DNA of 64,000 bases from assembly GCA_001447805.1 (NCBI GenBank), contig CP013099.1, positions 2,303,181 to 2,367,180 of the forward strand, written 5' to 3'. How positions within the stretch are numbered: the first letter of the stretch is position 1; each line of letters opens with the position of its first letter. A program made the translations under genes and the position numbers. Positions 1-64,000 of the stretch are shown here, in pieces. Source of the stretch: Candidatus Tenderia electrophaga. Lineage in GTDB: Bacteria; Pseudomonadota; Gammaproteobacteria; Tenderiales; Tenderiaceae. The notes beneath the pieces are model-generated. The model had not been told where the DNA came from. It saw only the letters and a program-made list of their open reading frames with translations, and did not search any database.

Positions 1-1
1 C

Positions 2-847
2 CTGAAGCTGTTCTGCGCCGGTGTCGGCGTGGAACACCCGGACATTACCAATGCCTCACGCCGCATCAAGTCATCCGAAGTAAAAATGTGTGAAAAGAAC
101 GGCGTCAAGGAAATCATCGAGGTCAAGATCGGCTATGACGGCATCGCCATCGCCAACTCCAAAGCGGCGCCCCAGCTGGACCTGCAGCTGAAGGACATTT
201 TCCTGGCCCTGGCCAAGGACGTGCCCAACCCCAACGGCAAGCAAGAGCTGGTCCCCAACCCCTATAAGACCTGGAAACAGGTCAATGCCAGCCTGCCCGA
301 TATCGAAATCGAAGTATTGGGTCCGCCCCCCACCTCCGGTACCCGCGACGCCTTTGCCGAGCTTGCTCTGGAAGGCGGCTGCAAAACATTCGACTGGATC
401 AAGGCCATCAAGAAAGAGGACAAGAGCCGTTACAAGAGCATCTGTCACACCGTGCGTGAAGACGGCGCCTATGTGGAAGCCGGCGAGAATGACAACCTGA
501 TCGTACAGAAACTGGAAAGCAACGCCGACGCCCTGGGCGTGTTCGGTTACAGTTTCCTGGATCAGAATCGTGACAAAGTGCAGGGCTCCGCCATCGATGG
601 CGTGCGACCGAAATTCGACAGCATCGCCGACGGCAGCTACCCCGTTTCACGTCCGCTCTACTTCTACGCCAAAAAGGCCCATGTCGGCGTGATTCCGGGC
701 ATGAAGGAATACCTGGCCGAATTCACCAGCAACAAGGCCTGGGGCGAAGAGGGCTACCTGGCCGACCGCGGCCTGGTGCCCATGCCCAAAGCCGAGCGCA
801 ATACGTTCGCCCAAGATGCCAAGCAGCTCGATACCCTCAAGATGTAA
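2..847 (+). CDS. pstS: Phosphate ABC transporter substrate-binding protein PstS (5' end outside window)
   Basis: Periplasmic phosphate-binding subunit of the Pst high-affinity importer, cut by the window edge. The frame is open from base 2, giving about 281 residues of a protein that is usually about 340, so the signal peptide is missing. The phosphate-binding type motif TSGTRDAF lies near 330-350, and the C-terminal half reads as a type-2 periplasmic binding fold. It is followed by pstC, pstA, pstB and phoU on the same strand. A strong stem-loop separates it from pstC, a common way to make more binding protein than membrane subunit. Family assignment is firm from the fold signature and context. 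The true start and any upstream Pho box lie outside the window. Confidence 0.93.
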   Translation: MKLFCAGVGVEHPDITNASRRIKSSEVKMCEKNGVKEIIEVKIGYDGIAIANSKAAPQLDLQLKDIFLALAKDVPNPNGKQELVPNPYKTWKQVNASLPDIEIEVLGPPPTSGTRDAFAELALEGGCKTFDWIKAIKKEDKSRYKSICHTVREDGAYVEAGENDNLIVQKLESNADALGVFGYSFLDQNRDKVQGSAIDGVRPKFDSIADGSYPVSRPLYFYAKKAHVGVIPGMKEYLAEFTSNKAWGEEGYLADRGLVPMPKAERNTFAQDAKQLDTLKM

Positions 848-864
848 CCAGGCAAATGCATAAG

Positions 865-901
865 GGGCGGCGACCCTGGCGTCGCCGCCCATTATATTTT
901 T
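865..901 (+). terminator. Stem-loop between pstS and pstC (attenuator or mRNA-stabilising hairpin)
   Basis: A perfect 10-bp stem, GGGCGGCGAC (865-874) with GTCGCCGCCC (881-890), closes a 6-base loop and is followed by the weak T-rich run ATTATATTTTT. It sits 18 bases after the pstS stop and ends just before the pstC ribosome site. The position suits partial termination or 3'-end protection of a pstS-only transcript. Activity is inferred. Confidence 0.6.
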
Positions 902-912
902 AGGTAACGCCT

Positions 913-2295
913 ATGTCCGTGCAAACCCTGCTGCTGCTATTACTCATACTGAGTTCGGCCGCCTACTATGTTGGCCGGCGCCGCGCCTTCAGTGTGAGCG
1001 ACGGCAAGATCAGCCAGCTTCATTCCCTGCCGAGTTATTACGGCCTGTATACCGCCCTCTGGTGCGGCATCCCGGCACTGCTGCTGCTGAGTGTCTGGTT
1101 TGCCTTTGAAACGACCATCATCACCCACCTGGTGGTGGCCCGTTTGCCCGCCGACCTGCAACAGCTGGACCCGGCGCGCCTCAACCTGATCGTCAATGAC
1201 ATCAAGAACACCGTCAACGGCAATATCGTTTCCTCTGACGCCGATCCCGCCATCCTGGCAGCGGCTGAACATTACCGTCGTCTACAGTCCATCAGCCACG
1301 GCCTGATCGCCCTACTGGCGCTGTCACTCGCGCTGGGCCTGGCCGCGCTCAAGCTGCGCGCCATCCACATCAAGCATCAGGCGCGCAATGCGGTGGAATC
1401 CATCATCAAAGTTTTCCTCATCGTCTGCTCCAGCATCGCCGTTCTCACCACCGTCGGCATCGTGTTGTCGGTACTGTTCGAATCGCTGCGTTTTTTTCAG
1501 ACCGTGCCGCTCACCGAATTCATGTTCGGGCTGGAGTGGAGCCCTCAGACCGCCATCCGCGCCGACCAGGTCGGTTCCAGCGGTGCCTTCGGCGCGGTCC
1601 CGCTGTTCGCCGGTACGCTGCTCATCTCGTTCATCGCTATGCTGGTGGCCGTGCCCATCGGTCTGATGTCGGCCATTTATTTGTCTGAATACGCCGGCCC
1701 CAAGCTCCGCGCCTCGGCCAAACCGCTGCTGGAAATCCTGGCCGGCGTGCCCACCGTGGTGTACGGCTTTTTCGCCGCCCTCACCGTCGCCCCGTTCATC
1801 CGCGATAGCGGCGGCCTGATCGGGCTGGATGTGGCCTCTGAGAGCGCCCTGGCGGCCGGACTGGTGATGGGCATTATGATCATCCCCTTCGTCTCTTCCC
1901 TGTCGGATGATGTCATTAACGCCGTGCCCCAATCACTGCGCGACGGCGCCTACAGCCTGGGGGCGACGCAATCCGAAACAGTGCGTAAGGTGATCTTTCC
2001 CGCCGCCCTGCCCGGCATCGTGGGCGGCGTGCTGTTGGCCGTGTCCCGCGCCATCGGCGAGACCATGATTGTGGTCATGGCCGCCGGCCTGGCGGCCAAC
2101 CTGACCGTCAACCCGCTGGAGGCGGTCACCACTGTGACGGTGCAGATCGTCACCCTGCTCACCGGCGATCAGGAATTCGACAGCGCCAAGACCCTGGCCG
2201 CCTTCGCCCTGGGGCTGATGCTGTTCCTCACCACCCTGGTGTTGAATGTGATCGCCCTGCACATCGTGCGCAAGTACCGGGAGCAATATGAGTAA
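913..2295 (+). CDS. pstC: Phosphate ABC transporter permease PstC
   Basis: Inner-membrane permease of the phosphate importer, 460 residues, longer than the roughly 320 of E. coli PstC. It has an N-terminal extension with membrane segments near residues 1-20, 50-75 and 130-150. The conserved permease core (about 235-455) carries the ABC coupling loop, which includes SLGATQSETVRK and ends at AIGETM. The start is supported by AGGTAA about 7 bases upstream. The stop overlaps the start of pstA by 8 bases, implying translational coupling. It pairs with PstA and is driven by PstB. Confidence 0.95.
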   Translation: MSVQTLLLLLLILSSAAYYVGRRRAFSVSDGKISQLHSLPSYYGLYTALWCGIPALLLLSVWFAFETTIITHLVVARLPADLQQLDPARLNLIVNDIKNTVNGNIVSSDADPAILAAAEHYRRLQSISHGLIALLALSLALGLAALKLRAIHIKHQARNAVESIIKVFLIVCSSIAVLTTVGIVLSVLFESLRFFQTVPLTEFMFGLEWSPQTAIRADQVGSSGAFGAVPLFAGTLLISFIAMLVAVPIGLMSAIYLSEYAGPKLRASAKPLLEILAGVPTVVYGFFAALTVAPFIRDSGGLIGLDVASESALAAGLVMGIMIIPFVSSLSDDVINAVPQSLRDGAYSLGATQSETVRKVIFPAALPGIVGGVLLAVSRAIGETMIVVMAAGLAANLTVNPLEAVTTVTVQIVTLLTGDQEFDSAKTLAAFALGLMLFLTTLVLNVIALHIVRKYREQYE

Positions 2296-3601
2296 TCCAA
2301 GCCCCTCCGCCGACTCGCCGACGCCGCCGCGCTGCATCGACGTGGTGCACAAGCACCTGGGCAAGCGCTACCGCGCGGAACGCCGCTTTCGCCGCCTGGG
2401 CATCAGCGCCATTGTCATCGGTATGTGTTTTCTGGTCATCCTGTTCACCAGCATCGTCAGCAGGGGCTATACCGCCTTTGTGCAGACTTATGTCGAGTTG
2501 GATGTCCACTTCGATCCGGACTATATCGCCGCCCCCGGCACGACTGATTATGCGACCCTGTCGGCGGCCGACTACGGCGGCCTGGTCAAGGCCACCCTGC
2601 GCGACATGTTCCCGGCCGTCACGGGGCGCCAGGACAAGCGCAATCTGTATAGCCTGGTCAGTGCCGGCGCCGGCTATCAGTTGCGCGAAATGATATTGGC
2701 CAATCCCGATCTGATCGGCACGACCCAGTCCCTGTGGGTTCCGGCCGACTCCGAGATGGATATGCTGATCAAGGGTCACGTCGACCGCGACCTGCCCGAG
2801 AGCGAGCGGCGTCTGACAGACACGCAGCTCGCCTGGATCGATCAACTGCAACAGCAACAGCGTATCGAACTGCGCTTCAACACCACCTTCTTCAGCGCCG
2901 GCGATTCACGTGACCCGGAACTGGCCGGCATTTGGGGCGCCGCCATGGGTTCCATCCTGACCCTCATCGTCACCCTGGCCCTGTCCTTTCCCATCGGCGT
3001 GGCGGCGGCCATCTACCTGGAGGAGTTTGCACCGCGCAATCGCCTCACCGACCTCATCGAGGTCAACATCAACAACCTGGCGGCGGTGCCCTCCATCGTC
3101 TTCGGCCTGCTCGGGCTGGCGGTATTCATCAACTTCTTCGGCCTGCCGCGCTCGGCACCGTTGGTGGGCGGCCTGGTGCTGACCCTGATGACCCTGCCCA
3201 CCATCATCATCGCCAGCCGTGCGGCGCTGAAATCGGTGCCGCCGTCCATCCGCGAGGCGGCCCTGGGCATCGGCGCCTCGCCCATGCAGACGGTCTGGTT
3301 CCACGTGCTGCCGCTGGCCCTGCCGGGCATGCTCACCGGCACCATCATCGGCATGGCCCAGGCCCTGGGCGAAACGGCGCCGCTGCTGATGATCGGCATG
3401 GTGGCCTTCATCGTCGATATCCCCAGCGGCGTCTTCGACCCGGCCACAGCGCTGCCGGTGCAGATCTACCTGTGGGCCGACAGCCCGGAGCGCGGCTTCG
3501 TCGAGCGCACCGCCGCCGCCATCATGGTGCTGCTCGGTTTTCTGATCACCATGAACGCCCTGGCGGTGATCCTGCGCAAACGTTTCGAACGGCGCTGGTA
3601 A
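2288..3601 (+). CDS. pstA: Phosphate ABC transporter permease PstA
   Basis: Second permease of the first Pst system, 437 residues. One membrane segment lies near 40-62, then a roughly 150-residue non-membrane insert, then the permease core from about 217 to 432. The core has the coupling loop [13 protein letters not shown] and the family signature [12 protein letters not shown]. The gene overlaps pstC by 8 bases and is followed 25 bases later by pstB. Like its PstC partner it is longer than the enteric protein (about 296), with the extra length in a polar segment between the first membrane helix and the core. Role and family are firm; the function of the insert is unknown. Confidence 0.95.
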
Positions 3602-3626
3602 TCGCCGACAACGCCAAGGAGGCGCT

Positions 3627-4517
3627 ATGCAAACGGTAATCAATGAAGAGGTAACAATGACTGAGGCATTCCACGGCAAGATGTCCCCCGCGCGACCGAA
3701 ACCCGCCCGGAAAAAGGTCGAGCGGGAAGCGCGCGGCACCGTCGGCACCACCACGGTGGACAATCCCCGCATCACCTGTCGCAACGTCAACGTCTACTAC
3801 GGTGACAAACACGCCATCAATGATGTCAGCCTGGACATAGCGCACAACGAGATCCTGGCCATGATCGGCCCGTCGGGTTGTGGCAAGTCGACCTTTCTGC
3901 GCTGCCTCAACCGCATGAACGACACCGTCCCCGGCGCCCGTGTGAGCGGCGATATCCAACTCGACGGCATGAACATCTATGACAAAGGGGTCGATGTGGT
4001 CCCCATCCGCGCCCAGATCGGCATGGTGTTTCAGAAGCCCAACCCCTTCCCCAAATCCATCTGGGAAAACATCGCCTTCGGCCCCAGAATCCACGGCGTC
4101 TCCAACAACAAGGAAGAACTGCACCAGATCGTTGAGACCAGCCTGAAAAAGACCGGGCTTTGGGACGAAGTCAAAGATCGCCTGGACCAACCCGGGACCG
4201 GCCTTTCCGGCGGTCAACAGCAGCGCCTCTGCATCGCCCGCACCATCGCCGTCAACCCAGAGGTGATTCTGATGGACGAGCCCTGCTCCGCCCTGGACCC
4301 CATCGCCACGGCCAAGATCGAAGAGCTGATGGACGAACTGCGCCATCAATACACCATCTGCATCGTCACCCACTCCATGCAACAGGCGGCGCGCGTGTCA
4401 CAACGGGTGGCGTATTTTCATCTCGGCGACCTGATCGAGGTCAGCGACACTGAAACCCTGTTCACCAATCCGCGCCACCAATTGACGGAAGACTACATTA
4501 CCGGCCGCTTCGGTTAA
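3627..4517 (+). CDS. pstB: Phosphate ABC transporter ATP-binding protein PstB
   Basis: Cytoplasmic ATPase that powers phosphate import, 296 residues. Walker [10 protein letters not shown] is at about 81-89, the signature LSGGQQQR near 193, Walker B VILMDEP near 213, and the switch histidine in VTHSM. Compared with the usual length of about 260 it has a basic, proline-rich N-terminal extension of about 40 residues. The chosen ATG has a strong AAGGAGG site; an in-frame ATG at 3657 with its own GAAGAGG site is an alternative and would remove 10 residues. It is the fourth gene of the operon and precedes phoU by 31 bases. Confidence 0.96.
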
Positions 4518-4548
4518 TCAGCGCAGCCGCACAGCAAAGGAACGAGTC

Positions 4549-5268
4549 ATGTCATATCTGCTTGAGGGTCATACGGTAAAACGTTACGACGGCAATCTGA
4601 ATCAGCTGCATATGCAAATCATCCAGATGGCGGGGCTGGCGCTGGACCAAACCCGGCTGGCGCTCAGGGCCCTCAAGGATGAAGACCTGGGTGCCGCCCG
4701 TCGCGTCAACGAGCGCGAAAAAGAGATGGACAACGACGAACTCAAGATTGATGAAATGATCGTCAATCTGATCGCCACCCGTTCGCCCGTGGCGCTGGAC
4801 CTGCGCGTCATCATGGCCTTTTCCAAATCCGTCATCGACCTGGAACGCATCGGCGATCTCGCCTCGCGGATCGCCGCGATTTCACTCAACATCTATGACA
4901 ACGAAAACAACGATCCCAGCAGCCAACTGATGCGCGATGTCTTCGTCATGGGCAGGCGTGCCACCGAGCTGCTGGAAAACGCCGTCGAGGTGCTCGACAG
5001 CCTCGACCAGACCAAGGCGCAGCAACTGCTGTGCGAACGCGACGAATTGGACGAGGACTTTCGCTCGGCGCTGCGCCGTCTGACCACCTTTGTGATGGAG
5101 GATTCACGCAACGTGGGACACGCCATCAATATCGTGCTGATACTCAAATCCTTCGAGCGCATCGGCGAACACAGCCGCAACCTGGTGGAACAGGCCCTCT
5201 ACATCACCAATGGCACCGATGTCAGACACCAGGACATCTCGGCGCTGTGCGCCACCGATAATGAGTAA
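4549..5268 (+). CDS. phoU: Phosphate signalling/transport accessory protein PhoU
   Basis: PhoU links the Pst transporter to the PhoR/PhoB two-component system and prevents phosphate over-accumulation; it is cytoplasmic and membrane-associated. The 239-residue protein matches the normal family length, with two tandem three-helix PhoU repeats. Acidic metal-binding motifs such as SVIDLERIGDLASRIA near residue 85 and ILKSFERIGEHSRNL near 200 are visible. It is the last gene of the first pst operon, and a stem-loop terminator follows about 70 bases later. A second, divergent phoU lies at 13,958. Confidence 0.95.
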   Translation: MSYLLEGHTVKRYDGNLNQLHMQIIQMAGLALDQTRLALRALKDEDLGAARRVNEREKEMDNDELKIDEMIVNLIATRSPVALDLRVIMAFSKSVIDLERIGDLASRIAAISLNIYDNENNDPSSQLMRDVFVMGRRATELLENAVEVLDSLDQTKAQQLLCERDELDEDFRSALRRLTTFVMEDSRNVGHAINIVLILKSFERIGEHSRNLVEQALYITNGTDVRHQDISALCATDNE

Positions 5269-5338
5269 GCAACCACGACCCGACTCGTATACCCCTAAAG
5301 GATAAACCGAGGCTACGGACCGCAGGTTTGTCATCTTC

Positions 5339-5364
5339 AAGCCCCACCACAGGGGCTTTTTCTA
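5339..5364 (+). terminator. Rho-independent terminator of the first pst operon
   Basis: The stem AAGCCCC (5339-5345) pairs with GGGGCTT (5352-5358) around a 6-base loop and runs directly into TTTTTCTATTTC. It lies 70 bases after phoU and before the promoter region of the next gene. Geometry and T-tract are classical. Confidence 0.85.
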
Positions 5365-5437
5365 TTTCATTCAATTGCCCTGCATACTACTCTTGTGACA
5401 AGGTAGAAAAAATTCGCCTGGCAAGGGAGCAAACAGA

Positions 5438-5821
5438 ATGAATTTCGAAAAGGTTGTGTTCGGTTTTTTTATCGTGCTGGCCCTGACGCTGAACTTCGGC
5501 TTTTTCATCGGGGATATCGATAATCCCGACCACCACAACGTCTACGAGCTGTTCGCCGCTTTAGTGATCAGCCTCATCGCCACCGTGCTCAAATTCGGCG
5601 AGCGCACCCAGATCGGCGCGGTGCTGCTGGCCACCAGCCTGGTGGCCGACCTGCAGCTCATCGCCGCCGCCATCGTCTGGGGCGGCGCGCTCTACGTTAC
5701 CGAGGTCGGTCTTACGCCCCATGTCATGAGCTCCATCGTCTCGCTGTCCGGCGGCGCCCTGCTGGCCAATGTCACCTCGGTGGTGCTGCTGATTATCGAA
5801 ACCGTCACCATGCGGCGCTGA
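5438..5821 (+). CDS. Small four-helix membrane protein linked to a potassium channel
   Basis: A 127-residue integral membrane protein with about four hydrophobic helices (near 5-25, 38-58, 65-90, 98-122) and very short loops. I cannot assign a biochemical function; it resembles small uncharacterised families (DUF6394-like, from memory) that sit beside TrkA-type channels. It starts at an ATG behind AAGGGAGC. It is followed 13 bases later by the RCK potassium channel gene, so the two are probably co-transcribed, and a role as an accessory of that channel is plausible inference. Confidence 0.75.
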   Translation: MNFEKVVFGFFIVLALTLNFGFFIGDIDNPDHHNVYELFAALVISLIATVLKFGERTQIGAVLLATSLVADLQLIAAAIVWGGALYVTEVGLTPHVMSSIVSLSGGALLANVTSVVLLIIETVTMRR

Positions 5822-5834
5822 TGTTGAGGCTCAG

Positions 5835-7553
5835 ATGCTGATCAGACCGCGACACTCCAATTACAAGGTGGTCTCGTTAGTGCTGCGGCGCATGCGCGCG
5901 CCGTTGATCGTCTTGATCAGCGCCTATGCCGTCTCGGTGCTCGGCTTTGTGTTGATCCCCGGCGTGGATGACCGGGGCGATCCCTGGCACATGAGTTTCT
6001 TCCACGCCTTTTATTTCGTCAGCTATATGGCCACCACCATCGGCTTCGGTGAAATCCCCTACCCCTTCACCAATGCCCAGCGCATGTGGACCACCTTCAG
6101 CGTCTATCTCACCGTCATCGCCTGGCTATACGCCATCGGCAAGATCCTGGCCCTGGCCCAGGACCCGGCGCTGCAGCGCGCCATCACCGAGAACCGTTTT
6201 GTGCGTAATGTGCGCCAGATCCGCGATCCGTTCTACCTGATCTGCGGCTATGGCGACACCGGCACCCTGATCACCAAGGCGCTGACCCAGCGCGGCCTGC
6301 GCGCCGTGGTCATCGACATCAAACAGGACCGCATCAACGAACTGTTGCTGACCGAGCTGGATGTCTACGTGCCCGGCCTGTGCGCCGATGCCGGCGATCC
6401 CAACACCTTGCGCAACGCCGGGCTTAAATCGCCCTTTTGCGTCGGCATCCTGGCCCTGACCAACGGCGACCACACCAATCTGGAAATCGCCATCAGCGGC
6501 AAGCTGCTCAACTCCTCACTGCGCGTGATCTGCCGCGCCGAAACCGAGGCCACCCAGGCCAATATGGCCTCTTTCGGCACCGACTATGTCATCAATCCCT
6601 TCGAGGCCTTCGCCGAGGAGATGGCCACGGCCCTGCATTCGCCCGAACTGCACAGGGTGTTCGACTGGCTGACCCAGTTGCCGCGCACGCCGCTGACGCG
6701 CCACACGCCGCCCCCGGCGGGCCATTGGATCCTGTGCGGCTACGGCCGCTTCGGCCGCTCCATGGACAAACATTTGAAACGTCAGGGCGTATCCACCACC
6801 ATCGTCGAGGCCGACCCCGTCAGCACCCAATGCGAGGGCGCCTGCATCGTCGGCAAGGGCACCGAGGCCGTCACCCTGCTGGCGGCGGATGTGAAACACG
6901 CCGCCGGCATCGTCGCCGGCACCAATGATGACGCCGACAATCTCTCCATCCTCATGACCGCCAAGGAACTGAACCCGGAACTGTATACCGTGGCGCGGCA
7001 GAACAAACGCGGCAACGACCTCGTCTTCGCCGCCATCAAGAGCAACCACGTCATGCAATACAGCGAGGTGGTCACCCTCAAGGTGCTGGCGCTGGTCACC
7101 ACACCGCTGCTGTACGAATTTTTGCGCCTACTCAAACAACAGGGCAACGATCTGGCGCGTGAGGTCATACCGCGGATCGAGCAGGTCTGCGATCAGATCG
7201 TGCCGGATATCTGGACCCTGCACATCAATTACAAGTCGGCCCTGGCGGTGACCCATGCCATCGAGAACGGCCGTAGCGTTCAACTGGGCCATCTCACCAG
7301 CGACCCGCGCGCGCGCGAGCGCCAACTGCGTTGTTTGCCGCTGTTGATCCGACGCGGCGAGGAATCGATCCTGCTGCCCGAGGTCAATGAGCCGTTGCAA
7401 AGCGGCGATCAGATCCTGCTGTGCGGCCGCTACGGCATCAGCGAACTTATGCGCTGGACGCTGCAGAACCACAACACCCTGCGCTATATCGAATCCGGCG
7501 AGACCCGTCCCGACGGTTATATTTGGCGCTGGTTTGCGCGGCAACGCTCCTAA
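5835..7553 (+). CDS. Potassium channel family protein with two RCK (TrkA-N) domains
   Basis: Inner-membrane ion channel subunit, 572 residues. The N-terminal pore region (about 20-120) has two membrane helices around a pore loop, [10 protein letters not shown], a variant of the TVGYGD potassium filter. Two nucleotide-binding RCK domains follow: the first begins at [16 protein letters not shown] (about 135) and the second at [13 protein letters not shown] (about 300). A C-terminal TrkA-C-like segment ends near [18 protein letters not shown]. The double RCK on one chain resembles GsuK-type channels. The altered filter (GFGE) makes strict potassium selectivity uncertain. Its stop overlaps the start of endonuclease V (TAATG). 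Confidence 0.88.
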
Positions 7554-8221
7554 TGCGCTATCGGGCGTCGCATCGCTGGGATCTCAGCCCGCGCGAGGCG
7601 GTCGAATTGCAGCGCGAATTGGCGGCACAGGTGATCCGCACGGATGACTTCGGCACGGTCAGGCGTGTGGCGGGGGTGGATGTGGGCTTTGAGGATGGCG
7701 GCCGCGTTACCCGCGCCGCGGCGGCGGTGCTCAGCTATCCCCAATTGCAGCCCTTGGAACAGGCCGTTGCCCGGCGGCCGACCGAGTTCCCCTACATCCC
7801 CGGCCTGCTGTCGTTTCGCGAGATCCCGGCCGTGCTGGACGCCTTGAATCAACTCAAGCAGACACCCGATCTGCTGCTCTGCGATGGCCAGGGCCTGGCC
7901 CACCCGCGCCGTCTGGGCATTGCCTCCCACCTGGGTGTGATCACCCACCTGCCCAGCATCGGGGTGGGCAAGACGCGGCTGACCGGCCGCCATGGAACGG
8001 TCCCGCAACAGAAAGGAGGGTGGACGCCGTTAACCGATGGCGACCAAATCATCGGCGCGGTATTACGCACCCGGGAAGGCGTCAAACCGCTTTATATTTC
8101 CCTCGGCCATCGTATCGGCCTGGAAAGCGCCATCGACTTCGTGATGGGCTGTGTGACGCGCTACAAGCTACCCGAGACCACGCGCCAGGCCCACCGGCTG
8201 GCCTCAGGTCCACCAGTTTGA
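7553..8221 (+). CDS. nfi: Endonuclease V (deoxyinosine 3' endonuclease)
   Basis: DNA repair nuclease that nicks one base 3' of deoxyinosine, 222 residues, the normal family size. Visible family motifs are VAGVDVGF (metal-binding Asp, near 34), [12 protein letters not shown] (catalytic Glu) and [20 protein letters not shown] (second Asp), then [10 protein letters not shown]. The ATG at 7553 overlaps the stop of the channel gene by one base (TAATG) and matches the usual N-terminus, so longer upstream reading is not used. The 3' end overlaps the convergent SH3 gene by 18 bases. Confidence 0.93.
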
Positions 8222-8887
8222 GGACCCCCGGCGTCGCAGCCGCGGTACCACCAGCCCCAGGATGATCCCCACCACCAGCACCCCGGCGCCGGCCATGAAC
8301 CATTTCTGCACACTACTATTACGCAGCCTCGTGTTGTCGCTGGCCAGGCGCGTATTCTCGGCCCGCAGCTGAGCCAGGGCCACGCGAAGGCGTTGGTTTT
8401 CACTTTCCAATTCCATAGGACGGGCGGCGACATCCTTGAGCGTTTCGTTCTCGGCCAATACGGCTTCGTGCTTGCCCTTGAGCGCCTGCAACTCCTGCGT
8501 CAGGGCGCTGCGGCGCTGTTTCAAATCTTGATTGGCGGCCGCTAGGGTCCTGTTCTCCGCCGCCAGGCGTTCGGCCTTGCTTTGCGCCTCATCCAGCAAT
8601 AACTCCGCGGTCGGGGTGTCGGTGAGGTACCAGCTTCTCACCCAGCCTTCGGTGCCGTCCGCAGTGCGGACACGCGCGAACTCGCTGTCCTCGCTCTCCT
8701 CCAGCAGTTCCAAACGCGTGCCCGAAGGCAATGATTCCAGGATCCGGAACTGGTCCCCTTGACCGCTGCGGAGCGTGATGATGAGATGATCGCTGACGTA
8801 GCGGGTGTTATCGGCGGCAAGCACCCCCAAGGATGCGCACAAGGCCAGGGCCGCCACAATTTTTCTATTTGCGTACACCGGTTTCAT
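8204..8887 (-). CDS. SH3-domain membrane protein of the TIGR04211/YgiM type
   Basis: Exported, membrane-anchored protein of unknown biochemical role, 227 residues. An N-terminal signal segment ending near ASLGVLA is followed by a bacterial SH3 domain (about 25-90, containing [16 protein letters not shown]). A long coiled coil comes next (about 100-190, rich in Leu, Glu and Gln), then one C-terminal membrane helix near 200-220 and a basic tail. This order matches E. coli YgiM. I start at the ATG 8887 with GGAGG just upstream; a TTG nine bases earlier is possible. Its end overlaps nfi by 18 bases tail to tail. Confidence 0.85.
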
Positions 8888-9143
8888 GGCCTCCAAAAAC
8901 CGACTCGGTTACAGCGCCTAAGGCGCCCATTCGGCTTGAATATGCAGTTGTAAAAAACTCATTATAGCCACATAGCCACACCTTGTATAAAATCGCCACG
9001 ACCCGCGAGACATAAAGACGGCAATGTGCTTTCTCTTGAACAATCATATAATTACAATAATTTCCTCTCTTTAAATACGGTTGTAATAAATTTGTCATAA
9101 ATGCAAAGTATGATGCGCAGCACATCCAAGGACAGCGAATTCC
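8888..9143 (+). other. Divergent intergenic region carrying the promoter of the second pst operon
   Basis: This 256-base, locally AT-rich gap lies between the SH3 gene (leftward) and the second pstC (rightward). Apart from the Pho box and -10 element listed separately I see no gene in it. Confidence 0.7.
9081..9114 (+). promoter_or_regulatory. Pho box (PhoB operator) and -10 element for the second pst operon
   Basis: Two direct repeats, TTGTAAT (9081-9087) and TTGTCAT (9092-9098), are each followed by AAAT, giving the exact 11-base period of a PhoB binding site (consensus CTGTCAT). A TATGAT -10 hexamer lies at 9109-9114, ten bases after the second half-site, the standard PhoB-promoter spacing. 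No separate -35 is needed. Sequence geometry is direct; PhoB control is inferred. Confidence 0.85.
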
Positions 9144-11405
9144 ATGGCTACAGCCCTTCCACCCGTTGACTCCCCCGCCAGTCAACGCCACCGCAAAATG
9201 CGCCGGGTCAAAGACCTGCTGGCGAAATACATGATCGGTGTCGGCGGACTGGGGGTCATCGCGGCGGTGGCCTTGATCTTCTTTTATCTGGTGTATGTGG
9301 TGTTTCCCCTGTTCCTGTCGGGCAGCCTTGAAGTGGAAGCACGCTACCCCAGCCCGGCCGCGGCGGACAGCGAAACTATGCTGCTGGCCATGGAGGAACA
9401 GGCCGAAATCGCCGTCCGCTTCGATGACCGTGGCCGGGCGACCTTTTTCAGCACCGCAGATGGGCGGATTATCGACGGCGTCGCCGCGGCGCTGCCGCCG
9501 GGAGCGGTGATCACCAGCTTCAGCGCCGCCGATCCGGCCTCACGCATCGTCGCCTACGGCCTGGACGACGGTAGCGCGGTGGTGTTGCGCCACAATTATA
9601 AGGTGAGCTATCCCAATAATATCCGCACCATCACCCCCTTCATCGACTATCCCCTGGGCCAGGAACCCATCGTGGTGGATGAACAGGCACGCCCCCTGAG
9701 CCAACTGGCCATTCAGAACGCCGAGGATCAGGCCATGATCAGCGCCGTTACCGCCGACGGCGAGCTATTGCTCACCGATATCCAGAAAGAGGTCTCGTTT
9801 CTCAGCGACGCGGTGGAGATCGAGGTGGAGACCACCTCCATCACATCCGCGGCGGCGAAGTTCCGTTTTATGCTGCTGGATAAAATGATGGATGTGCTGT
9901 ATCTGGCCACGCCCCGCGGCGAGGTCACGGCCTATGATGTCAACGATCCCGGCGCAGCGGAAGCGCTGGAGACGGTGAACCTGCTACAACGCCCGGCCGA
10001 ATTGACCAGCTTTGAATTTCTGACCGGCGATATCTCCATTCTGGCGGGTGATAGCCAGGGCAATGTCAGCCAGTGGTTTCCGGTCAAGAACGCGGACGGC
10101 ATGCCACGACTGACCCATATCCGCGATTTCAAACTGGCGACGGCGGCCATAACCAGTCTCGCCACCGAGCACGCGCGCAAGGGCTTTCTGGCAGTGGACC
10201 GCGCTGGACGCCTCGGCATTTTCCACAGCACCGCCGATCAAACCATTCTCACCGAACAGTTGAGCGACGTCGCGGCTCAACAGGTGACCATCGGACCGCG
10301 CGCCAACGCCGCCATCGTCGAGAACGCCGAGGATCAACTCATCTTCGTGCGCCTGCACAACGAGCATCCCGAGGTGTCCTGGTCGTCGCTATGGGGCAAG
10401 GTCTGGTACGAAAGTTACGACGAACCGGCCTATGTCTGGCAATCCTCCTCGGCGAGCAGCGATTTCGAGCCCAAACTCAGCCTGGTGCCGATCTCATTCG
10501 GCACCATCAAGGCGGCCTTCTATGCCATGCTGTTCGCCATCCCGCTGGCCATCTTCGGCGCCATCTATACCGCCTATTTCATGACACCGAAAATGCGTTC
10601 CATGGTCAAGCCCACCATCGAGATCATGGAGGCCCTGCCCACTGTCATCCTCGGCTTTCTCGCCGGTCTGTGGCTGGCACCGCTGATGGAAGAATACCTG
10701 CCGGCCATGCTGGCCCTGCTGTTGCTCCTGCCCCTGGCGGTGGTCGGCGCAAGTTATGCCTGGCACAAGCTCCCTCCCCGCATCCATAACCGGGTTTCGG
10801 ACGGCTGGCTGGCGGCGCTGTTGATACCACTGATCCTGTTGGTCTCCTGGCTGTGCTTTGCCATCAATCATCCGCTCGAGGCGTGGTTGTTCGGCGGCGA
10901 CACGCAACTCTGGCTGGACCGGGAACTGGGCGTCAGCTTCGACCAGCGCAACTCGCTGGTGGTGGGCATCGCCATGGGCTTCGCCGTCATCCCGACCATT
11001 TTCTCCATCACCGAGGACGCCATTTTCGGCGTGCCCCGGCACCTGACCAACGGCTCCCTGGCCCTGGGCGCCACCCCCTGGCAGACCTTGACCCGGGTTG
11101 TTATCCTCACCGCCAGTCCCGGCATCTTCTCGGCCGTGATGATCGGTTTCGGCCGCGCCGTTGGCGAGACCATGATCGTGCTCATGGCCACCGGCAACAC
11201 CCCGGTGATGGATTTCAGCATCTTCCAGGGCATGCGCACCCTGTCGGCCAATATTGCGGTGGAAATGCCGGAATCGGAAGTGGACAGCACCCATTACCGC
11301 GTCTTGTTCCTGGCCGCCCTGGTGCTGTTCATGTTCACCTTTTTCTTTAACACCATCGCTGAGGTTGTGCGTCAGCGGCTGCGTAAAAAGTATAGTTCTC
11401 TCTAA
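9144..11405 (+). CDS. Large PstC-type phosphate permease (second Pst system)
   Basis: Permease subunit of a second phosphate ABC importer, 753 residues, more than twice E. coli PstC. A membrane helix near 30-55 is followed by about 380 residues of soluble, beta-rich sequence with repeated hydrophobic-Asp motifs resembling a WD40/propeller-like domain. The permease core starts near 445, with coupling loop LALGATPWQTLTRV and AVGETMIVLMATG. It is the first gene behind the Pho box and overlaps the next permease by one base (TAATG). Long PstC proteins of this kind are known in proteobacteria; the role of the extra domain is not. No pstS accompanies it. Confidence 0.9.
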   Translation: MATALPPVDSPASQRHRKMRRVKDLLAKYMIGVGGLGVIAAVALIFFYLVYVVFPLFLSGSLEVEARYPSPAAADSETMLLAMEEQAEIAVRFDDRGRATFFSTADGRIIDGVAAALPPGAVITSFSAADPASRIVAYGLDDGSAVVLRHNYKVSYPNNIRTITPFIDYPLGQEPIVVDEQARPLSQLAIQNAEDQAMISAVTADGELLLTDIQKEVSFLSDAVEIEVETTSITSAAAKFRFMLLDKMMDVLYLATPRGEVTAYDVNDPGAAEALETVNLLQRPAELTSFEFLTGDISILAGDSQGNVSQWFPVKNADGMPRLTHIRDFKLATAAITSLATEHARKGFLAVDRAGRLGIFHSTADQTILTEQLSDVAAQQVTIGPRANAAIVENAEDQLIFVRLHNEHPEVSWSSLWGKVWYESYDEPAYVWQSSSASSDFEPKLSLVPISFGTIKAAFYAMLFAIPLAIFGAIYTAYFMTPKMRSMVKPTIEIMEALPTVILGFLAGLWLAPLMEEYLPAMLALLLLLPLAVVGASYAWHKLPPRIHNRVSDGWLAALLIPLILLVSWLCFAINHPLEAWLFGGDTQLWLDRELGVSFDQRNSLVVGIAMGFAVIPTIFSITEDAIFGVPRHLTNGSLALGATPWQTLTRVVILTASPGIFSAVMIGFGRAVGETMIVLMATGNTPVMDFSIFQGMRTLSANIAVEMPESEVDSTHYRVLFLAALVLFMFTFFFNTIAEVVRQRLRKKYSSL

Positions 11406-13057
11406 TGCGTAAATGGATCAATAGCGGTTCCCCCTGGGTCTGGTTGACGGCGGCCTCCGTCAGTATCAGCATCATCATGGTCGTAGGTCTGCTGTTGCTG
11501 ATTGCGGCGCGCGGCCTGGGGCACTTCTGGCCCGCCGATGTGGAGAGCTTCACCTATCAAAACGATAACGGCCAAATCGTGCAGGTGGCGGGCGAGATCC
11601 GCGATTCGGAAGAGGTGCCCGCCGCGCGTATTACCGACAGCGGTATCGAGTTGGACAGCGACGCAGAATGGATCACCCGGTATCTGATCAAGACCGGCAA
11701 CCGCGATCTCTACGGCATCGACTTCCGCTGGCTGATCGCGCCGCGGATCCAGCAATGGAGCCAGGCCGACGATATGATGGTGATCGAGCGGCGCGAATGG
11801 GGCAATTTCTACGGCTTTCTGAAACAGGTGAAACGCGATGGCGAGGTGATCGCCGAGGGCCCGGGCAGCTGGGATACCCTGCAGCAACAAATCGAACACA
11901 CCGGCGAAACCTTCGCCGCCATCCGCGACATCGAAAAGGGCGACATCGGCGCCATCAATTACGCCATGGAACAGTTGCGCCTGGAACGACGCGGCCTGGA
12001 ACTGGAGGGTGAGGACAGCCCTGAGGCACTGGCCCGCCTGGAACGGGAAAAAGAGAAACTGCAAGCGGAATACGAGCACCTGCAGGACGATCTGCAGGCG
12101 CTCTATCGCGAGCTGAACCGTGCCTCGCTCACCGCCGCGACCGTCGACGGCAGGACGGTGGAAATCCCCATCGCCAAGACCGTGCAGGCCTATCGCCCCA
12201 ACAGCATGTCGGTGCTGGACAAGGTCGGCTTCTACATCGGCAAGTTGTGGGAGTTCGTCAGTGAAGAACCGCGTGAGGCCAACACCGAAGGCGGCATCTT
12301 TCCCGCCATCTTCGGCACGGTGATGATGGTGATGATCATGTCCGTGCTGGTCACGCCCTTCGGCGTCATCGCCGCCATCTATCTGCGCGAATACGCGAAG
12401 CAAGGTCCGATCATCCGCATGGTGCGCATCGCGGTGAACAACCTGGCCGGGGTGCCCTCCATCGTCTACGGTGTGTTCGGCTTAGGCTTCTTCGTATATT
12501 TTCTGGGCGGCAATATCGACCAGTTATTTTTCGCCGAAGCGGCGCCTGCGCCCACCTTCGGCACCCCCGGCCTGCTGTGGGCCTCCATCACCCTGGCCCT
12601 GCTCACCGTGCCGGTGGTGATCGTGGCCACCGAAGAGGGCCTGTCGCGTATTCCAAAGTCCATCCGCGAAGGCAGTTTGGCCCTCGGGGCCACCAAGGCT
12701 GAGACCCTATGGCGCACCATCATCCCCATGACCAGCCCGGCCATCATGACCGGCCTGATCCTGGCGGTGGCGCGCGCCGCCGGCGAGGTGGCGCCGCTGA
12801 TGCTGGTGGGGGTGGTGAAACTGGCGCCCACCCTGCCCCTGGACGGCAACTTTCCCTTCCTGCATCTGGACCGCAAGTTCATGCACCTGGGCTTTCACAT
12901 CTACGACGTCGGGTTTCAAAGCCCCAACGTGGAGGCGGCGCGGCCGCTGGTCTACGCCACCGCCCTGTTGCTGGTGCTGGTGATCATCGTACTCAACCTG
13001 GCCGCCATTGCCATCCGCAATCGCCTGCGGGAAAAATACAAGTCACTGGAACAGTAA
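11405..13057 (+). CDS. Large PstA-type phosphate permease (second Pst system)
   Basis: Partner permease of the second phosphate importer, 550 residues versus about 296 in E. coli PstA. After a membrane helix near 15-40 comes a roughly 250-residue insert. Its end is a charged coiled coil (about 190-245, with [19 protein letters not shown]). The permease core begins near 295 and carries [16 protein letters not shown] and [13 protein letters not shown]. It overlaps the large PstC by one base and is followed by pstB 31 bases on. The two inserts in PstC and PstA probably work together, but this is inference. Confidence 0.9.
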
Positions 13058-13088
13058 TGCACAAGCAAGCAATCAAGAGACGATGCCC

Positions 13089-13928
13089 ATGAGTGATTCA
13101 AGCGCCCCCACCACCCATGGCGTCAATTTGGACGCCATCAAGTCGAAGCAAAGGTCCGCTTCCCCGGCGACCGCCGAAACGGCGCTCACGGTCAAGGACC
13201 TGAGGCTCTTCTACGGCGACAAAATGGCGCTCAAGGACGTCAACATGACCATCCCGAAGGAGCGCGTCACCGCCTTCATCGGTCCCAGCGGCTGCGGCAA
13301 ATCCACGCTGTTGCGCTGCTTCAACCGTATGAACGATCTGGTGGACGGCGTGCGGATCGAGGGCCAGATCATCTTGCATGACCAAGACATCTACCATCGC
13401 GACGTCGACGCCGCCGCGCTGCGGCGCCAGGTGGGCATGGTGTTTCAGAAACCCAACCCCTTTCCCAAGTCGATTTATGAGAATGTCGCCTACGGTCTGC
13501 GGCTGATGGGGGTCAAGCATCGTCGCACCCTGGACGAGGTGGTAGAGCGCTCGCTGCGCGGCGCGGCGCTGTGGGATGAGGTCAAGGACCGCCTGCACGA
13601 CAGCGCCTTCGGTCTGTCCGGCGGCCAGCAACAGCGTCTGGTCATCGCCCGCGCCATCGCCATCGAGCCGGAAGTCCTACTGCTGGACGAGCCGGCTTCG
13701 GCGCTGGACCCGATCTCGACACTCAAGATCGAGGAGTTGATTTACGAATTGAAATCCGAGTTCACTATCGTCATCGTCACCCACAATATGCAGCAGGCGG
13801 CGCGTGTTTCCGACTATACTGCCTTCATGTATATGGGCGAATTGATCGAATTGGCGGATACCGACACGCTGTTCACCAATCCCAAAAAGAAACAGACTGA
13901 AGATTACATTACCGGTCGCTACGGCTAG
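13089..13928 (+). CDS. pstB: PstB ATP-binding protein (second Pst system)
   Basis: ATPase of the second phosphate importer, 279 residues. Walker [10 protein letters not shown] is at about 65-73; [16 protein letters not shown], Walker [14 protein letters not shown] and VTHNMQQAA are all intact. I start at ATG 13089 with AGAGA eight bases upstream; an ATG two codons earlier (13083) is equally in frame. It is clearly paralogous to the PstB at 3,627 but differs in the N-terminus, so the two operons are old paralogues and not a recent tandem copy. Confidence 0.95.
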
Positions 13929-13957
13929 AACCGGCAGCATACGCAACGGAGCCAGAC

Positions 13958-14674
13958 ATGGACAACAGCAATTTGCCTCATCATATTTCGCAACAGTTCG
14001 ACGCCGAGCTGGAACGGTTGCGCAGCCAGGTGTTTGCCATGGGCGGCCTGGTCGAGGAACAGGTCAAGAAGGCGATTACAGCACTCACCGAGGGCGATAC
14101 CGCCCTGGCCGATGAAGTCACCACAGGCGATATCCAGGTCAATGCCATGGAAGTGGACATCGATGAAGAGTGCACCCATATCATCGCCCGCCGTCAGCCC
14201 ACGGCCAGCGACCTGCGCCTGGTCATCGCCGTCATTAAGACCATCACCGACCTGGAGCGCATGGGCGACCAGGCCGAAAAGGTCGCGCGCATCGGACGCG
14301 AACTGGCAGAGATGGAGCGGCCGCGCAACGGCTACATCGAGATCCAATCCCTAGGCACCCATGTCCAGAACATGCTGCGCGGCGCACTGGATGCCTTTGT
14401 CCGTATGGACGCCGAGGCCGCGGTCAAGATCGCCAAAATGGACCTGCAGGCCGACCACGAATACGAGGCCATTATCCGCCAGAACATGACCTTCATGATG
14501 GAAGATCCGCGCACCATAAAGCGTGTCCTCGGCGCCACCTGGGCGGCGCGGGCATTGGAGCGTATCGGTGACCATGCCAAGAACGTCTGTGAATACGTCA
14601 TCTATCTGGTGAAGGGCAAAGACGTGCGCCACACCACCCTGGAGCAGCTGGAAAAAGAGGCGACGGAGGGCTAA
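13958..14674 (+). CDS. phoU: PhoU (second copy)
   Basis: Second PhoU-family regulator, 238 residues, with two PhoU repeats and the metal-site motifs VIKTITDLERMGDQAEKV (about 90) and WAARALERIGDHAKNV (about 197). It closes the second pst operon. It is closer to the E. coli-like N-terminus (HHISQQFDAELERLRSQV) than the copy at 4,549, so this may be the canonical PhoU, with the other tuned to the first transporter. That division of labour is inference. Confidence 0.95.
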   Translation: MDNSNLPHHISQQFDAELERLRSQVFAMGGLVEEQVKKAITALTEGDTALADEVTTGDIQVNAMEVDIDEECTHIIARRQPTASDLRLVIAVIKTITDLERMGDQAEKVARIGRELAEMERPRNGYIEIQSLGTHVQNMLRGALDAFVRMDAEAAVKIAKMDLQADHEYEAIIRQNMTFMMEDPRTIKRVLGATWAARALERIGDHAKNVCEYVIYLVKGKDVRHTTLEQLEKEATEG

Positions 14675-15052
14675 ATGTAGGTTGGGGTAAGCGCAGCGCA
14701 CCCCAACACGTCAGGCTGCGAGACGGCGCCATAGGTTCGAGCCCAAGGCAGCGCCTGCTGAAATCATATCCCCACCCCAAGGGATTGGGGGAACCAGGAA
14801 GGTCTTTTAAATCCCCCCTACCCCCCTTTTTCAAAGGGGGGACCTACGTGCTTATAGTTGGGCTTTGTCGACAACCGCGCGGCACATCGGTATAGCCCCC
14901 TCTTTTTTAAAGAGGGGTTGGGGGAGATTTACAGCCCTTCCCCATGTCTAGCCTCAATAAAACCAAAACCCTCGCACGGGGGGCGTGACGGTCGGACGTG
15001 TTGGAGTGCGCGACATTTGCTTCTCCTTTATGCCCCACGGGTACAACCTACG
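14675..15052. repeat. Intergenic cluster of palindromic and MITE-like repeats
   Basis: No gene is seen in these 378 bases, which hold several nested inverted repeats. GTTGGGGT (14681-14688) pairs with ACCCCAAC (14700-14707). CCCCAA and TTGGGG pair around GGGA at about 14775-14790. A G/C-tract pair at 14809-14930 is listed separately. The outer limits carry GTAGGTTG (14678-14685) and its complement CAACCTAC (15044-15051). GTAGGTTGGG-type palindromes are common dispersed repeats in Gammaproteobacteria. The first hairpin may also end the pst transcript. Confidence 0.6.
14809..14930. mobile_element. MITE-like element with C-rich inverted ends
   Basis: The left unit (14809-14841) starts AAATCCCCCCTACCCCCC and closes on itself through TTTTTCAAAGGGGGG. 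The right unit (14896-14930) is its inverted counterpart and ends GGGGTTGGGGGAGATTT. The pair makes a 122-base element with imperfect inverted ends, each of which is also a hairpin. It has no coding capacity. The form fits a non-autonomous miniature element, but no target duplication was confirmed. Confidence 0.5.
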
Positions 15053-15856
15053 TTAGATACCGTAGCCTGCGGCGCCAGGGTCCAGGCCTTCCGGCACCCT
15101 GGCCAAACGCCGCACCCCCGTCTCGAGCTGGCCATCGGGGTGGAGTCGGAACCAGCGATAACCCGGGGGCAGATAGTCGAGTTCGAATTCCTCCACGCCG
15201 GGTTTGAACTGTATGCAGGTAGACGGCGTACTCAACAACCGCACGCCGGCGCGCTCTTCGTCAAACTCCTGATGCACATGCCCCCACACCACGGCCTTCA
15301 CCTGGGGATGGGCGGCGATCACTTCGAACAGTTTTTCCGGATTCCCCAGCCCCAGCGGATCCAGCCATTTGCAGCCCACCGGCACGGGGTTGTGATGCAG
15401 AAAGATCATGCTGTACGGCGCATCCGACTTAGTCAGGGCGCGCTCCAGCCAGCGTAGTTCCTTGTCATCCAGATGACCGCCCACCTGGCCCGGCAACTGC
15501 GAGTTCAGCAGCAACAGCTGCCATTGCCCCATGCGAATCTGCTTGTCACAGCTGATCACGCCCTGACCGAATTCGGACTGCATGAAACCGGCATCGTCAT
15601 GATTGCCGGGGATCAGATGAGTCGGCACTTTGAGCCGCTCCAAGACCTGACGCAGGTGTTGATAACCTTGTTCCGACTCGTCGTGCACCAGATCGCCGCT
15701 GATCACGGCCACATCCATGGTCTGCTCTAGCGCCTTGTTGACCACGGCCTCGAAGCTCTGAAAACTGTTGACCCCGTACAAGCCGACCGACTGATCCGCA
15801 TACAGGTGCGGATCGGTCAGCTGAACCAGTTCAATCGCTTTGTCTTGATTGCTCAC
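15053..15856 (-). CDS. cpdA: 3',5'-cyclic-AMP phosphodiesterase CpdA (Icc)
   Basis: Metallophosphoesterase that hydrolyses cAMP, 267 residues, normal for the family. The metal-binding motifs appear in order: TDPHL (about 14), SGDLVHDE (about 54), PGNHDD (about 83) and WGHVHQEFDE (about 195). A conserved FLHHNPVP stretch lies between the last two. The start is GTG, overlapping the tsaB stop (GTGA), so it is the second gene of a tsaB-cpdA pair and likely translated by coupling. Confidence 0.92.
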   Translation of the reverse strand: MSNQDKAIELVQLTDPHLYADQSVGLYGVNSFQSFEAVVNKALEQTMDVAVISGDLVHDESEQGYQHLRQVLERLKVPTHLIPGNHDDAGFMQSEFGQGVISCDKQIRMGQWQLLLLNSQLPGQVGGHLDDKELRWLERALTKSDAPYSMIFLHHNPVPVGCKWLDPLGLGNPEKLFEVIAAHPQVKAVVWGHVHQEFDEERAGVRLLSTPSTCIQFKPGVEEFELDYLPPGYRWFRLHPDGQLETGVRRLARVPEGLDPGAAGYGI

Positions 15857-16551
15857 GATAGGCTTTTATAGTTTTGTTTTTTTTGTGCCACGTTGTCGCG
15901 CAGATAGACCGGCACGGCCTGATCGGCAGCGACTGTCCTGCCCTGTTCAAATTCATGTTTCGCCAACAACGCCACCTCCTCCGCCCTGGGCAGCCATTCG
16001 GTCATTTCCGCTACCGGCACATGCGTCAGCACATCCGGCAGTTGCCCGGCGTACACCGCCCAGCCATTGCCGACGCCATACCACTCACCCGGGCCGGGCA
16101 CCGGCACGGCCTCGGGCCGACACACGCACTCATCCCCCAGCAACGATACCACTCCTTGCTGCACCTGATAAGCACCCCAGTAGACCTCCCCCATGCGCGC
16201 ATCGGTGGCGCACAGCACGGCCTGATAGGCGTTGTGACGATACCCCGCCAGGGCCAGGGCCGCCAGCGTCGAGACCGGCACCACCGGCAGGTCGGCGGCG
16301 TAGGCAATCCCCTGCGCCACGCTGGCGGCGACGCGCACGCCGGTAAAGGCCCCCGGCCCGCGACCAAAGGCGACGGCCGTCAGACGGGTCGGCGTCAAAT
16401 CCGCTTCGCGCAGCAATTGATCGATCATGCCGAGGATCAAATCGCCATGGCCGCGGGGGGCCACCTGATAGCGCTGTGACACTTGTGCGTCGCACAACAG
16501 GGCGGCGGAACAGGCCTGGGTGGAGGTCTCGATGGCGAGAATATTCAACAA
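15853..16551 (-). CDS. tsaB: tRNA threonylcarbamoyladenosine biosynthesis protein TsaB
   Basis: Partner of TsaD in making N6-threonylcarbamoyladenosine at position 37 of ANN-decoding tRNAs; ASKHA fold, 232 residues. The N-terminal ILAIETSTQACSAAL and the central FGRGPGAFTGVRVAASVAQG motifs are diagnostic. The start is TTG at 16551, directly in the position expected from the conserved N-terminus, with GGAAAA upstream. It overlaps cpdA by four bases. A 143-base gap without recognisable features separates it from the helicase gene. Confidence 0.93.
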   Translation of the reverse strand: MLNILAIETSTQACSAALLCDAQVSQRYQVAPRGHGDLILGMIDQLLREADLTPTRLTAVAFGRGPGAFTGVRVAASVAQGIAYAADLPVVPVSTLAALALAGYRHNAYQAVLCATDARMGEVYWGAYQVQQGVVSLLGDECVCRPEAVPVPGPGEWYGVGNGWAVYAGQLPDVLTHVPVAEMTEWLPRAEEVALLAKHEFEQGRTVAADQAVPVYLRDNVAQKKQNYKSLS

Positions 16552-16694
16552 GGGTTTTCCATATTAACGGCTGAATTCCAAGCACATCATAAAAGGAAAT
16601 AACGCCGCCATAAAGCGAGTATTTCGGCGTGCGGGACGACCAAGTGTTTCGTCCTCCACAGGATTCAACGACTCCCGACACGAGACGCTTGAGT

Positions 16695-18662
16695 TCATCC
16701 CGGCAACGCATCCGGCGCGACCGTCTCGCCAATATCCGATTTTGCCTGGGCGGCAAAAAAACGCTGTACCAGTTCCAGCTTGCGCGTGCGCAACATGGGC
16801 GGCAGGCTATTCAGGAACACCTGACCATAGGGCTTGTCGATCAGGCGCGGATCACACAACACCATCACGCCGCGATCATCTATGTCGCGAATCAAGCGCC
16901 CCACCCCCTGCTTCAAGGCGATCACCGCGCGCGGGACTTGCAACTCCATGAAGGGATTGCCGCCCCGGGCCCTCAGGGCGTCGGCACGCGCCTGCAACAC
17001 CGGATCGTCGGGCGCGGCAAACGGCAGCTTGTCGATAATGACGCAGGACAGCGCCTCGCCGCGCACGTCCACCCCCTCCCAAAAGCTGCCCGTGCCCAGC
17101 AGCACCGCATTGCCCTGTTCGCGAAAGCGGCGCAGCAATTCGTTGCGGGGATAGTCGCCCTGTACCAGGAGCGGATAGTCGCAACGTCCCTGCAGTAAGG
17201 CGGCGGCCTGTTTCAAGGCGCGGTGGCTGGTGAACAGCAGAAAGGCGCGGCCGCGCGAGGCCTCCAAAACGGGCACGGCCGCCTCCATCACCGCCTCCAC
17301 ATAGCTCGGGCTGTTGGGCGGGGGCATGTCGGGCGGGGCGTAGAGCAAGGCGTGGCTGCGAAAATCGAAGGGGCTATCCCACAGGGCGGTGCGGACCTCC
17401 GTTAGGCCCAGTTGATCGGCGTAGTGATCGAAACGGCCGTTGACCGCCAGCGTAGCGGAGGTGAAGACCCAGGCCGCCCTCTGCTCCTGCATGCGTTTCT
17501 GGAACGGTTCGGCCACATTCAGCGGGGTGCAGCAGAGCACGAAGCTGCGGCTGTAAATATCCACCCAATAGACTTGGTCCGGCGTCTCCTCCGCGTTGAA
17601 CAGGGCCAGCCGGCCGAGCTGCGTTTCACAGCGCTCGAGGCAGTTCTCCAGACCCTTGCTGCGTTCGGCCACCGGTTCCAGTTGTTGCTGCAAGGCCTGC
17701 AACGCGTTTTCCAGGCCCTGCAGCTGCTCGGCCACCTTGGACTCAGCGCGCAGGCGGGCCCAGGGCTGGCGCTGACTGCTGTCGTTACCCAGGGCAAGAC
17801 GGAAATCGCGCACGGCATAGTCCAGCTTGTCCGCCGCCGTGGAGAGCGCCGCGCTGTCGGCGGCACTGCTGTGAAATTCCGCCAGCGCGTCCTTGGCCAG
17901 CTCGAACAACTGCCGTCCGCTGAGGGTCTGGCCGAAGAAATGGGTGGCGATCTCAGGCAGCTGGTGGGCCTCGTCGATGATGTAGGCATTGGCCGTCGGC
18001 AGCAATTCGCCGAAGCCGTCCTCGCGCAGCACCATGTCGGCCAGCAACAAATGGTGGTTGATCACCACCACGTCGGCGCCGGCGGCCTCGCGGCGCGCCC
18101 TCATTACATGACAATCGTTAAAACTGGGACATTCGGCGCCGAGACAGTTGTCCACCGTGGAGGTGACCATGGGCCACAAGGGCGAGTCCTCACCGATATC
18201 CATAAACTCGGTGATATCGCCACTGTCGGTGCGCCCTGCCCATTCGCGCACCCGGCGCAGCTGATGCACCAGTTCGCGCGAGGCCAGACGGCCCTCCTGT
18301 TCCGTGACCTGCAGACGATAGAGGCACAGATAATTGCTGCGTCCCTTGAGCAAGGCGGTCTGCAGCGGCATTTCCAGGGCTTTGCGCACCAAGGGCAGGT
18401 CTTTCTGGAACAACTGGTCCTGCAGATTCTTGGTGCCGGTGGAAATGATCACGGTCTGGCCGGACAGCAGGGCCGGCACCAAGTAGGCGAAGGTCTTGCC
18501 GGTGCCGGTGCCGGCCTCGCAGACCAGGGTCTGCTCGTCGCGCATGGCCTGCTCCACCGCCGCCGCCATTTCCTGCTGCTGGGCACGCGGCTGGAATCCC
18601 TCGATGCACCGCGCCATGGCGCCCTCGGCTCCCAGGACCTCGGCTGCAGTTTGAAACGACAT
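16695..18662 (-). CDS. yoaA: DinG/YoaA family ATP-dependent DNA helicase
   Basis: XPD-like superfamily 2 helicase with an iron-sulfur cluster, 655 residues, close to E. coli YoaA. Walker A EAGTGTGKT is near 51, and motif Ia covers TVIISTGTKNLQDQL. The four-cysteine cluster region spans SNYLCLYR (about 111) and NCLGAECPSFNDCHVMRA (about 172). The DEAH box is IIDEAHQLPE and the C-terminal motif VI is QGVGRLIRD. YoaA works with the clamp-loader subunit HolC in stalled-fork repair. It lies 24 bases after a small gene on the same strand. Confidence 0.9.
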   Translation of the reverse strand: MSFQTAAEVLGAEGAMARCIEGFQPRAQQQEMAAAVEQAMRDEQTLVCEAGTGTGKTFAYLVPALLSGQTVIISTGTKNLQDQLFQKDLPLVRKALEMPLQTALLKGRSNYLCLYRLQVTEQEGRLASRELVHQLRRVREWAGRTDSGDITEFMDIGEDSPLWPMVTSTVDNCLGAECPSFNDCHVMRARREAAGADVVVINHHLLLADMVLREDGFGELLPTANAYIIDEAHQLPEIATHFFGQTLSGRQLFELAKDALAEFHSSAADSAALSTAADKLDYAVRDFRLALGNDSSQRQPWARLRAESKVAEQLQGLENALQALQQQLEPVAERSKGLENCLERCETQLGRLALFNAEETPDQVYWVDIYSRSFVLCCTPLNVAEPFQKRMQEQRAAWVFTSATLAVNGRFDHYADQLGLTEVRTALWDSPFDFRSHALLYAPPDMPPPNSPSYVEAVMEAAVPVLEASRGRAFLLFTSHRALKQAAALLQGRCDYPLLVQGDYPRNELLRRFREQGNAVLLGTGSFWEGVDVRGEALSCVIIDKLPFAAPDDPVLQARADALRARGGNPFMELQVPRAVIALKQGVGRLIRDIDDRGVMVLCDPRLIDKPYGQVFLNSLPPMLRTRKLELVQRFFAAQAKSDIGETVAPDALPG

Positions 18663-18686
18663 AATGGCTAAGCGACGCTGATGATC

Positions 18687-19220
18687 TCAGGACCCGGAGC
18701 GGTTATCCCAGACCTCGTTCTCTTCGCCAAACTCGCGCGTCCAGACCAACTGGCTGATGGCCTTGAACTTGGCCACCGACATGGCGCCGCGCTTGGCGCG
18801 TTTGCTTTGGCCGGCCTCCTGCGCGGCAACGATCTCGTCGCGCTCGGCCTCATAGATTTCGAAGGGTTCGAAGTGATCGTCCATCAGCACCAGCACCACG
18901 CTGTCCCACTCTTGCTCCAGCTTGAGCTGGCCGATGCGCTGACCCGATCTCTCTTCGTCGAAAATCACGCGGCCCTTGATCTGGATCTTTTTGCCCGCGC
19001 GTTTGCCGCGGCCGACGGCGTCATAACCGCCCTGGGTACCGGGCGGCACCGGCTCCAGGTCGAGCTGTTTACAGGCGTCGAACTGGGCGATCTCGCCGCT
19101 CACCCCGCCCAGCGGTTTGCCGGTGGCGTTGCGGTAGTCGCGCGCGATGCGGCGCGTCTCGGCGATCAGTTTTTCCAGAGAATATATGGACACATCCGTT
19201 ACCCGGGCAAATTCATGCAT
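18687..19220 (-). CDS. Uncharacterised protein with a nuclease-like D...QxK motif
   Basis: A 177-residue soluble protein. Residues about 65-85 read GGYDAVGRGKRAGKKIQIKG, a D-x(n)-(Q/E)xK spacing reminiscent of PD-(D/E)XK endonuclease folds. The C-terminus carries a predicted helical segment, AMSVAKFKAISQLVW. I cannot name a family with certainty. It is upstream of yoaA on the same strand (24-base gap) and divergent from the kinase-like gene at 19,323, so a DNA-metabolism role is possible but unproven. The start is an ATG overlapping no other gene. Confidence 0.7.
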   Translation of the reverse strand: MHEFARVTDVSIYSLEKLIAETRRIARDYRNATGKPLGGVSGEIAQFDACKQLDLEPVPPGTQGGYDAVGRGKRAGKKIQIKGRVIFDEERSGQRIGQLKLEQEWDSVVLVLMDDHFEPFEIYEAERDEIVAAQEAGQSKRAKRGAMSVAKFKAISQLVWTREFGEENEVWDNRSGS

Positions 19221-19322
19221 TATAGTGCCAGATCAACCAGATAAATTCAGCAATTTGACTGTGGGCCTGAAAACACCGCCTCGCCCTGTTATCCACCCGT
19301 CGGCATTTGCCATAATACACCC

Positions 19323-20885
19323 ATGTCAGCCAACACGCTCATATCCGCGCTGCAGGATCCGGCACGCTACGACCACGCGACCGGCAAGATCAAACTGTTC
19401 GAAACCCACATCTCCTGGGTCCTGCTCACCGGAGACTATGTCTATAAGATCAAGAAACCGCTGGACTTGGGATTTCTCGACTTTTCCAGTCTGGCGCAAC
19501 GGCACCGCTATTGCCAACAAGAGCTGGAACTCAACCGCCGTCTGGCACCCGAGCTCTATCTCGGGGTGGTGAAGATCAGCGGTTCGGCGCGACATCCGCG
19601 CATCAACGGCCCCGGCGAGGCGATCGAGTATGCCGTCAAGATGCGTCAGTTCGACCCGGACATGCAGTTCGACTCACTGCTGCAACGCCAGGCCCTGACA
19701 ACGCAGCACATCGACGCCCTGGCCGACAGGATCGCGGCATTTCATCAGGGCATCGAAACCGCCCCCGCCGACAGCCGCTACGGCACTGCGCCGGCGGTAT
19801 GGCAACCCATGCAGGACAATTTCGACCAGATTGAACAGCGCTTGCAGGATCGGGCTGACCGGGACCGTCTGGAACGACTGCGGCAATGGAGCCGGCAGCG
19901 TTTCGATAGCTTGCAAACGGCAATCAGCGCACGCAAGCGCAATGGCTTCGTGCGCAACTGTCATGGCGACATGCACCTGGCCAATATCGCCTGGGTAAAC
20001 GATGCGGTGACCATATTCGACTGCATCGAATTCAACGATGAATTCCGCTGGATCGACGTCATCAGTGAGATCGCCTTCACCACCATGGATCTGGTGGACC
20101 GGGAGCGCCCCGACCTGGCAGCGCGATTGCTGGATCGTTACCTGCAGCACACGGGCGACTACGGCGGCCTGCGGCTGCTGCGCCTCTACCAGGTCTATCG
20201 CGCCCTGGTGCGCGCCAAGGTCGCCATCATCCGTCATAGTCAAGGCGACATCAGCGCGCAGGAAAGCGCGCAGGCGCTGGCACAATATCGAGACTACGCC
20301 CGCTTGGCGGAGTCCTTGACCGCAACGACACCGATACGCCTGTACATCACCCACGGCGTCTCGGGGGCGGGCAAGACCACGCTGTCACAGCCGCTGCTGG
20401 AGCAGTTCGGCATGATCCGCCTGCGCTCCGACGTGGAACGCAAACGCCTGTTCGGACTGGCCGCCCAGGACGAGAGCGACTCAGACACAGGGGCGGGCAT
20501 CTACACCTCATCCGCCAGCGAACACACCTATGCGCGTTTGCAAGCACTCGCGACCGAGGTCATCCACGCCGGCTACAATGTCATCGTCGACGCCACCTTT
20601 CTCAAACGCATGCAGCGCCGGATGTTTCAAGGCTTGGCGCGGCAATTGGCTGTGCCCTTTGTCATTCTCCACTTTCACGCCGACGAGTCACTGCTACGCC
20701 GCTGGATCAGGGAACGCCTGGCCGCCGGTCAAGACGCCTCGGAAGCCGATGTGCAGGTATTGGAGCATCAACTGAATAATCAAGAACCGCTCATTGAAGG
20801 CGAGGCCGACCATATTATTGCCATCGACAGCGGCCGCGACGATGCCGCCGAATCACTCCTTTACGCGGTGAAACGCTTGCCCTAG
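19323..20885 (+). CDS. Fusion of aminoglycoside phosphotransferase-like kinase and P-loop ATPase
   Basis: A 520-residue cytosolic protein in two parts. Residues about 1-330 are APH/choline-kinase-like, with the catalytic loop NCHGDMHLANIAW and the metal motif IFDCIEFND. Residues about 340-515 form a zeta-toxin/gluconokinase-like P-loop kinase, with Walker A GVSGAGKTT and a later DATFLKRMQRR. This fusion is a known conserved protein in proteobacteria whose substrate is not established. It is not evidence of drug resistance. It ends four bases inside the convergent antiporter gene. Confidence 0.85.
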   Translation: MSANTLISALQDPARYDHATGKIKLFETHISWVLLTGDYVYKIKKPLDLGFLDFSSLAQRHRYCQQELELNRRLAPELYLGVVKISGSARHPRINGPGEAIEYAVKMRQFDPDMQFDSLLQRQALTTQHIDALADRIAAFHQGIETAPADSRYGTAPAVWQPMQDNFDQIEQRLQDRADRDRLERLRQWSRQRFDSLQTAISARKRNGFVRNCHGDMHLANIAWVNDAVTIFDCIEFNDEFRWIDVISEIAFTTMDLVDRERPDLAARLLDRYLQHTGDYGGLRLLRLYQVYRALVRAKVAIIRHSQGDISAQESAQALAQYRDYARLAESLTATTPIRLYITHGVSGAGKTTLSQPLLEQFGMIRLRSDVERKRLFGLAAQDESDSDTGAGIYTSSASEHTYARLQALATEVIHAGYNVIVDATFLKRMQRRMFQGLARQLAVPFVILHFHADESLLRRWIRERLAAGQDASEADVQVLEHQLNNQEPLIEGEADHIIAIDSGRDDAAESLLYAVKRLP

Positions 20886-22873
20886 CTGTCAACCGTGATA
20901 CGCGCGACCACCCCCTTTTCCGCTTGATCAAGCGCCGACGGCACGCCGGACAGGATCAAGGTGTCGCTGGCGCACAAGCTCATATCGGCGTCGGGCCGCG
21001 AGATGCGCCTGCCCTCGTGCAGCAAGGCCACCAGCGAGACACCGTAGCGCTCCAGTTCCAGCTCGCCGACCTTGTGGCCGCTGGCCCAGCTGGTATCGGT
21101 GAGTTCCACGGCGCGTAATTGTTCCTCGCTATCGAGCCAATCGGACTCCAGCACACCGCCACCCGGAAACAGGCGCCGGAAGGTTTCATAACGCGCGGCG
21201 CGCACATCGCGAATCTTGTGAACGATGCGCGAGGCCGGCACCTTGAGCATAAACAACAAATAAGATGACAACATCAGACTGGCCTCCAGGGTCTCCGGCA
21301 CCACCTCACTGGCACCGGCGTCGAGCAATTCCTGCATGTGGCTGTCGTCGGAGGTACGCACCAGCACGGGAATATCCACCTCCGCCCGACGCACCTGTTT
21401 TAAAATTTTCAACGCCGTGGACGGGTCGTTCACACTCACCACCAGCGCCGCGGCGCGCTCGATACCGGCCGCTTGCAACAATTCCAGGTTAGCGGCGTCG
21501 CCGTAGCTGACAGGCTCCTTGGCCAGCACGGCGTTCTGCACCAGCACCGGATCAAGCTCCATGGCGATATAGTTAAAGCCCTCCTCCTTCAACAAATGGG
21601 CGATATTCTGCCCCACCCGGCCGTAGCCGCAGAGGATGATGTGGTGTTTCAGATCCTGGGCCAGGTCCTCGACTTGCTCCTGGACCTTTTGTTTGCTGAG
21701 GCTGGCGGTCTTGGGCGTCAGCCAACGAATCAGGCGACCGTTGTAACGAATCACCAGCGGCGCCAAGGCCATGCTGATCAGCAGGGCCGCCAATACCACC
21801 TGACCATAGCCGTTATCGATGATCTTCCCTTCCAGCGCCAAGGTCAGAATGGCGAACCCGAACTCGCCGCCATGGGCCAATACCAGCCCGGTACGCAAAG
21901 ACACCGCCGCGTCCCAACCGGCGATGCGGCACAGGACGGTAATGAACAAGCCCTTGAACAGGATCAGCGCCGTCAAGGTCAGCAGCACCGAGAGCCAGAT
22001 GTCAGGCAACAGCTGAACATTGAAGAGCATGCCCACGGTAATGAAAAACAGCCCCAACAGGATATCGCGAAAAGGTCGGATCTCGGCCTCGATCTGATGG
22101 CGGAATTCGGTCTCACCCAGCATCATGCCGGCGACGAAGGCGCCCAAGGCCAGGGACAGGCCCAGCTGGTTGGTAAGCCAGGCGGCACCCAGGCTGATCA
22201 TCAAGGCGGTCAGGGTAAACAACTCCATAGAGCGGTACTTGGCCACCAGATGAAACAAGGGCCGTAACACCCAACGCCCGAGAATGAAGATTAAGGCCAA
22301 GGCCGCCAGGCCCTGGGCCACCGCCACCAGCACGGTTATGCCGGCGCTGGTGTCGCGCGCCACGGACGGCGGCGACACCAGGATCAAGAACGGGATCACC
22401 ATCAGGTCTTGAAACAGCAGAATACCCACCGCATTGCGGCCGTGGCGCGAGTGCAGTTCCACTTGGTCGGTCATCTGCTTAATCACCAGGGCGGTGGAGG
22501 ACATGGCGACGATGCCGCCCAGCACCAGGGCGGACTCCAATTCAAGGCCAAAGCGCTGCGCCAGCAAGGTCACAATCGCCGTGGTGCCGAGCACTTGGGC
22601 GCCCCCCAGACCCAGCACCGCCCCCTTCATGTGCACCAGTTGCGACAGGGAAAACTCGAGGCCGATAGTAAACAACAGAAACACCACTCCGAACTCGGCC
22701 AGGGCGCGGGTATGTTCGGTATCGGTGACGAAGGCCAGACCATAGGGTCCGATCAAGACGCCGATGAGCAGGTAGCCCAGGATGGGCGGCAGACGCAAAT
22801 GCAGACAGGCCGCCACTGCCGCGACGGCGACGGAAAACAGAATCAGGATTTCGTTTAAATAACCGTGGTCCAT
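20882..22873 (-). CDS. CPA2 monovalent cation:proton antiporter, KefB/YbaL type
   Basis: Inner-membrane antiporter, 663 residues. About 12 membrane helices (1-390) include the characteristic FGVVFLLFTIGLEFSL and TALVIKQMTDQVEL. A TrkA-N nucleotide domain (LCGYGRVGQNIAHLLKEEG, about 415) and a TrkA-C domain (about 565-655) follow. Family members export potassium or protons under electrophile or pH stress. I start at the ATG 22873 matching the conserved MDHGYLNE; a TTG four codons upstream is possible. No ancillary KefF/KefG-like gene is next to it. Confidence 0.9.
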   Translation of the reverse strand: MDHGYLNEILILFSVAVAAVAACLHLRLPPILGYLLIGVLIGPYGLAFVTDTEHTRALAEFGVVFLLFTIGLEFSLSQLVHMKGAVLGLGGAQVLGTTAIVTLLAQRFGLELESALVLGGIVAMSSTALVIKQMTDQVELHSRHGRNAVGILLFQDLMVIPFLILVSPPSVARDTSAGITVLVAVAQGLAALALIFILGRWVLRPLFHLVAKYRSMELFTLTALMISLGAAWLTNQLGLSLALGAFVAGMMLGETEFRHQIEAEIRPFRDILLGLFFITVGMLFNVQLLPDIWLSVLLTLTALILFKGLFITVLCRIAGWDAAVSLRTGLVLAHGGEFGFAILTLALEGKIIDNGYGQVVLAALLISMALAPLVIRYNGRLIRWLTPKTASLSKQKVQEQVEDLAQDLKHHIILCGYGRVGQNIAHLLKEEGFNYIAMELDPVLVQNAVLAKEPVSYGDAANLELLQAAGIERAAALVVSVNDPSTALKILKQVRRAEVDIPVLVRTSDDSHMQELLDAGASEVVPETLEASLMLSSYLLFMLKVPASRIVHKIRDVRAARYETFRRLFPGGGVLESDWLDSEEQLRAVELTDTSWASGHKVGELELERYGVSLVALLHEGRRISRPDADMSLCASDTLILSGVPSALDQAEKGVVARITVDS

Positions 22874-22984
22874 GGATAGCGGCAAACAGGCTGTGTTTTC
22901 CCCACTCTAATTGACTCACCCTGGAAATGCCAAATAAATGAAGGGTATTAGGCGCTGCCTGCGCTCACGGCCTCATGAGCCGAG

Positions 22985-23455
<471 letters not shown>

Positions 23456-23513
23456 CTATTCAACCGCAAAGGACAAGGGACGCTGACAAAGCATGAGTCC
23501 CATCGAGTAGTTA

Positions 23514-23543
23514 TTAACCCGGCAAGCTAGTATGCCGGGTTAA
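23514..23543. repeat. Perfect 11-bp inverted repeat upstream of tadA
   Basis: TTAACCCGGCA (23514-23524) and TGCCGGGTTAA (23533-23543) flank an 8-base spacer. It lies between tadA and the ATPase remnant, with no T-tract on either side, so it could be an operator or a degenerate terminator. Confidence 0.5.
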
Positions 23544-23597
23544 TAGAAGGTGCGACCCAATTTAGGGGCAGGAGACCCAGGCATGTTGTAAGTGTGA

Positions 23598-23870
23598 TTA
23601 AAAAGACGGTGAAATTGCAAGGATTTCCTGATGCAGCGCGTCTTCCGCCTTGCCCTCCTGCACCAAACCGATCACTGCGTTGACTAGCACCACGCCGGGG
23701 ATGACGATGGTGTCCAGCCAGTAGCCCATCGCCCCGGCGATGAACCCCGCGCCCGGCAGCACGTAGATAAGCAGGTTGTGGAATTGCGACAACAGGCGCA
23801 CGAGCGTCCCGCGCGCCTGGGGAATGCACCCCAGCCGCCGCCGATGGCGGGACCGGCTAGGCGATCCGCC
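23598..23870 (-). pseudogene. Remnant of a P-type cation-transporting ATPase
   Basis: The frame ending at 23598 encodes LVRLLSQFHNLLIYVLPGAG followed by a stretch ending NAVIGLVQEGKAEDAL. This is the first membrane hairpin of P-type calcium/cation ATPases. Upstream residues belonging to the same family appear only in shifted frames (around 23802-23870). After the GKAEDAL motif the frame ends within 12 residues, so more than 700 residues including the phosphorylation site are gone. It is a non-functional scar. It abuts the stop of the small membrane gene at 23857, suggesting a deletion joint. Confidence 0.7.
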
Positions 23871-24006
23871 TTCCTTGAATGATTCGTAGCAAGATCACCA
23901 CCACCGCGATGACCAGTAGAATGTGAATGAACCCGCCCAAGGTGTACGAGGAAAGCAAACCAAGCAGCCATAAGACGATTAATGTGATTGCAAGCATTTC
24001 GAGCAT
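23857..24006 (-). CDS. lmo0937-family (DUF5670) micro membrane protein
   Basis: A 49-residue protein, too short for many gene finders. It starts MLEMLAITLIVLWLLGLLSS and continues with a TLGGFIHILL turn, a second helix and the basic end RIIQGRRIA. This pattern of two membrane helices joined by a short Gly-rich turn is the hallmark of the lmo0937/DUF5670 family, often found with stress and envelope genes. AGGGG about 11 bases upstream supports the ATG. Function is unknown. It lies 86 bases downstream of the OmpA-like lipoprotein gene on the same strand. Confidence 0.85.
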   Translation of the reverse strand: MLEMLAITLIVLWLLGLLSSYTLGGFIHILLVIAVVVILLRIIQGRRIA

Positions 24007-24092
24007 GTTAGCGTTTCCCCTAAAGGTTGCCGGACAACCTCACGTTGCCCGGCTATCGTTCTATAATATTGGACCTTCGCCGCCGTCACCGG

Positions 24093-25055
24093 TCAGCGCG
24101 GATCGATATCACGTTCATCCTCGGAAATGACCATCTCCACGCGGCGATTGCGTTGTCGAGTGGCAGGGGTATCGTTGCTCGCAACCGGATTCGACTCACC
24201 ATAGCCACGCGCGGCGACGCGGTCCGCGCTGATGCCGTTCTCGGTCAAAAACGCGCGCACGGCTTCGGCGCGCCGTTCCGAGAGCATCTGGTTGTAGCTG
24301 TCGCTGCCCGTGCTGTCGGTAAAACCTTCGATCCTTACCTTGCGTTCCGGATACTCCTTCAGGAACTCGGCGATCTTCTGTACATTGCGCTCGGATCCCG
24401 GTTTCAGCTCGGCTTGGTTGAAATCGAACAGCACGTCACCGAGTGTGATGACCAGTCCACGCTCGGTCTTCTTGGCATTCAACTCCGCGAGTTTTTTCTC
24501 CATTTCACCCACTCTTGTGGTGGCGGCTTTCAGTTCACCCGCCGCCTGTGCGGCGGCGGCCGCGGAAATCTGCGCTTGGCGGGCCTTGTCGCTGTCCCTT
24601 TTCGCATCTGCGGCGGCCGTTTCCTGCGCTTGTCGCACAGCGGCATCCTGAGCTTCCCCCACTTGCCTACGAGCCGCATCGGCTTCGGCGGTTCGAACCT
24701 CAAGGCGTACCGCATCGCGCCGTGTACCGGCGCTGGCGACGGCCATTTCGGCGGAACGCAGCTTTGCCGTGTCCTGGGCAATCAATGCGCGCTGCTTGGC
24801 GAGGTAAGCCAAATGATCCACCAAGTCTGCATCTTCCTGTTTGCTCCAGGCATTCTCAGCGCTTTCCAGTGCCTGGCCGGCTTGTTGCAGTTCCACTGCC
24901 GCATGTTTTGAAACATCGGGATCGCTCCGCGCCGTGCTGTAAGAGCTGCGGGCCTCTTCAAGAACAGCGTGTTGCTCCGGTACAGTGCTGCAACCCACGC
25001 CCACCAGACTGGCGCCCATGATGAGGAGGGTGGGTACAATATAGTTACTTCGCAT
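24093..25055 (-). CDS. OmpA-family lipoprotein with DUF4398 and coiled-coil region
   Basis: Probable outer-membrane lipoprotein that grips peptidoglycan, 320 residues. A lipobox LVGVGC lies at about 16-21. It is followed by a DUF4398-like helical region (about 30-100), an Ala-rich coiled coil (about 100-190) and a C-terminal OmpA domain (about 200-315) with GLVITLGDVLFDFNQAEL and LSERRAEAVRAFL. The ATG at 25055 has AAGGAAT upstream. It is 53 bases downstream of a second DUF4398 lipoprotein gene on the same strand, and the two likely form an operon supporting envelope integrity. Confidence 0.88.
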   Translation of the reverse strand: MRSNYIVPTLLIMGASLVGVGCSTVPEQHAVLEEARSSYSTARSDPDVSKHAAVELQQAGQALESAENAWSKQEDADLVDHLAYLAKQRALIAQDTAKLRSAEMAVASAGTRRDAVRLEVRTAEADAARRQVGEAQDAAVRQAQETAAADAKRDSDKARQAQISAAAAAQAAGELKAATTRVGEMEKKLAELNAKKTERGLVITLGDVLFDFNQAELKPGSERNVQKIAEFLKEYPERKVRIEGFTDSTGSDSYNQMLSERRAEAVRAFLTENGISADRVAARGYGESNPVASNDTPATRQRNRRVEMVISEDERDIDPR

Positions 25056-25108
25056 GATCAATTCCTTATATGTGGATTAACGGCTGTTGCTGCAGGTGCC
25101 ATTTGGTT

Positions 25109-25513
25109 TCACGGCGCGGTGCGGTCGAGTTCTTGGCGCAGAACGCGATTCGACTCCTCCGCGTTTCTAACCGCTAATTGAGCTTTGGCCAAAGCGGCCT
25201 TGGTTTCGGCGAGCGTGGCGTCTGCCTGCGCTTGTTCCGCCAGACGTTGCGCCTTGACGTAGTCCTCGTCGGCCATCGCCTGTTCGGCCGCATTCATCTT
25301 TTCAGTGGCGGATTTCAATTCAACGGGGGCGTACTCATTGCCCCCCACACTGGCCGCGCGAGTGACCGTCGCCTTAGACACCGCGATCTGTTCCGTCGGC
25401 GGCGGCATGCTTGCACAGCCCGTCATGAACAGCGCCATGCCGGCTATGCCGCCCAGGCCGACTCGCGTCATAATTCGAAGAGGATCGTGGTGATTGGATA
25501 TTTTCATAGTCAT
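25109..25513 (-). CDS. DUF4398-domain lipoprotein
   Basis: A 134-residue predicted lipoprotein: a basic N-terminus, a hydrophobic stretch GLGGIAGMALF and the lipobox MTGC near residue 33. The mature part is almost wholly helical and Ala/Glu/Gln-rich (DUF4398-like, with VELKSATEKMNAAEQAM). It resembles the N-terminal half of the OmpA lipoprotein just downstream, so the two may be paralogous modules. ATGs at 25513 and 25507 are both possible; neither has a strong ribosome site. Confidence 0.8.
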   Translation of the reverse strand: MTMKISNHHDPLRIMTRVGLGGIAGMALFMTGCASMPPPTEQIAVSKATVTRAASVGGNEYAPVELKSATEKMNAAEQAMADEDYVKAQRLAEQAQADATLAETKAALAKAQLAVRNAEESNRVLRQELDRTAP

Positions 25514-25740
25514 TTTCGCCCGTGAAGAGTTGTACTGCGTCGTCCGCAAGATCGACACTGTAGTTTGTCGAGGAGGATTGCTGGCCTTTACTACAGCATG
25601 AATGATATGGGACGGCCTGCATTGCGTCGGTGCGGTGTCGCACATAGACGGCGAGATCAGCGATGTCCCATACGCTGTGCCGGGCGGTATGATGGAAAGG
25701 AAGGGCGAAAAATCGTCATCCGCCTACTCACTGAGGCGCT

Positions 25741-26706
25741 TTAACCTCGCGCAATATTCTCTATCACCTCGGCACCCTCTTCCTGAAGGAAGCGCAAAAA
25801 GACCTTTGCTGCCGGTGACATGTAGCGGTCCTTCGGATGAACAATGTACCAGCATTCCATCAGCGGAAATCCTTCTATATTCAGCTCCACGAGTTCGCCA
25901 CGTTCACACTCACGCGCAACGCAATACCTCGATAGTACCGACAATCCCATATTGCTGGCGACGGCGTGTTTGAGCGCCTCGTTACTGCTCAACTCCATAC
26001 CGATGTTCAACGTGATTTCCTGACCATCAAGAAAGCGCTTCAACGCAATTCGCGTACCTGAAGTGCGTTCTCGCAGGAGAAATGTCTCCGTCTTGATCGC
26101 GTCCATAGAAAGATCCTCTCGACGCGCGAGTGGATGATCCGACGAGGCGACGATCACCAACGGATTTTTAATAAACGGAATTACATTGACTTCAATGTCG
26201 CTAGGCACTTGGTCGATCAGACACAAATCATCGAGGTTATCTTGCAGCCGCCGCGAAAGATTTTCTCTATCAACGATGCTTAAAGAAAACGTCACCTGAG
26301 GATAGAGCTTTTTAAATACCCCCAATAAAACCGGAACAAAGTATTCCGTGGTCGTTGCGCCGGCGAGTGTCAGCGGGCCACTCACCGTATCAATTCGGTT
26401 TGAAATATGTTCATCGAACCGCGTTACACAAGCAAATATCTCGCGACATGTCTTGAGAAATTCTCGGCCCTCATAAGTGAGATGGACCTGCCGCCCAACC
26501 TGCTCGAAGAGCCGGGTATTCAAACACTCTTCCAGCTTCTTCATCTGCATGGATACCGTTGGCTGCGTAATGAAAAGCTCCCGCGACGCGGCAGTAAAGT
26601 TACCTAATCTGGCGACGCATTCGAATACCTGAAGTTGTCGAAATGAAACGTTTCGTAAGCTGCGCGATGCAAGCGTCACTTGGTTTGTGTCGATATGAGT
26701 ATTCAT
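25741..26706 (-). CDS. LysR-family transcriptional regulator, CbbR-like
   Basis: DNA-binding regulator, 321 residues. The N-terminal winged helix-turn-helix (about 20-80) reads FRQLQVFECVARLGNFTAAS and ITQPTVSMQMKKLE, very close to CbbR/RbcR proteins that control CO2-fixation genes. The effector domain follows (about 105-310). No cbb or rbc gene is adjacent. It is divergent from the DUF2892 gene, and an inverted repeat CTGCTC-GCTT-GAGCAG lies in the shared upstream region. The real target is unknown. Confidence 0.88.
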   Translation of the reverse strand: MNTHIDTNQVTLASRSLRNVSFRQLQVFECVARLGNFTAASRELFITQPTVSMQMKKLEECLNTRLFEQVGRQVHLTYEGREFLKTCREIFACVTRFDEHISNRIDTVSGPLTLAGATTTEYFVPVLLGVFKKLYPQVTFSLSIVDRENLSRRLQDNLDDLCLIDQVPSDIEVNVIPFIKNPLVIVASSDHPLARREDLSMDAIKTETFLLRERTSGTRIALKRFLDGQEITLNIGMELSSNEALKHAVASNMGLSVLSRYCVARECERGELVELNIEGFPLMECWYIVHPKDRYMSPAAKVFLRFLQEEGAEVIENIARG

Positions 26707-26779
26707 AGATACCTGGTGATGGATCCGATACGTAATGGTGATTGGATATTGTACGCAATAACGCGCATTGTGGCTTTAC

Positions 26780-26795
26780 CTGCTCGCTTGAGCAG
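26780..26795. promoter_or_regulatory. Inverted repeat between the divergent LysR and DUF2892 genes
   Basis: CTGCTC (26780-26785) and GAGCAG (26790-26795) are separated by GCTT. LysR regulators often bind dyads in a divergent promoter, so this is a candidate operator; binding is inferred. Confidence 0.35.
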
Positions 26796-26852
26796 CTTAG
26801 GCGGCATCTCCTGACGGGATGGTTGCCTGATCACTGAAATGGAGAAACAAAC

Positions 26853-27119
26853 ATGAACACAGATAGATTACATTTTGATCTTAACCAAAATATGGCGAAT
26901 AGTGACAAGGTCGCCCGATATGCCCTGGGTGCCGTACTGATTGCGTCGATATTTGTAGTGGCGCCGGCCTATACCAGCTCAGTCGTCTTGCTCCCGTTGA
27001 TAGCGATACCGATTGTCATCAGCGCAATCATCGGTTGGGATCCAGTCTACGCATTGTTTCAGAAATCGCCGATTCCCAAGCTATTAGCTTTCAATATGCT
27101 GAAGCCCGCGACCGAATGA
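26853..27119 (+). CDS. DUF2892 (YgaP-type) small membrane protein
   Basis: An 88-residue protein with two membrane helices (about 25-45 and 46-65) preceded by a polar segment, MANSDKVARYALGAVLI. This is the typical opening of the DUF2892 domain, which ends IGWDPVYALFQ. It lacks the rhodanese domain found in YgaP. The start has TGGAGAAA upstream. It is divergent from the LysR gene. Function is unknown; stand-alone DUF2892 proteins are common in stress or sulfur-related loci. Confidence 0.85.
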   Translation: MNTDRLHFDLNQNMANSDKVARYALGAVLIASIFVVAPAYTSSVVLLPLIAIPIVISAIIGWDPVYALFQKSPIPKLLAFNMLKPATE

Positions 27120-27163
27120 ACGCCGCGACCCGGCACCTAATCCGGCACGACGTTAAGTTATAC

Positions 27164-27192
27164 AGGATGGGCACATAAAACGTGCCCACCCT
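27164..27192 (+). terminator. Possible terminator or palindromic repeat after the DUF2892 gene
   Basis: TGGGCAC (27168-27174) pairs with GTGCCCA (27182-27188) over a 7-base loop, and AGG/CCT extends the arms past one mismatch. There is no T-tract. The GGTGGGCAC-type arm resembles dispersed gammaproteobacterial palindromes. Confidence 0.4.
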
Positions 27193-27222
27193 CCACGGCC
27201 CACAATGGCATGGGCTCATCAT

Positions 27223-27309
27223 CTAGCCGCTGTAACACGCCAGCAGTCCATACAACAAAAAGCGAGACAGGAACGCCACGAAGGTCCAGAGAGGTAAATA
27301 TTGAACCAT
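27223..27309 (-). CDS. Possible 28-residue single-helix membrane peptide
   Basis: A reverse-strand ATG frame of 28 codons begins MVQYLPLWTFVAFLSRFLLY and ends LACYSG, hydrophobic enough for one membrane helix. GGAGG lies 12 bases upstream, further than ideal. No family is recognised, so it may be chance. Confidence 0.25.
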   Translation of the reverse strand: MVQYLPLWTFVAFLSRFLLYGLLACYSG

Positions 27310-27583
27310 TCAGATCGTTTGCCTCCATGGACTAGCCTTAACCCGGCGCACCCGACGAGCAATATCCGCATACGTCCCATGCACCGAGCAAGAATCCCAC
27401 TACAGACATGATGGCGCTAAGAAGAGTATCGGGCGCACAAACTCCCTTTTCCGGACTAATCAACGGGTTATTCACGGGCACCCGCGAGACACCTGCCCTG
27501 CGACCACCGCGACATCTCGCCGCATCAACGCCCAGCAACGCATTGGGGGGGCGTTGACTGGAGCGCCGTTTGATCGCTGCGCA

Positions 27584-27790
27584 TCAAGGTTGCCAGGAAC
27601 CGCGAGTTATACCGAACAAACCGACAATGGCCACGCCAACACCACCGATCATCAGCAACACAGACTTGTCAGTTGGAGAGCCGGTAAACCGGCGTGAGAT
27701 ATCAGAGCTGACCGACTCCGAAACGCTGAAGCCCCAGAAAAACAACAAACCCCCGACGATCAACAGGAAAAACGAAATGCCGGTGTTCAT
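27584..27790 (-). CDS. DUF3185-family small membrane protein
   Basis: A 68-residue protein with two membrane helices (about 5-22 and 45-62). The connecting stretch SESVSSDISRRFTGSPTDKS matches the DUF3185 pattern of a helix, a Ser/Asp turn and RxFTG-x-TD. The ATG at 27790 has GGGG eight bases upstream; a TTG ten codons earlier is less likely. A paralogue lies at 44,467. Function is unknown. Confidence 0.8.
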   Translation of the reverse strand: MNTGISFFLLIVGGLLFFWGFSVSESVSSDISRRFTGSPTDKSVLLMIGGVGVAIVGLFGITRGSWQP

Positions 27791-28061
27791 AAGCAGTACC
27801 CCAGTAAAAGTAATCGGCAATGATTGCCGTATGCAAGGCTAACCCAACCAGAGGCGGGTGCCTGTGCGTTACCGAACAGACCAGGCCAGCCATCTTCGAA
27901 ATAATGATGTGACACTCGATGGGGATGATGTGCAAGCCCTTATGTGGTGCCTATGATGCGCGAGGTGTCTTGATGATAAATATATTGGAAGATGATAGCG
28001 GAACCCTCGATTGCGCCAGCCAGTCGTTGTGCGCGAAATGCAACAGTCAAGATTCGGGCAC

Positions 28062-29438
28062 ATGACTTCCGTGCCAACCACGGTGCTGCTCGTTGAGGAT
28101 GACCCTACTGATGCTGGATTGATCCGGGCGGCGCTTGAGGGGCATGGTCACGGAATGTTCCAGGTTGTATGGCTGACACGACTCGACGATGCGCTTGAAC
28201 GACTGGGGCAGATCTGTTTTGACGTTGTGTTGCTGGATTTGACCCTCCCGGATGGCATGGGTATCAAGGCGTTTGAGCGGGTATTTCAGGCGGCACCCGA
28301 TGCGCTGATTCTGGTTCTGAGTACCGCGGATGATGAGGCCGTCGCGCGTAAAGCGGTGCAGCAGGGCGCGCACGATTATCTGGCCAAGGAACATGCGGAC
28401 GCCTACTGGCTGCCTCGCGCGCTGCGCTATGTCACTGAACGTAAGGCGACCGAGTTGATGTTGCGTGAGACTGAACAGACGTTGTTCGAAGAAAAAGAGC
28501 GCAATAGAGTCATGCTCGACTCGATCGGTGATGCTGTATTGGCCACTGATATCCATTCCAATATAACCTATCTGAATCCCATCGCGGAAAGGCTGACCGG
28601 TTGGTCACATGCGGACGCCTTAGGTCAACCACTTACGAAGGTATTCAATATTATTAATGGCAAGACACGCGAATCCGCCAATAACCCCGCACACTATGTC
28701 ATAAAAAATGGAACAAACACCGAGCTTGGAATGAATTGTATATTGATCAGTCGCACCGGCGGCGAAACCGAAATCGAGGATTCCGCCGCCCCCATCCGCG
28801 ACCGTGAAGGTAAGGTTACGGGTGCGGTGATCGTTTTTCACGACAGCAGTCAATCACAACAAATCACCGAGAAAATGGCGCATATGGCCCAACACGATTT
28901 TCTTACCGGATTGCCCAATCGTATGTTTTTGACAGAAAATCTGCCGCACATGATCGGTCTCGCAAGCCGGCGTCACAAACAACTCGCGCTGCTGTTTCTT
29001 GATCTTGATGACTTCAAGGATATCAATGACCTGCATGGCCATGCCATCGGCGACCGACTGTTGCAGTCAGTGGCCGAGAGGCTGACAAAGCGTGTGCGTG
29101 CCTCGGACGTAGTCTGCCGCCTGGGGGGTGACGAGTTCGTGATTATGTTAGCTGAAATCGAGAAGCCTCAGGATGCGGCCTATGTGGCTGAGATGTTGCT
29201 CATCGAGCTGGCTGTACCGTTCCTTGTCGAGGACAGGGAATTGCATGTCAGCCTGAGTATCGGCATCAGTGTATATCCGAATGATGGGGATAACATGAAG
29301 GCTCTGTTACGGGTTGCGGATGCGGCGATGTACAAAGCCAAGGCTGATGGCAATAATAACTACAGGTTTTTTGGAGCCGAGACACATGGCCTCATTAAAG
29401 ATCAGAATTTCGTCGAAAACCGTCTTAAGCACGCCTGA
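28062..29438 (+). CDS. Response-regulator diguanylate cyclase (REC-PAS-GGDEF)
   Basis: Signalling enzyme predicted to make cyclic di-GMP, 458 residues from the chosen start. A receiver domain (about 8-125) carries the phospho-acceptor Asp in DVVLLDLTLPD and acidic residues in LLVEDD. It is followed by a PAS domain (about 150-265) and a GGDEF domain (about 285-445) with an intact RLGGDEFVIML motif near 356. The start is uncertain: ATG 28062 gives a normal receiver N-terminus; ATG 28038 and TTG 28011 are alternatives. The protein stops at ENRLKHA, where related proteins continue into an EAL domain. Confidence 0.85.
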   Translation: MTSVPTTVLLVEDDPTDAGLIRAALEGHGHGMFQVVWLTRLDDALERLGQICFDVVLLDLTLPDGMGIKAFERVFQAAPDALILVLSTADDEAVARKAVQQGAHDYLAKEHADAYWLPRALRYVTERKATELMLRETEQTLFEEKERNRVMLDSIGDAVLATDIHSNITYLNPIAERLTGWSHADALGQPLTKVFNIINGKTRESANNPAHYVIKNGTNTELGMNCILISRTGGETEIEDSAAPIRDREGKVTGAVIVFHDSSQSQQITEKMAHMAQHDFLTGLPNRMFLTENLPHMIGLASRRHKQLALLFLDLDDFKDINDLHGHAIGDRLLQSVAERLTKRVRASDVVCRLGGDEFVIMLAEIEKPQDAAYVAEMLLIELAVPFLVEDRELHVSLSIGISVYPNDGDNMKALLRVADAAMYKAKADGNNNYRFFGAETHGLIKDQNFVENRLKHA

Positions 29439-29514
29439 TTGGACAGTTCCTTTTGGTGAAACTGGTTGTTTGAGTAAGCTAACAGCCAAAACGCGCCTGC
29501 ATGGTGAGTATGGA

Positions 29515-30318
29515 TCAAGTTTTGGATGTGCTCGCCGCGTGTGTTGCCGGTGAATACAGCGGCGTCCTGCTGATGGTCGTCTTAACAGGGTCGGGTTGCG
29601 GGTGGGAGTGAAAAGGCAGCAACCTGTCAGTTTCCCGTTTGATCACGAAATAGCATTCGCAACTCAGTTTTTCCAATTTGAGCCGGTCCAGGACCTTGAT
29701 GTGGCCACGGTGATATTCGATTGCGCCGACCCCCTTCAGCTTGTGGGCCGCCGAGGTGATACCCTCGCGGCGCACACCCAACATATTTGCGATCAACTCA
29801 TGGGTCATGATGATCTCATTGTTCGGAAGGCGGTCTGCGGCCATCAACAGCCAGCGGGACAATTGCTGGTCGATGCTGTGATGACGGTTGCAGACCAAAG
29901 TCTGCGCCATCTGTGTGATCAGGGCCTGACTGTAGCGCAGCAGCAGCATCCGTAATATTGCATCAGGCTGATTGAATTCATCCTTGAAATGCTGGGCAGA
30001 TATCCGGCAAACAGTACCGCTGGTTAATACAATCGCCTGGTTTGGGGTATTGTTGCCGCCCATGAATACGGAAACACCAATCATGCCCTCATTACCTACC
30101 ACGGAGATTTCCGACGTTTCCCCGTTTTCCAATACGTGGACCAAAGAGATGATGTTATCGACGGGAAAGTAGACATTGGCCAGGTTGGCCGCTGCTTCGT
30201 GCAAGACCGAGCCTTGTGAAATACTCATTATTTCCAGCTTCGGGATCAGACGGCTCTGCACTTTCTGCGGCAAGCTGTCCAGCAGCCGGTTTTGCAGTGG
30301 CGAGGGTTGTTTTATCAT
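29515..30318 (-). CDS. Crp/Fnr-family transcriptional regulator
   Basis: A 267-residue regulator with a cyclic-nucleotide-binding fold (about 10-135) and a C-terminal winged helix. The recognition region ends LMAADRLPNNEIIMTHELIA and NMLGVRREGITSAAHKL. No N-terminal Fnr cysteines are present. After the helix-turn-helix it has an unusual roughly 40-residue polar tail rich in Pro, Thr and Ser. The ATG at 30318 has GGAG six bases upstream, preferred over an ATG five codons earlier. It resembles the regulator at 48,047, so the window holds two of one subfamily. Confidence 0.88.
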   Translation of the reverse strand: MIKQPSPLQNRLLDSLPQKVQSRLIPKLEIMSISQGSVLHEAAANLANVYFPVDNIISLVHVLENGETSEISVVGNEGMIGVSVFMGGNNTPNQAIVLTSGTVCRISAQHFKDEFNQPDAILRMLLLRYSQALITQMAQTLVCNRHHSIDQQLSRWLLMAADRLPNNEIIMTHELIANMLGVRREGITSAAHKLKGVGAIEYHRGHIKVLDRLKLEKLSCECYFVIKRETDRLLPFHSHPQPDPVKTTISRTPLYSPATHAASTSKT

Positions 30319-30678
30319 CCTGATCTCCAACATCCTTGGTTTTTATTGGACCTTAAATGGTCCCCAGGCGATACAGTGCCATAAATATCGGATAGAGCCG
30401 CTGCGCGCTAACGCATAGGCCTATATAGCAAGGCCAACTGCAGCCAGCAAGTGTAAAGCCTTAGAAGTCGCACAATCGTTGGCGTCTATACATCAAAGAT
30501 TTGATGCTGGCCGCATAACCCGAACAAAAACAATTGAATTAGGGACATTGGAATTCAGACAGTTTATACTAATGGCCGGTGCTTGGTGAGTTTTGGTGCA
30601 CGCCGGCATGGAGGCCCTGATCCATGCGCCTGCATGGCAGGGACAGAGCATCACGATTAATACTACCGGGGGGGCTCT
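30319..30678. other. Divergent intergenic region between the Crp/Fnr and PAS genes
   Basis: These 360 bases are AT-richer than the flanks and must hold both promoters. A TATACT hexamer (30565-30570) could be a -10 for the PAS gene, but no -35 sits at the normal distance. No gene is seen. Confidence 0.5.
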
Positions 30679-31272
30679 ATGTCCAAGACCATCACTGACG
30701 TTACAGTTCAACAGCAATTGCGCCACGCCGCCGAAGCCAGTCTCAAGCAAGGCACTACACCACCTACCAAAGGCTGGTCGATCAGTGCGGATACCCTGAC
30801 ACTCTTGTATCGGCTGGCCAGTACTCCCGAAAGCGCCGGTGACGCACTCAAGCTGCTGCATGAATTGCAGGCACATCAGGTTGAGCTTGATTTGCAGCAT
30901 CAACAGCTCGAGGCCAATGAGCGGGAATTTTCCCACGAACTGGAACGTTACAAGGCGTTGTTTGAACGGGCCCCTTTTGGCTATTTTGTTGTGAGTACAG
31001 ATGGCCTTGTCATCGAAGCGAACCTGACCGGCGCCGAATTGTTTGGCGTCGAACCCGGCGACTTCGGGGGGAATGCTATTGACAGCTTTCTGGCCCCCGC
31101 AAGCCGACCGGTACTGGGTGAGTTACTGCAACAGCTGCGCCAAAGCGATGTAGCATCCTGTGAGGTGCAAACCGGCGACAAGGCAGGCCAGTTGCGACTG
31201 CTGCAGGTTATTGCAAATGCCTCGCCGGGTGACGAAGCTGTTTTATTGGCGTTTCTCGAATTAGGCCGATGA
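30679..31272 (+). CDS. PAS-domain protein paired with the CheB-CheR fusion
   Basis: A 197-residue soluble sensor-like protein. A short N-terminal coiled coil (about 50-88, with LHELQAHQVELDLQHQQLEA) leads into one PAS domain (about 92-190) beginning LFERAPFGYFVVSTDGLVIE. It has no output domain. The same HELQAHQVELELQ opening is known in proteins encoded next to CheB/CheR-PAS fusions. The start follows GGGGGGCTCT. It lies 52 bases before the fusion gene and is probably its partner. Confidence 0.82.
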   Translation: MSKTITDVTVQQQLRHAAEASLKQGTTPPTKGWSISADTLTLLYRLASTPESAGDALKLLHELQAHQVELDLQHQQLEANEREFSHELERYKALFERAPFGYFVVSTDGLVIEANLTGAELFGVEPGDFGGNAIDSFLAPASRPVLGELLQQLRQSDVASCEVQTGDKAGQLRLLQVIANASPGDEAVLLAFLELGR

Positions 31273-31324
31273 CCACCCTTGAACCGTCTCGCCACGAACG
31301 GTGGTGAGAAATGCGGGCTATTCC

Positions 31325-33901
31325 ATGGTTTCATCTATTACCGTTGATTCACCTCAACAATCAATGCCGACGACACGCATAGTGGGCGTTGGCGCCTCGG
31401 CCGGTGGCCTGGTGGCCTTGGAGCAGTTTCTGAGCCAGACCCCGGCTGACAGCGGGATGGCCTATATCGTGGTGCAACATCTGGATCCCACCCATAAGGC
31501 GCTGCTGCCGGAATTGTTGCAGCGCTTCACCAGGATGCCCGTGCGTGAAGCGCAGCAGGACATGCATATTGAGACCGACTGTGTCTATGTCATTCCACCG
31601 AATACAGAGCTCAGCGTCATCAACGGCAGACTAAAACTAGCGAGTCCTACCGTGCCGCGCGGTATGCGCTTGCCGATCAATGTCCTGTTTTCGTCCCTGG
31701 CCAGCGCCCAGGGCGAGCGCGCCATCGCCGTGATTCTCTCCGGCATGGGGTCGGATGGTACCCTGGGCATGCAGGCGATAAAGGCCGTCGGTGGTCTGAA
31801 CGTGGTGCAGGAGCCAGGCTCGGCGCAATTTGATTCGATGCCACGGAGCGCCATTGCCGCAGGCTGTGGCGACATCGTTGCCCCGCCCGAGGAGTTGCCG
31901 CTCCGTATCCTGGCTTACGTTGCTCAGGTTCCGGACCCTGACACAACCATGGATGCAGAGACGCAGCCCGCTGCGCCGTCCGCACCACTGCAGAATATTA
32001 TCAAGCTGTTGCAACAACGCACCCGGCATGATTTCACGCTCTACAAAAACAGCACCCTACATCGCCGGATCGAACGACGTATGACGATTCATAAAATCGC
32101 AACGTTCGCAATGTATGCCGAATTTCTCCGCCACAATACACAGGAAATTGACCTGCTGTTCAATGAATTGCTGATCGGCGTCACTAGCTTTTTTCGTGAC
32201 CCCGAGGTCTGGCGCTATCTGGAGGATAACGCCTTGCCGGAATTGCTGGCGCGACGCAGGAGCGAGCCCAATCTGCGCGCCTGGGTTATCGGTTGCTCGA
32301 CCGGCGAGGAGGCCTACTCCCTGGCGATGATATACAGCGAAGTAACGGAACGATTCCCCCGGCGCAACCAATTTACATTACAGATTTTCGCCTCGGACCT
32401 GAGTCCAGACGCCATTACGGCGGCACGCCGCGGCCGATACCCGCTGTCAATCAGTGATGTTGTATCGCCGGAGCGGCTGGTTCGATTTTTTACCTTGCAT
32501 GACGGATATTACCAGATCAATAAAAAAATCCGCGACATGGTGTTATTCGCCCAGCATGACGTGGTGCTCGATCCGCCCTTCACCAAACTCGATCTGATTG
32601 CCTGCCGCAACCTGTTGATCTATTTTGATCCAGAATTACAACGCCGACTGTTGCCCCTGTTTCATTACAGTTTGCGCTCTGGCGGTATTCTGTTGCTGGG
32701 CAACTCTGAGACAGTTGGGCGATTCAGTTATCTTTTTACGCCTATTCATGCCAAGTTGCGGCTCTATTTGCGTCAGGACGATGTACGAATTCGTATGCCG
32801 AACACCCTGCTGAGCGCGCTTCCTTCGCGAACCAGTCCAACCGAGGAGTATCCTGTGTCATCCACCGATAGCAGCAAACCGTCTACGGATAGCCTACAGG
32901 CAGCCGCTGATCATCTCCTGCTGCAGGTCTATGCCCCGGCTGCCGTGGTACTCAACAGCGAAGGCGATATTGTCTATATCAGTGGGCGTACTGGAAAATA
33001 CCTGGAGCCGGCGGCCGGCAAGGCCAACTGGAATTTTCATGCCATGTTGCGGGATGGTCTGCGCGAGCCGCTCGCGGAAGCACTGAAAAAGGTTGAAACA
33101 CAAAGCGAGCCCGTGCATCTGCGCGGCCTGCGGGTGTCCATCCCGGGGGGCGTGCAACTCGTTGATGTCACGTTGCAGAAGTTATCTAAACCCGCCGCCC
33201 TTGAGGGCATGACCATGGTGGTATTCCACGATGTTTCCTTGGCACCGACCGGCAAGGGCAGGCGCAAGGATCAGGACGCGCGTGCATCAGCGCATGAGGC
33301 GGTAATACAACAGTACCTCCAAGAAATCGAATCCTTGCGCAATGAGGCGCGCACTTCCCGGGAAGAGTTGGAGGTATCCAACGAGGAATTGCAGTCCACC
33401 AATGAAGAATTGCAGTCGGCAAATGAGGAACTGACCACCTCGAAGGAAGAAATGCAGTCCATGAACGAGGAGCTGCAAACCATCAACAGCGAGCTTCAGG
33501 CCAAACTCGATGATCTATCGCTCGCCCAGAGTGACATGCAGAATGTGCTTAACAGTATCGATATTGCCATCCTGTTTCTGGATCAAGGGCTGAATGTCAG
33601 GCGCTACACAGATCAGGCCGCGAAGATTATAAATCTGCGTGAAAGCGATATCGGCCGACCGCTCAGCGACCTGACCACCAGCCTGGACTATCCTGAACTG
33701 CATGAGGATGCACTCACATGCCTGCGTACCCTGCTGCCCACAGAGAAGCAGGTCCTGTCCGTCGACAAGCGCTGGTTCGCGGTGCGCATCATACCCTATC
33801 GCAGACTGGATAACATGATCGACGGCGTTGTGATAACGCTGGTGGATATCACTGAGACGAAAAGTCTTGAGTTAGAATTGCGCCGCGAAAAAAAGGCGTG
33901 A
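31325..33901 (+). CDS. CheB-CheR-PAS fusion (methylesterase/methyltransferase sensor)
   Basis: A large cytosolic sensor of 858 residues joining opposing chemotaxis enzymes. The CheB methylesterase domain (about 15-205) keeps its triad: Ser in GASAGG (about 26), His in VQHLDP (about 52) and Asp in SGMGSDGT (about 146). The CheR methyltransferase (about 225-495) has the SAM motif VIGCSTGEEAYSLAM (about 322). A long coiled coil of repeated NEELQS units (about 670-735) precedes a PAS domain (about 740-850). No histidine kinase domain follows, although many relatives have one. There are no che or mcp genes nearby. ATG 31325 is chosen; GTG 31301 is possible. Confidence 0.88.
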   Translation: MVSSITVDSPQQSMPTTRIVGVGASAGGLVALEQFLSQTPADSGMAYIVVQHLDPTHKALLPELLQRFTRMPVREAQQDMHIETDCVYVIPPNTELSVINGRLKLASPTVPRGMRLPINVLFSSLASAQGERAIAVILSGMGSDGTLGMQAIKAVGGLNVVQEPGSAQFDSMPRSAIAAGCGDIVAPPEELPLRILAYVAQVPDPDTTMDAETQPAAPSAPLQNIIKLLQQRTRHDFTLYKNSTLHRRIERRMTIHKIATFAMYAEFLRHNTQEIDLLFNELLIGVTSFFRDPEVWRYLEDNALPELLARRRSEPNLRAWVIGCSTGEEAYSLAMIYSEVTERFPRRNQFTLQIFASDLSPDAITAARRGRYPLSISDVVSPERLVRFFTLHDGYYQINKKIRDMVLFAQHDVVLDPPFTKLDLIACRNLLIYFDPELQRRLLPLFHYSLRSGGILLLGNSETVGRFSYLFTPIHAKLRLYLRQDDVRIRMPNTLLSALPSRTSPTEEYPVSSTDSSKPSTDSLQAAADHLLLQVYAPAAVVLNSEGDIVYISGRTGKYLEPAAGKANWNFHAMLRDGLREPLAEALKKVETQSEPVHLRGLRVSIPGGVQLVDVTLQKLSKPAALEGMTMVVFHDVSLAPTGKGRRKDQDARASAHEAVIQQYLQEIESLRNEARTSREELEVSNEELQSTNEELQSANEELTTSKEEMQSMNEELQTINSELQAKLDDLSLAQSDMQNVLNSIDIAILFLDQGLNVRRYTDQAAKIINLRESDIGRPLSDLTTSLDYPELHEDALTCLRTLLPTEKQVLSVDKRWFAVRIIPYRRLDNMIDGVVITLVDITETKSLELELRREKKA

Positions 33902-33986
33902 TACGGAGCGCGGATTCAACGCGTAAGTACAACTCAACCAGTCGGAATAGAGGACAAGCCGCGGTCACCTGGCCTATAAGATGCGC

Positions 33987-36900
33987 TTAGCCCAGCTCCA
34001 CCTCGACGAAGTGCTCCCGGCGGTCGTCGACCAGCGGAATGCGGGTGTCGGGACGTTCAGTGCCGTCCACGGTCACGCGACTGACCTGCTGCGATGCTTC
34101 GCCGACGCGGCTGACGGTGATGTGGTAGACGGTGTCGCGAAAGCGGTAGTGAATTTTGTAGGCATCCCAATCGGCAGGGACACAGGGGGCAATGCGCAAA
34201 TGGTCCACTTCCAGTTGCAGCCCCAGCAGGGTTTCCACGCTCAGCCGGTACATCCAGCCCGCCGCCCCGGTATACCAGGTCCAGCCGCCGCGGCCCGTGT
34301 GTGGCGACACGCCATAGATGTCGGCGCACATGACGTAGGGCTCGACCTTGTAGCGTTCGATGGCCTCGGGCGTGCTGCCGTGATGGATGGGATTGAGCAT
34401 GGCGAAGAACTCCCAGGCGCGTTGCCTATCGCCCAGCATGGCGAATGCCATCGTGGTCCAGATCGCGGCATGGGTATATTGGCCGCCGTTCTCGCGCACG
34501 CCGGGGATGTAGCCCTTGATGTAGCCGGGCTCCAGGTCTGATTTGTCGAAGGGCGGGTCGAGCAACTGGATGATCTGCTGGTCGCGCCGCACCAGGCGCT
34601 GGTCGACCGCCGTCATCGCCTGACGTGCGCGTCGGGGATCGCCGCCCTTCGAGATCACCGCCCAGCTCTGGCTGATTGAATCGATCTGGCATTCGTCGTT
34701 ACTGGACGAGCCCAGCGGGGTGCCATCGTCGAACCAGGCGCGCCGATACCAGGCGCCGTCCCAGGCCTGGGCCTCGATGTTGCTGCGCAGCAGCGCCGCC
34801 TGCGCGCTGCATAATTCGGCAAATTCCTGATCGTCGCGGCTACGCGCCAGGCCGGCAAACAGCTCGAGATTCTCGAGCAGGAACCACGCCAGCCACACGC
34901 TTTCGCCCTTGCCCTCCTTACCGACCAGGTTCATGCCGTCGTTCCAGTCGCCGCAGCCCATCAGCGGCAATTGATGGGCGCCAAAACGCAGGCCGTGCTT
35001 GAGGGCACGCACGCAGTGCTCATACAGGCTGGCCGCCTCGGGCGAGCGTTGCGGCTGGTCGTAGTAGGCCTCCTCTTCCGGATACAACTCGCGCCCTTCC
35101 AGGAAATGAACCGACTCATCGAGCACGCCGGTATCGCCGGTCGCCCGCACATACCGGCAGGTGGCATACGCCAACCACAGATAGTCGTCGGAGAAATGGG
35201 TGCGCACGCCCTGGCCATTGGGCGGGTGCCACCAGTGTTGCACGTCGCCTTTGAGGAACTGTCGCCCGGCGTGCCGGATCAGCTGCTCGCGGGCGAGCCA
35301 TGGCGTCGCATGGATCAGCGCCATGGTGTCCTGTAATTGATCGCGGAAGCCGTAGGCGCCGCCGGACTGGTAATAGCCGCTGCGTCCCCATAACCGGGAG
35401 GACAGGGTTTGATAGACCAGCCAGCCGTTGGCCAGCACGTTCAGCGCCGGGTCCGGGGTGTCCACATTCACCGCGCCAAGCGTGCGGTTCCAGTGTTCCC
35501 ACACCGCCTCCAATGCCTGGCGCGCGCCCGCCGGTCCGCCGTATTGTTGGATGAAATGCCGTGCCTGGTCGGTGTTGTCGGCTGCGCCGAAGACGAACAC
35601 GATCTCTTGTTCCTGCCCGGCGGCCAGTTCGATCCGGCTCTGGATCGCGGCGCAGGGATCGAGGCCGGCCCCGGTCCTGCCCGACAGGCGCTTGCGGCGC
35701 ATCGCCGCCGGGTTGGCGAGCGAGCCGTTGCGACCGATGAACTCGGTGCGGTTTCCGCTCATCGACCGCGCGCGTTCACTGACATAGGCAAACACCACTC
35801 GGTTGGCGCATTCGCGGCCGTAGGCATTGCGGGCAAGCAGCGACCCGCTGTGCGGATCCGTTTCGGTGACGATGTGCATCAGATTGGCGTGGCGCCACTC
35901 GCCGAGCACCAGTTCCCAATACCCGGTCAGCGACAGGCTGCGCGTGCGCTGCGATTGGTTGCGCAACTTGACCACCACGAACTTCACCGGCGCGTCCATG
36001 GCGACGTAGGTAAACAGCTCCGAGGCGATGTCGGATTCAAAGTGCTCGAACACGCTGTAGCCGAAGCCGTGCCGGCACACATAGCCGGAGTGGCCGCGCG
36101 CGGGTAAGGGCGTCGGCGACCAGAACGCGCCGGTCTCCTCGTCGCGGATATAGAGCGCCTCACCGCTGCTGTCGCAGAGCGGGTCGTTGTGCCAGGGGGT
36201 GAGCCGGAACTCGTGCGCGTTCTCCACCCAGGTATAGGCGCTGCCACTCTCGCTCACGACCGTGCCGATGTGCGGGCTGGCGATGACATTGGCCCAAGGC
36301 GCCGGCGTGGTCTGACCGGGTTCGAGGGTGACGACGTATTCGTGCCCGTCGGGGGTGAAGCCGCCCAGGCCGTTGCTGAAAATGCGCTCGCGCGGCGCCA
36401 GCGGATACACTGGCGCGGCAGCCGCCTGCTGCACGGTCTCCAGACGATCCGAGGCACGCTCCGCCGAGACGTGGCGTTCCACCTGCTCGATCAAGGTCGC
36501 GGCGGTATCGCTGAAGACGATGCGGGCGACCGTTTGCAGCAGCACCCGCTCGTCCTCGGAGAGCTCTTCGGCACGATGCACGAAGACCCCGCCCGGTTTG
36601 TCGAGCAGCTGCGCTTCGGGCCCGGCGTTGATCAGCCCCATGATCAAGTCCTGCAGCATCGCCCGGTAGCCCGAGAAATCCTCGTTCAGGATCACCAGGT
36701 CGGCGACCAGGCCCTTCATGCGCCAATAGGCGTGCGCCTGCAGCACCTGCTTGACCCGGTTGATGCGGTTGAGGTCGCCGATGTGCAGCAGGACGATCGG
36801 CAGATCGCCCGAGATGCCGAAGCGCCACAACCCGGACTGTCCCAACTGATTGCGGGCAATGATGGCGGGCGCGGCGCGGTGCAGGGCATTGCCATAAATC

Positions 36901-39900
36901 ACGGAACTGGCCAGACGGCCAAATACCTGGGCATCGGCCTCGGTCGCGTTGAGGTGACGTAGCACCTCCTGGCTTTGGAACCAGGCCATTTCAAAGGCGC
37001 GCTCGACGAAGTGCCGGTCGCGGTATTTCTCGAGCAAGGCCAATGCGCCCGCGCGCGTATCCGCAACACCGGAGATGATCTGCACGGTCGCCGACTCGTC
37101 GGGCGACAGTTTAAGGGTGCGGCGGATCGCCACGATGGGATCGAGCACCGATCCTTCGGTGTTCGACAGCGCGGACGGGCTGTCGCGGTCATCCAGCACC
37201 AGCGGGTTGGCCGCCGTGCGACCGCGCCCGATGAAGCGGGCGCGGTCGGTCTCGTAGGACGGTACGTCGGCCACCGCGCCCGGTGCCGCCAGCAGGTGGA
37301 ACATCCAGGGCACCTGCTCGCCCGGCGTGCGGGGACGCCGGGTGCAAAGGATCGCCTGGAGGCCGGGCAGGATTTCGGTCTGCACGAACAGATTACTGAA
37401 CGAGCGATGCGCCAGATCGGCACTCAACGGCGCCAGCACGACCTCCGCGTAACTCGTCACTTCGATATGCCGGGTACGTGACGACTGGTTGGTGAGCTTG
37501 ACGCGACGGATCTCGACATCGTCTTCAGGGGACACGCTGATCTCGGTGTGCGCTTCGATCGCCTGGTCGCGCCGCCGGTATTCGGCGCGCGCCTGCACGA
37601 AGATGGCCTCGTAGTGGTCGGCGCGGCGCAGGGTCGGCTGGTGTGCGGTCGACCAGTATTTGCCGCTGGCGCGGTCGCGCAGGTAGATGAAGGTGCCCCA
37701 GTCATCGGAGGTGACGTCCTCGCGCCAGCGGGTGATGGCGAGGTCGCGCCAGCGACTGGCGCTGCCGCCGGCATGGGTCGCCATGACATGGTAGCGGCCG
37801 TTCGACAGCAGGTGAACTTCGGGGATCGGCGTGTCCGGGTCGGTGAACACGCGCATGATCGCGCCGACGTCCGCGCTGGGGGGGCGGGCGGCGGCGCTGA
37901 CTTCGGCCGCGTGCGGGTGCAGGGTGGCGCCCTTCTTCGGCACCCGCTCCTGCAACAGCAATTCGGTTGCCCGCGCCAGCGGGTCGGACATGAAGCGGCG
38001 CTGCATCGGCTGATCGAGCAGGACATGCGCAAAGGCCAACAGGCTCATGCCCTGGTGGTGCGCCATGAACGCGCGCACGATGGCGTGCGGCTTGCCGCGC
38101 TGCACCCGCGAGGGCGTATAGTCGACCGCCTCGTAGAAGCCGTAGGCGCCGAGGAATCCCTGATCGGCCAGCGACTGCAGGTTGCGGCACGCTTCCCGCG
38201 GCATCACCGTCAGCGCCAGCGCGCTGGCGTAGGGCGCGATCACCAGGTCGTCGCCCAGCCCGCGCTTGAAGCCGAGCCCGGGCACACCGAACGCCCGGTA
38301 TTGATATACCTGGTTGATGTCGGTGGCGTTGTAGCAGGACTCGGAAATCCCCCAGGGCACCGCGCGTTGCCGGCCGTATTCGATCTGGCGCGCCACCGCG
38401 GCCTTGCAGGTCTGCTCCAGCAGGGTATTCGGGTAACTCGGCAGAATCAGCTGCGGCATCAAGTACTCGAACATCGAGCCGCTCCACGAAATCAGGCTGA
38501 CGTCGCCGCCATGGCTGGTGAGCAGGCGGCCGAGCGCGAACCAGTGCTTCTGCGGCAGCTGTCCCTGCGCGATGAGCAGGAAACTGGCCAGACGCGCTTC
38601 CGATGCCAGCAGGTCGTAGCAGGACGGATCGCGGCGCCGTTCGCCGACATCGTAACCGATGGTCAAGAGGCCGGACGCGGTATCGTAGAGAAACTCGAAA
38701 TCCATCGCCGCCAGGACGCGGCATCGGTTGATCAGCTCATCGATGAGGCCGAGCTGCGTCACAGCGCCCGCCGCCCCCGCGCCGGCGAGTTCCCCCCGGG
38801 TCGGGAGGGCACTGCCCTGCCACGCCGCTGGAACCAGCGATGCGAGCTCGTCCCCCAGGGCGCGGGACTGTCGATCGAATGCCTGCGCCCAGTAGCACAG
38901 TTCGTCGCTACCGGTATCCGCCGGCAGCCATGCCAGCAGCTCGCCGCCGATTTGGTGTATCTCGCTCAGCGCGCCGGCGGCGGCAGCCAGCGTCTGTGGC
39001 GGGCCCTCCAGTGTGAGGGCGCGCAGTGTGTCCTGCAGTAGGCCGATCTTTTTCGCCAGTTCGGGGGCGGGTGCGGCGGGCAACTGCTCGGCCAGTATCT
39101 CCAGGGTGTCCTGCAGACCCTGGAAAGTGTTGGCTGACAATACCGGCTGATGCTTCAGCTCGGCCAGGCCCGCCTGCAGGGTGAGCAGGCTGCCGGCCAG
39201 ATTGCCGCTGTCCACCGACGAGACGTATTGCGGCTGCAGCGGCTGCAGCGTGCGGGTGTCGTACCAGTTGTATAAATGACCGCGGTAGCGTTCCAGCTTC
39301 TCCATCGAGGCCAGGGTGTTGCCGACGCGCTGCAGACATTCCCCGACCGTGAGATAACCGAAATCGACGGCTGCCAGGTCGGCCAGCAGCGACATGCCGA
39401 TGTTGGTGGGCGAGGTGCGCGAGGCGATGGCGGGTGCCGGATACTCCTGGAAGTTGTCGGGCGGCAGCCAGTTGTCCTCCGGACCGACGAAATCCGCGAA
39501 GTAGCGCCAGGTGCGGCGCGCCGATGCCCGCAGGAACACCCGCTGATCGAGGCTCAAGGCCGCTTCCGGTGTCCCCAGGGGCCGGCTGATCCACCAGCCG
39601 ACGGCGGGCGACAGCAGCCACAGCAGCAGGATGGGCGCAGCGACGAGCCACGCACTTCCTGTCATGGCCAGCGCCACCCCCAGCGCCACCCCCAGCAGCG
39701 GCGCGATCCACATCTCGCGAAAAAAGTCGGCCAGCGACTGGCATGCATTGCGGCGTGCGTAAGAGGGCAGTTGCCACAGGAGCAAGCCGTGTCGGGTGAA
39801 CAGCATGCGCACCCCCGAGTGCAGGATCGCCCCCAGGCTAATCAGGGCATCGTAGGGCAAAAAGGCCAGGGTCAGCAGGGCGAGCATGATCGGGCGGACC

Positions 39901-42629
39901 GCGGATTTGCCGGTCAGGCTCAAGTGCACCAGCCAGTCGCGCTCCTCCGGCTTGCGAATCAGTTCGATTGCCGTGGCCAGCAGGGAGGGCAGGCACACCA
40001 CCGCCACCACCAGCAGGCTCGCCAACCACGCCGAGCCCGGAGCAAACAGCCAGCCCCCGACCAGCAGGGCCAGCAGCGCCGGCGCCACCAGGCTGCGGCG
40101 CAGGTTGTCGAACAGCTTCCACCGCGACAAGGCCGAGAGCGGGTTGACCTGTCGCTTTCCCGTCGATCCATCCGCACTGGGCGGCCCCGGCACGCGCGGC
40201 AGCAACCAGCCGGCCAGCTGCCAGTCGCCGCGTATCCAGCGGTGGCGCCGGCTGGCCTCCATAGCATAACTGGCGGGATGCGCTTCGATGAGGTCGACAT
40301 CGGTCACCAGGGCCGAACGCGCATAGCCGCTTTCCAGCAGGTCGTGGCTGAGGATCAGGTTCTCCGGAAAGCGACCGTCGACGGCCTGGCGAAACGCATC
40401 CACGTCATAGATGCCCTTGCCGATGAACGAGCCTTCCCCGAACACGTCCTGGTAGACGTCCGACACCTCGCGTGTGTAGGGGTCGAGCCCCGCGTCACCC
40501 GCGAACAGCTTGGTAAAGCGCGACTGGCCGGCACTGGTCAGGCTGATCGAGGCGCGCGGCTGCAGGATCGCGTAGCCTTCGACGACGCGGCCCTTGGCGG
40601 CATCATAGACCGGCCGGTTGAGCGGATGGGCGAGGTTGCCGATCAGGGTGCGTGCCGCGTCGCGCGGCAGCTGCGTGTCGGTGTCCAGGGTGATGACATA
40701 CTGGATCGAAGCGAGGATGGACGTATCGCCGACGATATCCGAAAAGGCCGTTTGCGCGCCGCCCCGGAGCCGGGCGTTGAACTGCTCCAGTTTGCCGCGT
40801 TTGCGCTCATAGCCCATCCACACCCGCTCGACCGGATTCCACACCCGCGGCCGGTGAAACAGATAGAAGATGCACGCACGGTCCTCGCGGTAGGTCTCAT
40901 TGAGCGCCTGCACCGCGGCGCGCGCGTAGGCGAGCAACGCGGCGTCATCGGGCAGTGTCTGCTCCGGCGCATCCCGAAAATCGGTCAACAGGGCAAACAA
41001 CAGATTGGGATCGCGATTGCCGAGATAACGTATCTCCAGGGCCTCGAGCAGATCATCGATCTCCCGCCGACTGCTCAGCAAGGTGGGCACGATCACCATA
41101 CTGCGGTGAGCGGCGGGTATGCCCTGTGAGAAATCCAATCGTGGCAATGCACGCGGCGGCACGCACAAGGTGACCGCCAGGTTCACCAGCGCCAGCGCCA
41201 GCGCCAGCGCCGAGGTGCCGATCAGGCCGGCGATCGTCAAGAACAGCGCAAAAAACCAGTCGCGCCAGTCATGCGGCGCGACGCCATCGAAGGCCCAAAG
41301 CACACCCGCCGTCGTGAGCAGCGTGAGCGACAGGATGGCGCCGAGATAAAGGGTCAGGCGAAGCTGCCGGAGCGCCCGACCGGCGCGCAATCTCCACGGC
41401 ACGCGGCAACCGACCGCGTGCTCCAGGCTCGGCCGTCCGCGGTCGATCAGATAATACCCGACATGCGCGCTGCGGTCGTGGACCCCCAATCGCTCAGCGG
41501 CCGCCTGCGCCAACGCAATGGCCGCGCGCGCCACCGCCATTTCGCTGCCCGTGCTGCGTCGCGCCACGTCCTCGATGACATGCCGGTAGCGGTCGCGGGT
41601 GGCGAAATCCTGGCCGGTGTACATCGCCATCGGGTCCGCGCGTAAGATCTGTTCGACGACACTGAGCGACTCGACGAAATGCTTCCAGTCCATGGTGCCG
41701 ATGAAACGCAGACTGCCGATACTGTTGGCGATCGAGATCTGATTGGCCGCGGCGGTTCGGCCGGCCGCCTCCGATAACTGCGCTGCGGTCACCCCCTGTT
41801 CGAACAGTTTATGTTCGACCCAGGTTTGCACGAACGCCATCGCGGGACCTTGAGACTGGAGCCTGGCGTAAAACTCCTCCACAAACGGCGCGGTCAGCGG
41901 CACGTCGGCATTGGCGAACTCGGCCAGCAACTGGATCAGCTGTTTGGGTTCGCTTGCGGCTGCGGCGAGCATGCGGTCGGCCCAGGTAATGGCCGCGTCG
42001 CGCTCCTCGCGCCGGCGGGCGATGCGCACACCGACGCGGCGCAGATTCTCCAGCAGCGCCAGCTGCAGCATGATGGGGAAGGCCCACAGCTCACCCAGCT
42101 TCAACGGCTCGACGGTCTGGTAGGCGGCGACGAACTGGGTGGCGTTATCGCTGTCGACGCGACCGTCCATGCGGGAGATCAGCTCCAGCGCCAGGTCGTA
42201 AATGCGGGGAAAACCGGCCGACGGGCCATCCGCCAGACGCGGCAACTGGCGGCTGTATCCGCGCGGCAAGTGCCGGCGCGCCAGGCTGATCTGCTGCTCG
42301 ATCAGGTAGAAATTGTCGAGCAACCAGGCCTCGGCCGGCACAATCCGTTGCCTCTGGCTGGCAACGGCGGTGACGACGTCATACGCCGCCAGCAGAACCC
42401 GCGCATTGTCGGCCAACCGTGGCAGCAACCGGTCCGGCCCCGGATGCGGATCGATCCTGTGCTGGCCGGCCAGCGTGACTGCGTGCCGCTTCAGTTGCTC
42501 GATACTGAACAGCTCCGCGCGCAGCAACCCGGGATCTTGGTCGTGGCGCAGTGTATTCCGTGTGCGCGCCGAAAATCTGAGCGATTTTATGCTTATGACA
42601 TGCTCCTTGCTTGAACACTGGACGCTCAA
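33987..42629 (-). CDS. Cyclic beta-1,2-glucan synthetase (NdvB/ChvB-like; GT84 + GH94)
   Basis: Giant inner-membrane enzyme of 2,880 residues that builds and cyclises beta-1,2-glucans for the periplasm. In order: an N-terminal soluble region; membrane helices near 420-490; a GT84 glycosyltransferase with DTDTQLP (about 646) and the RRHRWIRGDW motif (about 798); membrane helices about 830-985; a glycoamylase-like linker; and two large GH94 phosphorylase-like parts. The last contains the catalytic-region motif GCGDWNDGMN (about 2561). Length matches ChvB/NdvB (about 2,800). It is flanked by no export gene (NdvA), so transport must be encoded elsewhere. Periplasmic glucans serve low-osmolarity adaptation and surface signalling. 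Confidence 0.93.
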   Translation of the reverse strand: MSVQCSSKEHVISIKSLRFSARTRNTLRHDQDPGLLRAELFSIEQLKRHAVTLAGQHRIDPHPGPDRLLPRLADNARVLLAAYDVVTAVASQRQRIVPAEAWLLDNFYLIEQQISLARRHLPRGYSRQLPRLADGPSAGFPRIYDLALELISRMDGRVDSDNATQFVAAYQTVEPLKLGELWAFPIMLQLALLENLRRVGVRIARRREERDAAITWADRMLAAAASEPKQLIQLLAEFANADVPLTAPFVEEFYARLQSQGPAMAFVQTWVEHKLFEQGVTAAQLSEAAGRTAAANQISIANSIGSLRFIGTMDWKHFVESLSVVEQILRADPMAMYTGQDFATRDRYRHVIEDVARRSTGSEMAVARAAIALAQAAAERLGVHDRSAHVGYYLIDRGRPSLEHAVGCRVPWRLRAGRALRQLRLTLYLGAILSLTLLTTAGVLWAFDGVAPHDWRDWFFALFLTIAGLIGTSALALALALVNLAVTLCVPPRALPRLDFSQGIPAAHRSMVIVPTLLSSRREIDDLLEALEIRYLGNRDPNLLFALLTDFRDAPEQTLPDDAALLAYARAAVQALNETYREDRACIFYLFHRPRVWNPVERVWMGYERKRGKLEQFNARLRGGAQTAFSDIVGDTSILASIQYVITLDTDTQLPRDAARTLIGNLAHPLNRPVYDAAKGRVVEGYAILQPRASISLTSAGQSRFTKLFAGDAGLDPYTREVSDVYQDVFGEGSFIGKGIYDVDAFRQAVDGRFPENLILSHDLLESGYARSALVTDVDLIEAHPASYAMEASRRHRWIRGDWQLAGWLLPRVPGPPSADGSTGKRQVNPLSALSRWKLFDNLRRSLVAPALLALLVGGWLFAPGSAWLASLLVVAVVCLPSLLATAIELIRKPEERDWLVHLSLTGKSAVRPIMLALLTLAFLPYDALISLGAILHSGVRMLFTRHGLLLWQLPSYARRNACQSLADFFREMWIAPLLGVALGVALAMTGSAWLVAAPILLLWLLSPAVGWWISRPLGTPEAALSLDQRVFLRASARRTWRYFADFVGPEDNWLPPDNFQEYPAPAIASRTSPTNIGMSLLADLAAVDFGYLTVGECLQRVGNTLASMEKLERYRGHLYNWYDTRTLQPLQPQYVSSVDSGNLAGSLLTLQAGLAELKHQPVLSANTFQGLQDTLEILAEQLPAAPAPELAKKIGLLQDTLRALTLEGPPQTLAAAAGALSEIHQIGGELLAWLPADTGSDELCYWAQAFDRQSRALGDELASLVPAAWQGSALPTRGELAGAGAAGAVTQLGLIDELINRCRVLAAMDFEFLYDTASGLLTIGYDVGERRRDPSCYDLLASEARLASFLLIAQGQLPQKHWFALGRLLTSHGGDVSLISWSGSMFEYLMPQLILPSYPNTLLEQTCKAAVARQIEYGRQRAVPWGISESCYNATDINQVYQYRAFGVPGLGFKRGLGDDLVIAPYASALALTVMPREACRNLQSLADQGFLGAYGFYEAVDYTPSRVQRGKPHAIVRAFMAHHQGMSLLAFAHVLLDQPMQRRFMSDPLARATELLLQERVPKKGATLHPHAAEVSAAARPPSADVGAIMRVFTDPDTPIPEVHLLSNGRYHVMATHAGGSASRWRDLAITRWREDVTSDDWGTFIYLRDRASGKYWSTAHQPTLRRADHYEAIFVQARAEYRRRDQAIEAHTEISVSPEDDVEIRRVKLTNQSSRTRHIEVTSYAEVVLAPLSADLAHRSFSNLFVQTEILPGLQAILCTRRPRTPGEQVPWMFHLLAAPGAVADVPSYETDRARFIGRGRTAANPLVLDDRDSPSALSNTEGSVLDPIVAIRRTLKLSPDESATVQIISGVADTRAGALALLEKYRDRHFVERAFEMAWFQSQEVLRHLNATEADAQVFGRLASSVIYGNALHRAAPAIIARNQLGQSGLWRFGISGDLPIVLLHIGDLNRINRVKQVLQAHAYWRMKGLVADLVILNEDFSGYRAMLQDLIMGLINAGPEAQLLDKPGGVFVHRAEELSEDERVLLQTVARIVFSDTAATLIEQVERHVSAERASDRLETVQQAAAAPVYPLAPRERIFSNGLGGFTPDGHEYVVTLEPGQTTPAPWANVIASPHIGTVVSESGSAYTWVENAHEFRLTPWHNDPLCDSSGEALYIRDEETGAFWSPTPLPARGHSGYVCRHGFGYSVFEHFESDIASELFTYVAMDAPVKFVVVKLRNQSQRTRSLSLTGYWELVLGEWRHANLMHIVTETDPHSGSLLARNAYGRECANRVVFAYVSERARSMSGNRTEFIGRNGSLANPAAMRRKRLSGRTGAGLDPCAAIQSRIELAAGQEQEIVFVFGAADNTDQARHFIQQYGGPAGARQALEAVWEHWNRTLGAVNVDTPDPALNVLANGWLVYQTLSSRLWGRSGYYQSGGAYGFRDQLQDTMALIHATPWLAREQLIRHAGRQFLKGDVQHWWHPPNGQGVRTHFSDDYLWLAYATCRYVRATGDTGVLDESVHFLEGRELYPEEEAYYDQPQRSPEAASLYEHCVRALKHGLRFGAHQLPLMGCGDWNDGMNLVGKEGKGESVWLAWFLLENLELFAGLARSRDDQEFAELCSAQAALLRSNIEAQAWDGAWYRRAWFDDGTPLGSSSNDECQIDSISQSWAVISKGGDPRRARQAMTAVDQRLVRRDQQIIQLLDPPFDKSDLEPGYIKGYIPGVRENGGQYTHAAIWTTMAFAMLGDRQRAWEFFAMLNPIHHGSTPEAIERYKVEPYVMCADIYGVSPHTGRGGWTWYTGAAGWMYRLSVETLLGLQLEVDHLRIAPCVPADWDAYKIHYRFRDTVYHITVSRVGEASQQVSRVTVDGTERPDTRIPLVDDRREHFVEVELG

Positions 42630-43121
42630 CGCTGACCTATGACGGCGATCTAGCGAAGCTACAGCCCACGTGCTTGCGCACCCTCAGCCTTTATCGATTG
42701 ATTCGGTCACCATTGATTGTAAGCTGTTTTAGCAGGCAATGACGCCGTCAAGCTGAAAAGAAAGTGCCACATCATCTCCGGCGGCCAGACCAGGGCACTA
42801 CACCTTGGCGCAGATCATGCGATACCTGTCTGCCAACGTGGTAATGACGCTACGGCGTTGCGGCACAGCGGACGCGTCTTGGTAGACCTTTCCGCCTCCG
42901 CCGTCTGGCCGCCCTGGTGTCGGCACCCGCCAGTGCCCTTAACGCTATAAGTTTATTTCGCCATTGACACACTGTGGCCGTTTTCAATTGATATTTTTCA
43001 CTGAAACTGCCCGACACTGGGGCTAACTTAGGCTCAGGGGTCGACCTGCGAGCGAATAACCATGAACGCAATGGCTTCAGGTCGAAATGTTTATCAACCA
43101 CTCATTTAGAAGGAGTCACTC
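42630..43121 (+). other. Upstream region of barrel gene copy A, containing a duplicated leader
   Basis: In these 492 bases the segment from about 42,974 to 43,121 matches 54,540-54,687 upstream of barrel copy B, so the leader and probably its promoter were duplicated with the gene. The first about 340 bases show no recognisable gene. Confidence 0.65.
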
Positions 43122-43658
43122 ATGAAGAACACGGCAGCAGTAATATGTTTCTTAACCACCGTTATACCCGGTCTGTCGATGGCGCAGCTTGGATATGGTC
43201 CCGTCGAAGGGGATCGAGAGTTGTCCGTTGCCGGGACCGGCAGTAGCGAATCGGATTTCGACAACGGAAGCTTCGGCATCACCGGCGACATGGGCTGGTA
43301 TTTCCGTGACAATATGGTGGCCGGGGTGCGCCAAAGCATCAATTACGCCAGCATAGAAGGCGCATCGCTGAATGATGATTTCTGGAATGGCGCGACACGT
43401 GGCTACCTGAACTATCAATTCGGCTCGTCGCAATGGCGACCCTTCGTCGGCGGCAGTCTCGGCCTGATCTATGGTGATGGCGTCAATAACAGCGGCTTTG
43501 CCGGGGTGGAGCTGGGAGTGAAGTATTATGTCCTCGCCAAGACCTACATCCTGGCGCGTCTCGACTATCAGTGGTTCTTTGATGACGCGGAAGACCTCGA
43601 TGACACCTTTGACGACGGCGCCTGGCAAAACACGGTAGGCATAGGTTTTAACTTCTGA
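43122..43658 (+). CDS. Outer-membrane beta-barrel protein, copy A
   Basis: A 178-residue exported protein. A signal peptide (about 1-21, cleavage after LSMA) is followed by alternating strands with aromatic girdles (GDMGWYFRDN, GYLNYQFGSSQWRPFVGG, YILARLDYQWFF). It ends in Phe (GIGFNF), the classical outer-membrane sorting signal. It resembles small OmpW/opacity-like 8-strand barrels, with an acidic loop near the end (FFDDAEDLDDTFDDG). AGAAGGAG precedes the ATG. It differs from copy B (54,688) at only six residues, all after residue 90. Confidence 0.85.
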   Translation: MKNTAAVICFLTTVIPGLSMAQLGYGPVEGDRELSVAGTGSSESDFDNGSFGITGDMGWYFRDNMVAGVRQSINYASIEGASLNDDFWNGATRGYLNYQFGSSQWRPFVGGSLGLIYGDGVNNSGFAGVELGVKYYVLAKTYILARLDYQWFFDDAEDLDDTFDDGAWQNTVGIGFNF

Positions 43659-43722
43659 ATGTCGGCACGTTCGCGTTGTCTGCAGCCGACGGTGCTGCGG
43701 TAGGTGGTGCTGTGCGCCAATT
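43659..43722 (-). pseudogene. IS91-family transposase scar after barrel copy A
   Basis: The reverse strand reads TTYRSTVGCRQRERADIQKL, matching the conserved ITYRIAVG-type block near the end of IS91-family transposases. The same scar follows copy B in longer form; here about 130 bases of it are deleted. Only a short conserved block supports it. Confidence 0.5.
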
Positions 43723-43929
43723 GCGTGTACCTATAACCAACTGACTTTGTTGTGAAAATGTGTCGGACACTAGTGGCCGGGGACTTGTCTAAAAAATGAC
43801 TCCGCATAAGTTCGGCAACGCACAGACCGGACTTCAAGCTTCAACTATCTTGGGGACCTCACCCTGCATCTACATGAGTTCATGGCAAGAGGCAGAACCC
43901 AAACGGAATAATCATCTGGAGATCAACAC

Positions 43930-44109
43930 ATGAACAAGAATCAGGTCAAAGGTCATGCGAACGAGGCGAAGGGGAAGATCAAGGAGGTTGTCGGCAAGGT
44001 GACCGGCGACGAAAGCACGGAGTACGAGGGTAAAGCCGAGAAGCATGCTGGCAAGGCTGAAGCCAAGTACGGAGACCTCAAGAGCGACATCAAGAGGGCA
44101 ACCGAATGA
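43930..44109 (+). CDS. CsbD-family stress protein
   Basis: A 59-residue hydrophilic, Lys/Glu/Ala-rich protein opening MNKNQVKGHANEAKGKIKEV and continuing VGKVTGDEST. This is the CsbD/YjbJ signature of imperfect helical repeats. Such proteins are abundant under general stress; their molecular role is unknown. GGAG seven bases before the ATG supports the start. It is followed by PRC and GGDEF fragments. Confidence 0.9.
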   Translation: MNKNQVKGHANEAKGKIKEVVGKVTGDESTEYEGKAEKHAGKAEAKYGDLKSDIKRATE

Positions 44110-44151
44110 ACCCTACAACAACCGAACAGCAGATACGACGGCGCCGATAAT

Positions 44152-44252
44152 ATGCAGGCCGGAGCCACGTTGCTGAGTGCCTCCTCCATTACTGGCGACG
44201 AAGTCTGTAACATGCAGGATGAAAAACTCGGTCGGATCACCCTGGAGGCTGA
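44152..44252 (+). pseudogene. PRC-barrel domain fragment
   Basis: The frame from ATG 44152 reads LLSASSITGDEVCNMQDEKL then GRITLEAE, the first strands of a PRC-barrel domain. The family sequence then stops abruptly and unrelated residues follow. Directly behind it, in another frame, begins a GGDEF fragment, so the joint is a deletion or recombination scar. Confidence 0.6.
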
Positions 44253-44258
44253 GCGTGG

Positions 44259-44424
44259 ATGTTCGACGATCTCGACGATTTCAAGCAAATCGATGACACC
44301 CTGGGGCACGCGGCTGGTGCCGCGACCCTGATCGGCCGTGCCGACGAGGCCATGTACGGGCCAGGCCAAGACGCATAGCGGCGGCAAATGCCAGCTGTAC
44401 CTCCAGAAAACCATCCTTGAATAA
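44259..44424 (+). pseudogene. GGDEF diguanylate cyclase remnant with internal deletion
   Basis: The first part reads FDDLDDFKQIDDTLGHAAG, the start of a GGDEF domain (normally DLDxFKxINDxxGHxxGD). It jumps directly to LIGRADEAMY, the C-terminal block. The central part with the GGDEF catalytic motif is missing. After AMY a frameshift is needed to read on through AKTHSGGKCQLYLQKTILE to a stop at 44424. It is non-functional and fused behind a PRC-barrel fragment. Confidence 0.7.
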
Positions 44425-44466
44425 CGGGCTAATGATCCCTCCTCCACTCGTAAAGAGATTAAAATT

Positions 44467-44679
44467 ATGAATAAGAGAATTTTGGCTATTGTGTTGCTTG
44501 TTGTCGGTTTGATCCTGTTATTCTTTGCCTATCAGTCATCCCAAAGCCTGGGCGATCAGGTGACGGAGGCCGTTACCGGCCGCTTCACTGACTCCACCAC
44601 CTGGTTCATGATCCTCGGCGCGGCTTCTGCGGTGGCCGGTGTTGGACTGCTGCTGTTCGGTAAATCCGGGAGCAATTAA
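44467..44679 (+). CDS. DUF3185-family small membrane protein (second copy)
   Basis: A 70-residue protein with two membrane helices (about 5-22 and 48-65). The family-type loop SSQSLGDQVTEAVTGRFTDS lies between them. It is paralogous in pattern to the protein at 27,584 but far from identical. It precedes the AI-2E transporter gene by 14 bases and is likely in the same operon as it and the YqjE-like gene. Function is unknown. Confidence 0.82.
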   Translation: MNKRILAIVLLVVGLILLFFAYQSSQSLGDQVTEAVTGRFTDSTTWFMILGAASAVAGVGLLLFGKSGSN

Positions 44680-44693
44680 CGCAGGGATTCGCA

Positions 44694-45872
44694 ATGCCCC
44701 ACGACACGCAGGAATCCCTGGTTGGCGGGGCGAAGGATACCGGTAAAAACCCGGCGGCGTCACGTTCGGATAAACGACTGTTCAACCCGGCTGAGCTTCG
44801 CCTGTTTCGCTACACGGCGGTTCTGTTGTCCCTGGTTATGCTGATCGCACTGACCGGGTTCATCGTGTGGACATTTGCCTGGATACTGAACGCGTTCTAC
44901 AACCTGCTCCTGTCGCTCGCCCTCGCCGGTGTTCTGGCGCTGGTGCTTCATCCTGTGGCGGAGTTTATCGAACGACGACTTCACTTGCCGCACTTGCTGG
45001 CCATCATTCTTCTGCTGGTGGTCTTTGTTGTGGGTATCGGCGGCCTGATTTTCCTGCTTGTCCCCATCCTGGTCAGCCAGGCCGTCCAGTTGATGACCGT
45101 ATTGCCCGACATACTGGCAAGCTGGCAGGCACGTTTCTCCTCTCACTTCCCGGGACTCAGCTCCATGATTTCCACCCGCATGGAGAGCAGCGGTGGGGCG
45201 GAGTCCCAACCAGTCCTGGAAGACCCGGGCAGAGCCATCATGTCCTCCCTGGGGCTGTTGGCGGGTATCAGCTTCGTGCCCCTGTTCCTGTTCTTCGCCC
45301 TGCTCTCGGGGGACTTGCTCCGCGGGCAGGCATCCGAACTGCTATCCGTCTTCCACAAGCGCACCCAGCAGAAAGTGCTGTATTTCATGGATGTGTTCGT
45401 GGGATATGTCACCGCCTTCTTTCAGGGCCAGCTGATCATCGCCGTGTGCATGGGGACCCTGTATGCCCTGAGCTTTACGCTGATCGGCTTGAAGTTCGGC
45501 GTGCTGGTCGGTCTGGTGCTGGGACTGCTGAATATCGTCCCCTTCCTGGGCACCCTGATCGGCCTGCTGGTGGTCCTGCCCATGGCCTATCTGCAGCCGG
45601 ATGGCGGCATTGAGTTACTGCTCTTGAACGGACTGGTGTTTGCGGCGGTGCAAGTGATAGAAAGCTGGCTGCTAACACCGAAAATCATGGCCAACCGCTC
45701 GGGCCTACACCCCGCACTCGTGGTTATTTCACTGTTCTTCTGGGGCACGGCCCTGGGCGGCATTATCGGCATGATACTCGCGGTTCCCCTGACAGCGTTC
45801 TTTGTCGCTATCTGGAGCGAGATCAAGGCCAGTCTGAAATGCTCGCTGAGCAACCGGGATGCCGACTCATGA
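44694..45872 (+). CDS. AI-2E family transporter (PerM/YdiK-like membrane protein)
   Basis: Integral membrane protein of 392 residues with about eight helices, the usual AI-2E/UPF0118 layout. There is a pair of helices near 40-105, a polar helical insert about 140-190, and a conserved C-terminal half with GLVLGLLNIVPFLGTLIGLL and PKIMANRSGLHPALVVISLF. Members have been linked to autoinducer or sodium/proton transport, and no single substrate can be assigned here. Its last four bases overlap the next gene (ATGA). Confidence 0.88.
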   Translation: MPHDTQESLVGGAKDTGKNPAASRSDKRLFNPAELRLFRYTAVLLSLVMLIALTGFIVWTFAWILNAFYNLLLSLALAGVLALVLHPVAEFIERRLHLPHLLAIILLLVVFVVGIGGLIFLLVPILVSQAVQLMTVLPDILASWQARFSSHFPGLSSMISTRMESSGGAESQPVLEDPGRAIMSSLGLLAGISFVPLFLFFALLSGDLLRGQASELLSVFHKRTQQKVLYFMDVFVGYVTAFFQGQLIIAVCMGTLYALSFTLIGLKFGVLVGLVLGLLNIVPFLGTLIGLLVVLPMAYLQPDGGIELLLLNGLVFAAVQVIESWLLTPKIMANRSGLHPALVVISLFFWGTALGGIIGMILAVPLTAFFVAIWSEIKASLKCSLSNRDADS

Positions 45873-46297
45873 AGGAAGAGGATCCCTTCCAGGGCGAAGC
45901 CGGCGGGAGCGACAACATCCGGGATATCACGCGCCTCCTGAAGGCCATGTCGGCTGACATGATACGCCTTGTGTTGGTGGAGGCGCGGCTGTTCGGGCAC
46001 ACGGCCCTGGCCATGATCGGACTCACCGTGGTGATAGCGCTGCTACTGGTGGGTAGCTGGCTGTTTATCGGCGCGGCGCTGGTGATGGCTCTGGCCAGCC
46101 TGCAGCCCTTCAGCCTGACGGGCGCCCTGCTGACGGTGGCGCTGGCGCACCTGGTGCTTGCGGCCCTGGCCTTCTGGCGGCTGCGGTACATTACACGGGG
46201 CCTCACGTTTCGTGAAAGCCGCGCGAGCGTGAACAGCTTGCTCGTCCATGCCCGGTCTCTCGTTGAGGCTGCAGGGCAACGAACAGAGGATAAGTGA
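45869..46297 (+). CDS. YqjE-like phage-holin-superfamily membrane protein
   Basis: A 142-residue inner-membrane protein: an amphipathic N-terminus (DITRLLKAMSADMIRLVLVE), two membrane helices (about 48-75 and 85-107) and a basic tail. This matches the YqjE/Phage_holin_3_6 family of ribosome- or stress-associated membrane proteins rather than a lytic holin. It overlaps the AI-2E gene by four bases. In E. coli yqjE lies in one operon with yqjD and yqjK; here the yqjD- and yqjK-like genes lie next door but point the other way. Confidence 0.8.
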   Translation: MKEEDPFQGEAGGSDNIRDITRLLKAMSADMIRLVLVEARLFGHTALAMIGLTVVIALLLVGSWLFIGAALVMALASLQPFSLTGALLTVALAHLVLAALAFWRLRYITRGLTFRESRASVNSLLVHARSLVEAAGQRTEDK

Positions 46298-46304
46298 GCA
46301 AGGT

Positions 46305-46577
46305 TCAGCGGGCTGGCGAGTCGATGAGGCTGGAGACGATCTGCATGGCTTTCACCTTGCCGGCCAGGAATCCGTAGGCACATTTGATGCCTGGCACATG
46401 CAGGCGTTCGGCCAGTATGCCACAGACAAAGGCAACGGGCAGCGCGGCAGGGCTTCGGGCCAGCGCCCGTGCCTGGTGCATCAGGCTGTCGACACGCTGG
46501 CGAATAAGACAGGCACGACAATCAATTCGGCCGCGCGCCTGCGCGGCCTCCTGCCTTAACTGGTTGCAACGAGACAC
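46305..46577 (-). CDS. YqjK-like small membrane-associated protein
   Basis: A 90-residue protein with an Arg/Gln-rich N-terminus (RQEAAQARGRIDCRACLIRQ), a hydrophobic segment about 43-58 and a short C-terminal amphipathic stretch (FLAGKVKAMQIVSSL). Sequence similarity to YqjK is weak, but length, layout and neighbours (DUF883 upstream, YqjE-like convergent) fit. The start is GTG, overlapping the upstream stop by one base (TAGTG). It is the last gene of a three-gene coupled run. Confidence 0.6.
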   Translation of the reverse strand: MSRCNQLRQEAAQARGRIDCRACLIRQRVDSLMHQARALARSPAALPVAFVCGILAERLHVPGIKCAYGFLAGKVKAMQIVSSLIDSPAR

Positions 46578-46867
46578 TATGACCGGCGTCTTAATAAGGC
46601 GGTCAGCAAGGTCCCCGCAGCAAAGGCGAGGCCCAGGGAGATCAGGGGTTTGTCCCGCACGAGGCCGCTAATGGACTGCAGGGCTTCATTGGAGCGCTTT
46701 TTGGCTTTCTGTCCCGCATCCCTGACACGGGCCTCCGCATCCGCGGCCCCATGGCGGATCCGTTCCTCGCCCTTGCCCGCTATCTCGGCGACCCGGTCCA
46801 CTGACTCGTGGGCGCGCTCTGAAATACGGTCTGTGGTGGCGTGGTCGTTACTGGCTGGTTTACTCAT
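46577..46867 (-). CDS. DUF883 (ElaB/YqjD-type) membrane-anchored protein
   Basis: A 96-residue protein. A long charged, amphipathic helix (about 12-70) is followed by the family-specific C-terminal anchor VRDKPLISLGLAFAAGTLLT with an RRRS end. ElaB and YqjD attach ribosomes to the inner membrane in stationary phase in E. coli; the same role here is inferred. Its ATG overlaps the upstream stop (ATGA) and its stop overlaps the next GTG, so all three genes look translationally coupled. Confidence 0.88.
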   Translation of the reverse strand: MSKPASNDHATTDRISERAHESVDRVAEIAGKGEERIRHGAADAEARVRDAGQKAKKRSNEALQSISGLVRDKPLISLGLAFAAGTLLTALLRRRS

Positions 46868-47118
46868 GGGATTTGTTCCCCGTTGCTGTGGTGGGACATG
46901 GGTGGAAGCTGTTCGGCGTCCACAGATTCAGTACCGAGAAGTCTCTCGCAAATACAACCGCCTGTCTGCGCGACAACGAACATAGGCGCGAATCCACCAC
47001 TATCATTGACCAACGCACTCATTCGCTCCTGCAGCGCCAGGTGACCAGTCAACCGAGGGCAGTCCCGCTTGAGTGCTATATACGCCTGCGCGAAGATCAT
47101 TTTGCGACATGCCGTCAT
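46864..47118 (-). CDS. Hypothetical protein coupled to the DUF883 gene
   Basis: An 84-residue frame whose stop overlaps the DUF883 start (ATGA). The overlap is the main reason to accept it. The sequence (with ALQERMSALVNDSGGFAPMF) matches no family I know and has three Cys. ATGs at 47118 and 47100 are possible; neither has a good ribosome site. It could still be a chance frame. Confidence 0.45.
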   Translation of the reverse strand: MTACRKMIFAQAYIALKRDCPRLTGHLALQERMSALVNDSGGFAPMFVVAQTGGCICERLLGTESVDAEQLPPMSHHSNGEQIP

Positions 47119-47256
47119 GATTCAATCCAACGCTGTGAATCAGAGAAGAATCACTATGACTCCCATCAATGCGGACACTTCATGAACCGTCTGCGCCTTT
47201 ACAGACGTCGGTGCAGATCCTGTGTATTACAGCAATCAAAACGTAGCGAAAGAACC

Positions 47257-47424
47257 ATGAAACTCAGCGAAACCATTGCAGCCGCCCTGCTAGTGAACGC
47301 CCTGATGATCACGCTGCCTGCCTGCGATCAGCAAGCTCCTCTCGATGAGGCTGGTGAGGAAATTGACGACACAGCCGAAGACACGGACGATGCCATCGAA
47401 GATGCCGCCGACGACGCAGGCTGA
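47257..47424 (+). CDS. Small acidic lipoprotein
   Basis: A 55-residue predicted lipoprotein. The signal segment MKLSETIAAALLVNALMITL ends at the lipobox LPAC, followed by a very acidic tail of Asp/Glu/Ala repeats (EEIDDTAEDTDDAIEDAADD). GCGAAAGAA lies upstream of the ATG. Tails like this occur in small lipoproteins of unknown function that accompany DUF883 or CsbD genes. The upstream in-frame extension is Arg/Cys-rich and unlikely to be translated. Confidence 0.7.
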   Translation: MKLSETIAAALLVNALMITLPACDQQAPLDEAGEEIDDTAEDTDDAIEDAADDAG

Positions 47425-47447
47425 TCCGCTGCCTCTTCCCAATTGGC

Positions 47448-47912
47448 GTGCCCCACCAGCCGCTGAAATGCTCCGCAAAGCGGTTCTGGTGCTTCGGTTC
47501 AGGTAGTACGCACCGGGGCATCACGAACGAAAATTGGCTTGTAACGGCGCATAGTGACCCGCCAATTATTGCAGGGGACTTCAACGATGTAGCATGGTCC
47601 TATACCACGAACCTGTTTCAAAAAACCAGTGGCCTGCTCGACTCACGCGTCGGGCGGGGGATGTACAACACCTACAACGCCAGGAACCCGATCCTGCGCT
47701 GGCCGCTCGATCACGTCTTCCACTCCGATCATTTCAAGCTCGTGCGCATGGAGAAAGGACCCGCCTGGGGATCAGATCATTTTCCCATCTTCATCGAACT
47801 GAGCCTTGAGCCTGGAGCAGAGGCCGATCAGGAAGAATCTGATACAAACCGGGCGGAAGAGGATAAGGTAGATGAGAAGATCGAAGATGGTGAGCAGCAA
47901 ACGGAAGAATGA
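47448..47912 (+). pseudogene. Endonuclease/exonuclease/phosphatase-family protein, 5'-truncated
   Basis: The readable part contains PPIIAGDFNDVAWSYTT, then RVGRGMYNTYNARNPILRWP and LDHVFHSDHFKL, ending GSDHFPIFIEL. These are the last catalytic blocks of an EEP-fold enzyme (GDFN, DHVF and SDHFP with active-site Asn, Asp and His). The first about 200 residues, including the N-terminal metal-binding Glu block, are absent, so it cannot be active. A charged Glu-rich tail follows. The stop overlaps the region in front of the Crp/Fnr gene. Confidence 0.75.
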
Positions 47913-48046
47913 GCCACGCCTTTCGATCACCACCTTGCCCAGATACGGGCACGCGGCGCCTCGGCTTATGTACGCTACCGCGCAGACACACGCAGCGCTT
48001 TACTCCAAGCTGCCAAGAATTGCCAGAGCACGCCGGGAGATTGCAT

Positions 48047-48754
48047 GTGCCGTCCACCGAGTCATCACCTTCTGCCAATCGCCTGATCGCCGCCCTACCA
48101 CGTAAGGACCGCCAGCGGTTTTTGGCCGGCTGCGCGCCCGTCGAACTCGTGTTTGCGGAAGTGCTTGCCAAACCCGGCACACTCATCGCCCACGTCTACT
48201 TCCCCACGGAAAGTTCCATTTCCCTGACGACGCCGACAGATGCCTGCGCCAGTCTTGAGGTAAGCATGGTAGGCGATGAAGGCATGCTCGGCACCACCCT
48301 TATACTTGGGGTGGACATCTCTCCGCTGCACGCCGTGGTGCAGGGCGCCGGCCCGGCGCTGCGCATGGACACCGCCCGGTTTCGCCGCGAACTCACAACC
48401 AGCACTACGCTGCAACGGGAAGTGAAACGATATCTCTATGTAACGATGAATCAAATGGCACAAACGGCTGCCTGCGCCCGCCTCCATGTGGTAGAGAAGC
48501 GGCTTGCCCGCTGGCTGCTGATGACGCATGACCGCGCGCACTCCGATGAGTTTTACGTCACGCATGAATTCCTGGCCTATATGCTGGGCGTGCGCCGCGT
48601 CGGCGTCACCATGGCCGCCACTTCGTTACAAAAGCGCAAGCTGATCAGCTACAGCCGAGGGAGAATCACCGTTCTCGATCGTGTCGGCCTCGAAGCCGCG
48701 GCCTGCGCGTGTTACGCGGCCGACAAGGCGGCCTATACACGGATAATGGCTTAG
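48047..48754 (+). CDS. Crp/Fnr-family transcriptional regulator (second copy)
   Basis: A 235-residue regulator. The sensory beta-roll (about 10-125) contains VYFPTESSISLTTP, and a winged helix-turn-helix near 165-225 contains THEFLAYMLGVRRVGVTMAA. I prefer the GTG at 48047, which has GGGAGA about 7 bases upstream and gives the normal N-terminus. An ATG at 47909 would add 46 unconserved residues. It shares the LARWLLM...TH.FLA.MLGVRR pattern with the protein at 29,515. It has no Fnr cysteine cluster. Confidence 0.85.
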   Translation: MPSTESSPSANRLIAALPRKDRQRFLAGCAPVELVFAEVLAKPGTLIAHVYFPTESSISLTTPTDACASLEVSMVGDEGMLGTTLILGVDISPLHAVVQGAGPALRMDTARFRRELTTSTTLQREVKRYLYVTMNQMAQTAACARLHVVEKRLARWLLMTHDRAHSDEFYVTHEFLAYMLGVRRVGVTMAATSLQKRKLISYSRGRITVLDRVGLEAAACACYAADKAAYTRIMA

Positions 48755-49066
48755 CGTTACCGCGGCTGGAGAACTTGTCCCCTTCATCAATATAGAGGTG
48801 CCCTAGAGTATATGACTCGTTAGATACAATGCAGATGCCCCACGCAACCCATGCACTCCTCCACCGGAACACTTGGCGAAAGCGCGGAAGTTTTACGGAC
48901 CACCCACTGTTGCGTACCGTTGCGGGGCAAAGCTGCGTATCAATGGCGTGAAGTCGATCATTTGAAACTCGAGGTTACAAATTGTACGGAGGCACACCAT
49001 GATTCGTCTGTTGTTCCATGGCCCCTAGGGCGGCAAGTAGAGTCTATGCGCCGGGACTACTGCCGA
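48755..49066. other. Gene-poor gap between the Crp/Fnr gene and the ABC exporter
   Basis: No recognisable gene lies in these 312 bases. One ATG behind a strong GGAGG site (about 49,000) opens only a 9-codon frame, MIRLLFHGP, which may be the start of a lost small gene. Confidence 0.45.
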
Positions 49067-50101
49067 TTACATCAGCCACCGTTTCTTCATTAACTGATAA
49101 GACAGGAAAGAGGTCAAAAGCCCAACTCCGAAAAGGGCGATCAACTGCAACGGAAAATCCGCGAGACCACCCCCTTCCAGCAGAATCGACTTGATCGGCC
49201 GGTAAAACTGGTAGGAGGGAAGCAAGGGCGCCACACTGTTAAGTTTCTCCGAGAAATCGGCGAGCGCGGAAGGAAGAAGGTGCGGCAGATAGAAAACCAC
49301 GCCCAGGGTTCGCGCACTGGCCTGGGTTCGGCACAAAAAACCGACGAAGATACCGAACGAACTGAAACAGAATCCGCCCGCCATCAGAAAGACGACATAG
49401 CTCAAACCGCCGCCGGGCGCCAATTCAAACGTCATCAGCAGATGAAGCAAGAGCGACGCGGTGGCTATCAGGATCATCCCCAGACATACCTTGGCGAGCA
49501 ACCACTCGGCCTCATGAATCGGCGTCTGCAACAAGCCGAGGAGCAGCTGCTTCTCTTTTTCTTCGGCCACCTGCGTCGGCAGGACGATGAAACCGACCAG
49601 CAGGACCAGCATCAATATCCAGGTCGGCAGCATCTGTCTCTGAATCCCGCTCTCGTGAAGGGAGCGGATCTCCGAGATCCAATTGTTTCCCTTCCCCTCC
49701 AGCGCCCGTTGCAGCCCGGAAACGGTTTCGACGATCGCCAGGGTCTGAAAAGAGGCCTTGTCCAGAACGATCAGCGCACTGCCTTGCGTCTCCTTACTCC
49801 ACGGAAGCAGAAGCCCGTCACCGCTCCGATCCATCAACCAGCGGTTCCCTTGCTCTTCGTTCAGAAGCCGGGAAACCGCAAAGGCATGATCGGCCGCCTG
49901 GAGACTTTGAATCAATGCGGGAGGATAGTTCCCATTTTCAAGTAAGCCGATATTGATCTTCTGAACATGCGGTTGCTCCGTGTCGACCAGTTCCAACGCC
50001 ACGAAAACAAAGAGAGGCACAAAGAGGACCAGGTAGAGGGTCTTGTTCTTGAATGCAATCGCCAAATCATTAAAAGTCAGTATCGCGACGTTTCTGATCA
50101 T
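49067..50101 (-). CDS. ABC-2 type transporter permease
   Basis: A 344-residue membrane subunit. One membrane helix near 20-40 is followed by a large soluble domain (about 45-165) and a cluster of five helices (about 170-340), with VAEEKEKQLLLGLLQTPI characteristic of ABC-2 permeases. It overlaps the ATPase gene by four bases (ATGA), so the two form one transporter. The substrate is unknown. Base and codon use look less GC-rich than in neighbouring genes, by eye, hinting at acquisition. Confidence 0.85.
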   Translation of the reverse strand: MIRNVAILTFNDLAIAFKNKTLYLVLFVPLFVFVALELVDTEQPHVQKINIGLLENGNYPPALIQSLQAADHAFAVSRLLNEEQGNRWLMDRSGDGLLLPWSKETQGSALIVLDKASFQTLAIVETVSGLQRALEGKGNNWISEIRSLHESGIQRQMLPTWILMLVLLVGFIVLPTQVAEEKEKQLLLGLLQTPIHEAEWLLAKVCLGMILIATASLLLHLLMTFELAPGGGLSYVVFLMAGGFCFSSFGIFVGFLCRTQASARTLGVVFYLPHLLPSALADFSEKLNSVAPLLPSYQFYRPIKSILLEGGGLADFPLQLIALFGVGLLTSFLSYQLMKKRWLM

Positions 50102-50778
50102 GAGTAGAGATTCTGATGAATGCGTGACTCGAAATATTCACCTGGGAGACCGTCGAAGACGAGGCTTCCTTGATGGAGGACCATGATCCGTGTCGCGAGG
50201 GTTTTGATGTCCTCGGGTCGATGAGAGGTGAAAAGTATCGTCTTCCCTGACGCATGGATGTTTTTCAACAGAAGGTAAATCTCTTTCGTCATTTCAAAAT
50301 CTAGACCCGAAGTCGGCTCGTCAAAGAGAAGTAGGGGTGGATCAGCGAGCAGCGAGCGCCCGATGCTGACCCGCTGCTTCAATCCTTTCGACAACACCTG
50401 AACCCTGTTTCTACGAAACGGGAGAAGATTGAATTCCCGCAACGTCCCTTCGATTCGCGAGACGGGAATCTGAAAAAGACGGGCAAAAAGGCCGAGGTTG
50501 TATTCGACCGAAAAGAAATCGAACAGATTCGGTGTTTCGGGAACGAATCCGATCTTCCTGACAAGGGCCCGCCTGTTATTGAGACTGATTCCGTCGACCC
50601 GGACTTCCCCACCGTCTGGAACCAGCCAACCGCCCAGCAGTTTTAGCAGGGTCGACTTCCCGGCGCCGTTGTGCCCCACCACCGCAATCAGCTCTCCCTT
50701 GTCGACGCTAAATCCGGTGGCAAGGAGACCTCTGTTTTCTTTATAAAGTTTGGAAAGATGATGAACTTCGAGATGCAT
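50098..50778 (-). CDS. ABC transporter ATP-binding protein
   Basis: A 226-residue ATPase with Walker A GHNGAGKST (about 34-42), signature LSKGLKQRVSIGRSLLADP (first residue Ser-Lys-Gly in place of Ser-Gly-Gly), Walker B LLLFDEPTSGLD and switch His in TSHRPED. It partners the ABC-2 permease downstream through an ATGA overlap. The pair resembles copper-handling NosF/NosY or general ABC-2 exporters, but nothing nearby fixes the substrate. Confidence 0.88.
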   Translation of the reverse strand: MHLEVHHLSKLYKENRGLLATGFSVDKGELIAVVGHNGAGKSTLLKLLGGWLVPDGGEVRVDGISLNNRRALVRKIGFVPETPNLFDFFSVEYNLGLFARLFQIPVSRIEGTLREFNLLPFRRNRVQVLSKGLKQRVSIGRSLLADPPLLLFDEPTSGLDFEMTKEIYLLLKNIHASGKTILFTSHRPEDIKTLATRIMVLHQGSLVFDGLPGEYFESRIHQNLYS

Positions 50779-50874
50779 GGAAGAGGTTACTTCGCAGAAA
50801 CGTGCCGAGGCGGCGTACTCCCGCCGGCCCCGTCCAACTCCTGACGTCTGGGACGGGGAATCCAGAGATTCTTT

Positions 50875-50940
50875 CTATACGCGCTTTGCCAGAAAGACAA
50901 CCAGAAGGACTAAAACAACTACCACCAGTACACCAGTCAT
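50875..50940 (-). CDS. 21-residue single-helix membrane peptide
   Basis: ATG 50940 opens a frame of 21 codons, MTGVLVVVVLVLLVVFLAKR plus V, almost pure hydrophobic residues with a basic end, as in known small membrane peptides. GGAG lies six bases upstream, an ideal ribosome site. It sits between the ABC ATPase gene and the DUF3309 gene on the same strand. Its existence as a product is inferred. Confidence 0.5.
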   Translation of the reverse strand: MTGVLVVVVLVLLVVFLAKRV

Positions 50941-51007
50941 AACGATCTCCTTTATTTTAGCTTTTGTGAATTGACCTGAATCTTGCGTGCGCCCGGTTTC
51001 GAACGCG

Positions 51008-51166
51008 CTATATCTTGCCCAGCAGCAACAGAATGAGGAGAATTACCAGCACCAGGCCCAGGACACCGCTGGGCGCATAACCCCATCCACGGCTATGGGG
51101 CCAGGCTGGAATCACGCCGATGAGCAGCAGAATCAGAACGATCAGCAGAATGGTTCCTAATGACAT
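51008..51166 (-). CDS. DUF3309-family micro membrane protein
   Basis: A 52-residue protein. The first helix MSLGTILLIVLILLLIGVIP is followed by the family loop AWPHSRGWGYAPSG and a second helix ending LLLLGKI. The WPHSRxWGYxPSG loop is diagnostic of DUF3309. GGGAGATATGAA precedes the ATG. Function is unknown; members accumulate with CsbD and PRC-barrel genes in stress-related loci. Confidence 0.9.
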   Translation of the reverse strand: MSLGTILLIVLILLLIGVIPAWPHSRGWGYAPSGVLGLVLVILLILLLLGKI

Positions 51167-51743
51167 TTCATATCTCCCAGGTAAGGCGCAGCTGCGCAGT
51201 GTCAGGAAACGCTTCCGAATTGATCCCGGAAGTCATCGTGATTTCCTTACAGGCCATGTTACTCTGGCGGGGACCCTCGTCTGTACGATGCCGCACATAG
51301 AACCCGGTACCTGGTCGTCGTAAGCGATGGCTCTCAGCAGTCCGCCAGTACCGCTCTGCTGAAAAAAGTTCGACGACAATACACAATCATTCCCATTCGT
51401 CACCCCCCTTCATTTGGCTATAATCCTACCGGGTCAACCGGTCACCGGGGTCGGCCCAAGTCAACCCACTGAATCTAAAAACAGAACAAGCCGATAAATA
51501 AGGTATTCCAGCGCTTGCTTTCCGTCGCCAATCGATGGACTGGCCTGGTCCGCCCCAGGAACCACGGGAACCGCGGTTTCTCCTTTGCGTGGTGCATGGC
51601 GGCTCACGGTTGCGAGTTATTATGAGATTCCCGTTTCTGTCAAACTACGCCAGTCTCCCCAGCAAAGGGGCGGGATCTCCATTTTGGAGCCGTGATGTTT
51701 ACCGTCGGATACTTTGATATCCACTCTTACCTTACCGCCCATC
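51167..51743. other. Gene-poor gap before PRC-barrel copy C
   Basis: In these 577 bases I find no gene with a recognisable product. The following 212 bases (51,744-51,955) are the duplicated leader of the PRC-barrel gene. Confidence 0.55.
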
Positions 51744-52430
51744 CGTTACCTCTTCAATCTTTCTGCGCCCGCCTTAGTACGCCAGCGAACAGACAGACCA
51801 ACTGCTTCGGCGTAATTTAAACCCTCATCCTGAATTCCATGTCTCGTGGCGATTCAATCCCCTTCCCGGTAATGATGCTGGCAAGGAAAAGCTGTGATGG
51901 AGCGTTAAACAGGACATTCCGTCCGACTAACACACCCGATTCAAAGGAGATTCATATGAAAAAACTACATTCATTTGCCTTATATGCATTGGTCACCCCC
52001 GTCATGACATTAGGTGCAGGTTCTTTGCTGGCTCAACAACCCACTGGCCAGAATAATGACCGTAAAATGCAGAGCGCACAGCAGGACCAGTCTCGCATAC
52101 AGAACCAGGGCTATCTACGCTCTACTCCGGCTAATTAATGGCATACAGGCGAGCAACCTGATCGGTGCCGATGTTAGAACCTCTGGTAATGAGGATGTCG
52201 GCTCGGTGAGTGACCTGATTATTGACGAGCGCGGTCAGGTCGTGGCTATTGTCGTCGGTGTCGGCGGGTTCCTGGGCATGGGCGAGAAGGACGTAGCCAT
52301 TGGCTGGGGTAATGTAACCCGATCTGAAAAATCTGATAAGAGCAAGATTCAGGTTAACGTGACCCGTGACAGTCTGATGTCTGCGCCGGAATTTAAACGC
52401 GCAGATTGAATTCCAGTTATCCACTTATTA
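51744..52430 (+). repeat. Direct repeat, copy C (leader plus PRC-barrel gene)
   Basis: A 687-base segment matches 53,857-54,539 (copy D) with about five substitutions and one 4-base insertion. It starts at CGTTACCTCTTCAATC and ends at CCACTTATTA in both copies. The copies flank a metalloprotease gene. Confidence 0.9.
51956..52409 (+). pseudogene. PRC-barrel protein, frameshifted copy C
   Basis: It has the same start (ATG behind AAAGGAGA), signal peptide and sequence as the intact copy at 54,069. A tandem duplication of TAAT near 52,131-52,138 shifts the frame and creates an immediate TAA after about 60 codons. The PRC-barrel domain itself (GADVRTSGNEDVGSVSDLII onward) remains readable only in the next frame to 52409. 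The truncated product would be a signal peptide plus a Gln-rich linker. Confidence 0.88.
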
Positions 52431-52446
52431 ATAGTGAAATAATAGG

Positions 52447-52475
52447 CGGCAGCGACGAAAGTCGTTGCCGTTTTC
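52447..52475 (+). terminator. Rho-independent terminator after PRC-barrel copy C
   Basis: GGCAGCGAC (52448-52456) pairs with GTCGTTGCC (52461-52469) through a GAAA tetraloop, extended by one C-G pair and followed by TTTTC. It is not part of the duplicated unit. Copy D has the barrel gene there instead. Confidence 0.8.
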
Positions 52476-52603
52476 ATATTCGGCCGACACAAACCCGTAA
52501 CCAGGTGCCCTCATCGGCATCCCGTGCCAGCTCCACACTGTCCCAGCACAGGCCGACCTTCTTCTCATCCATGCCAAGTAGGTCGCCGACGATTAATGAC
52601 GGG

Positions 52604-53431
52604 TTATCTGATGGATCCGATCTCCTTGTCCTCGATCGTGATGATCACGGAATGATCGATCAGATTGTTGGCGTGATACGCCTCGTCGCTCACCTTCTGG
52701 GCCAGTTGGGTAACGACGCCATTGGCCGGTCCGCCGTCATCGGCGGCACGCCCGTAGAGCAGCTGGACGCCACGCAGATCGCCGGGCTGCAGATCGTCGA
52801 AGGCCTCGGTATAGCGAAACGCCATCACCTGCCCGGATGGCCCGGGATGGTCCAGGCCGATGGCGTGACCGATCTCGTGAATCAGCGTATAGCGGATGTC
52901 GTATACATCCTCATCGCCATCAAACCCAACCTTCCACTCGTGGTCGGGATTCAAGCACACCAGCGCCTGTTCGATGGCGCGCACACCCTCCTCCGGATCG
53001 GGCGCGTAGGATACGTTGGCGAATGCCCGCCCGCGCGGCTGCCCCTGGGCACCGAGGATGATATCCGCCTCCCTCGCATCGTCGACCTCGTGAAATGACA
53101 GACCGGCAGCGCGTTCCCAAACCCGAAACGCCGCCGCGGTCTCGCGCGCCAGCGTCTCCCTGGAGAGGTTTCCCCCAAAAAGCGCATCGATCGGCGCCAG
53201 ATCACGACAGTTGCGCGCATCATCGAACCGTAGCGTCTTCCCGGCAAAGGCATAGCTGACACTGGCCCCCGCCCCCAACCGCCGCTCTCCCCACTTCACC
53301 TTGTAGCCGTCCAGCTCGAGCAGCCGGTACCCGGCTTCGCCGGCATAGGCAGGCAGCGGAAACGCCAAGGGCAGCAGTCCGGCCGTTATTAACGCTAGTA
53401 TGGGAAGGGTTGCACACGGAACTGATCGCAC
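52604..53431 (-). CDS. Matrixin-like (M10) zinc metalloprotease
   Basis: A 275-residue exported protease. A signal peptide (about 1-30, ending PLPAYA) leads to the catalytic region with the full zinc motif HEIGHAIGLDH (about 184-194) and a following GQVM Met-turn, as in matrixins. A serralysin or interstitial-collagenase fold is likely; no calcium-binding RTX repeats are present. The start is GTG with GGAG six bases upstream. It lies in reverse orientation between the two direct repeats of the PRC gene. Substrate unknown; extracellular or periplasmic action expected. Confidence 0.88.
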   Translation of the reverse strand: MRSVPCATLPILALITAGLLPLAFPLPAYAGEAGYRLLELDGYKVKWGERRLGAGASVSYAFAGKTLRFDDARNCRDLAPIDALFGGNLSRETLARETAAAFRVWERAAGLSFHEVDDAREADIILGAQGQPRGRAFANVSYAPDPEEGVRAIEQALVCLNPDHEWKVGFDGDEDVYDIRYTLIHEIGHAIGLDHPGPSGQVMAFRYTEAFDDLQPGDLRGVQLLYGRAADDGGPANGVVTQLAQKVSDEAYHANNLIDHSVIITIEDKEIGSIR

Positions 53432-53856
53432 CGCAGTCTCCTAACTAAAGATACCTGAAAGCACGGGAATCGATGCGCTTTGAAGGCGCATGGGGACTCC
53501 GGCACAGGATAACGAACATCGAACTAATAGGTGCGGCACCGCACCGACAAAACTTTAGTTTATACTCAGACCTGAATCCGTGGCTTAACCGCGGCGCCTA
53601 GCACAAGCTCCTGATTCCACAGCGAATCGAAAAATGCCCGCATAACCTAAGGGTGAAGCTAAGATTTTTGAAACCCCCGGGCACTGGCCGTAGGTAGAGA
53701 ACGATCCAGGCGCCAGCCTCACACTACAACCCCATGGATTTCCGGGAATGCGTAGCAAAAGACACCGCTATGGTTGCGGAGTGCGTAGACAGCTTGCTCA
53801 CTTTGTTCGTGGTGGCGGACGACCATCGTCTTGTGGGTTACAGAATTAAAGGTTTT
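53432..53856. other. Gap between the metalloprotease and PRC-barrel copy D
   Basis: A short forward frame from 53,734 (DDHRLVGYRIKGFRYLFN) runs into the start of the repeat and may be the tail of a lost gene; I cannot name it. Otherwise nothing is seen. Confidence 0.4.
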
Positions 53857-54539
53857 CGTTACCTCTTCAATCTTTCTGCGCCCGCCTTAGTACGCCAGCG
53901 AACAGACAGACCAACTGCTTCGGCGTAATTTAAACCCTCATCCTGAATTCCATGTCTCGTGGCGATTCAATCCCCTTCCCGGTAATGATGCTGGCAAGGA
54001 AAAGCTGTGATGAAGCGTTAAACAGGACATTCCGTCCGACTAACACACCCGATTCAAAGGAGATTCATATGAAAAAACTACATTCATTTGCCTTATATGC
54101 ATTGGTCACCCCCGTCATGACATTAGGTGCAGGTTCTTTGCTGGCTCAACAACCCACTGGCCAGAATAATGACCGTAAAATGCAGAGCGCACAGCAGGAC
54201 CAGTCTCGCATACAGAACCAAGGCTATCTACGCTCTACTCCGGCTAATGGCATACAGGCGAGCAACCTGATCGGTGCCGATGTTAGAACCTCTGGTAATG
54301 AGGATGTCGGCTCGGTGAGTGACCTGATTATTGACGAGCGCGGTCAGGTCGTGGCTATTGTCGTCGGTGTCGGCGGGTTCCTGGGCATGGGCGAGAAGGA
54401 CGTCGCCATTGGCTGGGGTAATGTAACCAGATCTGAAAAATCTGATAAGAGCAAGATTCAGGTTAACGTGACCCGTGACAGTCTGATGTCTGCGCCGGAA
54501 TTTAAACGCGCAGATTGAATTCCAGTTACCCACTTATTA
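53857..54539 (+). repeat. Direct repeat, copy D (leader plus PRC-barrel gene)
   Basis: A 683-base partner of copy C, lacking the 4-base TAAT insertion. It abuts the start of the barrel repeat B at 54,540 without a spacer. Confidence 0.9.
54069..54518 (+). CDS. Exported PRC-barrel domain protein, intact copy D
   Basis: A 149-residue protein. A signal peptide (about 1-26, ending GSLLA) and a Gln-rich linker (27-60) are followed by a PRC-barrel domain (about 64-140) with GADVRTSGNEDVGSVSDLII and the typical VGGFLGMGEKDVAIGW loop. It resembles periplasmic PRC-barrel proteins found with stress genes. AAAGGAGA precedes ATG 54069. An upstream frame to 53,952 has no ribosome site. The barrel gene B follows by 169 bases with no terminator between. 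Confidence 0.88.
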   Translation: MKKLHSFALYALVTPVMTLGAGSLLAQQPTGQNNDRKMQSAQQDQSRIQNQGYLRSTPANGIQASNLIGADVRTSGNEDVGSVSDLIIDERGQVVAIVVGVGGFLGMGEKDVAIGWGNVTRSEKSDKSKIQVNVTRDSLMSAPEFKRAD

Positions 54540-55271
54540 GTGGCCGTTTTCAATTGATATTTTTTAATGAAACGGCCCGGCACTGGGGCTAACTTAGTCT
54601 CAGGGTTCGACCTGAGAGCGAACAACCATGAACGAAATGGCTTCAGGTCGAAATGTTTATCAACCACTCATTTAGAAGGAGTCACTCATGAAGAACACGG
54701 CAGCAGTAATATGTTTCTTAACCACCGTTATACCCGGTCTGTCGATGGCGCAGCTTGGATATGGTCCCGTCGAAGGGGATCGAGAGTTGTCCGTTGCCGG
54801 GACCGGCAGTAGCGAATCGGATTTCGACAACGGAAGCTTCGGCATCACCGGCGACATGGGCTGGTATTTCCGTGACAACATGGTCGCGGGGGTGCGTCAA
54901 AGCATCAATTACGCCAGCATCGAAGGGGCGTCGCTGAACGATGATTTCTGGAATGGCTCGACACGCGGCTACCTGAATTATCAATTCGGCTCGTCGCAAT
55001 GGCGACCCTTCGTCGGCGGCAGTCTTGGCATGATCTATGGTGATGGCGTCAACAACAGCGGCTTTGCCGGGGTGGAGCTGGGATTGAAGTATTATGTCCT
55101 CGCCAAGACCTACATCCTGGCCCGCCTGGACTATCAGTGGTTCTTTGATGACTCGGACGACATCGATGACACCTTTGACGACGGCGCCTGGCAAAACACG
55201 GTAGGCATAGGTTTTAACTTCTGAATGTCGGCACGTTCGCGTTGTCTGCAGCCGACGGCGCTGCGGTAGGT
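54540..55271 (+). repeat. Duplicated segment, copy B (leader, barrel gene and start of 3' scar)
   Basis: It matches 42,974-43,706. The core 54,636-54,878 is identical to copy A over 243 bases. Confidence 0.85.
54688..55224 (+). CDS. Outer-membrane beta-barrel protein, copy B
   Basis: A 178-residue exported barrel protein, identical to copy A (43,122) except for six conservative substitutions (Ala/Ser, Leu/Met, Val/Leu, Ala/Ser, Glu/Asp, Leu/Ile), all in the last half. The same signal peptide and terminal GIGFNF sorting signal are present. It follows the PRC-barrel gene D and could be co-transcribed with it. Both copies appear functional. Confidence 0.85.
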   Translation: MKNTAAVICFLTTVIPGLSMAQLGYGPVEGDRELSVAGTGSSESDFDNGSFGITGDMGWYFRDNMVAGVRQSINYASIEGASLNDDFWNGSTRGYLNYQFGSSQWRPFVGGSLGMIYGDGVNNSGFAGVELGLKYYVLAKTYILARLDYQWFFDDSDDIDDTFDDGAWQNTVGIGFNF

Positions 55272-55573
55272 GATGTAATGCCCGAGCAGTTGAGTCATCG
55301 GGTCTTCATTTACCGCATTCTCAGCCAGATAAGTAAGCATTCTCGGCGTCCCGCTCGTAACCCTTGCCGTTCGAGAAAAACGGCCGGCACGGTGGACGAT
55401 GCTGTGCGCCAATTGTGTGATTTACTGATAACTCGGCGCTTTGACCCAACGGTACCGGGCCGTGCCATCCCATCGGGGCGGTCAATGTACGTATGTGGAA
55501 GTGAATATTTAGATTCAGCGCCGAGCCAAACCAATAGGTCAAGGTGACTGCTCCCGTATGCGCCGTCTTGTGG
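55215..55573 (-). pseudogene. Degenerate IS91-family transposase
   Basis: On the reverse strand a run KTAHTGAVTLTYWFG then SALNLNIHFH matches the conserved HTGAVTLIQRFGSALNLNIHFH block of IS91-type (HUH, rolling-circle) transposases. Further on, in shifted frames, ERDAENAYLSG and then NEDPMTQLLGHYITYRSAVG follow, in the order expected near the C-terminus. Several frameshifts and the loss of both protein ends make it inactive. It begins right at the 3' end of barrel copy B and ends at the IS3-family element. Confidence 0.78.
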
Positions 55574-56120
55574 ACTACCCCCGGTACCATAGACACCTCG
55601 CAACCTCATTTTGAGGCATGTTCGAATGCCTCGGGACTGAACCCACCAAGATGACTATGACGTCGTATACGGTTGTAGAACATCTCGATGTAATCGAAGA
55701 CGTCGGCCCTGGCAAGATCACGGGTTTTATAGATCCGTTTCTTTTCATGTTCCTTCTTTAGGCTGCTGAAGAAAGATTCTGCCACGGCATTGTCCCAGCA
55801 GTTGCCGCGTCGCCTCATGCTGGGTTCCAGGTTATTGGCTTTCAGAAAGCGCAACCAGTCATCACTGCCATACTGTGAGCCCTGGTCGGAGTGTATCATC
55901 ACTCGACTTTGGGGGCGACGACGCCACACTGCCATGATCAATGCATCCAGCACCAGCTCACGGGCTAGCATCGGCTTTACCGACCAGCCCACCACCTTGC
56001 GCGAATACAGATCGACCACGACAGCCAGATACAGCCAACCCTGCCAGGTCCTGAGGTAAGTGATATCCGTCACCCAGGCTACGAGGCCGGAGATGTCCAC
56101 AATACTCGGGGAAGTCCACA
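55569..56120 (-). mobile_element. Internally deleted IS3-family element
   Basis: Both ends carry inverted repeats: TGTGGACTACCCCCGG... at 55569-55599 and its counterpart at 56090-56120, which starts TGTGGACTTCCCCGAG on the other strand. They match at roughly two thirds of positions, including the outer eight bases. Only the C-terminal part of orfB lies between, so orfA and the N-terminus of orfB are deleted. The flanking trinucleotides (TCT, CCA) do not form a target duplication. It is inserted next to the IS91 remnant. Confidence 0.65.
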
Positions 56121-56124
56121 CCAC
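55606..56124 (-). pseudogene. IS3-family transposase OrfB, N-terminally truncated
   Basis: 172 residues of the DDE integrase domain: first Asp in WVTDITYLRTW, second in IHSDQGSQYG, Glu in NAVAESFFSSLKKE, with the typical FDYIEMFYNRIRRHSHLGG end. The catalytic triad is intact, but the helix-turn-helix half of OrfB and all of OrfA are missing. The apparent first 15 residues come from the terminal repeat. It cannot support transposition alone. Confidence 0.88.
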
Positions 56125-56501
56125 CTGACAGGCAATACCTGTACAGGTTATCCTATCCGCCTAGAAACGGATTCCAGCGTTTTTCCATTGCACCCCGGCG
56201 GCAAATCATTGAGTATGGGTTAACACGTTTTTGACTTCCCTCTCACTCACGAAGGTGTGGATACAGGGGGTCCACTACTGCCTTGCCGGATCGGTTAACC
56301 CATGACGGACGTGTCATCAATACCGGAAAAGAGGGTTACCCCTTCAGGCGCCCTACTTGTCAACAACAGCAGCACAAAAAACTAGAAAAAAACAATAAAA
56401 TCAGGCCATAATCTGACCAGACAGGCGTGTCATTTTTCAGATGCGACACCCCTGGGTCAATTTTAAATGCACATCAACATTAGACACACCAGGTCATCGA
56501 A
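56121..56501. other. Upstream region of the mrp operon
   Basis: These 381 bases hold no gene. They include a perfect 12-base palindrome ACCTGTACAGGT (56137-56148), listed separately, and an AT-rich stretch near 56,370-56,410 that may contain the operon promoter. Confidence 0.5.
56137..56148. promoter_or_regulatory. Perfect palindrome ACCTGTACAGGT
   Basis: A 12-base perfect dyad lies about 350 bases upstream of mnhE and just outside the IS3 element. It could be an operator, but its distance from the gene makes this uncertain. Confidence 0.3.
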
Positions 56502-56978
56502 ATGAAATCTTTCAGTTTTACCGTATTACTGTTTCTTTTCTGGATCTTTTTGTCGGGACATCTGGAACCCCTACTGCTGGGGCTGGGGATGGCATCTGTC
56601 GCGCTCACGGTTTTCCTGTCACGGCGGATGAATGTCATCGATCATGAAAGCTATCCGCTGCATCTCTCGGCGAAGTTCCCCGGCTTTTTTGTCTATATAC
56701 TCCGAGAGATCGTCAAGGCAAATATCGATGTTGTTAGACGGATCCTGAGCTGGAGGGCGACGCCGATAAGTCCGCAGATGATCGAAATCCCACAGCCGCA
56801 GGAATCCGATCTGGGGGCGGTGATTTACGCCAATTCCATCACCTTGACCCCCGGCACGGTCACGATCAGCTTATCGAAGAACAGTCTCACCGTTCATGCG
56901 CTCAGCAAGGAGGCGGCCAACGAGCTTGCCACGGGCGCCATGTCAGACGAGATATCTAACCGGGTTTTCAAACAATAG
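56502..56978 (+). CDS. mnhE: Na+/H+ antiporter subunit E (MrpE/MnhE)
   Basis: A 158-residue membrane subunit of a Mrp-type multisubunit cation/proton antiporter. Two N-terminal helices (about 5-45) and the MrpE core follow, with LPRxI-like KFPGFFVYILREIVKANIDV and the conserved NSITLTPGTVTISL. It opens the operon. Its TAG overlaps the GTG of mnhF by one base, so translation is coupled. The Mrp complex exports sodium in exchange for protons and supports pH or salt tolerance. Confidence 0.92.
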   Translation: MKSFSFTVLLFLFWIFLSGHLEPLLLGLGMASVALTVFLSRRMNVIDHESYPLHLSAKFPGFFVYILREIVKANIDVVRRILSWRATPISPQMIEIPQPQESDLGAVIYANSITLTPGTVTISLSKNSLTVHALSKEAANELATGAMSDEISNRVFKQ

Positions 56979-57262
56979 TGTTTATCGCAGCTGCACTGGC
57001 GATCCTTGTGACGATGGGATTGGCCCTCGCGCGCGCGCTTGCCGGGCCCACGACCTATGATCGTATTGCGGCGGTCAACATGTTTGGCACCAAGACTGTG
57101 CTGCTGATCGCTGTCTTGGCGTTTATCTCCGGCAGAGGTGATCTGCTGGATATTGCGCTGGTCTATGCCTTGATCAATTTCATAGGTGTCGTCGCAGCGC
57201 TGAGGCTGGTCACTCGAGGCGATTTTCACTCCTCCGACAGTGATGAAAGCGAAGCTAAGTAA
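56978..57262 (+). CDS. mnhF: Na+/H+ antiporter subunit F (MrpF/MnhF)
   Basis: A 94-residue protein with three membrane helices and the family block RALAGPTTYDRIAAVNMFGT. GTG start, overlapping the mnhE stop by one base. The acidic C-terminal tail DSDESEAK is slightly longer than usual. Confidence 0.92.
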   Translation: MFIAAALAILVTMGLALARALAGPTTYDRIAAVNMFGTKTVLLIAVLAFISGRGDLLDIALVYALINFIGVVAALRLVTRGDFHSSDSDESEAK

Positions 57263-57274
57263 GGGAGCGCCGGA

Positions 57275-57595
57275 ATTATTATCGACATCCTCAGTTGGAT
57301 CTGTCTGTTGGCCGGCGGGGCGCTGGGTATCGTTGGCGGCATCGGCATCCACCGTTTCCCCGACTTTTACAGTCGCCTGCACGCTGCCGGAATAACCGAT
57401 ACTCTTTGCGCCATGTTGATCCTGTTGGGCCTTGGACTACAGGCCGGCTGGAGTCTCACCGCCTTTAAATTGACCTTGATTTTTGTGTTCCTCTTTTTTA
57501 CCAGCCCGACCGCGTCCCACGCGCTGGCAAACGCGGCGCTGCACAGTGGCCTGCGACCCAGGCTGGATAACAATGAACCTGGAGCCGGATCATGA
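57275..57595 (+). CDS. mnhG: Na+/H+ antiporter subunit G (MrpG/MnhG), AUU start
   Basis: A 106-residue protein with three membrane helices and the family motif HRFPDFYSRLHAAGITDTLC. No ATG, GTG or TTG lies at the expected beginning. The frame reads ATT ATT ATC GAC ATC CTC AGT TGG, which matches the usual MIIDILSW opening if the first ATT (57275) initiates. GGGAG sits seven bases upstream, an ideal spacing. The next candidate, TTG 57308, has no ribosome site and would remove most of the first helix. The end overlaps the next gene by four bases. Confidence 0.85.
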   Translation: MIIDILSWICLLAGGALGIVGGIGIHRFPDFYSRLHAAGITDTLCAMLILLGLGLQAGWSLTAFKLTLIFVFLFFTSPTASHALANAALHSGLRPRLDNNEPGAGS

Positions 57596-58182
57596 TCGAT
57601 ACTGTTATCGATGTCACTTTGCTGGCCTTTTTGGCGATCACCGCAGTAGCTATCTTGCGCCTGACAAACCTGTTTGCCATCGTCATGCTGTACGGGATTT
57701 TCAGTCTGCTGTCAGCCGGTCTGTTTGTGGTTATGGATGCCCCCGACGTCGCTTTCACCGAGGCGGCAGTGGGGGCGGGAATCTCCACGGTATTGCTATT
57801 GGCCACCCTGGCCTTGGTCAAAAGATCACAAAAGCCCTACTACGTAGAGGCGCCGCGGACCCACCGTCCATGGTTGCCGCTAATCGTCGCGGTCATAACA
57901 GGTTCAGCACTGGTTTACGGCACCTGGGATATCCCGGGGTTTGGTGCGGCCGAGGCGCCGGCACAAAGTCATGTTGCGCGCTACTACATCGACAATGCAT
58001 TGCAGGAAACGGGTGTGCCGAATGTTGTTACCGCGGTACTGGCGAGTTATCGCGGGTTTGACACCCTGGGCGAGGTCGTGGTGGTTTATACCGCTGGCGT
58101 GGCTGTGCTGCTGCTGATCGGTGGGAGGCGCGCCAAAATGGCGGCCAAACCCAAGCACGAGGAGAGACCAGATGAGTCCTAA
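57592..58182 (+). CDS. Mrp subunit with DUF4040 (MbhD/MbhE-like) region
   Basis: A 196-residue membrane protein with about six helices. The first half carries MLYGIFSLLSAGLFVVMDAP and DVAFTEAAVGAGISTVLLLA, typical of DUF4040/MbhD and of the C-terminal part of MrpA. The second half resembles MbhE and ends with a basic cytoplasmic tail. In classical Mrp operons this piece is fused to the large MrpA subunit; here it is a separate gene, as in Mbh-type complexes. It overlaps MnhB by 11 bases. Confidence 0.85.
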   Translation: MIDTVIDVTLLAFLAITAVAILRLTNLFAIVMLYGIFSLLSAGLFVVMDAPDVAFTEAAVGAGISTVLLLATLALVKRSQKPYYVEAPRTHRPWLPLIVAVITGSALVYGTWDIPGFGAAEAPAQSHVARYYIDNALQETGVPNVVTAVLASYRGFDTLGEVVVVYTAGVAVLLLIGGRRAKMAAKPKHEERPDES

Positions 58183-58591
58183 CCTTATCCTGCATGTTAT
58201 TGCCAAATTCGTTATTCCACTGATTATTCTGTTTGCACTCTATGTTCAGTTTCATGGCGATTTCGGGCCGGGTGGCGGTTTTCAGGCCGGGGTCATTTTC
58301 AGCGCCGCGCTCATTCTTTACGCCTTGGTGTTCGGGCTTGACGCCGCAGAAAAGATCATCCCCTCACATTGGTTACACAGACTGGCTGCGCTGGGCGTGG
58401 TGATCTATGCCGGGGTTGGAGTGGTGTCCTTGCTGTTAGGTGGCAATTATCTCGATTACACAGTGATGGGCAGCACTCAGATTGCCGGGCAACATCTGGG
58501 AATTCTGCTGGTGGAGCTGGGCGTGGGGATTACGGTGACATCGGTTATGTTGATTCTTTTTTTTGCCTTCGCAGGCAGGGCTAGAGAATGA
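58172..58591 (+). CDS. mnhB: Na+/H+ antiporter subunit B (MrpB/MnhB)
   Basis: A 139-residue membrane subunit with four helices and the MnhB signature QFHGDFGPGGGFQAGVIFSA. I use ATG 58172, preceded by GAGGAGAG, not a longer upstream frame. It overlaps both the preceding gene (11 bases) and mnhC (4 bases). Confidence 0.92.
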   Translation: MSPNLILHVIAKFVIPLIILFALYVQFHGDFGPGGGFQAGVIFSAALILYALVFGLDAAEKIIPSHWLHRLAALGVVIYAGVGVVSLLLGGNYLDYTVMGSTQIAGQHLGILLVELGVGITVTSVMLILFFAFAGRARE

Positions 58592-58947
58592 TGGATTTCT
58601 TTATTGGCCACTACAACTACTGGATCGTGATTTTTTTAATGATGGTCGGGCTCTATACGGTAATAAGCCGCGGCAACCTGATAAAAAAGATTATCGGCCT
58701 GAATATCTTCCAGGTCTCGGTCTTTATTCTCTATATCAGCCTCGGCACCGTGGAGGGCGGGGCGGCGCCTATTATCACTGAGGGCGTCGAGGTCTATTCC
58801 AACCCCCTACCCCATGTGTTGATCCTAACTGCCATCGTGGTGGGCGTGGCAACGACGGCGCTGGCGCTGGCTTTGGTGGTACGCATCAAAGAGTCCTACG
58901 GCACCATTGAAGAGAATGAAATTCATAATCAGGATCATTCGCTGTAA
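58588..58947 (+). CDS. mnhC: Na+/H+ antiporter subunit C (MrpC/MnhC, NuoK-like)
   Basis: A 119-residue, three-helix NuoK-type subunit with LYTVISRGNLIKKIIGLNIF and the proton-path HVLILTAIVVGVATTALALA block. It overlaps its neighbours by four and one bases, in keeping with a tightly coupled operon. Confidence 0.92.
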   Translation: MMDFFIGHYNYWIVIFLMMVGLYTVISRGNLIKKIIGLNIFQVSVFILYISLGTVEGGAAPIITEGVEVYSNPLPHVLILTAIVVGVATTALALALVVRIKESYGTIEENEIHNQDHSL

Positions 58948-60422
58948 TGGAGAATCATTTTAGCCTGTTGTTGGTGGTGGTACCGCTGATCGCAGCGCCT
59001 GTGGTCGCCGTATTGCCCCGTGGCCGATGGCCCTGGGCGGTTGCGTTTATTGTTGCGGCCTCGTGTGCCGTACTTGCCGGGATGCAGCTGTGGACGGTGG
59101 TTCATGAGGGGACCATCAGTTACGCACTGGGTGGCTGGGCGCCGCCCTGGGGGATTGAGTACCGTATCGATGCCGTCAATGCCTTCATGGCCTTGATCGT
59201 AGCCGCTATTGCTGCGATCACACTACCCTATGCTTTACTCAGCGCAGAGCGGGAGATCCCTGATGAAAAGATCCCGCTTTTCTATAGCGCCATGCTGCTC
59301 TGTTTGGCCGGTCTTCTGGGGATCACTCAGACCGGTGATATCTTTAACGTGTTTGTCTTTCTGGAGATATCATCACTTTCCTCCTACGCATTGATCAGCC
59401 TTGGTAAAAAGCGGCAAGCGCTCACTGCCGCCTATCAATATCTGATCATGGGCACCATCGGTGCCACCTTCTATTTGATTGGCGTCGGCCTGATCTATTC
59501 CCAAACCGGCAGCCTGAATATGCTGGATGTCGCAAGCATTCTACCCGGCGTGCAGCATCTGAAAACGGTGGAAACCGGCTTCGCCTTCATCATGATCGGC
59601 ATCGCACTCAAGCTGGCACTGTTTCCTCTGCATCTCTGGCTGCCCAATGCCTACACCTACGCACCTTCAGTGGTCACTGTTTTTCTGGCAGCGACGGCTA
59701 CAAAAGTAGCGGTCTATGTGCTGCTGCGCATACTGTTTACGGTTTTTCCGGAGGGCTTTGCGCTGGCCACGCCCGCCAACGAACTGTTCATCGTTGCAGG
59801 TATCACCGGCATTATCAGTGCCTCGATCTATGCCATCTACCAGGCGGATGTCAAACGATTGCTGGCCTACTCCAGCGTGGCGCAAATCGGTTATATGGCG
59901 CTGGGGATCGGGCTTGCATCGACGGCAGGCATCGCCGCCGCACTGATCCACCTGTTCAACCATGCCTTGATGAAGGGTGCACTATTCATGGCGGTCGGCG
60001 CGATCATCTACCGTATCGGCGCATGCCGTATGGAAGAGATACAGGGCCTCGGCAGGACGATGCCCTGGACCTTCGGCGCCATCGTCATCGCTGGTCTTAG
60101 CCTCATCGGCGTACCGGGTACCGCCGGTTTCGTCAGCAAATGGTATCTGGTAATCGCAGCGCTTGAGCAACAGGCGTGGATCTCTGTCGCCGTTATCCTG
60201 CTCGGTTCTCTGCTGGCTGTGGTCTACATCGGCAAGATCATAGAGGCTCTCTACTTCAAGCCGGTCACGGACGCCGGAAAAACAGTCAGCGAGGCGCCCA
60301 TGTTGCTGCTGGTACCGACCTGGCTCCTGGTGCTTGCCAATCTCTACTTCGGTCTGGATACCGACCTGACTGTAGGCGTGGCTGAGAAAGCGGCGGCCGT
60401 TCTTGGAGGCATGGCCCCATGA
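58947..60422 (+). CDS. mnhD: Na+/H+ antiporter subunit D (MrpD/MnhD)
   Basis: A 491-residue proton-translocating subunit of the NuoL/M/N family with about 14 helices. Visible key features are the conserved Glu in FNVFVFLEISSLSSYAL, the Lys in LKLALFPLHLWLPNAY with its His/Trp, and the KRLLAYSSVAQIGY helix break. First of three related large subunits here. It overlaps the next gene by four bases (ATGA). Confidence 0.93.
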   Translation: MENHFSLLLVVVPLIAAPVVAVLPRGRWPWAVAFIVAASCAVLAGMQLWTVVHEGTISYALGGWAPPWGIEYRIDAVNAFMALIVAAIAAITLPYALLSAEREIPDEKIPLFYSAMLLCLAGLLGITQTGDIFNVFVFLEISSLSSYALISLGKKRQALTAAYQYLIMGTIGATFYLIGVGLIYSQTGSLNMLDVASILPGVQHLKTVETGFAFIMIGIALKLALFPLHLWLPNAYTYAPSVVTVFLAATATKVAVYVLLRILFTVFPEGFALATPANELFIVAGITGIISASIYAIYQADVKRLLAYSSVAQIGYMALGIGLASTAGIAAALIHLFNHALMKGALFMAVGAIIYRIGACRMEEIQGLGRTMPWTFGAIVIAGLSLIGVPGTAGFVSKWYLVIAALEQQAWISVAVILLGSLLAVVYIGKIIEALYFKPVTDAGKTVSEAPMLLLVPTWLLVLANLYFGLDTDLTVGVAEKAAAVLGGMAP

Positions 60423-61885
60423 GTGCCGAGATTCTGCTGCTGACAACCCTCCTGCTACCGCTGGTGGGCGCGGCCGGCATTATTATTGCCCGCCACACCC
60501 CTGATATTAGAGAGGGGATCACGCTGCTGACATCGACGCTGATCGCCATCCTGGTGCTGATGATCGCAGCGCGCTTCATGGATGGCGAGCAGTTTACCCT
60601 CACCGTGATGGAGCCACTGCCGGGCATCGCCATCGCCTTCGAGATCGAGGCATTGGGGATGCTATTTGCCCTGGTTGCCGGACTGTTGTGGGTGGTGACC
60701 TCGATCTACGCCATCGGTTATATGCGCAGCCATAACGAGCAGAATCAGACACGATTCTTCGCCGCATTTGCCGTGTCTATCGCCGCGACGATGGGCATCG
60801 CCTTCTCGGCCAACCTGTTCACGCTGTTCCTGTTCTATGAGATGTTGACTCTGGCCACCTGGCCGCTGGTCACCCATGCCGGCACAGCTGAAGCGAAGCG
60901 CGGCGGACGTACTTATCTCGGCATCTTACTCGGCACATCCATCGGCCTGTTCCTGCTGGCCATCCTGGTCACATGGTCGCTTACCGGCCGTGTCGACTTC
61001 CAGCACGGCGGTATACTGTCCGGCCATATCGATCCTGCCTGGGCCGGTTTGCTCTATGCTCTGTTCCTGTTCGGTATCGGCAAGGCCGCCGTGATGCCCT
61101 TCCACCGCTGGCTACCCGCGGCGATGGTGGCGCCCACGCCGGTCAGCGCCCTGCTGCACGCGGTAGCCGTGGTCAAGGCCGGTGTCTTCACCCTGCTTAA
61201 GGTGACGATCTACATCTTTGGTGGCGAATTCATCCTTTCCAATGATGTGACCGGCGGCCTGATCTGGGTAGCCGCCGCCACCATATTGATCGCCTCCATG
61301 GTTGCGATGACCCAGGACAATCTCAAGGCACGGCTGGCCTACTCCACCGTCAGCCAACTGAGTTACATTGTACTGGGGGCCATGTTGGCCAGCAAAGCGG
61401 GGTTGATAGGCGCCTCCATGCATATCGCGATGCATGCCTTTGCCAAGATCACCCTGTTTTTTGCCGCAGGCGCCATTTTCGTCGCCAGCCATAAAAAACG
61501 GGTCAGCGAGCTGGATGGGCTGGGTCGCGCCATGCCCGTCACCTTTGCGGCCTTCTTTATCGGCACCTTGAGCATCATCGGTATGCCACCTTTCGGCGGC
61601 ATGTGGAGCAAGTGGTACCTTGGCCTGGGTGCGGTAGAGACGGCACAGCTGTTGCTGCTTGCCGTATTGATGATCAGCTCACTACTCAACATCATGTATC
61701 TGCTGCCCATCCCTATCCGCGCCTTTTTCAGCAAACCGGAGAGTGGTGAACACTATAGCAACATCGCGGAAGCGCCGACGCCGATGCTGCTGGCAATGGT
61801 GATTACCTCGACCGCCTGCGTCATCCTCTTCTTCTATCCCGACCCTTTCTATCGACTGGCGGGTTTAGCTGCCGGAGGCTACTGA
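60419..61885 (+). CDS. Second MrpD/NuoM-type proton-conducting subunit
   Basis: A 488-residue membrane protein of the same family as mnhD, with TLFLFYEMLTLATWPLVTHA, the path residues GKAAVMPFHRWLPAAMVAPT and LKARLAYSTVSQLSYIVLGA. It is distinct in sequence from mnhD, so this is an old duplication or a subunit of different origin. It overlaps mnhD by four bases and is followed one base later by a small gene. Confidence 0.9.
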   Translation: MSAEILLLTTLLLPLVGAAGIIIARHTPDIREGITLLTSTLIAILVLMIAARFMDGEQFTLTVMEPLPGIAIAFEIEALGMLFALVAGLLWVVTSIYAIGYMRSHNEQNQTRFFAAFAVSIAATMGIAFSANLFTLFLFYEMLTLATWPLVTHAGTAEAKRGGRTYLGILLGTSIGLFLLAILVTWSLTGRVDFQHGGILSGHIDPAWAGLLYALFLFGIGKAAVMPFHRWLPAAMVAPTPVSALLHAVAVVKAGVFTLLKVTIYIFGGEFILSNDVTGGLIWVAAATILIASMVAMTQDNLKARLAYSTVSQLSYIVLGAMLASKAGLIGASMHIAMHAFAKITLFFAAGAIFVASHKKRVSELDGLGRAMPVTFAAFFIGTLSIIGMPPFGGMWSKWYLGLGAVETAQLLLLAVLMISSLLNIMYLLPIPIRAFFSKPESGEHYSNIAEAPTPMLLAMVITSTACVILFFYPDPFYRLAGLAAGGY

Positions 61886-61886
61886 C

Positions 61887-62141
61887 ATGTCAGATAAAAA
61901 AGAGAAAATCCATTTATTTGACCGGCCGGAGAATGTTAAACGCTTGCTCACGGGCTTCTATGCCATCTGCATTCTGCTGCTGCTGGCCGACTTTGTGCTG
62001 CACCGCCACGTCGGCTTTGACTGGGAGAAGATACCGGCGTTTTACGCCTTGTACGGCTTTATCGCCTGCGTCCTGCTGGTTCTCATTGCGAAGAAACTAC
62101 GCAATGTCGTGATGCGCAAGGAAGACTATTACGATGAGTGA
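61887..62141 (+). CDS. Small two-helix membrane protein in the mrp operon
   Basis: An 84-residue protein with a charged N-terminus (MSDKKEKIHLFDRPENVKRL), two membrane helices (about 22-42 and 51-72) and an acidic end EDYYDE. It begins one base after the upstream subunit and overlaps the next gene by eight bases. I recognise no named family with certainty. Position between two proton-conducting subunits suggests a structural subunit specific to this type of complex. Confidence 0.8.
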   Translation: MSDKKEKIHLFDRPENVKRLLTGFYAICILLLLADFVLHRHVGFDWEKIPAFYALYGFIACVLLVLIAKKLRNVVMRKEDYYDE

Positions 62142-63840
62142 GTTCCCCCCGTTTCTGCTCTTTTTTGGAGCGGCGGTATTAGTTGCCATTACCCGCGGCT
62201 TGCCACGACAACTGATACTGCTGGCAACCCCCGTAATTACGGGACTCTATCTCTGGCTGGGCATCAATCCCGAAGCCGATGTCGCTTATACCCTCATGAG
62301 CTATGAGCTCACGCTCGTACGGGCGGATAAACTCAGCTTGCTGTTCGGCTATCTGTTCTGTATCGCCAGCTTTTTTGCAGGCATCTTCTCCCTCCATGTA
62401 GAGGATACAAAACAGCATATTGCCGGGGTGATGTACGCGGGCAGCGCATTGGGTGCGGTATTTTCCGGTGATCTGATCACCCTGTTCATCTTTTGGGAGC
62501 TGTTGGCGATAAGTTCCGTGTTTCTCATCTGGGCACGCGGCACAGAGCGGGCATTGCGGGCCGGCATGCGCTATCTGGTCTTTCAGGTCCTGTCGGGGGT
62601 ACTGCTGCTGGCCGGCGCACTGGTCTACTATCGCAACACAGGCTCGCTCGAATTTGACCACATCGGTCTGGATGCGGGTATTGCAGGCTGGTTGATCTTT
62701 ATCGCCTTCGGGATCAAAAGTGCCTTTCCGTTTCTGCACAGCTGGCTTACCGATGGCTATCCTGAAGCGACAGTGACCGGCACGGTCTTACTCTCCGCCT
62801 TTACCACCAAGGTTGCCGTCTACGCCCTTGCGCGTGGCTTTGCGGGTGAGGAAATCCTGATCTATATCGGTGTCACGATGGCTTGCTTCCCGATTTTCTA
62901 CGCTGTTATCGAGAATGACCTGCGTAAAGTGCTGGCCTATAGCTTGATCAACCAGATCGGCTTCATGGTGACGGGTATTGGTATCGGCACCGCCCTGGCA
63001 CTGAACGGTGCCGTTGCCCATGCGTTTAGCGACGTGATCTTTAAAGGATTGCTGTTTATGAGCATGGGTGCAGTGCTCTATCGGGTCGGCAACATCAATG
63101 GCTCGGATCTGGGTGGGCTCTATAAGTCCATGCCCAAAACAACCGTGCTCTGCATTATCGGTGCACTGTCCATCTCGGCGTTTCCGTTATTCAGTGGCTT
63201 TGTCAGCAAGTCGATGGTGATGACCGCACTGATGAAGGAGGACTATGCTTATATCTGGCTGCTGATGCTGTTTGCCTCCGCCGGTGTATTCCACCATGCA
63301 GGCATCAAGATCCCGTACTTCGCGTTTTTTGCCCATGACTCCGGCATTCGTACTCAAGAAGCGCCCCGGAATATGCTGGTTGCCATGAGTGTGGCTGCAC
63401 TGCTCTGTATCTTTATTGGTACCCAGCCCCAGTATCTCTATGCGCTGCTGCCCTGGGAGATGGACTACTGGCCCTATGATACGACTCATGTCCTGGCCCA
63501 ATTGCAGTTACTCTTCTTCTCCGCTCTGGCCTTTGTCTGGTTGAATAAACGAGGGTTGTATCCACCGGAGCTGCGCTCGGTCAATCTGGATATGGAGTGG
63601 TTCTATCGCAGGTTGGTGCCTGCTGGCGCGCAACGAACCCTGAACCTTCTGCACAGTGCAAAAGAAACTACGCTGGCAACAGTAAGGGCATACATGCAGG
63701 GTATGCAAAACGAATTCGGAAAATCTCCGATGGCCAAATATCATCTCTCGGAGAGTTGGCCTACCGGGAGCATGATCTTCTGGATTTCAGCCATCCTTGC
63801 TGCTTTTCTGTTGCTGGATCTCTTTGGTGTGGGGCGTTAG
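62134..63840 (+). CDS. Third MrpD/NuoL-type proton-conducting subunit
   Basis: A 568-residue large membrane protein of the MrpA/D family with about 14 helices. The motif LITLFIFWELLAISSVFLIW has the usual Glu. GIKSAFPFLHSWLTDGYPEA keeps Lys and His, and NDLRKVLAYSLINQIGFMVT is the discontinuous-helix block. It has a C-terminal extension of about 70 residues ending in a membrane helix (MIFWISAILAAFLLLDLFGV), as in NuoL-like subunits with an anchoring tail. It closes the operon. It lacks the MrpA C-terminal domain, which is encoded separately at 57,592. Confidence 0.9.
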   Translation: MSEFPPFLLFFGAAVLVAITRGLPRQLILLATPVITGLYLWLGINPEADVAYTLMSYELTLVRADKLSLLFGYLFCIASFFAGIFSLHVEDTKQHIAGVMYAGSALGAVFSGDLITLFIFWELLAISSVFLIWARGTERALRAGMRYLVFQVLSGVLLLAGALVYYRNTGSLEFDHIGLDAGIAGWLIFIAFGIKSAFPFLHSWLTDGYPEATVTGTVLLSAFTTKVAVYALARGFAGEEILIYIGVTMACFPIFYAVIENDLRKVLAYSLINQIGFMVTGIGIGTALALNGAVAHAFSDVIFKGLLFMSMGAVLYRVGNINGSDLGGLYKSMPKTTVLCIIGALSISAFPLFSGFVSKSMVMTALMKEDYAYIWLLMLFASAGVFHHAGIKIPYFAFFAHDSGIRTQEAPRNMLVAMSVAALLCIFIGTQPQYLYALLPWEMDYWPYDTTHVLAQLQLLFFSALAFVWLNKRGLYPPELRSVNLDMEWFYRRLVPAGAQRTLNLLHSAKETTLATVRAYMQGMQNEFGKSPMAKYHLSESWPTGSMIFWISAILAAFLLLDLFGVGR

Positions 63841-63938
63841 CCTGAAGTGGCTGAGAAAAACCCCCGATAGAGTCGATATACTCTCCTACCCCATAGCGCT
63901 ATATTTATCCCTATATTCTCGCGCCAACGAGGCTTAAC

Positions 63939-64000
63939 TTAGCGCCATTCGCTCCAGACCCGATTGATTTCTATCTCCTGCTCCACGGTGATGACATGCT
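63939..64000 (-). CDS. 3' end of a reverse-strand gene cut by the window edge
   Basis: The reverse frame ending at TAA (63939-63941) is open to the edge and reads HVITVEQEIEINRVWSEWR. Too short to identify; convergent with the mrp operon. Confidence 0.3.
   Translation of the reverse strand, partial: HVITVEQEIEINRVWSEWR

Follow-up and report, generated by a model that had tools for sequence, protein, structure and literature searches.

A putative AUU start codon of mnhG at an altered mnhF-mnhG junction in Candidatus Tenderia electrophaga

We have moderate confidence that the mnhG gene of the sodium/proton antiporter operon found in the analysed window (a 64,000-nucleotide stretch of the Candidatus Tenderia electrophaga genome) is translated from an AUU codon at position 57275, to give a protein of 106 residues that would begin with fMet-IIDILSWICLL. 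Probably the ATT is genuine and serves as a weak start, an alternative being a single-base sequencing error.

The operon is represented by the genes collected in Table 1, all of whose mnh frames are intact according to the open reading frames and the profile matches. The product of mnhG was identified with scores above the curated cut-offs both by Pfam PhaG_MnhG_YufB (PF03334; 90.2 bits, cut-off 23.4) and by TIGR01300 (82.2 bits, cut-off 63.1), which together with the neighbouring mnhE, F, B, C and D indicates a genuine MnhG/MrpG/PhaG subunit. The ATG of the MbhD/MbhE-like gene overlaps the mnhG stop (ATGA). The same genome contains two further mnhG genes (G000:C1:1392163-1392444 and G000:C1:1790530-1790814), each of which has an ATG close to where its start is expected. 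Upstream of the operon, a fragment of an integrase-core (rve) transposase (55606-56124, minus strand) ends just before the upstream stretch that can be aligned with relatives (from 56181 on), and a PRC-barrel gene is present in two near-identical copies (51839-52409 and 53952-54518), of which the first has its frame broken by a four-base tandem difference.

Table 1. Features of the mnh operon and of its mnhF-mnhG junction (positions in the window)
Feature	Position	Strand	Remarks
mnhE, ATG start, opens the operon	56502..56978	+	Pfam MNHE, 105.9 bits (cut-off 27)
mnhF, starting at a GTG that overlaps the stop of mnhE and ending at TAA 57260-57262	56978..57262	+	Pfam MrpF_PhaF, 58.7 bits (cut-off 23.3)
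Shine-Dalgarno AGGGAG	57262..57267	+	its first base is also the final base of the mnhF stop; predicted pairing -7.6 kcal/mol
ATT, proposed mnhG start codon	57275..57277	+	aligned with the ATG/GTG/TTG starts of relatives
mnhG, 106 codons from ATT, stop TGA 57593-57595	57275..57595	+	PhaG_MnhG_YufB, TIGR01300
TTG, earliest standard start of the mnhG frame, rejected as native start	57308..57310	+	predicted pairing -3.1 kcal/mol
MbhD/MbhE-like subunit gene	57592..58182	+	Pfam MbhD and MbhE above cut-off
Remaining operon: mnhB, mnhC and three MnhD/NuoL/M/N-type genes	58172..63840	+	open frames

The mnhG frame, read from 57263, gives GSAGIIIDILSWICLL... The TAA that terminates mnhF lies in this very frame and closes it upstream, mnhF and mnhG sharing one frame here, separated by this stop alone. 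From that stop to the TTG at 57308, neither ATG, GTG nor TTG was found in the mnhG frame, in the sequence or in its translation, which agrees with the claim of an earlier note on this DNA that the conserved N-terminus lacks a standard start. The same note had described GGGAG as ideally spaced before the ATT and the ATT as restoring the usual (M)IIDILSW opening. Both statements stand: seven bases separate GGGAG (57263-57267) from the ATT, a spacing also seen in relatives, and it is exactly at this codon that the MIIDILSW, VIIDILSW or LIIDI.. of the close relatives starts. The ATT shares with known AUU-start genes a conserved start position, the lack of a standard start in its vicinity and a Shine-Dalgarno sequence at a proper distance.

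With the translated mnhG frame as query, a scan of bacterial and archaeal genomes yielded 55 loci, and a search of 56 relative genomes gave a match in 24. After the removal of five copies from 89 sequences, 84 were compared; mnhF and mnhG were found in order in 80, and 57 of these (the window and 56 relatives) were retained at an mnhG identity of at least 55%. All 56 relatives possess a standard start (ATG in 37, GTG in 17, TTG in 2) at the codon aligned with the ATT or at most 3 codons from it, and in the close relatives the aligned GTG, ATG or TTG is followed by the same IIDILSW. One of the 56, L063, is ambiguous, with CTG at the aligned place and GTG just before it. The window is alone among the 57 in having no ATG, GTG or TTG within -3 to +2 codons of the aligned start. 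Another 369 genomes belonging to the class were searched, with a strong match in 48. With 30 additional loci and further stretches, the wider set, from which 18 sequences were dropped (16 copies and 2 contig-edge cases), comprises 115 distinct homologues including the window. Only three of these, namely the window, L133 and L021, have no standard start within -4 to +3 codons, and L133 has an in-frame ATG 12 codons upstream. L021 (1783-1785, minus strand), from genome G005 of the same genus, is a paralogous mnhG that exhibits ATA where the aligned L032 has ATG; AGGAGG precedes the ATA by six bases, and the only standard start further upstream, a TTG at a distance of 12 codons, lies inside mnhF. 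Next to the ATT of the window, this ATA is another AUH start candidate for the genus, coming from a draft genome that is 77% complete.

The earlier note had advised looking for the same codon in relatives. None of the 56 has the ATT or needs any non-standard start, and because the codon is absent there, it cannot be regarded as a conserved control device; its occurrence in one genome only also speaks against the AUU reading as such. Among the papers listed by literature searches, none has a title that deals with the start codon of mnhG or mrpG.

Pairing energies were calculated with the consensus anti-Shine-Dalgarno sequence, a search for the 16S 3' end in the organism's own genome having given no match. 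The predicted pairing at the ATT site (-7.6 kcal/mol) falls within the range of 20 relatives (-4.3 to -11.9 kcal/mol), 13 of which share the spacing of the window. In 17 of the 20 the pairing is slightly stronger than in the window, so no gain in the Shine-Dalgarno sequence compensates for the codon. Control by an RNA structure at the junction was likewise considered and rejected, since the fold of 57235-57310 is no better than that of shuffled sequences (z = 0.46), 126 out of 200 of which reached an equally good or better fold. No Rfam family exceeded its gathering score in 51500-64000. In the infC gene of the same genome (L089, open frame from base 1489), the first 18 codons of the frame include no ATG, GTG or TTG, and the gene appears to start with ATC behind GGAGG; a non-standard start is what is expected of genes for IF3. 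Since infC fits an ATC start, this cell can probably use AUH starts.

Comparison of the junctions points to a second change that the earlier note had missed, namely that the mnhF stop is shifted upstream and the usual NTGA overlap is lost. In 42 of the 56 relatives, the NTGA quartet overlaps the mnhF stop with the mnhG start, as in the translationally coupled pairs described in PMC10666635. The window differs from such pairs in that the overlap is gone and mnhF ends 12 nt before the ATT. Gaps of 12 to 27 nt between mnhF and mnhG are found in 7 of the 56 relatives, all with standard starts. The alignment of 56973-60589 with L045 contains a single one-base gap in 3,617 columns, located between the end of mnhF and GGGAG, while alignments to other relatives have more gaps (e.g. 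6 to 12 for L034-L037). Within an NTGA overlap, a G to T change in NTG also destroys the mnhF stop (TGA to TTA); the upstream stop would therefore have arisen before the change of the start or together with it.

The coding sequence of mnhG was under purifying selection on the branch of the window. The pN/pS ratio of the window against 11 relatives is 0.142 (0.116 among the relatives); for codons 2-11, a small N-terminal sample from the same 11 relatives, it is 0.106 (0.145 among the relatives), and for the rest of the gene 0.132, slightly above the 0.106 of the relatives. The N-terminus of the window is the common IIDILSWICLL. Across 100 codons in eight close sequences, the codon differences private to the window's mnhG comprise 7 silent and no amino-acid-changing ones; mnhE gave no countable codons in this count. 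In the tree, the window is alone on its branch (length 0.136), with L045 as the next relative at 0.254. These tests span the whole branch and do not date the ATT, which could be younger than most of it.

We propose that in this lineage the ancestral NTGA overlap was lost through an indel that left mnhF ending at the present TAA, and that the ancestral NTG start became ATT. The ribosome would bind AGGGAG directly after the mnhF stop, either as a fresh 30S subunit or after ending mnhF 12 nt upstream, and the initiator tRNA would start at AUU with a low expected yield. Translation of mnhG should be reduced because both the overlap and the NTG start are lost: AUU and AUA starts lowered the reporter yield in S. 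aureus (PMC13009471), and after the loss of an overlap reinitiation drops with distance, the decrease being strong at about 20 nt and variable when the distance is shorter (PMC10666635). Because MrpG has a residue essential for activity (PMC7419157), the level of G could limit the complex, and a weak mnhG copy could be tolerable because of the two other mnhG genes in the genome. Expression from AUU may also respond to the level of IF3. The earlier note had raised a throttling of the G subunit; as a purposeful control, this is not supported by conservation. It is conceivable, though we would call it a long shot, that AUH starts in the genus set the dose of the antiporter G subunit (AUU in this mnhG, AUA in the L021 mnhG and AUC in infC), all responding to IF3, so that antiporter assembly would track the state of translation.

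Among the other explanations, an error of sequencing or assembly, with an ordinary start as the true codon at 57275 and a normal mnhG, is unlikely but has to be taken seriously. One wrong base would suffice, and a locally poor consensus could yield both of the unusual differences, which lie less than 20 bases apart. Moreover, genuine switches to AUU are very rare (the earlier note had called AUU starts as such very rare): in PMC5622118, AUU replaced 1 of 61,358 ancestral AUG and 1 of 5,080 ancestral GUG starts, and for this reason both an error and a loss of the start stay plausible. However, the assembly consists of 2 contigs, with a completeness of 100% and a contamination of 0.55%, the mnh genes carry open frames along their whole length with the junction indel as the only one against L045, and earlier mnhF stops occur also in relatives, so the shift of the mnhF stop is of a natural kind.

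Rather unlikely, too, is a recent loss of the start, in which the base is real, initiation at the AUU is negligible and the mnhG copy of this operon is being lost together with the complex. Such decay would fit the disappearance of the start together with that of the overlap, which supports reinitiation (a process that falls steeply with distance; PMC10666635), the presence of the two other mnhG genes, and the transposase fragment and broken duplicate gene just upstream, but it is at odds with the intact mnh frames, the lack of private amino-acid changes in mnhG and the retention of a good Shine-Dalgarno sequence. Internal initiation at TTG 57308 or CTG 57305, leading to a shorter MnhG, is very improbable: the TTG is what an automatic caller would list, but its use would take the 11 conserved residues from the first membrane helix, its predicted pairing is less than half that of the ATT, and none of the 56 relatives relies on this position, which makes the TTG start, named in the earlier note as a refutation, a poor rival. 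Finally, read-through of the mnhF TAA into an F-G fusion, which the shared frame and the single intervening stop would permit, is hardly credible given that mnhF and mnhG are in different frames in the 42 relatives with the overlap and that no recoding signal was found in the fold of the junction.

Returning to initiation at AUU, the classic cases are infC and pcnB of E. coli, whose AUU starts are conserved or experimentally proven and regulatory. The mnhG of the window resembles them in having AUU behind a Shine-Dalgarno sequence and standard starts too far downstream, but differs in that its AUU is a candidate start, found in one genome. For pcnB, the AUU start is given by the title of a reference cited in PMC13009471. 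According to the same paper, AUU is also documented as the start of S. aureus cvfC1 and AUA as that of ccpN; as proposed for the present case, these are overlooked AUH starts that reduce the protein yield; in contrast to mnhG, the S. aureus codon is conserved among staphylococci and follows a very strong extended Shine-Dalgarno sequence. Another similar case is Borrelia bbe22 (pncA), with a documented AUU start that was not recognised, so that databases give a shorter protein; there, however, the start is experimentally supported (PMC13398362).

Should the ATT turn out to be an error or a lost start, the case would be an ordinary one. If it is real, it would add one more to the few known AUU starts and would represent a switch confined to one lineage, which has close relatives to either side, in a subunit of a complex that needs all its parts; the annotated MnhG would then be too short by the first residues of its first helix. 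It would also raise the question of whether a subunit encoded in an operon can survive when its NTG codon and the overlap of stop and start are both lost.
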